From a virus, in the IMG/VR virus record IMGVR_UViG_3300037584_003378, positions 1 through 20,076 of that record: a stretch of DNA of 20,076 bases. One strand, given 5' to 3'. Of the stretch, positions 1 through 20,076 are shown one piece after another (positions within the stretch are counted from its first letter, which is position 1; each line of letters opens with the position of its first letter). The notes beneath the pieces were generated by a model. The model was not told where the DNA came from. It worked only from the letters and a program-made list of their open reading frames with translations, and searched no databases. A program made the translations under genes and the position numbers.

Positions 1-42
1 AAAAATTTCAGGAATTATTATATCTGAGCGTAAAACCGCCAT
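1..42 (-). CDS. Major capsid protein, N-terminus only (partial)
   Basis: Fourteen codons run off the left edge of the window. They begin with ATG at 42 behind a good ribosome site (AGGAG, 7 bases upstream). The visible peptide MAVLRSDIIIPEIF resembles the start of many phage major capsid proteins, which often open with M-A-x-x-R-S-D-I-I-I-P. It lies directly downstream of the scaffold gene on the same strand, the usual order in tailed phages. The protein would form the capsid lattice. Only the N-terminus is seen, so the call rests on this short motif plus context. Confidence 0.7.
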   Translation of the reverse strand, partial: MAVLRSDIIIPEIF

Positions 43-137
43 AGATAACTCCTATAAAAATGTTTAACGGTATGGGCGCAGCCCTAACATTCTCAGCGCA
101 GCTTTGAATAGTTATTTATATATTAACTCTATTTCTG

Positions 138-860
138 TTATTTGTAATTCTTTGCAAGCTCTTTTGCACGTTGCCAACCTTCCCTGCCATATTTTTTAAA
201 TATTTCATGTTCAACAGTATGTTCGCCGTTTGCTAATCTACGCATTAATTCAGGATCAAACTCGCCTGTGTTTACTTGAGTTCCGCCAGTTCTAGCAACG
301 GGCGCTCCTGAACCTGTTGCGGGTTGATTTTTTAGCAAATAGGCATGATCTTTTGATAAAGAATTTTTTGCCCATTCTGTAACATTGTGTCGTTCATAAC
401 CATCTATAACGACAGGCTTTCCGTCCTTGAGTTCTGTGCGGCCTTTTAAGAAGTTATCAAAGACAAGTTTCGGGTTGTGTGTTACTTCTGCCAAGGCTTG
501 TATGGCGGGGGAAACAAGTTCCAATTCTCGTACTCTTGACTTGAGTTCTTCGATTTCTTTGTCTTTGGCGGCGCTTCGCTCTCGGAACTGTTCTTCGCTT
601 TTTTGAATTGCTTCTTTGTAATTTCCTTGTTCTTCAAGTTTTTGTTGCTCCGCTTTGTTTTTAAAATCAATCAAAGCCTGAACATCTACGCCATCAGGTA
701 AAGTTTGCAATGTTTTTTCAACTTTACTGAATTTTCGTTTTTCTTCTAATATTTCTTTATTCTTTCGATCAAGTGCTTCGATTCTGTTTAGAAGTTCTTG
801 TTCTCTCGCGTTTGTTTGTGGTTCAGAAGTCGCGGACTCCTGAAGTTGTTCGTCTGACAT
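138..860 (-). CDS. Capsid assembly scaffold-like protein
   Basis: A 240-residue acidic/basic protein. Residues about 15-115 are rich in E, K, Q and R with heptad-like spacing, predicting a long coiled coil. A Gly/Ala/Thr-rich hinge follows at about 180-197, then a basic C-terminus (RAKELAKNYK). Coiled-coil proteins of this size just upstream of the major capsid gene are typically scaffolds that guide procapsid assembly and bind the coat protein through a basic C-terminal helix. The start at 860 follows a small hairpin (AACCC-GCA-GGGTT, 862-874) and lacks a clear Shine-Dalgarno. Function is inferred from composition and position; no diagnostic motif was seen. Confidence 0.75.
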   Translation of the reverse strand: MSDEQLQESATSEPQTNAREQELLNRIEALDRKNKEILEEKRKFSKVEKTLQTLPDGVDVQALIDFKNKAEQQKLEEQGNYKEAIQKSEEQFRERSAAKDKEIEELKSRVRELELVSPAIQALAEVTHNPKLVFDNFLKGRTELKDGKPVVIDGYERHNVTEWAKNSLSKDHAYLLKNQPATGSGAPVARTGGTQVNTGEFDPELMRRLANGEHTVEHEIFKKYGREGWQRAKELAKNYK

Positions 861-891
861 AAACCCGCAGGGTTAAATTTTTTCTATCTTA

Positions 892-1173
892 TCAAGACCA
901 TTTAACTTTGTCAGCCCAATACGCCGCGCTTGTTTTACCTTTAGCAATATTTTTTGCGTGTCTAGCTTTAAAACTTTTTCTTTTTGCTTTATCTGCATCT
1001 GATTCGCCTTTTCTGGGCGGCTTTGTTTTTGCGCCTTGCATCCCGAAACGAATCAATCTGAAGCCATCGCCCTTTTTTATAACAACAGCGTGTGATTTAC
1101 CACTTGGATGGTTTGGCGTCCTGATCGGTTTATCAACGCGTTCAAATGTATGCCCGCCCCTTTTTATTGTCAT
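892..1173 (-). CDS. Small basic phage protein (SFKARHxxNI...SAAYWADKVKW type)
   Basis: A 93-residue, strongly basic protein. It ends with S-F-K-A-R-H-A-K-N-I, then G-K-T-S-A-A-Y-W-A-D-K-V-K-W, a C-terminal signature I recognise from many phage hypothetical proteins, often next to head genes. The N-terminal part has 'HAVVIKKG' and 'RLIRFGMQGAKT'. The function is unknown; the charge suggests nucleic-acid or capsid-interior binding. The ATG at 1173 overlaps the stop of the preceding small gene by four bases (ATGA), so the two are translationally coupled. It is the last gene of the tiny basic-gene run before the scaffold. Confidence 0.85.
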   Translation of the reverse strand: MTIKRGGHTFERVDKPIRTPNHPSGKSHAVVIKKGDGFRLIRFGMQGAKTKPPRKGESDADKAKRKSFKARHAKNIAKGKTSAAYWADKVKWS

Positions 1174-1325
1174 TTGCCTTTCTTACGCATAGCGAGCCTG
1201 TGAGCATCCGTAAAACTCATTCCTTCACGCATCTTGCGCTTCATATAATCCATATGCGCTTTTGTATGGCCGTGTGTTTCCTGATGCCTTTTTAATGTAT
1301 TTTTTTGACGGGTTGTTAATTTCAT
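1170..1325 (-). CDS. Tiny basic phage protein, 51 aa
   Basis: Read by hand: ATG at 1325 to TGA at 1170. The product has 51 residues, starting MKLTTRQKNTLKRHQETHGH and ending AMRKKGK. It is rich in K, R, H and M. The pattern 'MKLTxxQKxTLKxH...MxxMKxxMxxGxSFxxAHxxAMKKxGK' recurs in tiny genes of marine phages as I remember them. Both ends are coupled through ATGA overlaps, its start with the stop of the 80-residue gene and its stop with the start of the 93-residue gene. This strongly supports translation despite its size. Function unknown. Confidence 0.8.
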   Translation of the reverse strand: MKLTTRQKNTLKRHQETHGHTKAHMDYMKRKMREGMSFTDAHRLAMRKKGK

Positions 1326-1564
1326 TTTTTCCTCATAATATCAGCGTCAGCTTTTCTTGCGCCGCCTTTTCCTGATACAAAACTATTTACGCGACCCATA
1401 GCCCAAGCCGCCATTGAAACATTTCTTGAACCACCTGAAAGATATGCCCCTTGGCCGCGTCTATAAACACGGGCAAGTTGTCCATATGTGAAGCGCGTAC
1501 CTTCTGCCTTTTTCTTAAGACTTTTTACGACGGCGGCGCTTAGTGGTTTTCTTTTTGGTGCCAT
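1322..1564 (-). CDS. DUF5824-like small phage protein
   Basis: An 80-residue basic protein with the blocks 'FTYGQLARVYRRGQGAYLSGG', 'AAWAMGRVNSFV' and 'GGARKADADIMRKK'. These match my memory of a widespread phage and giant-virus family of unknown function (probably DUF5824: YGQL...VYRRGxGA...WAxxRVNSFxxG.GGARKADxDL). The start at 1564 lies inside the upstream gene: the first 50 bases are shared in another frame, and no later ATG or GTG precedes the conserved region. It ends with an ATGA overlap onto the next gene. It probably belongs to the late structural transcript. Confidence 0.85.
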   Translation of the reverse strand: MAPKRKPLSAAVVKSLKKKAEGTRFTYGQLARVYRRGQGAYLSGGSRNVSMAAWAMGRVNSFVSGKGGARKADADIMRKK

Positions 1565-1745
1565 CTTGATTAACTCTTGATTTTTGAATAGCTTTAATAT
1601 CTAAAGTTTCGCCGCGTTTGTAGGCTTCAGAAGTTCTTTTTATTTCTGCCGCCTTTGCAGCTTTATTCTTCGCCCCTGAAAGGTACTTTTTAGGAACACC
1701 CGTCTTTTTGTCCTTTGCAACTTTTCGGAAGCGTCTGCGAGCCAT
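1515..1745 (-). CDS. Small Lys/Arg-rich phage protein with VPKKYLSGAKNKA motif
   Basis: A 76-residue, extremely basic protein. It contains 'GVPKKYLSGAKNKAAKAAEI' followed by K-R-T, and ends in T-K-R-R-R-R-K-K-S. The 'VPKKYLSG...K..EIKRT...Y' pattern recurs in phage and giant-virus hypothetical proteins; no function is known to me. The high charge would allow DNA binding or packaging within the capsid. The start ATG at 1745 is coupled (TAATG) to the 31-residue gene upstream. Its last 50 bases overlap the next gene out of frame. Confidence 0.82.
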   Translation of the reverse strand: MARRRFRKVAKDKKTGVPKKYLSGAKNKAAKAAEIKRTSEAYKRGETLDIKAIQKSRVNQDGTKKKTTKRRRRKKS

Positions 1746-1840
1746 TAATCTTTGTCTGATTTAGGTTTTGACTTTTTTTCCTTTGGCTTTACCTCTGAAC
1801 TTTTCATATCGTTCAGTTTTTCAAAAAATCCTTTTGCCAT
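1745..1840 (-). CDS. Tiny Lys-rich phage protein, 31 aa
   Basis: Read by hand from ATG 1840 to TAA 1745. The product starts MAKGFFEKLNDMKSSEV and ends in a K/P/S/D-rich tail, K-P-K-S-D-K-D. The start codon overlaps the stop of the preceding gene and the stop overlaps the next start (TAATG at both ends). This regular coupling, together with the M-A-K-G-F-F-E opening familiar from tiny marine phage genes, argues that it is real. Function unknown; a short hydrophobic start followed by a charged tail is all that can be seen. Confidence 0.7.
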   Translation of the reverse strand: MAKGFFEKLNDMKSSEVKPKEKKSKPKSDKD

Positions 1841-1914
1841 TATTTTTTGCCCCCTTTCTTTTTCTTCTTTTTCTTTGGCTTCATTGGCGAGCCGTATCCG
1901 ATTCCTTTGGGCAT
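1840..1914 (-). CDS. Tiny Gly/Lys-rich phage protein, 24 aa
   Basis: The likely start is ATG 1914, giving MPKGIGYGSPMKP followed by seven lysines and GGKK. A longer in-frame reading up to 2025 exists, but its extra residues (IVCILFADNNAFYLIQ) are unlike the family and run through an AT-rich promoter-like region. Peptides beginning M-P-x-G-x-G-x-Y-G-S and ending in lysines are common in phage late regions as I remember them. The stop overlaps the next start (TAATG). It is probably the first gene of the late transcript running to the capsid gene. Function unknown. Confidence 0.6.
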   Translation of the reverse strand: MPKGIGYGSPMKPKKKKKKKGGKK

Positions 1915-1999
1915 AGGTTTAAATTTAACTCTATATATACTAGAATAACCTTGAATGAGGTAAAAAGCATTGTTATCGGCAAAAAGGATGCAAACAATA

Positions 2000-2167
2000 A
2001 TGAATGAAGTTGTTCTTGGAATCAAGGGCGAACCGAATGAATCAGCGGAAGCAAAAGAGTTTAGACAAGGAATAATTGAAGATATTGAAAACGCAAATGA
2101 TATTGCAAAAGAAAAAGGGATAAAAAATTGGTATGTAGACTATACGCCAGAATTTCCGCAAATCTAA
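2000..2167 (+). CDS. Small acidic protein of unknown function, 55 aa
   Basis: A plus-strand ORF within otherwise minus-strand genes. The ATG at 2000 follows AAGGA (1984-1988) at a workable distance; an ATG at 1988 is an alternative. The product MNEVVLGIKGEPNE... is acidic and ends 'NWYVDYTPEFPQI'. No family is recognised. Its stop is followed directly by the A-tract of a hairpin terminator that works on the other strand. No convincing sigma70 promoter was found upstream (TTGAAT at 1951 lacks a matching -10). Confidence 0.6.
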   Translation: MNEVVLGIKGEPNESAEAKEFRQGIIEDIENANDIAKEKGIKNWYVDYTPEFPQI

Positions 2168-2202
2168 TAAAAAAGCCCCCTCAGTTTCGCCTGAGAGGTG
2201 CC
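2168..2202 (-). terminator. Intrinsic terminator, minus strand
   Basis: On the minus strand, a GC-rich imperfect hairpin with loop GCGAAA (stem CTCAG/CTGAG extended by G/C pairs with a bulge) is followed by six T residues and TTATTAG. It is the second of two terminators in tandem downstream of the 116-residue gene. It would also shield the plus-strand gene 2000-2167 from opposing transcription. Confidence 0.7.
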
Positions 2203-2233
2203 TGTAATTTTGCTTGCTTATGTTTGTACCTAG

Positions 2234-2254
2234 CAAAAAGCCCCTTTCGGGGCT
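2234..2254 (-). terminator. Intrinsic terminator, minus strand
   Basis: On the minus strand, AGCCCC-GAAA-GGGGCT is followed by TTTT. It sits six bases after the stop of the gene that ends at 2261, so it closes that single-gene transcript. Confidence 0.85.
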
Positions 2255-2260
2255 GTTAGC

Positions 2261-2611
2261 TTAGTCATAGCTATCATAGTATTTTGCGGTTCCATCCCAA
2301 GGTTCGATTATGCCCCAATAATTTTCGTAAGCATATTCTTGATCTTTGCCGCCGCCATAATTACAATCTTTCCAGTTTTTAACGCGCTTGTGAAAAACAG
2401 CACCTTTTGGAATATCAACAGGAATCTTGCGACCCGCTTGGCCGTAACCATCATGTTCAATCAACTGGTTTTGAATCTCCTGTAACCAAACTGTTTTCGC
2501 TGTTCTTCTGACGACTTTATAAAAGGTTGGAAGTTGCATTGTGCAACCGCCGTTACAGAAAGCAATTTGTCCGACTTCAAATCTTGTTGGCTGTGTAATT
2601 GTCTGTGTCAT
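2261..2611 (-). CDS. Hypothetical phage protein, 116 aa
   Basis: The ORF is open far upstream, but the start is set at ATG 2611. That is where the product MTQTITQPTRFEVGQIAFCN begins, 57 bases after a TTGACA-17-TATAAT promoter and directly after the shared leader ending AAACAAATG. The longer reading would include a terminator and the neighbouring gene. The protein has a small beta-rich look ('FEVGQIAF', 'FYKVVRRTAKTVWLQEI') that recalls SH3-like phage proteins. It has a Cys pair near 19 and 23 and a Tyr/Gly-rich C-terminus. It is a monocistronic unit with its own promoter and terminator. Function unknown. Confidence 0.75.
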   Translation of the reverse strand: MTQTITQPTRFEVGQIAFCNGGCTMQLPTFYKVVRRTAKTVWLQEIQNQLIEHDGYGQAGRKIPVDIPKGAVFHKRVKNWKDCNYGGGKDQEYAYENYWGIIEPWDGTAKYYDSYD

Positions 2612-2639
2612 TTGTTTAATTGGTTTGTTTAACAATCTT

Positions 2640-2668
2640 ATTATAATAGAATTAATTAAAGTTGTCAA
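2640..2668 (-). promoter_or_regulatory. Sigma70-like promoter (TTGACA-17-TATAAT)
   Basis: Minus strand: -35 TTGACA at 2668-2663, a 17-base spacer, -10 TATAAT at 2645-2640. It drives the gene starting at 2611. It lies just upstream of the terminator of the neighbouring unit, so transcription units abut. Confidence 0.9.
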
Positions 2669-2673
2669 GTAAT

Positions 2674-2694
2674 AAAAAACCCCCTTTCGGGGGC
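2674..2694 (-). terminator. Intrinsic terminator, minus strand
   Basis: On the minus strand, CCCCC-GAAA-GGGGG is followed by TTTTTT. It begins nine bases after the stop of the gene ending at 2703, and the next promoter starts only a few bases beyond. Confidence 0.9.
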
Positions 2695-2702
2695 TGTGCA
2701 GT

Positions 2703-3143
2703 TTAGCGGTATAAATAACCGCCGTGTGGCCTGCGCATAACTCCTTCAAACAATGCTTCTTTGTTTTCAAAAAGATTGAATCTTGCACCTTTAGCAGGGG
2801 CGTTCCAACTTGCGGGAAGAAATACATCGCCTGTTTTTTTATCAACAAAGGCGTGAACTGTGCTTGCTTGATAGCCTGCGGGGGCGGCGTTGATTCTGCC
2901 ATACTGGGCTTCGTCTTTCCATTCCATCGCAACAACCTTTAAGTATTTTCTGCCGATTATGTAAGTAAAGTATTGTGGATTGTCGTCTGTTTTGTAGTTG
3001 CCGTCTTCATCTAAATGCCAAGGGTCAAATGTACCATCGTCATTAAGACGTAATTTTTTCAACCATGCTTCATTAGCTTCTGTAATTTTTTCGCAATACT
3101 CTTGAGCAAGAGTTTCAACTGTTTGTTTTGTTGCTGTTGTCAT
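2703..3143 (-). CDS. Hypothetical phage protein (DVFLPASWNAPAKGxRFN type), 146 aa
   Basis: A 146-residue protein with a helical N-terminus (residues 1-32) and a beta-rich remainder. It contains 'STVHAFVDKKTGDVFLPASW' followed by N-A-P-A-K-G-A-R-F-N. The block 'V..FVD..TGDVFKPASW..PAKG.RYN' is, as I remember it, widespread in small phage proteins of unknown function. The start ATG 3143 lies 55 bases after the -35 of its own promoter and follows the common leader without Shine-Dalgarno. A terminator follows the stop, so it is a monocistronic unit. Confidence 0.8.
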   Translation of the reverse strand: MTTATKQTVETLAQEYCEKITEANEAWLKKLRLNDDGTFDPWHLDEDGNYKTDDNPQYFTYIIGRKYLKVVAMEWKDEAQYGRINAAPAGYQASTVHAFVDKKTGDVFLPASWNAPAKGARFNLFENKEALFEGVMRRPHGGYLYR

Positions 3144-3169
3144 TTGTTTGATTGGTTTAGAACAATTTA

Positions 3170-3198
3170 ATTATAATAGAATTAATAGAGGGTGTCAA
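3170..3198 (-). promoter_or_regulatory. Sigma70-like promoter (TTGACA-17-TATAAT)
   Basis: Minus strand: -35 TTGACA at 3198-3193, a 17-base spacer, -10 TATAAT at 3175-3170. It drives the gene starting at 3143. The -35 lies only four bases after the TAG stop of the preceding gene, with no terminator between. Confidence 0.9.
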
Positions 3199-3202
3199 CC
3201 CC

Positions 3203-3562
3203 CTAGAAATTGTAATCGTGAAACTTGACCCATCCTTGGCCTATAACGGTGCGCCTGTCGCTTCCTTTTTCATACCACTCGTTATCGCTTCCTAGATAAC
3301 CTTCTGTGATTGCGCCGTCAGGATTTTCTGTGATAATCCATCTTTGCTCCCTGTTGTTTGTGCAATGGCCTGCAAATCCGCCTGCAATCATTTCTGGTTT
3401 CCAAGTAGGGTCAAGAATTGCTTTTGCTTCCTGTAACTTGATGCGCTTGCCTTTTCTCTCGATAACTGTATAAGGGTTTGTATCTGACCAAAGAGAAATG
3501 TGCGCCTGATCGCCGACCTGAAAGTCTTTGTGATCGGCGGGAACTGTATAAGGTCTGAACAT
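3203..3562 (-). CDS. Hypothetical phage protein, 119 aa (VGDQAHISLWSD type)
   Basis: The start is placed at ATG 3562 because AGGAGG lies seven bases upstream and the ATG overlaps the stop of a 37-residue gene (TAATG). The longer reading would add ten residues of that gene's tail in another frame. The sequence includes 'FQVGDQAHISLWSDTNPYTV', 'KRIKLQEAKAIL', 'AGGFAGHCTNNREQRW' and ends 'VKFHDYNF'. This order (GD...SD..PYTV..., GGF.GHC...QRW, F.DYNF) matches a phage hypothetical family I recognise but cannot name. It probably forms a small beta barrel. Function unknown. Confidence 0.82.
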   Translation of the reverse strand: MFRPYTVPADHKDFQVGDQAHISLWSDTNPYTVIERKGKRIKLQEAKAILDPTWKPEMIAGGFAGHCTNNREQRWIITENPDGAITEGYLGSDNEWYEKGSDRRTVIGQGWVKFHDYNF

Positions 3563-3675
3563 TACTGAACCTCCTCTATCTCTTTCAACCATGCCTGACG
3601 TCTTGCATCAGCGGTTTTTGCGGCGATCATTTTTTCCCATCTTTGGAAATTTTTGAATCGTTTTGTGTTTGTCAT
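3562..3675 (-). CDS. Tiny Lys/Arg-rich protein, 37 aa
   Basis: Read by hand from ATG 3675 to TAA 3562. The product MTNTKRFKNFQRWEKMIAAK... ends in E-E-V-Q and is mostly helical and amphipathic. The ATG lies 55 bases after the -35 of a strong promoter and directly after the shared leader ending AAACCAATG, exactly as in the neighbouring units. The 3' end contains the Shine-Dalgarno of the next gene, and the stop overlaps the next ATG. Function unknown; possibly a leader peptide that couples translation of the 119-residue protein. Confidence 0.75.
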   Translation of the reverse strand: MTNTKRFKNFQRWEKMIAAKTADARRQAWLKEIEEVQ

Positions 3676-3701
3676 TGGTTTGATTGGTTAACTACAAATT
3701 A

Positions 3702-3730
3702 ATTATAATAGAATTAAATAAATACGTCAA
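3702..3730 (-). promoter_or_regulatory. Sigma70-like promoter (TTGACG-17-TATAAT)
   Basis: Minus strand: -35 TTGACG at 3730-3725, a 17-base spacer, -10 TATAAT at 3707-3702. It drives the 37-aa/119-aa gene pair. The TGA stop of the upstream gene (3729-3727) lies inside the -35 box. Confidence 0.9.
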
Positions 3731-3912
3731 CCCCCTTTTTCTAAATCTTCCCAAGTTTGCATATTCACAGTAATTGTCCATTCCATTGAACAATACTTTT
3801 TGTTATCCCAAATTGTCGCCATGACTTCATCCCTGATGATGTCATTTATTTCTTCGGTAGTTTGTTTTGAGAAATTTTTTTCAAACTTCCTGAATCTTTT
3901 TTTGTGTGCCAT
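3727..3912 (-). CDS. Hypothetical small protein, 61 aa
   Basis: The start is set at ATG 3912, five bases after the stop of the upstream gene. The longer ORF reading adds residues encoded within that gene. The product MAHKKRFRKFEKNFSKQTTE... has a very basic N-terminus and an acidic, Trp-containing C-terminus ('WTITVNMQTWEDLEKGG'). It is likely co-transcribed with the 64-residue gene from the promoter at 4140-4168. Its stop codon is part of the next promoter's -35. No family recognised. Confidence 0.7.
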   Translation of the reverse strand: MAHKKRFRKFEKNFSKQTTEEINDIIRDEVMATIWDNKKYCSMEWTITVNMQTWEDLEKGG

Positions 3913-3916
3913 TTTT

Positions 3917-4111
3917 CTAATTAAATATATTTTGAAAATCAGGCTGTTTTGTAAAGTCAATTACTTGAACTCTTGTATCAGTACAACCTTTATCTGTGAT
4001 TAAGTAACTTGCAATCGCGTGAGCATCAGCAAGTGTTTGAGCCTTTGTATAAAGAACTTGTTCTTCGGTTGTGTTTGGTGCTACGCCCCAGACAATAAAT
4101 TCTTTTTCCAT
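3917..4111 (-). CDS. Hypothetical phage protein, 64 aa
   Basis: The start at ATG 4111 follows the shared leader (AAATCAAACCAAATG), 57 bases from the -35. An in-frame ATG at 4135 would begin almost at the transcript start and is rejected. The product MEKEFIVWGVAPNTTEEQVL... contains 'AQTLADAHAIASYLITDKGC' and 'RVQVIDFTKQPDF', a beta-alpha-beta arrangement. The pattern 'ADA..I..YL...KGC.....QV.DF..PPDF' is familiar from phage small proteins. First gene of a two-gene unit. Function unknown. Confidence 0.75.
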   Translation of the reverse strand: MEKEFIVWGVAPNTTEEQVLYTKAQTLADAHAIASYLITDKGCTDTRVQVIDFTKQPDFQNIFN

Positions 4112-4139
4112 TTGGTTTGATTTGTTTGTGAACATTTTA

Positions 4140-4168
4140 ATTATATCATAATAGATTTAATAAGTCAA
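4140..4168 (-). promoter_or_regulatory. Sigma70-like promoter (TTGACT-17-TATAAT)
   Basis: Minus strand: -35 TTGACT at 4168-4163, a 17-base spacer, -10 TATAAT at 4145-4140. It drives the genes at 4111 and 3912. It forms a divergent pair with the plus promoter at 4203, the two -35 boxes being 34 bases apart. Confidence 0.88.
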
Positions 4169-4202
4169 CCCCCTAAAAAATTAATCCTAAAAAAATTGAT
4201 AC

Positions 4203-4231
4203 TTGACAAATCTAATTAATTATATTATAAT
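4203..4231 (+). promoter_or_regulatory. Sigma70-like promoter (TTGACA-17-TATAAT) with leader hairpin
   Basis: -35 TTGACA 4203-4208, a 17-base spacer, -10 TATAAT 4226-4231. Unlike the other leaders, this one begins with a small hairpin (TGAGG-GTCAAA-CCTCA, 4237-4252) and has a true Shine-Dalgarno (AGGAGG 4279-4284) ahead of a TTG start. Confidence 0.9.
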
Positions 4232-4289
4232 AGGATTGAGGGTCAAACCTCAGAAACTTGAAAACCAAATAAACCAAAAGGAGGTAACT

Positions 4290-4670
4290 TTGATTAAATT
4301 CACGGAACGCGAAGCCGAACTTCTTGCTGATCGTCCACCTGATTGTATAGCTGATTGCTTAAGTCAGACTTATGATTGGGATTACGATTTTCTAGATGGC
4401 AAGGCTACGCATCTAAATTGGTGTATTGAAATCAAAAAAGAAATTACAGACGAATTAGACAATTACGATCTGGAAATTCTTCACGATATGGTTGATGGAA
4501 ACACAATCATGCAAGGTTTAGCTGACCTCGTAGAGTTCGAGGAAATGACCAAAAAAGAATTTGGTCTTTATAAACGTGCTTTTAGAAGTGCTATCAAAAA
4601 GCTGAACAAAATCGGCGAGGGTCACGAAAGTTTCCCTATCGACCCCGATGATGGGATGCTCTATTTGTAA
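4290..4670 (+). CDS. Acidic hypothetical protein, 126 aa, TTG start
   Basis: The start is TTG at 4290, five bases after AGGAGG. The upstream reading from 4203 would begin at the -35 box and cannot be translated from this promoter. The product begins M-I-K-F-T-E-R-E-A-E-L-L and is acidic and helical, with four Trp/Tyr/Cys-containing segments in its first half ('YDWDYDFLDG', 'HLNWCIEIKK'). A helical block at residues 70-115 contains 'KRAFRSAIKKLNKIGEG'. No named family is recognised. A GC hairpin lies just after the stop. First gene of a two-gene plus unit in the inserted block between the head cassettes. Confidence 0.78.
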   Translation: MIKFTEREAELLADRPPDCIADCLSQTYDWDYDFLDGKATHLNWCIEIKKEITDELDNYDLEILHDMVDGNTIMQGLADLVEFEEMTKKEFGLYKRAFRSAIKKLNKIGEGHESFPIDPDDGMLYL

Positions 4671-4676
4671 ACAATC

Positions 4677-4692
4677 GCCCCCTTCGGGGGGC
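4677..4692 (+). other. GC-rich hairpin without T-tract (intercistronic)
   Basis: GCCCCC-TTCG-GGGGGC forms a perfect six-base-pair stem with a UUCG tetraloop, seven bases after the stop of the 126-aa gene. No T run follows, so strong termination is unlikely. It could stabilise the upstream message or partially stop transcription before the next gene. It is followed by a short direct repeat, ACAATTCAA. Confidence 0.7.
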
Positions 4693-4731
4693 TACAAACA
4701 ATTCAAACAATTCAAACTAAAAGGAGAAATC

Positions 4732-5007
4732 ATGTCTGAATCTAAAAATTCAAATTCTGATAAAAAAGTTATTTTAATTAATGATGATACGATTGCAGTT
4801 TTTTTGACGTATCACGAATTACATCTTCTGATGGGTGTTATGGATGGAAGTTCTGGCTGTGATAAAGATGCAGACTTAACAGACCCCGAAGACCCAAACT
4901 ACACATCGGAATATGCCGCCATTGATGACAAGCTCACATTTGCGGCCAAAGGCGTTTTTTACAATGACGTCTATAAGAGAAAAATCGACCCTCAAGATTT
5001 TATCTAA
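4732..5007 (+). CDS. Acidic hypothetical protein, 91 aa
   Basis: The start at ATG 4732 has a good Shine-Dalgarno (AAAGGAGA). The longer in-frame reading would cross the hairpin and part of the previous gene. The product MSESKNSNSDKKVILINDDT... is acidic. It contains 'FLTYHELHLLMGVMDGSSGC' and an Asp/Glu-rich stretch 'DADLTDPEDPNYTSEY'. No family recognised. It faces the end of the MuF-zeta gene across a terminator. An antitoxin or immunity role for the zeta domain would fit its size and charge, but nothing in the sequence shows it. Confidence 0.75.
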   Translation: MSESKNSNSDKKVILINDDTIAVFLTYHELHLLMGVMDGSSGCDKDADLTDPEDPNYTSEYAAIDDKLTFAAKGVFYNDVYKRKIDPQDFI

Positions 5008-5013
5008 ATGATG

Positions 5014-5032
5014 CGCCCCTTCGGGGGCGTTT
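5014..5032 (+). terminator. Intrinsic terminator between convergent genes
   Basis: CGCCCC-TTCG-GGGGCG followed by TTT-A-CTTT, seven bases after the stop at 5007 and just before the convergent stop at 5036. It is best placed to end the plus unit. The minus side has no T run. Confidence 0.8.
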
Positions 5033-5035
5033 ACT

Positions 5036-7177
5036 TTATCGCTTTTTCTTTTCTGTCCACTTAGTAAACAGGCTGTTCGGTTGATCTGCCTTCGCCAAGA
5101 AATTTCCATAAAGATTATTATTAACTATCTTTAATCCATCTTTTTTTGTGAAGGTAGCGACCAGAACCGCTTCGCCTGTTTTGTTCATATCATAAAGTTC
5201 AAAGTCATCAAAGACGCCCGCCCTGATCGCTTCAGGAACAACCCTCGATACATCCCTATGAACATTGCGAACATACTTCGGCGGAACTAATCGTTTTGTT
5301 TTCAGAAACCTTTGATAATTTCTTTCAAGTGCTGTTGCAATTTCAGCTGTCGCATATTTAGCACGAACTGTCATGCCGCGATCTGTCATCATTTTAATTT
5401 TGCCTGATAAACTTTTCAGGCTTCCATCGCCTGTTCCATCAAGCATTGTGTGATACCTTCGCTGTGCGCACTCTCGCATTAATCGTTTACTTATCCAACT
5501 TGATTCTTCGTGAACATAGCCTGCGGCGGCTTCTGATATTTTTCCGCCCTTTGCCTGCATTGCCTTAAATTCTGGCAAGCGTTTTTTTATTTCATCAGAA
5601 TCAATAACAACTGTCCCTTTTTTCAATGGCGATTTCTTCAACATGATTGATTTACCAGAAGCCGACCCGCCCCCCGTCATATAGAAAATCGGATTCTTCT
5701 GCGCTCTTGGATTATTTTCCGCAATAATTTCTTCAACAATTTGATCATGTAATTTCTGACGTTCAGGCGTCCACTTTGTAAGGTTTGATGGTTCTGCGTC
5801 CTTTGCAAGTGAACCGTTTGAATATCTTTGCCAAGTATAAGGGGCGCTTTTTCTTTCTCTTACAACATCAGGAACAGCTTTGATTTTATCTGCATTTTTT
5901 CCATAAGCGGCCTGTAACTGCGCCAAAGTTTTTTCTGACCCATCAACAGAAGCAAATTTTCTAATTGCCTGATCGCCGCCATATTTTTTTGACAATTTAT
6001 CAAAAAATCGAACTTTATTTGCGCCAAGTGCTTTTGCCTTTACTGCGGGCGATTGTTGTGAAAGCCAAGTTCCATATGATTGCCCTGCGGGTACTAGACC
6101 GCTTTCTGATGGCCTGAACCCCCTACGTCTGGGCGCTTCGATCTTACGACCAAAAACACGGCTTAAATTGTCATAATCTATTTCGGCAACTGTTCTTGAT
6201 CTGCAATTAAAATGTTGTGGCGGCTCCGGCCCTTTTCCATATTCAAATACCTGTTGATCTAATAAACGACAACGCGAACTGGTTCTACTATCCAATGTTG
6301 CAAGATAACGATATTTTTTTGTTGCATCTGGGTTTGCTTTATAAACCTGTTGCGCCGCGACATTGCTTACTTGATTCAAAGAAGTTCTGACAATAGTCAT
6401 TATTTGATAGTTTGCGGCTCTTGTCGCATTACCGCCTGCCATCGCTATCTGTCGAACATTACCTTTTGAATTAAACCTTAATTGCCCGATCAATCTGGTT
6501 CTTATCTGTTGGGTTGTATCGCCTGCCAATAATCCATCACGAATTTCGCGCCCTAATTTATCCGCGCTTTTGTTTGTAATACCCCGAAAAGATTTCCTGA
6601 TTGATTCGCCATTTGGTAATTCAATCAATTCGCCTTCTTTTGCTGTCAATGAAAACTTTACCCCTGCCCCGCCTGCAATTGTATTTAATGAATCGCTCAA
6701 TATCTGAACGTTTAATTGTGACGCGCTTGTATTAACAACAGCTTTTGCAAATGCGGGTGTTACTTCAACAGTTCTAATTGATGACCTGATACCTGCGGGC
6801 AATGCTTTTTCCATCTGATCGGTTGCAAATTCTGTTTGTAATTTTGCAACAGCTTCAGATACAAGTTGCATATCTTTTGTCGATTTAATATCCCACTTTT
6901 TCAAACTTTCTTTTGTCTGAACTAACAAAGAACGCAAACGTGCGGCGGTATATCTTGGCCTATTGCCTACTGGAAGCCGTTCTATTGCTTCTAATTTATT
7001 AACAGCGTTTATTATTATTCGGTTATAAGATTGGACGATTTCACGTGAAATCTTATTTGAAAATCTGTTTAAATCTAAACTATTACGAAAATATTCTTCA
7101 GGTATTAAATCAGCGTAAGGAATAGATGCCCCAAGTTGGGAAACATCAGACGGAACCCGAATCGGCGTTTGTGTCAT
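5036..7177 (-). CDS. MuF-type minor head protein fused to zeta-toxin-like kinase domain
   Basis: A 713-residue protein. Residues about 215-335 form the Mu F / SPP1 gp7-like head-morphogenesis domain: helices with 'TIVRTSLNQVSN', then 'YRYLATLDSRTSSRC', 'LDQQVF' and 'PPQHFNCRSRTV' with its Cys/His pattern. Residues about 465-690 look like a zeta-toxin/PezT kinase: Walker A 'GGGSASGKS' (502-510, Lys509), 'VIDSDEI' (524-530), 'HEESS' (556-560) and an Arg/Lys-rich helix 'RNYQRFLKTKRL' (619-630). Family members phosphorylate UDP-N-acetylglucosamine, or act as P-loop kinases. The MuF part would sit at the portal inside the capsid. A Gln/Lys-rich region (355-465) links the two. Its start is coupled to the portal stop (TAATG). 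The N-terminal assignment is firm; the kinase activity is inferred. Confidence 0.92.
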   Translation of the reverse strand: MTQTPIRVPSDVSQLGASIPYADLIPEEYFRNSLDLNRFSNKISREIVQSYNRIIINAVNKLEAIERLPVGNRPRYTAARLRSLLVQTKESLKKWDIKSTKDMQLVSEAVAKLQTEFATDQMEKALPAGIRSSIRTVEVTPAFAKAVVNTSASQLNVQILSDSLNTIAGGAGVKFSLTAKEGELIELPNGESIRKSFRGITNKSADKLGREIRDGLLAGDTTQQIRTRLIGQLRFNSKGNVRQIAMAGGNATRAANYQIMTIVRTSLNQVSNVAAQQVYKANPDATKKYRYLATLDSRTSSRCRLLDQQVFEYGKGPEPPQHFNCRSRTVAEIDYDNLSRVFGRKIEAPRRRGFRPSESGLVPAGQSYGTWLSQQSPAVKAKALGANKVRFFDKLSKKYGGDQAIRKFASVDGSEKTLAQLQAAYGKNADKIKAVPDVVRERKSAPYTWQRYSNGSLAKDAEPSNLTKWTPERQKLHDQIVEEIIAENNPRAQKNPIFYMTGGGSASGKSIMLKKSPLKKGTVVIDSDEIKKRLPEFKAMQAKGGKISEAAAGYVHEESSWISKRLMRECAQRRYHTMLDGTGDGSLKSLSGKIKMMTDRGMTVRAKYATAEIATALERNYQRFLKTKRLVPPKYVRNVHRDVSRVVPEAIRAGVFDDFELYDMNKTGEAVLVATFTKKDGLKIVNNNLYGNFLAKADQPNSLFTKWTEKKKR

Positions 7178-8601
7178 TAATCTTCATCGTCTGGGTCTTC
7201 AACTGGTTCATCTGGTTCGGCTTCGGGTGTCGGTTCATCTGTTTCGATCATGTCGCCTTTTTGCGTTGATTCAATTTCTTCTTCAACGTCAAAATCATCG
7301 CCGAGGATTTCGCCTTCTGCCAATTGCTTCAATAATGTTTCTTGAGATATAGCGCCAGAAGACCATAAACCTTGCATCGCCTGAATCTCTTGCGGTGCTA
7401 ATCTCTGACCCAAGAAATCACGATTGACAAAAGCGTTTCCAATTTCTGCAATATTTAAATAATTAGCGTGAAATACCAAACAATTGTCGATCATATCCTG
7501 AAGCTGTTGCGCAACAATCATCAATGTTGAATCGCCTTGGCTTCTTTGTATTTCTTGCGAAGCGGCTGTTTCTGCGACTAATTTTTGGCCGAGGATTGCG
7601 GCAAGTGCCAAAGTATTAATTTGATCTTCAATATTTTTTATTCTGTCGCGTTGATACTGAAAAGATTGCCCCTTGATCTCTACAAACTCGGCTCTTGCAC
7701 CTTCTGGAAACGCAATCGCTTCGCCCGGCCCCGCACTTACTTCTTCTGATGCCTGCGGAAATCCAAAAAGACAAAGTAAAGGAACAGAAGATATTCTTAG
7801 TTGATTATCAAAGTCCGAACTCTTTTGATAGTGCAACAAATTCAATTCTGCAATATCTTGCATCGGCGGGCGTGATTCCAAGAAAGCAACCTTGTTTGAA
7901 TATGCAATCGCAAATGGAATGTAATCCAAAGATGTCGTTCCTTCATCAACTTTGACATATTTTCCCTGCCTGCCCTTTCTATGTACCTCAAAGGCTCCCG
8001 GCGTTAGTAATCGCACCTGTTCAACTTCTTTCTGTCCATAATCGCCGTCTTCTTCTGTAACACGTTCCAAAAGTCTTAATTGTGTTAATTTTTGCTTGCC
8101 GTCAATAAGTTCTGTCCGCCAACCTAAAATCTCACGCGGACTATATGTAATCCAATAAGGCCGACCAGTTCCGCCTGTCGGTGCATCAACAAGAACCCCA
8201 ACATGACCATATCTCAACATTATTTTTGCTGTCTCATATGTCCAACTTGTGAGATCGTTTCCCTGAAGGTCAACATCGAACAAATCTTCAGTAACCCTTT
8301 CTGATACCTCATTTAATCGAACAGGTTTGCGCGTAAGCATACCCGCAAGCAATCTTTCAATCCTGACGTATAGAGGCGCAAGAACTGAAGTCGCAAGTCT
8401 GTTATCGTAGCTCTCGTCTTGTTCGCGCGGCATCTGGGGGAGGTATTTTCTATGCCTTTTTCTTATCCCGTAAGTTCCGCTTATCAAATCCTCAATCAAT
8501 ATCCAATTCGGTTCCATATTTACATAAGCATTGCTAGGGTCTTGCACCTCAACAGCTTTGCTTGATCTTTCCCTGTCGTAGTGATTGAATGAAGAATACA
8601 C
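7177..8601 (-). CDS. Portal protein (DUF4055-like)
   Basis: A 474-residue protein that forms the dodecameric portal ring through which DNA is packaged. Features include 'YDNRLATSVLAPLYVRIERL' with 'LAGMLTRKPV' (65-94), 'YGHVGVLVDAPTGG' (131-144), 'YSPREILGWR' (153-162), and 'RPPMQDIAELNLLHYQKSSD' continuing F-D-N-Q-L-R-I-S-S-V-P (244-274). The last set is typical of DUF4055 portals. The C-terminus is a long Asp/Glu-rich tail. The start is GTG at 8601 with AGGAA upstream. It lies 38 bases after the large terminase and overlaps the MuF gene start. Length fits the family. Confidence 0.92.
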   Translation of the reverse strand: MYSSFNHYDRERSSKAVEVQDPSNAYVNMEPNWILIEDLISGTYGIRKRHRKYLPQMPREQDESYDNRLATSVLAPLYVRIERLLAGMLTRKPVRLNEVSERVTEDLFDVDLQGNDLTSWTYETAKIMLRYGHVGVLVDAPTGGTGRPYWITYSPREILGWRTELIDGKQKLTQLRLLERVTEEDGDYGQKEVEQVRLLTPGAFEVHRKGRQGKYVKVDEGTTSLDYIPFAIAYSNKVAFLESRPPMQDIAELNLLHYQKSSDFDNQLRISSVPLLCLFGFPQASEEVSAGPGEAIAFPEGARAEFVEIKGQSFQYQRDRIKNIEDQINTLALAAILGQKLVAETAASQEIQRSQGDSTLMIVAQQLQDMIDNCLVFHANYLNIAEIGNAFVNRDFLGQRLAPQEIQAMQGLWSSGAISQETLLKQLAEGEILGDDFDVEEEIESTQKGDMIETDEPTPEAEPDEPVEDPDDED

Positions 8602-8639
8602 GGCTTAATTCCTAGCTTAATTTAATAGTAATACATCTT

Positions 8640-9983
8640 TCAATATATTCTAATCCCTGTTTTGCGCCCTGCCCCCAAATGTAAGGGATTGAAGCAACGC
8701 CAACAAAGGTATCGGACGCAATCAGAGAAATGATCTAATCCTGTTTTTTCTGGTTCGCCTGATTCTGTATAAGATTGAAGTTCCAAAGATTCGATGACAT
8801 TTTTACAACACGGATGAACAAAAAGACTAACTTCTTCTTTACCATTGCATAAAAGGCGCTGAACATTATTAACGCTGTCTTTAATGGATGGATTAGATGC
8901 CCCCGATTGATTGGATATTCCATAACTTTCGAGAATTTGGATGTCGGTCTTCGTAGCGTTTGTCGATCTTGCTCCGCCTGAAGAATCTGGATAGCCGTAA
9001 AGTCTGTTATGAACAAACCTTGATTTGATTTCTTTTGCCAGTTGGTCGGTGTCATGTGCGCGTATTTCATCAAAAATATAAAGTTTGTTATCTCTAATCA
9101 CGGCGCAAACACAAGACATTTTGCCAATGTTGAAGTCAATACCAAGTCTTATAATTTCGTCTGAATAATTTGGAATGTCTTTTGTTATATGTTTTTCTCT
9201 ATCGAAGCGGTCAAAAACAGCGCCAGTTGTTAAAGATATGAACTGCCCTTCAAGGTACGCCTTGAGAAGATTAGGGTCATAGTTCATTTTCATTCTATCA
9301 ATAAAATCTGCGGGCAAATGTGGATTGTCTGTTGTTTTCATTCTTATTAACTTTCTGTCATTTTTTTCCTTTGCTTCATCACTCCCGAAAGTTTCCCAAA
9401 ACCATCTGTATCCTTCAGGGGTGGACGCCGCCGCGAACTGGCGAACATTCCCTGCGCGAAGACGTCCAAGAATTTTCGGAAAGGCTCTTTGACATATAGA
9501 GGGTGCAACTGTGTCGATTTCATCGGCAAGAATAAATGACGCGTTTATACCGATTATTCTTTGCCAAGACTCGAAACTTCTACACATTATGCGCGTGTCT
9601 CCTTTGGGTAGATGCAAAACAAAATCAGGCAACGGCGAACTTCTGAATGTGTAAGGAATCTCGTAATTTAATAAAAATTCCTCAAATTCTGTTACAAAGA
9701 GATCACGAACCAAAGGCTGTGTCGGCTCTAATACAATGCCCGTGAAGCCTTGATTTAGTAATGACAAGTGCAAACACTTTGCCAGTAAAGATCGAGTTTT
9801 ACCTGACCCATAACCCGCGCATAAACCCAATATTTCTGTTTCTGTGTCATTTACAAACGATAGTTGCCCCGCGTGAAGATCAGATAACACACGCTCTAAT
9901 ATTATCTCTGTATCTTTTTCATCAGGAGGATTTAAAAAATCGAGGAGGGGTTGTTTTTCGCAGACATCAGAAATAAGGCTCAT
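8640..9983 (-). CDS. terL: Terminase large subunit
   Basis: A 447-residue packaging motor: an ATPase that pumps DNA into the procapsid, with a C-terminal RNase H-like nuclease that cuts concatemers. Walker A is 'CAGYGSGKT' (55-63, Lys62), Walker B 'FILADEID' (150-157, Asp154/Glu155), and the coupling motif 'AAASTPEG' lies at 184-191. Nuclease acidic residues are at 'LGIDFN' (Asp283), 'YPDSSG' (Asp333) and 'GLDHFSD' (Asp417/421). Length and order fit the Terminase_6/Terminase_3 group. The start overlaps the small terminase stop (ATGA). A short AT-rich gap precedes the portal gene. Confidence 0.96.
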   Translation of the reverse strand: MSLISDVCEKQPLLDFLNPPDEKDTEIILERVLSDLHAGQLSFVNDTETEILGLCAGYGSGKTRSLLAKCLHLSLLNQGFTGIVLEPTQPLVRDLFVTEFEEFLLNYEIPYTFRSSPLPDFVLHLPKGDTRIMCRSFESWQRIIGINASFILADEIDTVAPSICQRAFPKILGRLRAGNVRQFAAASTPEGYRWFWETFGSDEAKEKNDRKLIRMKTTDNPHLPADFIDRMKMNYDPNLLKAYLEGQFISLTTGAVFDRFDREKHITKDIPNYSDEIIRLGIDFNIGKMSCVCAVIRDNKLYIFDEIRAHDTDQLAKEIKSRFVHNRLYGYPDSSGGARSTNATKTDIQILESYGISNQSGASNPSIKDSVNNVQRLLCNGKEEVSLFVHPCCKNVIESLELQSYTESGEPEKTGLDHFSDCVRYLCWRCFNPLHLGAGRKTGIRIY

Positions 9984-10306
9984 GCTGACATATCAAAGCG
10001 AAGAAGTTTTGCCTGCATTTCTACAGCGCGTATCGCGGTTTGTAATTGATTCTCCATAGATGCGCGGCGTTCATAATCTGCAAGTCTGGCGATTGCCCCT
10101 ATGAGCCATTGCGGGCGTTCAAGCTGTGCGTCTTTTTCTTGCAGTATGCGAGCGCGAGAAAGATATTCTTCTGTTTGACGTAAACTTACAGAATAATTCT
10201 CCGCGCAGTATCGAGCGATCTGCGTTTTTGAATTTCCGAGCAAAAGCAAATCGTATATTTTATGAATACGTCTATCAATTTCAATATTAGTTGCTTTTTT
10301 AGCCAT
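9980..10306 (-). CDS. terS: Terminase small subunit
   Basis: A 108-residue helical protein. The N-terminal part has a helix-turn-helix-like segment, 'KIYDLLLLGNSKTQIARYCA' followed by 'ENYSVSLRQTEEYLSRAR' (residues 17-55), that would recognise the packaging site. The C-terminal helices ('LQTAIRAVEMQAKLLRFD') would form the ring and contact TerL. Position directly before terL with an ATGA overlap supports the call. The start is set at MAKKATN (10306); an in-frame ATG at 10324 lies six codons upstream. A TATAAT on the minus strand at 10332-10327 could be a -10 for this late transcript but has no good -35. Confidence 0.85.
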   Translation of the reverse strand: MAKKATNIEIDRRIHKIYDLLLLGNSKTQIARYCAENYSVSLRQTEEYLSRARILQEKDAQLERPQWLIGAIARLADYERRASMENQLQTAIRAVEMQAKLLRFDMSA

Positions 10307-10335
10307 GCCCTTAATATATAACATGAATTATAGGG

Positions 10336-10364
10336 TTGACATTACATTTTAATTTTATTATAAT
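10336..10364 (+). promoter_or_regulatory. Sigma70-like promoter (TTGACA-17-TATAAT)
   Basis: -35 TTGACA 10336-10341, a 17-base spacer, -10 TATAAT 10359-10364. It is followed by TAAATTGT and the shared leader to ATG 10392, 56 bases from the -35. It drives the plus genes from 10392. Confidence 0.92.
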
Positions 10365-10391
10365 TAAATTGTTATCAAACAAACTAAACCA

Positions 10392-10520
10392 ATGACAAAT
10401 TTCTTTATGGTTATGTGCGCGACAGGAATCTTTTATTTGGGATTCGATGGGGCGTTAACCGATATGACCCGCAACGATTGTGCAGCGGGTATTCAAGCGG
10501 CTTGCGAGGTGTTGCGATGA
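10392..10520 (+). CDS. Small hydrophobic-N-terminus protein, 42 aa
   Basis: Read by hand: ATG 10392 to TGA 10520. The product MTNFFMVMCATGIFYLGFDG... has a hydrophobic first 18 residues (possible signal or membrane segment) and three cysteines. The ATG follows the shared leader (CTAAACCAATG) at the standard distance from the promoter, and the stop overlaps the next ATG (ATGA). This placement makes it very likely translated. The alternative long frame through this region starts without a ribosome site. Function unknown. Confidence 0.72.
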   Translation: MTNFFMVMCATGIFYLGFDGALTDMTRNDCAAGIQAACEVLR

Positions 10521-10819
10521 GAAAATTTACGGTTGAATTTTATGCAAACAACGAATATTCAGTTCGCGAAAGATTGCAAGAAATTGGACGATCTATTGAC
10601 AATGTTGTTTGGCCTTGGACGCCAACAGAAAGTTCAAACACCAAAAAAGCGTCAGGCTGTATTGAAGAAGAAAAACAGTATCATCTTTCTGATTATGAAT
10701 ATGAGAAAGAAGACCCGACGTGGAAGTATGGCAGTAATTATGTAACTACTGGCAAATGGAAAATGCAAGTTGTACCTGATGAAGAATACGTTAAGTTTCA
10801 AAAAAGTCCAGAATTATGA
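10517..10819 (+). CDS. Hypothetical protein, 100 aa
   Basis: The start at ATG 10517 is coupled to the preceding tiny gene. The longer in-frame reading (to 10415) is rejected because its extra part is out of frame with the 42-residue gene and lacks a start signal. The product MRKFTVEFYANNEYSVRERL... is a small alpha/beta protein with an acidic middle ('DYEYEKEDPTWKYG') and a C-terminal 'VVPDEEYVKFQ'. No family recognised. Second gene of the 10392 operon. Confidence 0.75.
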   Translation: MRKFTVEFYANNEYSVRERLQEIGRSIDNVVWPWTPTESSNTKKASGCIEEEKQYHLSDYEYEKEDPTWKYGSNYVTTGKWKMQVVPDEEYVKFQKSPEL

Positions 10820-10838
10820 ATGAACAGGAGGTAAAACA

Positions 10839-11306
10839 ATGATTGAAGACGGCGCACTTTTTTTTAACTCAAGTGACCCCGGTTACTTGGGTGTAAGAAA
10901 AGACGGAAAATGGATTAAAACTGACCCTATAACAGAACGAATGAAAGACCAAGAACAACTCAAAGCATTAAATCAATTACTTTCTTTAGTCATTGGTGGG
11001 CGTATTGCAAGACAAACTGAGCATTTAAAAAGCGCCCCTATCAATCGTATTAATCACGCGCAAAAGATTATTGCTGATGGGGAACTTCAGGAAGCAACGC
11101 GCGATTTGCAAGATGGTTACGATGGCGCATCAAAAAGACTTTCACAAGTTGAACGCAAGATTGATTCTTTGAAAAGTTTAAAAGTACTTGCAGAAATGGT
11201 AGAGGAAAATGTTCGGGATGCGGCGCTTGCGGCTGTTCGCGAGGGTGCAAATTCTGATGGGTTTTTGTTCGATGAATATAACGAATGGGAAGGTAAATAT
11301 AAATGA
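10839..11306 (+). CDS. Coiled-coil hypothetical protein, 155 aa
   Basis: ATG 10839 has a perfect Shine-Dalgarno (AGGAGG, seven bases upstream). Residues 1-35 hold a short beta-type segment ('DPGYLGVRKDGKWIKTD'). Residues 40-135 are strongly helical with heptad leucines ('LQDGYDGASKRLSQVERKID', 'SLKSLKVLAEM'). The C-terminus is acidic and aromatic. No enzyme motif is visible. It ends in an ATGA overlap with the next gene. Function unknown; a structural or interaction role is plausible. Confidence 0.8.
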   Translation: MIEDGALFFNSSDPGYLGVRKDGKWIKTDPITERMKDQEQLKALNQLLSLVIGGRIARQTEHLKSAPINRINHAQKIIADGELQEATRDLQDGYDGASKRLSQVERKIDSLKSLKVLAEMVEENVRDAALAAVREGANSDGFLFDEYNEWEGKYK

Positions 11307-11506
11307 AAAAACTTTCAGTAACCATAACAGGGGAAAAGTATAGACGTTGCGGAAGGCTTTTTTATTATGGCCGTGATCGTAAATGGAATTACATTACAAG
11401 ACGAGATACGCCAAAAAAGGCTGAAAGAATGTGGAAATTAGACCAAAAATATCATTGGGAACTTGATGGGTGTATGTTTAGTCCAAGTGAATTTCACGAT
11501 TATTAA
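11303..11506 (+). CDS. Small basic aromatic protein, 67 aa
   Basis: ATG 11303 overlaps the previous stop (ATGA). The product is rich in Lys, Arg, Tyr and Trp ('RLFYYGRDRKWNYITRRDTP', 'WKLDQKYHWELDG'), suggesting a compact beta fold. No family recognised. It lies in the middle of the 10392-11798 operon; the next ATG starts two bases after its stop. Confidence 0.72.
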   Translation: MKKLSVTITGEKYRRCGRLFYYGRDRKWNYITRRDTPKKAERMWKLDQKYHWELDGCMFSPSEFHDY

Positions 11507-11507
11507 A

Positions 11508-11798
11508 ATGAAACGATATAGATTTTCAAGCGGGGATGAAGAAACATCGCGCAGGGCTGAACAACAGTTTTTACGCATAACTGAGAATATGACCGATGAA
11601 CAACGTGACGCTGTTCTTGATTGTTTGATAAAAATGCAGAAACAATTATTTTTTCAAGAGCCGTGGTTGATGAAAAAGTTTTCAGGAAAAGAACAGGCGC
11701 ATATCTTGGCGCAATATACAAAAGAAGAACAAATGATAATGCTTGCGAGGTTTGATCTTGAATTACAACATTGGAAAGATAAAAAAAGAAATAGTTGA
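11508..11798 (+). CDS. Helical hypothetical protein, 96 aa
   Basis: The start is set at ATG 11508, right after the preceding stop. The longer reading from 11463 overlaps the previous gene and is rejected. The product MKRYRFSSGDEETSRRAEQQ... is mostly helical, with 'MTDEQRDAVLDCLIKMQKQL' and 'YTKEEQMIMLARFDLELQHW'. No motif identifies its role. The TGA stop falls inside the -35 box of the next promoter. Last gene of its operon. Confidence 0.78.
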   Translation: MKRYRFSSGDEETSRRAEQQFLRITENMTDEQRDAVLDCLIKMQKQLFFQEPWLMKKFSGKEQAHILAQYTKEEQMIMLARFDLELQHWKDKKRNS

Positions 11799-11823
11799 CA
11801 ATATTATTTAATTATAATATAAT
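11795..11823 (+). promoter_or_regulatory. Sigma70-like promoter (TTGACA-17-TATAAT)
   Basis: -35 TTGACA 11795-11800 overlaps the stop codon of the previous gene (11796-11798). A 17-base spacer precedes the -10 TATAAT at 11818-11823. The initial transcript reads TAACTTGTAAGCAAACC, and ATG 11851 lies 56 bases from the -35. Confidence 0.92.
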
Positions 11824-11850
11824 TAACTTGTAAGCAAACCAATCAAACAA

Positions 11851-12108
11851 ATGCAAATCGAAACAGACTTAACAAAAAAACAAACTCATTACTTGATTGA
11901 TCTTCTAAATAATGATTATCAAAAAATGAGAAGAACAAAAGAAGAGCTATTAAAAATAGACCTTGATTTTATAAATGAAGAATGTGGCAAAACAAAAATG
12001 ACAATGATTGAAAAATTAGAAAAAGCTATGGAAGAAAACGAAACCATATGCCACAAATTAGACGATCATTTAACAGACATCAGAAGGGGGCGTAAATTAA
12101 ATGGATAG
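11851..12108 (+). CDS. Helical hypothetical protein, 85 aa
   Basis: ATG 11851 follows the shared leader CAATCAAACAAATG without Shine-Dalgarno. The product MQIETDLTKKQTHYLIDLLN... is almost entirely helical and rich in Lys/Glu (coiled-coil-like from residue 10 to 75). No family recognised. The stop overlaps the next ATG by eight bases. First gene of the operon leading to the Mom-like gene. Confidence 0.78.
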   Translation: MQIETDLTKKQTHYLIDLLNNDYQKMRRTKEELLKIDLDFINEECGKTKMTMIEKLEKAMEENETICHKLDDHLTDIRRGRKLNG

Positions 12109-12244
12109 TTTTTTACAGAATCATCAAGCAACGCTTGATTGGCAAAGAGAATTGCAGGCAATTCGAGATCGTGGCGATGACGAAGATGACAAGTTTTTTA
12201 ATCACGAATACGATTTAGAAGACGATGACATTTTCGATGATTGA
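12101..12244 (+). CDS. Small acidic protein, 47 aa
   Basis: Read by hand: ATG 12101 to TGA 12244. The product begins MDSFLQNHQATLDWQRELQA and ends in a run dominated by Asp ('YDLEDDDIFDD'), making it one of the most acidic proteins here. It overlaps the genes on both sides by eight bases (ATGGATAG at the start, ATGATTGA at the end), a tidy arrangement that supports translation. Very acidic small phage proteins often mimic DNA to block restriction or nucleoid proteins. That is only a guess here, though the operon also carries the Mom-like gene. Confidence 0.68.
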   Translation: MDSFLQNHQATLDWQRELQAIRDRGDDEDDKFFNHEYDLEDDDIFDD

Positions 12245-12464
12245 AACGCCTTCTTTACTTTCGCCTTGTGGCTCTTATCAGGTTGACTTTTTCCCAATAA
12301 AAGGTCGATCTGATCTTTTTCTAAGATGTGGAGTTTTTGAAGGTCTTATTGAATTTCAAGAATGTGTATCGCACGTTGAAATGTTTCGAGAAGTAGAAAG
12401 CAAAAGATTTAGAAAATTTAGAACAATAAAGCAAAATAAAATCCCGCAAGAAATAATTATATGA
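12237..12464 (+). CDS. Hypothetical protein, 75 aa
   Basis: The start is ATG 12237, overlapping the previous stop by eight bases; an in-frame ATG at 12225 is possible. The product MIETPSLLSPCGSYQVDFFP... alternates short beta strands ('DLFLRCGVFEGLIEFQ') with a basic helical tail. No family recognised. It ends in an ATGA overlap with the Mom-like gene, so the two are probably expressed together. Confidence 0.7.
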   Translation: MIETPSLLSPCGSYQVDFFPIKGRSDLFLRCGVFEGLIEFQECVSHVEMFREVESKRFRKFRTIKQNKIPQEIII

Positions 12465-13162
12465 AAGATAAATATTCAATAAAGCCTGTTTTTAGTACAG
12501 AATGTTATGAATGGTTTTTAAAGAAACACTATGCGCGAAGATTGCCGAATATTAATTGCGCTTTTGGGTTGTACGATAATTTAAATCTGTTGCAAGGTGT
12601 TTGCAGCTTTGGTAAACCTATGAGCCATACGCTAGTATCTGGGGCAATAAATGGGCTATATCAAGATAATTTTCTTGAACTTAATAGATTAGTTATCAAT
12701 GAAGGATTAGAAAAAAATGTTCTCAGCTTTTTTGTTTCTGGTTGCTTAAATAGATTGCCGAAACCGTTGGTTGTTGTTTCATATGCTGATACATCGCAAG
12801 GGCATCACGGGTTTATTTATCAGGCCACAAATTGGATTTATACAGGACTAAGCGCAAAATTTAAAGATTATGCTGTAAAAGGTCTTGAACATATGCACCA
12901 CAGTTCGATTGAAGACAGCGTTGGCCGCTATGACGAAAACAAAAACATTAATAAACATGAGTTATTAAGAAAAAAATACGGCGATAGGTTGTACATGAAA
13001 GAACGTCCGCGAAAACATAGATATTTTTATTTTCTAGGCAATAAAAAAGAAAAAGCGCTTATGAATGAAAACTTGCAATATAAAGTCGAACCATACCCAA
13101 AAGGCGACAACAAGAGATATGACGCAAGTTATAAGCCGAGCGTTCAGGGCGTGTTGTTTTGA
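12461..13162 (+). CDS. Mom-like adenine modification protein (GNAT-fold family)
   Basis: A 233-residue protein. The motif set is 'CAFGLY' (33-38), 'GVCSFGKP' (46-53), 'FLELNRLVINEGL' (71-83), 'VVVSYADTSQGHHGFIYQAT' (104-123) continuing N-W-I-Y-T-G, and 'ERPRKHRYFYFLG' (181-193). This matches, as I remember it, phage proteins annotated as Mom family, related to phage Mu Mom, which converts adenine in phage DNA to N6-carbamoylmethyladenine and blocks many restriction enzymes. Mom proteins have a GNAT-like fold. Length is close to Mu Mom (about 240 residues). It is the last gene of its operon, start-coupled by ATGA, and its last 19 bases overlap a convergent gene. Family call is strong; the exact modification is inferred. 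Confidence 0.87.
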   Translation: MKDKYSIKPVFSTECYEWFLKKHYARRLPNINCAFGLYDNLNLLQGVCSFGKPMSHTLVSGAINGLYQDNFLELNRLVINEGLEKNVLSFFVSGCLNRLPKPLVVVSYADTSQGHHGFIYQATNWIYTGLSAKFKDYAVKGLEHMHHSSIEDSVGRYDENKNINKHELLRKKYGDRLYMKERPRKHRYFYFLGNKKEKALMNENLQYKVEPYPKGDNKRYDASYKPSVQGVLF

Positions 13163-13377
13163 TCTAATGGGCGTAATGTGTGTTGCGCGTGTTCTGATCT
13201 TCTAGTGTCATCCCATAAGACTTTGTAATAGTAATGAACTGACCCTGCGCTGTTTGTTTTAGTAAATACTTCTGTAATTTTGCCGTTGCGATAGCGTGGG
13301 GGAATTGCTGATGAAGTGTAAGAAATTTTTTTTACTGATTGTCCGATTGCATATTTTTGCCCAACTAAAATTGCCAT
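13144..13377 (-). CDS. Small SH3-like hypothetical protein, 77 aa
   Basis: A lone minus gene between two plus operons. The product MAILVGQKYAIGQSVKKISY... contains 'PPRYRNGKITEVF', 'HYYYKVLWDD' and 'QHTLRPLDQ'. The pattern 'G..V......GKI..V......YY.V.W......L.PL' suggests a small SH3/Tudor-like barrel. The start at 13377 has no clear Shine-Dalgarno. A -10-like TAAAAT lies some 30 bases upstream on the minus strand without a good -35. Its 3' end overlaps the Mom-like gene by 19 bases in a convergent sense. Confidence 0.72.
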   Translation of the reverse strand: MAILVGQKYAIGQSVKKISYTSSAIPPRYRNGKITEVFTKTNSAGSVHYYYKVLWDDTRRSEHAQHTLRPLDQNNTP

Positions 13378-13430
13378 AAGAGTTTGTTTTTGTAGTTTTT
13401 TTATTTTACCAAATTAGTCAAATGGGTTAG

Positions 13431-13459
13431 TTGACATACTTAATTAATTCTATTATAAT
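13431..13459 (+). promoter_or_regulatory. Sigma70-like promoter (TTGACA-17-TATAAT)
   Basis: -35 TTGACA 13431-13436, a 17-base spacer, -10 TATAAT 13454-13459. It is followed by AGGAATGTAAGCAAAAC and ATG 13488, 57 bases from the -35. It heads the replication/regulation operon. Confidence 0.93.
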
Positions 13460-13487
13460 AGGAATGTAAGCAAAACAAATCAAACCA

Positions 13488-13730
13488 ATGAACACTTTCT
13501 TCAATCGCTACTTCAACGAAAAACAACTTGACAATCAGGTTTACGAAATCGCTGCTCCTAACGGAACAATGAATTTGATTGAAACTGATATGGTCATCGC
13601 CAAGATCAAGACAACTCAAGGCGAAGAAGCTAAAAAGATCGAAGCGATCATTAGACAGATTGATTGCTTAAACGGCGACATTCATCATTTCTTGAGACAT
13701 CTTGCTCAAGCAATGGCAATTGATTTCTAA
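13488..13730 (+). CDS. Hypothetical protein, 80 aa
   Basis: ATG 13488 follows the shared leader ATCAAACCAATG. The product MNTFFNRYFNEKQLDNQVYE... has a short N-terminal region, then a helical C-terminal half ('DMVIAKIKTTQGEEAKKIEA' onward). No family recognised. Its stop overlaps the Shine-Dalgarno of the next gene (TAAGGAGG). First gene of the long plus operon. Confidence 0.78.
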   Translation: MNTFFNRYFNEKQLDNQVYEIAAPNGTMNLIETDMVIAKIKTTQGEEAKKIEAIIRQIDCLNGDIHHFLRHLAQAMAIDF

Positions 13731-13743
13731 GGAGGACGAAACA

Positions 13744-13857
13744 ATGCAAAAAATCATCATCGAAGATATTACTGATTATGAAAAACTTCAGGCTTGGGTT
13801 GATACTCTTGACCCAAAAATGAAAGAAGAATACGAAGGCAAAAAGGAGGAGAACTAA
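13744..13857 (+). CDS. Tiny acidic protein, 37 aa
   Basis: Read by hand: ATG 13744, eight bases after AAGGAGG, to TAA 13857. The product MQKIIIEDITDYEKLQAWVD... ends E-G-K-K-E-E-N. Its own last codons carry the Shine-Dalgarno (AAGGAGGA) for the next gene, and the stop and next ATG overlap (TAATG). The strong ribosome site makes translation very likely. Function unknown. Confidence 0.75.
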   Translation: MQKIIIEDITDYEKLQAWVDTLDPKMKEEYEGKKEEN

Positions 13858-14042
13858 TGCCAAACTTAAATCTAAACCTTACACCCGATCAGGCAACAGC
13901 TTTATATCTTGCCCTTGATAACACAATCTATTTTGGAACAGACTTCAAAGATAGATTTACAAAAGAACAGCGCGAAGATGTTCTTGACATTTTCAAGCAA
14001 GCTAGACCATACAACCCACAATGGAGGAAAAACAATGGCTAA
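13857..14042 (+). CDS. Hypothetical protein, 61 aa
   Basis: ATG 13857 has a Shine-Dalgarno seven bases upstream and overlaps the previous stop. The product MPNLNLNLTPDQATALYLAL... is a beta strand followed by two or three helices. The layout 'LNLTPDQA.AL..AL...' is common in small phage proteins of unknown role. The 3' end contains the Shine-Dalgarno (GGAGG) of the next gene, which overlaps it by eight bases. Confidence 0.75.
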   Translation: MPNLNLNLTPDQATALYLALDNTIYFGTDFKDRFTKEQREDVLDIFKQARPYNPQWRKNNG

Positions 14043-14235
14043 TCGAGAAAAGGGAACAGCGGAAGCTGACAAGTATTCTGAACTTATTCAGGTACTTGTT
14101 AAACCCGCAACAAAAAAAGAATTACAGACTCAAGCAACTATTGAAGGAAAAACGCTTTCTTGTTACTTGCGTGAAGTTTGCGAAGAAGAAGCAAAACTGA
14201 CAAAATCTTCTTATCCAGATTACAAAGATAATTAA
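14035..14235 (+). CDS. Ribbon-helix-helix-like DNA-binding protein, 66 aa
   Basis: The start is ATG 14035 behind GGAGG; the longer out-of-frame reading over the previous gene is rejected. Residues about 18-50, 'LIQVLVKPATKKELQTQATI' then 'EGKTLSCYLREVCEEE', fit the ribbon-helix-helix pattern: a strand with alternating hydrophobic residues, helix A, a G-x-S/T turn, helix B ending Y-L-R. Such dimers bind DNA as transcription factors or antitoxins. No toxin-like partner is next to it. It may regulate the operon or the promoter at 14392. Fold call moderate, target unknown. Confidence 0.75.
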   Translation: MANREKGTAEADKYSELIQVLVKPATKKELQTQATIEGKTLSCYLREVCEEEAKLTKSSYPDYKDN

Positions 14236-14381
14236 TGGAAGAAGAAAAACCAAAAGCGGGTCGAATTGAATTTGACGTCAAAAGACAATTATGGATTGTT
14301 TTTAATGGCGAAGAATGGGTCGAAGTTGATCTTAAAAAACATCGTTGTAATTTCAATGATGAGAATATGAACAAATATTAA
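14235..14381 (+). CDS. Small hypothetical protein, 48 aa
   Basis: Read by hand: ATG 14235 overlaps the stop of the ribbon-helix-helix gene (TAATG) and the frame runs to TAA 14381. The product MEEEKPKAGRIEFDVKRQLW... contains 'WIVFNGEEWVEVDLKKHRC', a likely beta hairpin with three Trp. No family recognised. It ends ten bases before the -35 box of the next promoter. Confidence 0.7.
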   Translation: MEEEKPKAGRIEFDVKRQLWIVFNGEEWVEVDLKKHRCNFNDENMNKY

Positions 14382-14391
14382 ATATTGAATA

Positions 14392-14420
14392 TTGACACCC
14401 TGCCATTTTGTGCCATTGTG
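14392..14420 (+). promoter_or_regulatory. Probable controlled promoter with tandem decamer operator
   Basis: -35 TTGACA at 14392-14397 is perfect, but the expected -10 (CATTGT/ATTGTG around 14414-14420) is poor, unlike all other promoters here. The spacer and -10 are filled by a tandem repeat, TGCCATTTTG TGCCATTGTG (14401-14420; eight of ten bases equal). One-helical-turn direct repeats are typical operators of ribbon-helix-helix repressors. The next gene (14440) has such a domain, so autoregulation is inferred. The leader still ends in AAACCAATTATG. Confidence 0.6.
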
Positions 14421-14439
14421 TGGATGAATTAAACCAATT

Positions 14440-15075
14440 ATGACCACAAACAAACCAATCCGTGTACAAATCAAGCCACAAATTGTCGCTCTTTTAGAAC
14501 CAATTAAACCAGAATATCAGACTATGTCTACATTCATCAACGATCTACTTTATCGAACATCAAAGGGGTTGACTCCATATGTTACCCTGAATTTATCAAG
14601 CGAACAAAGTTCGCCAGAAAAAACAAAAGAAAAAAAACAAGAGAGCGCAGATAAATTCTCTAATATAGAATCTATTAATAAGAATAAGGAAAAGAAAAAA
14701 ATTGACCCTTTTTCTTCTCCAAAGATCAAAAAAGAATTAATTCCTGATGATCTACAAAGACACGCGGATTTAATTGTTGAATGGTGGCCGATAAGACATA
14801 AGAAAAAAGCAACTTGCAGCGAAAAGGTCGCGCAACGCATCTTCAAGACTTTGAGATCGTTTACCCTCGATGAACAGATAAGGGCGCTAGAAATGGCGAT
14901 TATCGGGGGTTACAAAGATGTTTACAAACCTAATGACAAGAAATTCTTTAAAAAAGAAGAACCAGTTGTAAATCATCCTGCGTCAAGAGTATTTAAAGCA
15001 AGTGATCAAGATTGGCCGAATTTAAGGATTGTTGATGAACTTAAATATAAAGTTGATGGCAAGGAGGTTAAATAA
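14440..15075 (+). CDS. Ribbon-helix-helix N-terminus plus possible replication-loader-like domain
   Basis: A 211-residue protein. Residues 6-42, 'IRVQIKPQIVALLEPIKPEY' then 'QTMSTFINDLLYRT', resemble a ribbon-helix-helix domain. Residues 50-95 are a Lys/Ser/Glu linker. Residues 104-160 hold 'HADLIVEWWPIRHKKKATCS', 'AQRIFKTLRSF' and 'ALEMAIIGGYKDVY', which recall the C-terminal helical region ('W..R..KK...S......L..AI..G....Y') of phage replication-initiation/helicase-loader proteins. That likeness is from memory and moderate. Position ahead of the nuclease, RusA and annealing genes fits a replication role. The start follows the operator promoter at 14392. Confidence 0.75.
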   Translation: MTTNKPIRVQIKPQIVALLEPIKPEYQTMSTFINDLLYRTSKGLTPYVTLNLSSEQSSPEKTKEKKQESADKFSNIESINKNKEKKKIDPFSSPKIKKELIPDDLQRHADLIVEWWPIRHKKKATCSEKVAQRIFKTLRSFTLDEQIRALEMAIIGGYKDVYKPNDKKFFKKEEPVVNHPASRVFKASDQDWPNLRIVDELKYKVDGKEVK

Positions 15076-15356
15076 TGAATTTGCTTCATAGCCCATCTAA
15101 CAAAGTCAGCGTTTATTTAGAACGCGAAGATTTTGGTTTACCTGTTCCAAGATTTTCTGTGAATTATAAAAATGACGGCGACTCGCAAGTTTACGGAACA
15201 ATTGCAGATATTGGGATGTTAGTTGACCCAGACCCAGAACTGCCAAATTTACCGATTCATCTTTGGAAAGCTATTGATGAAATATATGGCGATGATTTGA
15301 GAAAAATTTTTGATGAGTTTATGAGCAAAGGAGGTTTTTCAGAATGGAAAGATTAG
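15075..15356 (+). CDS. Hypothetical protein, 93 aa
   Basis: ATG 15075 has AAGGAGG upstream and overlaps the previous stop (TAATG). The product MNLLHSPSNKVSVYLEREDF... has a beta-rich N-terminal half, a Pro/Asp turn region ('VDPDPELPNLPIHLW') and a C-terminal helix ending 'GGFSEWKD'. No family recognised. Its last codons contain the Shine-Dalgarno (AGGAGG 15329-15334) for the next gene, which overlaps by 13 bases. Confidence 0.78.
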   Translation: MNLLHSPSNKVSVYLEREDFGLPVPRFSVNYKNDGDSQVYGTIADIGMLVDPDPELPNLPIHLWKAIDEIYGDDLRKIFDEFMSKGGFSEWKD

Positions 15357-15613
15357 TTGATTTAGGTTCACTTGTAAGAACCTTGAAAGCGGGATTACAT
15401 AAGCCAAACCCCGCAAACCCTGATCGCAAAATGTGGACGCTGACCGATCTCGACAAGAAAACGGACGGATGGCAAACTGTGGAGGACGATTGCAACAGTT
15501 CAAAATCACTTTTTCCAAAAGGTTATCAGGGCGTAAAACATCGAAATCTTGCCCGAATAAATCAACCTGAAGAACGTGTTGAAATTATCGACCCTAAAGA
15601 TTACCCGACATGA
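15344..15613 (+). CDS. Hypothetical protein, 89 aa
   Basis: ATG 15344 lies nine bases after AGGAGG inside the previous gene. The product MERLVDLGSLVRTLKAGLHK... is basic to neutral, with 'DRKMWTLTDLDKKTDGWQTV' and 'PKGYQGVKHRNLAR'. Nothing identifies a function. The stop overlaps the start of the following 35-residue gene (ATGA). Confidence 0.78.
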   Translation: MERLVDLGSLVRTLKAGLHKPNPANPDRKMWTLTDLDKKTDGWQTVEDDCNSSKSLFPKGYQGVKHRNLARINQPEERVEIIDPKDYPT

Positions 15614-15717
15614 AAACAGCCGAAAAGATCGACAAAGCAAAAATCCGTATAGCAGAACTAGAACTGCTTATCAAATTCTGGGAACAAACTAAACCGAAAA
15701 AAACAAATGGAAACTAA
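15610..15717 (+). CDS. Tiny helical protein, 35 aa
   Basis: Read by hand: ATG 15610 (ATGA overlap with the preceding stop) to TAA 15717. The product MKTAEKIDKAKIRIAELELL... is one amphipathic helix with a Lys-rich end. It overlaps the following gene by 11 bases. The coupling at both ends supports translation. Short helical proteins of this sort are common in phage operons; no function can be given. Confidence 0.6.
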   Translation: MKTAEKIDKAKIRIAELELLIKFWEQTKPKKTNGN

Positions 15718-16060
15718 CGATTTACCGCTTTTTAACTACACCGTAGTTCCAAGCAACGAAACAGAAACATCAAAAGATGCCGCTGAATCTATTAAAGACA
15801 AAATAAACGGGATGTGCCTTGATGTCTTACGATGTGTGAGAAACTTTGAAGATGGGCTGACTTGTGACCAAGTAGAAGAAATACTTGGGATGAAGCATCA
15901 AACAGCATCAGCCCGCCTTAATGACTTGTCAAAATGTCAACCCGCGTTCCTTCAGCATCATTTCGATTCATCAACAGGGAAACCTTTAAGACGCCCTACG
16001 CGAAGTGGCCGAACAGCAAGAATCTATTTTGTGACGCCTTACGGGATGTCGGTGGCATGA
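15707..16060 (+). CDS. Winged-helix DNA-binding protein, 117 aa
   Basis: ATG 15707, 117 residues. After a 30-residue lead, 'DVLRCVRNFEDGLTCDQVEE', then 'ILGMKHQTASARLNDLSKC' (about 39-78), forms a helix-turn-helix with the 'Q.AS.RL..L' recognition helix. It is followed by a wing containing 'RRPTRSGRTARIYFVT'. This MarR/phage-type wHTH layout is common in small phage proteins that may regulate transcription or serve replication. It is in the recombination operon, and its stop overlaps the nuclease start (ATGA). Confidence 0.8.
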   Translation: METNDLPLFNYTVVPSNETETSKDAAESIKDKINGMCLDVLRCVRNFEDGLTCDQVEEILGMKHQTASARLNDLSKCQPAFLQHHFDSSTGKPLRRPTRSGRTARIYFVTPYGMSVA

Positions 16061-16680
16061 AAAAATTACTTGAACCTTTACCTATTGCGAGGATAGAAAA
16101 AACCCACAAATACATTTGGGAACCGACAGGCGAACAGCTTGCATTTTCAACAACTCAAGTTTGTAATACAAAAACGCCTGAACAATTAGAAAACATTGAA
16201 CGCTACCGCCACAAATGGCAACCACGCGGAGAAACAGCGCATTATGCTTTGCAACAGCGGATGCTTGGCAACGACAAAATTGAAATGGGCGACTATGAAG
16301 ATTGGATCAAACCTTTGATGGATTTGGAATTGTGGGAAGATTTCGAGCCGTGGGCGGTTGAATATATGCTTTGCGATCTTGAAAAATCTGTCGGCGGGCA
16401 ACTTGATCTTTTGGGCTACGACAACAAATCGCAAAAACTTATGTTGATTGATTTAAAAACACAATCGCAAAAGTACGCCAAGCCTTATTCAACAGATGCG
16501 CAGATGGGAAGCTATCTTGAAGCGCTTGCGGAACATCATAAAATTATTCCTGATGTATGCAAAACAATCTGGGCTAGACCGAATAGATGTATTGTTGGCG
16601 AAGATCAACACACGATTGATTGCGCATATGCGTGGTCGCAGGCGTGGAAAAGATTTGATTCTGAACAGGGGGGATTTTGA
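16057..16680 (+). CDS. PD-(D/E)XK nuclease (RecB/Cas4-like exonuclease)
   Basis: The start is set at ATG 16057, coupled to the previous stop; the 41 extra N-terminal residues of the longest ORF are out-of-frame copy of the wHTH gene. The 207-residue product has 'RGETAHYALQQ' (57-67, motif like RGT..H), 'VEYML' (101-105), 'GGQLDLLG' (113-120, Asp117), 'LMLIDLKTQ' (128-136, Asp132 and Lys134) and 'QMGSYLEAL' (149-157). This order is the PD-(D/E)XK signature of RecB/Cas4-like nucleases. In phages such enzymes resect DNA ends for single-strand annealing. Annealing and SSB-like genes follow downstream. Metal-dependent exonuclease activity is inferred. Confidence 0.87.
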   Translation: MKKLLEPLPIARIEKTHKYIWEPTGEQLAFSTTQVCNTKTPEQLENIERYRHKWQPRGETAHYALQQRMLGNDKIEMGDYEDWIKPLMDLELWEDFEPWAVEYMLCDLEKSVGGQLDLLGYDNKSQKLMLIDLKTQSQKYAKPYSTDAQMGSYLEALAEHHKIIPDVCKTIWARPNRCIVGEDQHTIDCAYAWSQAWKRFDSEQGGF

Positions 16681-17135
16681 AAGAACTTGAATTTCGTGTT
16701 GTAGGTTTACCCGCGCCGCAGGGTTCAAAAACTTTGACAAGATACGGCGGTTTGATGGAATCAAGCAAAAGGGTTAAGCCTTGGCGTCAGGATATTATCC
16801 ACGCGGCACTTGAAGCGTTTGCAGGCAATCCGTTCAATGAACCCGTGCAAGTTTCTATTGAATTTATAATGCCGCGCCCTAAGAGCCATTTTGGAACAGG
16901 TAAAAATGCAGAAATATTAAAAAATAATGCGCCTTTTTTCTGCACTAGCAAAACAACAGGGGATGTTGATAAATTAACAAGAAGTACTCTTGATGCCCTA
17001 TCTGTTACGTCTGGCGGAACTGTTCTTGCAGATGATTCTCTTGTTGTTTGTTTGCAGGCTTTGAAACGCTATGCAAAACGATTTGAACATATCGGGGCAA
17101 ATATAAATATAAAAACTTTTGACAAACCCGAATAA
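16677..17135 (+). CDS. rusA: RusA-like Holliday junction resolvase
   Basis: A 152-residue protein starting at TTG 16677, whose stop-overlap (TTGA) couples it to the nuclease; the purine-rich AGGGGGG lies close upstream. Motifs are 'GLPAPQGSKTLTRYGG' (10-25), 'VKPWRQDI' (33-40), 'TGDVDKLTRSTLDALS' (94-109, Asp96 and Asp98) and 'VLADDSLVV' (116-124, Asp119/120). These are the RusA family pattern (PQGSK..., W, D-V-D-K-L...LDAL, DD). RusA dimers cut four-way junctions, here helping to resolve replication and recombination intermediates before packaging. The gene's 3' end contains the -35 of the next promoter. Confidence 0.92.
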   Translation: MKELEFRVVGLPAPQGSKTLTRYGGLMESSKRVKPWRQDIIHAALEAFAGNPFNEPVQVSIEFIMPRPKSHFGTGKNAEILKNNAPFFCTSKTTGDVDKLTRSTLDALSVTSGGTVLADDSLVVCLQALKRYAKRFEHIGANINIKTFDKPE

Positions 17136-17146
17136 ATTGGTAGACT
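17119..17146 (+). promoter_or_regulatory. Promoter with extended -10, overlapping end of rusA
   Basis: -35 TTGACA 17119-17124 lies within the last codons of the rusA-like gene. A 16-base spacer precedes -10 TAGACT at 17141-17146, with TGG just before it (extended -10). The initial transcript, AAAGAATGTAAG, resembles those after the other promoters. It would drive the leader and genes from 17294. Confidence 0.72.
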
Positions 17147-17150
17147 AAAG

Positions 17151-17273
17151 AATGTAAGTACACCCCGAAGTTTTACGGAATTAGGTTGTCAATGCTTACA
17201 TTGAAGCAACAAGACCTTACATATCCTCTTGTTAAATCAAGATGTGAATTTCTGTAAGAGCGTCAGTTGCTTC
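17151..17273 (+). ncRNA. Structured leader RNA upstream of annealing-protein gene
   Basis: A leader of about 140 bases without an ORF. Inverted repeats visible by eye: AATGTAAG 17151-17158 / CTTACATT 17195-17202; GAAGCAAC 17203-17210 / GTTGCTTC 17266-17273; inside that, CTTACA 17216-17221 / TGTAAG 17253-17258 and TCTTG 17227-17231 / CAAGA 17238-17242. Also TCAATG-CTTA-CATTGA 17189-17204, extendable to GTTG/CAAC. TGTAAG and CTTACA each occur twice, so alternative pairings are possible. No Shine-Dalgarno precedes the ATG at 17294. A cis-regulatory role is inferred; no known riboswitch matches fully. Confidence 0.55.
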
Positions 17274-17293
17274 TTTAAAATTATTAGCGGACT

Positions 17294-17995
17294 ATGGAAA
17301 ACCAAACAAAACCAATCGAAATCCCAAATATGGGCGGCCTGATAACGACAGGCGATCTTTACAAAAAAGGGCGTTTTACATATAGCGCTTGGGCTAAAAC
17401 AGCGCAAAGAATTAGAGAAAACGCGCCAAACTGGTTTTTTTCATTAGAACCTGACCCAAACGGGCAGCTTGTTTGGATGGCTCCAAATAATACGGGTTAT
17501 TTGATGGGATGCTTTGTAAATGTAATAACAGGGGTTAAACTTCCTTTGTTTCCCTATGCAATAACAAACAATAAAAACGATGCTATAAGTTACGAAAAAA
17601 TTAGTGCAAATGATATTCAAAATTCACAACGTCGTCATTTGTGCGCCTGCGCTTGTTACTCCTTTGGCGATGCTTACGAACTTTGGGCTGATGTTGAAGT
17701 TAAAGACCTTGACCAACCAAAAGAAGAACCACCTGAAAATAACGATGTTGTAAGAACACCGACAAAACCGAATCAAGAACCTGATAAAGATTATTTAATT
17801 CCCAAACCAATCAACCCGCAAGCAAGGGATTTGATTTGCCAAGACATACGAAATTCAGGCCATCAAGAACAAATCTTGAAAGAGTTCAAGGAATATTTCA
17901 AATTAAAAGTAGACAAAGTACGTCCGCAAAATATTACATTATCTGAACACGGCAGATTTTTGCGTCAAGCTGTTGAAAAGTATAAAGATGATTAA
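17294..17995 (+). CDS. Sak3/DUF1071-like single-strand annealing protein
   Basis: A 233-residue protein. Residues 30-133 follow the layout of the DUF1071/Sak3 group of phage recombinases: 'YSAWAKTAQRIRENAP', a beta-rich part with 'MGCFVNVITGVKLPLFPYAI', then 'SANDIQNSQRRHLCACACYS' with 'FGDAYELWADVE'. This echoes the family block 'N..D.......R.L.K..A.fGlGL.l..geD'. These proteins coat single strands and pair complementary ends. A Pro/Glu linker (140-170) joins a C-terminal helical region (170-230), perhaps for SSB contact. Neighbours (exonuclease, RusA, SSB-like) support the role. Family call is by pattern from memory. Confidence 0.68.
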   Translation: MENQTKPIEIPNMGGLITTGDLYKKGRFTYSAWAKTAQRIRENAPNWFFSLEPDPNGQLVWMAPNNTGYLMGCFVNVITGVKLPLFPYAITNNKNDAISYEKISANDIQNSQRRHLCACACYSFGDAYELWADVEVKDLDQPKEEPPENNDVVRTPTKPNQEPDKDYLIPKPINPQARDLICQDIRNSGHQEQILKEFKEYFKLKVDKVRPQNITLSEHGRFLRQAVEKYKDD

Positions 17996-18201
17996 TGACC
18001 GAAGAACAGGCCACAAAATCAGGCGAAGAAGTTATTGCACAACTTCGATCACGCCGCAATTCTTATTACAACCGCAACAAATTTTATTTTAGAACCGATG
18101 ATACGCAAGCCACCCTAATTCGTAAATATTGCGCGAAAAACAAAATTTCGCTTACACAATTATTCGATCAACTTTTAACAAATTTTTTTAATCATGCCTG
18201 A
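17995..18201 (+). CDS. Small RHH-like protein, 68 aa
   Basis: ATG 17995 overlaps the previous stop (TAATG). Residues about 28-66, 'KFYFRTDDTQATLIRKYCAK' then 'NKISLTQLFDQLLTNFF', look like a strand followed by two helices with the turn 'N-K-I-S-L-T', resembling ribbon-helix-helix proteins. The N-terminus is basic and polar ('RSRRNSYYNRNK'). It is between the annealing and SSB-like genes, so it may regulate this set. Its last eight bases overlap the next ATG. Fold is a weak inference. Confidence 0.68.
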   Translation: MTEEQATKSGEEVIAQLRSRRNSYYNRNKFYFRTDDTQATLIRKYCAKNKISLTQLFDQLLTNFFNHA

Positions 18202-18517
18202 TTCATTTAAAGCCGCCCTTCCTTATCCAATCAAGTTTTCAACAAGTGAAAACGATTATGAAGATCAAGACAAGTATCCGCAGAAAATGTCTTTGTTTAT
18301 TCCTTCTGAATCTGTTTCCGCCTTCTGTGAAGAAGTCATGAAAATGGTTGATACCAAGCAAAAGAAAGGTAAAGTTTGGGATTATTCAAAGAAAGAAGAA
18401 GTCGAAGTCGATGGCATTTACATCAACGCAAAAGCCAAAGAAGGCAAATATGGATTATTTGGAAATATAAATCTTAACTTTATTGAGCCTACAGCGGGCG
18501 ATGATATTCCTTTTTAA
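18194..18517 (+). CDS. Single-stranded DNA-binding-like protein with DDIPF tail
   Basis: A 107-residue protein. The last residues 'AGDDIPF' copy the acidic C-terminal peptide (D-D-D-I-P-F) by which SSBs recruit partner proteins. The body is beta-rich ('VEVDGIYINAKAKEG', 'KYGLFGNINLNFI'), compatible with an OB fold. The start region 'YPIKFS' and a helix ('ESVSAFCEEVMKMVD') resemble small phage ssDNA-binding proteins. It sits directly after the annealing gene. It would protect single strands and guide the nuclease and annealing protein. Its stop end overlaps the convergent gene by 29 bases. Confidence 0.78.
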   Translation: MPDSFKAALPYPIKFSTSENDYEDQDKYPQKMSLFIPSESVSAFCEEVMKMVDTKQKKGKVWDYSKKEEVEVDGIYINAKAKEGKYGLFGNINLNFIEPTAGDDIPF

Positions 18518-18764
18518 TTCTTGAATTATTATCGTCTTTTTCTTTTTTAAGACTTAATTTAATCATTTCTGTTTCGAGATCGCCAATTTTTGCAATGCAA
18601 TTTTTGATGATCTCGTCTTTTTGCCAATTTTGCCGCTGATAGTTTACAGCTACTTCAAGCAAATATTCAAAGTCAGTTATCTCAGCTAACATCCGCGCCT
18701 GAATCTCAAGATAAAGTTGATCTTCAAGCGTTTCTGTTATGGTAAGCCAATCATCCCAAGCCAT
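18489..18764 (-). CDS. Hypothetical helical protein, 91 aa
   Basis: ATG 18764 has a full Shine-Dalgarno (AAGGAGG) ten bases upstream. The product MAWDDWLTITETLEDQLYLE... is helical throughout, with a coiled-coil-like middle ('NYQRQNWQKDEIIKNCIAKI', 'LETEMIKLSLKKEKD'). No family recognised. Its 3' end overlaps the SSB-like gene by 29 bases in the opposite direction. Probably transcribed with the 53-residue gene upstream. Confidence 0.78.
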   Translation of the reverse strand: MAWDDWLTITETLEDQLYLEIQARMLAEITDFEYLLEVAVNYQRQNWQKDEIIKNCIAKIGDLETEMIKLSLKKEKDDNNSRIKKEYHRPL

Positions 18765-18793
18765 AGCAACCTGACCTCCTTATATTGAAAACA

Positions 18794-18828
18794 GGCTTAC
18801 TTTTGGGGAATTAGTAAGCCCATTTTTT
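18794..18828 (+). terminator. Intrinsic terminator, plus strand
   Basis: GGCTTACT (18794-18801) and AGTAAGCC (18813-18820) form a perfect eight-base-pair stem, followed by CA and TTTTTT. It is the first plus-strand terminator after the recombination operon; transcription would run antisense through the 91-aa gene to reach it. Confidence 0.8.
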
Positions 18829-18867
18829 GCAGAGAAGGCATCGACCACCTGACGCCTTACGCCAACC

Positions 18868-18882
18868 ATAACTTAAAGTTAT
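18868..18882. repeat. Perfect 7+7 palindrome
   Basis: ATAACTT-A-AAGTTAT. It covers the TAA stop of the 53-residue gene. It could be an operator or a weak hairpin; no T run follows on either strand. The region 18829-18867 also holds AAGGC/GCCTT, a five-base inverted repeat. No gene was seen in 18765-18878. Confidence 0.5.
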
Positions 18883-19040
18883 GTAACAGGCCACAACTTT
18901 TCTTTAACTAACTTAACTATTTCGTCATCAATGTCCGTTTCTGTGGACTTGCTGTAGTCCTCAAGCAATCCAACGACAAGAGATTTTACAGCGTTGGATT
19001 TGACGAAGAACTTTAGTATTGGCTTGATAAATCGAATCAT
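18879..19040 (-). CDS. Small amphipathic protein, 53 aa
   Basis: The start is ATG 19040; the longer reading begins at an unsupported TTG. The product MIRFIKPILKFFVKSNAVKS... has a basic, hydrophobic N-terminal half (residues 1-26) and an acidic C-terminal half ('STETDIDDEIVKLVKEKLW'). Proteins of this shape next to holin-like genes are common in marine phage genomes as I remember them, so a lysis or membrane role is possible but unproven. It is divergent from the holin-like gene at 19104. Confidence 0.65.
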   Translation of the reverse strand: MIRFIKPILKFFVKSNAVKSLVVGLLEDYSKSTETDIDDEIVKLVKEKLWPVT

Positions 19041-19074
19041 TTTTTGTAATATATTCTTCCCAACTCTAGACAAG

Positions 19075-19092
19075 TTTGCTAGTTTTAGCAAA
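19075..19092. repeat. Inverted repeat in divergent intergenic region
   Basis: TTTGCTA-GTTT-TAGCAAA, a perfect seven-base stem with a four-base loop. It lies 12 bases before the ATG at 19104, in the 63-base gap between divergent genes. It could be an operator for either side or a hairpin at the transcript start. No clear promoter motif accompanies it. Confidence 0.5.
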
Positions 19093-19103
19093 AAGCCTTA
19101 ATT

Positions 19104-19358
19104 ATGGAAGAAGAAGAAACCAAAGACGGGATGAATTGGGTTTCTACTGGAATCCAATTTATTGTTTTAATTTGGTCTTTAGCGGTCATCAGTTTTTCAT
19201 ACTATGGGAACTCGACAAGGCAAATTGATACAACCTTCGCCGCTGGAATTCTAAGTACAGTTTTAGGAAATTTTGGGCTAAATATCAAAAAAAATGGCGA
19301 CAAGAAGAAAAACAAGCTTATAGTAGACAATAAAGACTCCAAAGTAGGTATCAAATGA
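19104..19358 (+). CDS. Holin-like small membrane protein, 84 aa
   Basis: The product starts with an acidic, soluble segment (MEEEETKDGMNW). One clear membrane span follows, 'TGIQFIVLIWSLAVISFSYY' (15-34), then a second, weaker hydrophobic stretch ('TTFAAGILSTVLGNFGLNI', 43-61) and a Lys-rich tail. Two spans, small size and a charged C-terminus fit a class II/III-like holin, which would permeabilise the inner membrane at lysis. No endolysin is in the window. It is coupled to the next gene by an ATGA overlap. Role is inferred. Confidence 0.72.
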   Translation: MEEEETKDGMNWVSTGIQFIVLIWSLAVISFSYYGNSTRQIDTTFAAGILSTVLGNFGLNIKKNGDKKKNKLIVDNKDSKVGIK

Positions 19359-19876
19359 AAAAATTATTGGCATTACTGTTACTGTTTAGTCCTTCTGTAG
19401 CACTAGCAGACATAACGCAAAAATTTACGACATCTGCCCAGATTTCGGTAGATATGCCGTACTCCGTTACGAATAAATTAGGCACGACATATTCAATATC
19501 AGGTAACAACATAACTCCATCTGTAACTGCTGGAGGATCTACTACATCTGGTGCGATTGGAGGACTCAATGTTTCCAGCTTGACCTCAGGAGTTCCGGCT
19601 TTGATTCAGACTGATAAAGCTATCACAACAGCTGGGTCAGCGTTTAGCCTTACAGAAGCGGTAACAATAGGAGATGCAACTCCATCTGCTGTTACACCAT
19701 CGTCCGGCATAGCAGCATTACCTCATCTGTCGGGACAAACAACAATAGGTTCTGGGGGCACTCTAGGTAGTGGGGCAATGACGAGTTTAAGTAGTGGTGT
19801 TCATACTTGTAGCGGTGCATTTGGATCTGGTTCTAGTTGCATAGGATCAACTACAGTTACAATTCAAATTGACTAG
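19355..19876 (+). CDS. Exported Ser/Thr/Gly-rich protein, 173 aa
   Basis: The N-terminus 'MKKLLALLLLFSPSVALADI' is a textbook signal peptide, with a likely cleavage after A-L-A. The mature part is low-complexity: Ser, Thr, Gly and Ala make up most residues, with repeated 'TTSGAIGG', 'SGGTLGSGAMTSLSSG' and 'GAFGSGSSC' blocks. It has two cysteines near the C-terminus and ends in beta-type 'STTVTIQID'. No enzyme motif seen. Start is ATGA-coupled to the holin-like gene. It may be a periplasmic, surface or virion-decoration protein; which one cannot be told. Confidence 0.78.
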   Translation: MKKLLALLLLFSPSVALADITQKFTTSAQISVDMPYSVTNKLGTTYSISGNNITPSVTAGGSTTSGAIGGLNVSSLTSGVPALIQTDKAITTAGSAFSLTEAVTIGDATPSAVTPSSGIAALPHLSGQTTIGSGGTLGSGAMTSLSSGVHTCSGAFGSGSSCIGSTTVTIQID

Positions 19877-20076
19877 GTTTTGGCTGCTATTAATAATATT
19901 ATTTCCTGTCAAAACCCTTGCAAACCCAATAGTACCTACTTTCCGGACCGGATCTTCAAGTACAAATTCTACATCTCAAAGTGTAGTTACCGAGAGCATA
20001 ACCAGTTATCAATACCGCACAGGATATTCTCTGAGCGTATCAGGCACAAATATAGAGAGTGCAGATGTTAATGGCT
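19869..20076 (+). CDS. Exported protein, partial (second of tandem pair), TTG start
   Basis: A TTG at 19869 overlaps the previous stop by eight bases and opens a frame that stays open to the window end (69 codons). It begins MTRFWLLLIILFPVKTLANP, a signal peptide with a likely cut after T-L-A. The mature start, 'IVPTFRTGSSTNSTSQSVV' and then 'SYQYRTGYSLSVSGTNIES', is Ser/Thr-rich like its neighbour. The other frames give only an internal ATG (19880) without signals. I recall similar exported proteins ('ESIT...TGY.....G.N') in marine phages. The 3' end lies outside the window. Confidence 0.72.
   Translation, partial: MTRFWLLLIILFPVKTLANPIVPTFRTGSSSTNSTSQSVVTESITSYQYRTGYSLSVSGTNIESADVNG

What the first reader, a model, noticed from the sequence alone, without database searches (positions are those of the whole stretch)
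5036..6730. Minor head protein carries a C-terminal zeta-toxin-like kinase
Seen: after a standard MuF core (residues about 215-335), the protein continues for 380 residues, ending with a P-loop domain: Walker A GGGSASGKS, VIDSDEI, HEESS and an Arg/Lys helix, in the order of zeta/PezT toxins. Established: MuF proteins with variable C-terminal toxin domains (MuF polymorphic toxins) are known in prophages and phages, and zeta toxins phosphorylate UDP-GlcNAc and block wall synthesis. Inference: this phage may package an enzyme in its head and inject it, to weaken the wall, poison competitors or alter host metabolism.
Basis: partly seen in the sequence, partly recalled or inferred. Interest (0 to 1): 0.8.

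Follow-up and report, generated by a model that had tools for sequence, protein, structure and literature searches.

The report
Phage head protein with AvrRxo1/zeta-like kinase
A marine phage, probably infecting cyanobacteria, fuses a P-loop kinase of the zeta/AvrRxo1 fold to its portal-bound minor head protein; a relative of this fusion is already known to be abundant in purified cyanophage particles, so it is probably an enzyme carried in by the virus, but the residues that bind the wall precursor UDP-GlcNAc are not conserved, so the wall-poisoning story is doubtful.

Summary
ORF 5036-7177 (minus strand, 713 aa) has a MuF core and a C-terminal zeta-type kinase (Pfam Zeta_toxin E 1.7e-18). 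An AlphaFold model (pLDDT 91) matches AvrRxo1 and zeta/PezT crystal structures at Z about 20. Walker Lys509, catalytic Asp528 and Arg623 are invariant in 34 homologues, and the domain is under the same purifying selection as the MuF core.

For packaging: the homologous MuF-kinase of Prochlorococcus phage P-SS2 (ORF030) averaged 96.5 peptides in purified virions (published proteome; not recognised there as a kinase). For a swappable effector: related cyanosiphoviruses end without a tail, with a metallopeptidase-like tail, or with an ADP-ribosyltransferase-like tail; one pair shares 95% identical first 530 residues with unrelated tails. Against cell-wall poisoning: zeta's UDP-GlcNAc contacts Arg120 and Glu100 align with Asp584 and Lys564, and the kinase shares motifs (W..ER..LH, VHxESS) and longest alignments with AvrRxo1, an NAD 3'-kinase. 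I found no cognate immunity gene and no sign of lysogeny, so the classical MuF toxin-immunity model is not supported either.

MuF-zeta fusions were described in 2017: new member of a known kind. Substrate and injection are untested.

The parts
5036..7177 (-). MuF-kinase fusion gene, 713 aa minor head protein (stop codon included)
   Evidence: 50-odd viral contigs with the same architecture
5897..7177 (-). minor-head core (residues 1-427): MuF domain at residues 207-329 plus the lineage's conserved C-terminal segment; homologous to the complete, untailed proteins of KBS-S-2A and S-H1
   Evidence: Pfam PF04233, NCBIfam TIGR01641, core 47% identical to KBS-S-2A, which ends here
5039..5857 (-). 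AvrRxo1/zeta-like P-loop kinase module (residues 441-713)
   Evidence: Pfam PF06414 1.7e-18, NCBIfam AvrRxo1/XopAJ 8.7e-8 below cut-off, AF2 model pLDDT 90.9, VIA Z 20.9 AvrRxo1 / 20.1 zeta / 19.5 PezT
5648..5674 (-). Walker A GGGSASGKS (residues 502-510, K509)
   Evidence: K509 invariant, 34 of 34
5588..5608 (-). VIDSDEI, residues 524-530: D526 and D528 (D528 aligns with zeta catalytic Asp67)
   Evidence: both Asp invariant, 34 of 34; alignment to zeta
5498..5512 (-). HEESS, residues 556-560; shared with AvrRxo1 (VHxESS), not with zeta or PezT
5423..5440 (-). DGTGDG, residues 580-585; zeta has EGTGRT, with Arg120 contacting UDP phosphates; here Asp584
5291..5323 (-). R619/R623/R629 region (catalytic/lid Arg positions of the zeta fold)
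   Evidence: R623 34 of 34, R629 33 of 34, R619 31 of 34
7177..8601 (-). portal protein, start/stop overlap with the MuF gene
   Evidence: PHROG 145 E 1e-107; TAATG junction
8640..9983 (-). terminase large subunit; 61-63% identical to cyanosiphovirus terminases

Best explanation
A lytic-looking marine siphovirus of the P-HS2/KBS-S-2A cyanophage group carries its minor head (MuF) protein with a swappable enzymatic tail. Here the tail is a P-loop small-molecule kinase of the zeta/AvrRxo1 fold. Proposed working: the MuF core docks on the portal and brings the tail into the capsid; the protein leaves with the DNA and the kinase acts once in the newly infected cell, using ATP to phosphorylate a hydroxyl of a host metabolite activated by Asp528. 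The substrate is more likely a nucleotide cofactor such as NAD (as for AvrRxo1) than UDP-GlcNAc. Shown here: fusion, predicted fold, kept catalytic residues, purifying selection, tail exchange. Shown by others for a homologue: presence in virions. Inferred: ejection into the host, enzymatic activity, substrate and benefit to the phage.
For: Domains and fold; invariant catalytic residues; kinase median dN/dS 0.117 against 0.113 for the MuF core. P-SS2 ORF030 (MuF plus kinase, 48% identical kinase) averaged 96.5 peptides in purified virions, second only to the tape measure protein (PMC2784084). Effector slot: same core without tail (KBS-S-2A, S-H1), with HExxH tail (P-HS2, L060), with ART-like tail (L054, L059); L059 and L060 are 95% identical over 532 residues and unrelated after. 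Kinase 48-51% identical to P-SS2-type proteins whose MuF core is not detectably similar. SPP1 gp7 is portal-bound, inside the procapsid and supports the start of infection. Substrate: the UNAG contacts Arg120/Glu100 align with Asp584/Lys564, and AvrRxo1-type motifs are present; AvrRxo1 phosphorylates NAD, not UNAG.
Against: No activity, substrate or ejection data for any MuF-kinase. AvrRxo1 and zeta are tied in Z (difference under 1). Identity to either is about 20% or less, so substrate transfer is weak. P-SS2 ORF030 also has other regions, and the peptide table does not say which part was seen or whether it is ejected. P-SS2-type kinases have GKG instead of GKS/T at the Walker A end.
Confidence: 0.6

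Rival explanations
1. The tail is a true zeta toxin: it phosphorylates UDP-GlcNAc (or another UDP-sugar) of the newly infected cell, halting wall synthesis or easing DNA entry, as Iyer and colleagues proposed in 2017 for MuF-zeta fusions.
For: Pfam Zeta_toxin 1.7e-18; fold Z 20 to zeta with UNAG bound (3q8x); GTG of the GTxR motif kept; published proposal.
Against: R120 of GTxR is Asp584 and E100 is Lys564, both invariant in the 11 nearest homologues; the kinase shares HEESS and W..ER..LH with AvrRxo1, which does not use UNAG. However, Neisseria zeta1 uses UDP-sugars with a different pocket, so UDP-sugars are not excluded.
Confidence: 0.17
2. Classical MuF polymorphic toxin: a lysogen or cell that makes it is protected by an immunity protein, and the toxin kills unprotected competitors.
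For: Variable tails on a constant MuF core; toxin-type fold; other MuF toxins come with immunity genes. A 129-aa gene (window 3203-3592) lies downstream in 21 of 24 kinase loci with enough sequence.
Against: No gene is fixed next to the kinase: that gene sits 177-1980 bp away, is missing from L103/L105/L106 and has homologues in unrelated phages that are not among the phages with a kinase match. No tyrosine or serine recombinase found in 37-41 kb relatives, though the same tyrosine search also missed the integrase annotated in P-SS2. KBS-S-2A is described as probably lytic.
Confidence: 0.12
3. The kinase acts before packaging or inside the virion rather than in the next cell: for example as a structural or assembly domain, or on phage nucleic acid ends like polynucleotide kinases.
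For: Very high peptide count of P-SS2 ORF030 could mean many copies, more than the few MuF copies of SPP1; polynucleotide kinase is the next fold family, Z 13.
Against: Untailed cores suffice in KBS-S-2A and S-H1, so the tail is not needed for assembly in general; catalytic residues strongly conserved; Z to polynucleotide kinase far below AvrRxo1 and zeta.
Confidence: 0.1

Closest known systems
P-SS2 ORF030 / ACT65592 (PHROG 16619 'minor head protein'), Prochlorococcus siphovirus
   Same: MuF domain plus the same kinase subfamily (48% identity over 260 aa), found in purified virions
   Different: 1,499 aa with further regions, including ART-like motifs; MuF core not detectably similar to ours by BLASTP; Walker A ends GKG; published as 'major capsid protein', not as a kinase
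MuF-fused zeta-toxin-like kinases (polyvalent proteins, Iyer et al. 2017, PMC5512222)
   Same: Same architecture: MuF fused to a zeta-like kinase in phages
   Different: They infer wall targeting from the family; the residue-level comparison here argues against the UNAG pocket in this subfamily
AvrRxo1 (XopAJ) NAD 3'-kinase
   Same: Fold (Z 20.9, 255 residues aligned, 20% identity), W..ER..LH and VHxESS motifs, catalytic Asp and P-loop
   Different: Bacterial type III effector with its own antitoxin partner; our protein scores 31.7 against a cut-off of 300; NAD use untested
Zeta / PezT UNAG kinases
   Same: Fold (Z 20.1 / 19.5), P-loop, Asp67 and Arg158/Arg171 equivalents, GTG motif
   Different: UNAG contacts Arg120 and Glu100 replaced by Asp and Lys; no fixed neighbour gene as antitoxin; fused to a head protein
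MuF polymorphic toxins (Jamet 2017; Apk2)
   Same: MuF N-terminus, swappable enzymatic C-terminus
   Different: Those are in temperate phages with immunity genes; neither seen here

Membership tests
MuF / SPP1 gp7-like minor head protein | MuF domain over curated cut-off | tested here: met
   PF04233 41.2 bits (cut-off 29.6); TIGR01641 41.4 (cut-off 39.65)
MuF / SPP1 gp7-like minor head protein | encoded next to portal and terminase in the late operon | tested here: met
   TerL, portal, MuF with TAATG overlap
MuF / SPP1 gp7-like minor head protein | present inside the virion | not testable with these tools
   shown for homologue P-SS2 ORF030 by published proteomics
Zeta toxin superfamily (Pfam PF06414) | curated model score | tested here: met
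   67.2 bits against 22.3
Zeta toxin superfamily (Pfam PF06414) | fold | tested here: met
   AF2 model, Z 20.1 to zeta and 19.5 to PezT
Zeta/PezT UNAG 3'-kinase | P-loop, catalytic Asp, conserved Arg | tested here: met
   K509, D528, R623 invariant in 34 homologues
Zeta/PezT UNAG 3'-kinase | UNAG contacts GTxR (Arg120) and Glu100 | tested here: not met
   aligned residues are Asp584 and Lys564
Zeta/PezT UNAG 3'-kinase | paired epsilon/PezA antitoxin | tested here: inconclusive
   no gene fixed next to the kinase across 58 loci; an unrelated or distant antitoxin is not excluded
AvrRxo1 / XopAJ | NCBIfam NF041405 over its cut-off | tested here: not met
   31.7 bits against 300
AvrRxo1 / XopAJ | fold and VHxESS / W..ER..LH motifs | tested here: met
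   Z 20.9, 255 aligned; motif alignment
AvrRxo1 / XopAJ | NAD 3'-phosphorylation | not testable with these tools
   needs an enzyme assay
MuF polymorphic toxin | constant MuF core with variable C-terminal enzymes | tested here: met
   none / kinase / ART-like / metallopeptidase-like tails; L059 vs L060
MuF polymorphic toxin | adjacent immunity gene | tested here: inconclusive
   no fixed neighbour; one candidate at variable distance
MuF polymorphic toxin | temperate phage | tested here: inconclusive
   no integrase or resolvase found, but the integrase search also missed P-SS2's annotated one

The most novel reading that the evidence does not exclude
Lytic cyanophages carry in their heads an AvrRxo1-like NAD kinase and inject it at the first moment of infection, where 3'-phosphorylated NAD(P) reprograms host redox metabolism or blunts NAD-dependent defences, in a slot that other phages of the group fill with ADP-ribosyltransferase-like or protease-like tails.
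Probability: 0.25. Interest if true: 0.85.

Novelty: new member of a known kind. Interest (0 to 1): 0.5.

Why it matters
It links a predicted injected kinase to a published virion proteome in a cultured cyanophage, so packaging and delivery of MuF effectors becomes testable. It also shows that reading 'zeta toxin' as 'cell-wall poison' is unsafe for this subfamily. The natural series of one head protein with no tail, kinase, protease-like or ART-like tails in marine cyanosiphoviruses is a ready-made system for asking what a virion-borne effector is worth.

Tried and rejected
An immunity or antitoxin gene: clustering of all ORFs in 2.5 kb downstream of the kinase in 58 loci gave no fixed neighbour; the best candidate (129 aa, 3203-3592) occurs in unrelated phages. 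Integrase and resolvase searches in sister contigs found nothing, but this is weak since P-SS2's annotated integrase was missed by the same Pfam model. A host chromosome source: the one genome-contig scan found only a 'Myxococcales MAG' contig that IMG/VR also holds as viral; the scan used two strict peptide patterns, so absence elsewhere is weak. A dS dip over residues 281-440 was considered as a sign of an overlapping element or recombination zone and left unexplained. Rows labelled 'none' for L066 and L086 in the core tree are a contig end and a split reading frame, not true untailed proteins. A literature search for 'zeta toxin' with 'minor head protein' found nothing.

Full report
Check of the observation. 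The gene is 5036-7177 on the minus strand, 713 aa, ATG overlapping the portal stop codon. Pfam finds Phage_Mu_F at residues 207-329 and Zeta_toxin at 491-665, both above curated cut-offs. PHROG 16619, 'minor head protein', matches 427-697 at 2.6e-70, so phage databases already contain this fusion. The window is a 20,076-base IMG/VR record.

Relatives. About 50 viral contigs carry the fusion at 72-100% identity in the kinase. The nearest named phages are marine cyanosiphoviruses: KBS-S-2A, S-H1, MED4-184/P-HS2 and MED4-117 for the core (40-47%) and for the terminase (61-63%), and P-SS2 for the kinase (48%). A cyanobacterial host is therefore likely, but is inferred.

Fold and active site. An AlphaFold2 model of residues 441-713 from 34 viral sequences has mean pLDDT 90.9 and pTM 0.84. 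Foldseek gives zeta and AvrRxo1 at E about 1e-11. VIA-align gives AvrRxo1 Z 20.9 (rmsd 3.5, 255 aligned), zeta 20.1 (3.1, 224), PezT 19.5 (4.7, 224), bacterial polynucleotide kinase 13.3 and Neisseria zeta1 12.0. Rows within 1 Z are tied, so the model shows membership in the zeta/AvrRxo1 group and does not by itself choose between them. K509, D526, D528, K531, E558 and R623 are invariant in 34 sequences. Codon analysis of 17 genes gives median dN/dS 0.117 for the kinase and 0.113 for the MuF core: the kinase is maintained.

Substrate. In zeta, UNAG is held by Asp67, Glu100, the GTxR motif with Arg120, Thr128 and Arg158. In the profile alignment to 1gvn, which is ungapped from HEESS to GTGD, Arg120 falls on Asp584 and Glu100 on Lys564; both are invariant in the 11 nearest homologues and predominate in all 34. 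AvrRxo1 shares the helix motif W..ER..LH and the VHxESS motif. NCBIfam's AvrRxo1 model matches residues 467-692 at 8.7e-8, the PezT model only 492-584 at 3.8e-5; both are far below their cut-offs. AvrRxo1 lacks the UNAG residues, does not phosphorylate UNAG appreciably, and makes 3'-NADP. I therefore rank NAD or a similar nucleotide cofactor above UDP-GlcNAc, at about 0.4 against 0.17, the rest being other substrates. This is inference from motifs at about 20% identity.

Is it in the virion? The P-SS2 paper (PMC2784084, Table 2) lists ORF030, 17648-22147, 1,500 aa, with an average of 96.5 peptides in purified particles from three replicates, second to the tape measure protein (102). Those coordinates are the record's 'minor head protein' ACT65592, which carries MuF (154-270) and Zeta_toxin (427-597, 9.8e-22). 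The authors called it a major capsid protein. So a MuF-kinase is a genuine virion component in an isolated phage. That it enters the cell is not shown; SPP1 gp7, the model MuF protein, is bound to the portal inside the procapsid and supports the start of infection.

A swappable tail. KBS-S-2A (416 aa) and S-H1 stop at the residue matching our 427. P-HS2 carries a tail with HEMGHQVHF, L060 a similar one, L054/L057/L059/L064 tails with ADP-ribosyltransferase-like RG...SW[ST]...ExE motifs; the Pfam hits for these tails are below cut-off, so the names are tentative. L059 and L060 are 95% identical over 532 residues and have no significant similarity after that. A tree of the MuF cores interleaves tail types; the kinase label needs two changes. 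In P-SS2-type phages several tails are strung together: L121 has MuF, kinase, HExxH and ART-like segments in 1,751 aa, and L117/L119 have two kinases in tandem. Kinases 48-51% identical sit on MuF cores with no BLASTP similarity to ours, and L103 has a 74% kinase on a 46% core, consistent with module exchange.

Toxin-immunity and lifestyle. Of all ORFs within 2.5 kb downstream in 58 loci, none is fixed beside the kinase. A 129-aa gene is present in 21 of 24 eligible loci, but 177-1980 bp away, missing from L103/L105/L106 and with homologues in unrelated phages. No tyrosine or serine recombinase was found in 37-41 kb sisters; the control that P-SS2's annotated integrase was also missed makes this weak. 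KBS-S-2A is reported as probably strictly lytic. The MuF toxins studied so far are in temperate phages with immunity genes. This one fits better as an effector injected by a phage that kills its host anyway.

Novelty. Iyer et al. 2017 already list zeta-toxin-like kinases fused to MuF and propose wall weakening. What is added here: the link to the P-SS2 proteome, the residue evidence against the UNAG pocket and towards AvrRxo1, and the tail-exchange series in cyanosiphoviruses. I rate it a new member of a known kind, interest 0.5.

Noticed in passing
L121:4753-10005 (106 kb viral contig): One 1,751-aa head protein strings together MuF, the kinase, an HExxH metallopeptidase-like segment, Rho_N/SAP-like repeats and an ART-like end, i.e. 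the tails that small cyanosiphoviruses carry singly.
   Followed up: partly
L117:4759-9978 and L119:30-4292: Two tandem copies of the kinase in one MuF protein; L117 also has ParB-like segments. L117 is the same contig as a 'Myxococcales' MAG contig PBTG01000079 (L114), probably a phage binned into a bacterial genome.
   Followed up: partly
L059 versus L060: Minor head proteins 95% identical over 532 residues with unrelated tails (ART-like versus metallopeptidase-like): a recent tail swap.
   Followed up: yes
window 12461-13162 (+): Mom-like DNA modification protein (Pfam Mom 1.8e-38) in a cyanosiphovirus-like phage.
   Followed up: no
window 5036-7177, residues 281-440: Synonymous divergence among relatives is lower here (pS about 0.28-0.37) than over most of the kinase (0.38-0.61), around the end of the MuF core and the tail junction.
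   Followed up: partly
window 4203-5007 (+): Two ORFs on the opposite strand between the MuF gene and the scaffold gene; the region just downstream of MuF differs in gene content among relatives.
   Followed up: partly
L132, L135, L137-L140: A second kinase subfamily (GPPAAGKS, VHEESS, PKVG in place of DGTG) inside other very large phage proteins; the one scanned (L132) has no MuF match.
   Followed up: no
P-SS2 and relatives (L082, L116, L117, L119, L121): Walker A of the kinase ends GKG instead of GKS/T, though the other catalytic residues are kept.
   Followed up: no
L086 (MED4-117, NC_020857): The MuF gene is annotated as two overlapping ORFs where near-identical P-HS2 has one; probably a frameshift in the record.
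   Followed up: no

What the first reader, a model, noticed from the sequence alone, without database searches (positions are those of the whole stretch)
17151..17273. Folded leader with switch-like alternative pairings before the annealing-protein gene
Seen: two perfect eight-base inverted repeats (17151-17158/17195-17202 and 17203-17210/17266-17273) with nested shorter stems, and two copies each of TGTAAG and CTTACA that can pair in different combinations. The gene downstream lacks a Shine-Dalgarno. The leader starts with AATGTAAG as other phage transcripts here do. Inference: a cis-acting RNA switch or a self-regulated translation site, perhaps bound by the annealing protein itself. The parts ACGGAATTAGG and TGAAGCAAC recall glutamine-binding glnA/Downstream-peptide RNAs, but the outer stem of those RNAs is not formed.
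Basis: partly seen in the sequence, partly recalled or inferred. Interest (0 to 1): 0.72.

Follow-up and report, generated by a model that had tools for sequence, protein, structure and literature searches.

The report
Swappable folded RNAs shared by cyanophages
The folded stretch in front of this marine virus gene is built from two small folded RNAs that belong to an undescribed, constantly reshuffled pool which unrelated viruses, probably of the same ocean cyanobacteria, carry at the ends of transcripts and as separate RNA units; what they do is not yet known.

Summary
In detail: an exact two-hairpin leader lies between a sigma-70-type promoter in the end of rusA and the Sak-like annealing gene of a marine cyanosiphovirus. 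Relatives change its meaning. Both hairpins keep their pairing through compensatory base changes, so they are real RNA structures. Each is a separate module (here 'delta' and 'M4/epsilon'). Phages with 92-96% identical flanks carry quite different structured RNAs at this spot, or none. The same modules recur elsewhere: singly or in mixed tandem arrays between convergent genes of siphoviruses, in the leader of a 32%-identical annealing gene, and behind a promoter-like site in T7-like podoviruses. None reached a family threshold in Rfam 15. Of the named phage records searched, only one hit was found: a single-cell-derived virus with a different module.

The cross-pairings are 8.5 and 15.8 kcal/mol worse and are lost in relatives. 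The glnA core and outer stem are absent. The modules occur without the annealing gene, and near-identical annealing proteins have unrelated leaders or none. My best reading is a modular noncoding RNA repertoire shared by phages of picocyanobacteria. Its identity is well supported. A role as host-factor or defence decoy is inference (about 0.4); protection of mRNA ends is the main rival.

The parts
17119..17146 (+). sigma-70-type promoter, TTGACA-16 nt-TAGACT, overlapping the 3' end of rusA
   Evidence: 10 of 12 consensus matches, TG before the -10; TTGACA(A)..TAGACT kept in front of every leader type of the close relatives. Not proven by transcript mapping.
17151..17202 (+). HP1 = module 'delta': closing stem TGTAAG/CTTACA around a conserved core (CACCCCGAAGTTTTACGGAATTAGGTTGTCAA), at or next to the predicted 5' end of the transcript
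   Evidence: 5 pairs with changes on both sides in 8 relatives, 93.7% of cells paired against 24-40% when slid; model R2 finds it between convergent genes in L260, L307, L319, L322, L336, L349, L356
17203..17273 (+). HP2 = module 'M4' frame (GAAGCAAC..GAC / GTC.AGTTGCTTC) with an 'epsilon' core (CTTACATATCC-hairpin-ATGTGAATTTCTGTAAG)
   Evidence: 6 pairs with changes on both sides in 10 relatives; frame or core found in dozens of marine viral contigs at other loci
17274..17293 (+). AU-rich single-stranded spacer, TTTAAAATTATTAGCGGACT, no Shine-Dalgarno
   Evidence: sequence; kept nearly unchanged behind different HP2 modules
17294..17995 (+). Sak-like single-strand annealing protein gene
   Evidence: phrog_21418 E 4e-39, phrog_659 (Sak-like) E 2e-4; Pfam SSAP_Sak 16.2 bits, below its cut-off
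16677..17135 (+). RusA-like resolvase gene, upstream flank of the cassette site
   Evidence: phrog_140 E 3e-21

Best explanation
Shown: the leader is a two-module RNA cassette lying between a promoter and the annealing gene. Each module is a compact RNA domain with a closing stem and a conserved core, and comes from a large, reshuffled pool. Marine cyanosiphoviruses and T7-like cyanopodoviruses carry such modules (a) in 5' leaders of annealing genes, (b) singly or in mixed tandem arrays between convergent genes, some joined to a terminator, and (c) behind a promoter-like site as what looks like a separate RNA unit. Inferred: the folded RNA itself is the active product. The conserved cores are most likely heads that bind host factors, for example decoys for a defence or RNA-processing protein; the closing stems are exchangeable holders; and the recombination-gene promoter would supply early expression. 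Unrelated phages, presumably of the same hosts, would trade modules because each host population needs a different set. My probability is about 0.9 for the identity part and about 0.4 for the trans-acting decoy or counter-defence reading. No expression or binding data exist.
For: Compensatory changes: delta 5 pairs, covariation score 0.402 against 0.144 shuffled and at most 0.091 slid; M4 6 pairs, 0.155 against 0.045; alpha, the HP2 slot of L018/L027, 8 pairs and 44 cells, 0.401 against 0.193. Conserved U-G wobbles (delta 7-43 in 7 of 8, M4 18-52 in 7 of 10) favour RNA of this strand over a DNA hairpin. Cassette exchange: leader identities of 32-66% between flanks 92-96% identical; 8 of 14 close leader-bearing pairs have different leader types; the leaderless L006/L007 have 92% identical flanks. 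Shared pool: modules of at least eight site-1 leaders recur at other loci. Recurrence in leader: L353, with a 32%-identical annealing protein, carries an M4 module nested in a 16-bp outer stem. Podovirus units: L290, L296, L304, L310, L385, L391, converging on a T7-type 5'-3' exonuclease gene. Conserved cores with changing stems. No Rfam family at its threshold in any locus scanned and no relevant match in relaxed scans of three loci.
Against: No transcript, protein partner or host target is known; the host is inferred from phage relatives only. Many module sites coincide with transcript ends, which suits the plainer mRNA-end explanation. An array behind a promoter could still serve only as a terminator region. 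The -10-like site in podoviruses is by eye, with no good -35. The decoy reading rests on diversity, core conservation and sharing between phage families, not on any interaction. Pattern searches fixed part of the M4, alpha and epsilon sequences, so invariance there is partly built in, and the epsilon core alone shows only weak covariation.
Confidence: 0.5

Rival explanations
1. mRNA-end protection: modules are 5' caps and 3' barriers that shield phage mRNAs from host RNases (RNase E, RNase J, PNPase), with sequence free to vary as long as the fold is tight.
For: Many modules sit at predicted mRNA ends: the 5' end of the annealing mRNA, 3' ends between convergent genes, and 3' of the ssb gene. 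RNase E rises during P-SSP7 infection of Prochlorococcus, and phage transcripts are reported to be shielded by antisense RNA (PMC9692554).
Against: Cores such as CNAAGCUAACACUCCCUAG are kept while the stems change, which a mere barrier does not need; several distinct core types exist; modules occur behind their own promoter-like site; leaderless relatives exist.
Confidence: 0.28
2. Cis-acting regulator of the annealing gene: the two-module leader senses a ligand, protein or RNA and tunes translation or attenuation of the downstream gene.
For: Placed exactly between promoter and SD-less start, with a constant AU-rich spacer; M4 recurs in the leader of a distant annealing gene; other cyanophage 5'-UTR motifs (manA, wcaG) are riboswitch candidates (PMC2864571).
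Against: Same module families at 3' ends and in podovirus units with no annealing gene; close relatives have unrelated leaders or none; no competing fold; none of the T1-leader modules tested is followed by a terminator-strength U tract (0 of 12).
Confidence: 0.17
3. Selfish or neutral palindromic elements (REP/BIME-like): hairpins that spread between intergenic sites by recombination or a transposase and have no phage function.
For: Intergenic, stem-closed, arrayed, exchanged between loci; presence/absence variation.
Against: Compensatory evolution within modules implies selection on the fold after insertion; structure is far richer than REP; no transposase was seen beside them, though it was not searched for systematically.
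Confidence: 0.08
4. DNA-level element: hairpins extruded in single-stranded DNA act as a recombination hotspot or origin beside the annealing gene.
For: Adjacent to recombination genes; cassettes have clearly been swapped here.
Against: Conserved U-G wobbles on one strand, a promoter immediately upstream, and the same modules far from recombination genes.
Confidence: 0.04
5. glnA/Downstream-peptide-type glutamine riboswitch or a degenerate relative.
For: ACGGAATTAGG and TGAAGCAAC look-alikes; glnA RNAs are known from marine cyanobacteria (PMC2864571).
Against: No Rfam match at E 10; core not conserved; outer stem absent, its arm belonging to another module.
Confidence: 0.01

Closest known systems
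Type III toxin-antitoxin RNA arrays (ToxI, CptI) and phage pseudo-ToxI
   Same: Tandem arrays of short structured RNAs; a phage (PhiTE) is reported to use such RNA to escape ToxN by mimicry (PMC5449768).
   Different: Units differ in fold and sequence within one array, sit in closing stems, and no toxin gene was seen beside them; sequence kinship to any antitoxin RNA was not shown.
HK022 put RNA
   Same: Adjacent RNA hairpins directly downstream of a phage promoter (PMC9378689).
   Different: put is described as acting in cis on RNA polymerase against termination; these modules also occur at 3' ends, some fused to terminators, and vary extremely between close relatives.
glnA and Downstream-peptide RNAs (RF01739, RF01704)
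   Same: Marine cyanobacterial leaders; short look-alike strings.
   Different: No Rfam hit; core and outer stem not conserved.
manA, wcaG, PhotoRC-II cyanophage motifs
   Same: Structured RNAs of marine cyanophages found in metagenomes (PMC2864571).
   Different: Those are motifs in 5' UTRs of metabolic or photosynthetic genes; no Rfam match of our loci at threshold.
REP/BIME palindromic intergenic repeats
   Same: Stem-closed intergenic elements, arrayed, often at 3' ends (own knowledge).
   Different: Complex conserved cores with covariation, several unrelated core types, use as 5' leader and separate unit.

Membership tests
glnA / Downstream-peptide (RF01739, RF01704) | covariance-model match | tested here: not met
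   no hit at gathering or at E up to 10 on 17100-17330
glnA / Downstream-peptide (RF01739, RF01704) | conserved ACGGAAGUAGG core and closing outer stem | tested here: not met
   core varies freely in relatives of the module; the GAAGCAAC arm pairs with 17266-17273, not with a 5' partner. Motif recalled from memory.
Riboswitch / conformational switch | two competing, conserved pairings | tested here: not met
   alternative pairings at probability 0.0 and 8.5/15.8 kcal/mol worse; absent in L014, L018, L030, L031
Riboswitch / conformational switch | ligand binding | not testable with these tools
   needs in-line probing
Annealing-protein autoregulatory operator | operator conserved with the protein | tested here: not met
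   flanks 92-96% identical with unrelated or no leader; modules in loci with no annealing gene next to them
Intrinsic terminator / attenuator | GC stem followed by U tract | tested here: not met
   0 of 12 site-1 T1 modules and 26 of 100 modules elsewhere have at least 6 T in the next 9 nt; none predicted at the leader. T2 and T3 leaders end in longer T runs.
Type III antitoxin RNA array | tandem pseudoknotted repeats | tested here: inconclusive
   tandem modules shown; a CUC/GAG pseudoknot in alpha pairs in 93% of cells but shows no covariation
Type III antitoxin RNA array | adjacent endoribonuclease toxin gene | not tested
   none recognised among ORFs at the sites viewed; no toxin family scan was run on them
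REP/BIME element | simple palindrome with GTAG-type head mobilised by a RAYT transposase | not tested
   palindrome complexity argues against it; no systematic transposase search
Any Rfam 15 family | score at or above the curated threshold | tested here: not met
   0 hits in the window, 20 site-1 loci and 14 further module loci

The most novel reading that the evidence does not exclude
Marine cyanophages of at least two virion types share a traded library of small trans-acting RNA domains. They are assembled like cassettes into arrays and leaders, each core inhibits or decoys a different host defence or RNA-processing factor, and the RNA content of a phage helps set which host strains it can exploit.
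Probability: 0.3. Interest if true: 0.93.

Novelty: categorically new. Interest (0 to 1): 0.76.

Why it matters
Phage accessory repertoires are usually counted in proteins and tRNAs. This is a pool of at least eight exchangeable structured RNA types, at defined loci in uncultured marine cyanophages, missed by Rfam and nearly absent from the named phage records searched. It offers concrete, testable RNAs whose hyperdiversity suggests selection by the host, and it warns that a 'regulatory leader' can be one docking site of a wider RNA system rather than a switch for the gene behind it.

Tried and rejected
Rfam at gathering and relaxed thresholds: nothing relevant. DNA similarity of the window locus, M4, alpha, T3 and one mixed array (L384) to named phages: none, apart from chance hits to Vibrio capsid and Klebsiella topoisomerase genes. 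A second array (L203) hit Marine virus AG-345-A17 only. Switch by cross-pairing: rejected. Leader peptide: the window has a 21-codon ATG ORF (MLTLKQQDLTYPLVKSRCEFL), but it is missing or different in the other leader types. Attenuator: the T1 tail TTTAAAATTATT is too weak. 'Every module is a terminator': only 26 of 100 have a U-rich tail. First structure drawn for the epsilon alignment was out of register and was redone. MFE z-scores are uninformative for T3, T5 and L018 leaders (z +0.4 to -1.6).

Full report
Setting. The window is an IMG/VR virus record of 20,076 bases. Its terminase is 61-63% identical to those of cyanophages KBS-S-2A, S-H1 and MED4-184, and the annealing protein is 29-42% identical to cyanophage proteins, so it is a siphovirus-like phage of marine picocyanobacteria. 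The leader lies between a RusA-like gene (16677-17135) and a Sak-like annealing gene (17294-17995), behind TTGACA-16-TAGACT. The predicted transcript starts at about 17151.

Observation. The leader folds as two adjacent hairpins, HP1 17151-17202 and HP2 17203-17273, better than most shuffles (z -2.5 for the whole leader). HP1 pairing has probability above 0.99 and HP2 P3 pairing 0.90-0.98, while the proposed cross-pairings have probability 0.

Relatives at the same site. The annealing protein fetched 47 viral loci and the promoter string 40. In the close clade the promoter is kept but what follows is not: T0, no leader (23-nt UTR); T1, HP1 + HP2 with different HP1 (AATGTAAG/CTTACATT, GTTAG/CTAAC, GTCAG/CTGAC) and at least seven different HP2 interiors inside GAAGC...GCTTC; T2, one short hairpin; T3, about 150 nt; T4; T5. 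Leader identity is 32-66% where flanks are 92-96% identical, and 8 of 14 such leader-bearing pairs differ in type. L006/L007 lack the leader with flanks 92% identical to the window's. HP1 of the window is that of L018 while its HP2 is that of L014, so modules reassort. More distant relatives (RusA about 51-69% identical) have an intergenic gap of about 50 nt or less, which suggests that the leader was gained in this clade.

Second site. A search of leader modules against all loci found them on the other strand between two convergent genes, at a place that is itself hypervariable: 0-3 tandem modules, sometimes ending in a T run that overlaps the opposing stop codon, or a plain terminator hairpin. 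Modules of at least eight site-1 leaders have relatives there: HP1 (delta) in L260, L307, L336, L356; HP2 (M4/epsilon) in L031, L037, L307, L384 and others; the L017, L010, L031 and L018/L027 HP2 types; and T3, T4 and T5. A third context is 3' of the ssb gene (L365 and others).

Beyond this clade. Pattern scans found the M4 3' arm in 69, the alpha core in 49 and the epsilon core in 17 viral contigs; some M4 matches are chance strings without the module. L353, whose annealing protein is only 32% identical, has an M4 module with a different P1 and an epsilon-like hairpin in the leader of that gene, enclosed by a 16-bp stem. In T7-like podoviruses (L290, L296, L304, L310, L311, L327, L385, L391) modules lie in a unit that converges on a 5'-3' exonuclease gene (Pfam PF02739); several show a TATATTG promoter-like string before the modules and a terminator after them. 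The related P-SCSP2 and MedDCM-OCT-S08-C159 have the site without modules. Among named records only Marine virus AG-345-A17 gave a hit, a gamma-type module between convergent genes.

Are the folds real? Named structures were counted on alignments. Delta (8 sequences): 93.7% of cells paired (slid versions at most 40%), 5 pairs changed on both sides, including one pair seen as C-G, G-C and U-A. M4 (10 sequences): 96.2% paired, 6 pairs. Alpha (20 sequences): 95.5% paired, 8 pairs and 44 cells. Epsilon alone: one clear compensatory pair in the inner hairpin, weak overall. Relatedness inflates such scores, and part of the sequences was fixed by the search patterns; the slid controls, and the exchange of whole closing stems around constant cores, are the stronger evidence. 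U-G pairs conserved on one strand favour RNA.

Known families. Rfam 15 gives no hit at threshold for the window or 34 related loci, and relaxed scans of the leader, L038 and L003 give nothing credible. Papers searched describe other cyanophage motifs, glnA-type RNAs, type III antitoxin arrays and put RNA, none with this organisation. The library is open-access only, so a description elsewhere cannot be excluded.

Mechanism. Shown: folded, module-built, exchanged, multi-context RNA elements. Inferred: they act as RNA products. Diversity of cores, conservation of each core while stems change, arrays that mix types, sharing between siphoviruses and podoviruses, and placement behind a recombination-gene promoter fit host-directed RNAs, such as decoys, best. 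Placement at mRNA ends fits protection from host RNases nearly as well; in Prochlorococcus RNase E rises during phage infection and phage RNAs are reported to be shielded by antisense RNA (PMC9692554). Cis control of the annealing gene is possible but does not explain the other contexts. The annealing protein as specific binder, the glutamine RNA and the two-state switch are not supported.

Limits. No expression data; host genomes were not searched; the contigs are mostly fragments; module families were defined by hand from partial pattern searches, so family borders and counts are provisional.

Noticed in passing
window 10336-10395, 11797-11853, 13431-13488: Three promoters (TTGACA..TATAAT-like) with a recurring unstructured A/C-rich UTR such as TGTAAGCAAAACAAATCAAACCAATG; perhaps a common early promoter/UTR of this phage.
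   Followed up: partly
window 12461-13162: Mom-like DNA modification protein (phrog_1384, E 3e-52), suggesting modified phage DNA.
   Followed up: no
window 18796-18831: GGCTTACTTTTGGGGAATTAGTAAGCCCATTTTTTG, a terminator-like hairpin whose loop recalls the GGAATTAG of HP1.
   Followed up: no
L003 2691-2836, L384, L391: T3 module: a long RNA with a very conserved core (GCCAACCTCTCTCTGATGCGGAC .. AGGCAACT .. GGAACCCTTC) and changing outer stem (GGCCAGA/TCTGGCC, AGATCGGA/TCCGATCT); possibly pseudoknotted, since MFE folding does not explain it.
   Followed up: partly
L337, L344, L346, L350, L365, L369, L372: Alpha core enclosed in a longer double-stem RNA (GGGGCAT..ACAAAAAGCC / TTTTTTGT..GACCCC), in L365 directly 3' of the ssb stop codon, some followed by a T run.
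   Followed up: partly
L381 (P-SCSP2), L382 (MedDCM-OCT-S08-C159), L290, L304: In T7-like cyanophages, next to the exonuclease gene: a conserved GCAAGGAGTGGTTACCTTGC-type hairpin and a terminator whose loop carries GTGGTTCC, opposite to the exonuclease gene.
   Followed up: partly
L353 3250-3440: Modules nested like dolls: an epsilon-like hairpin and an M4 module inside one 16-bp stem in an annealing-gene leader.
   Followed up: partly
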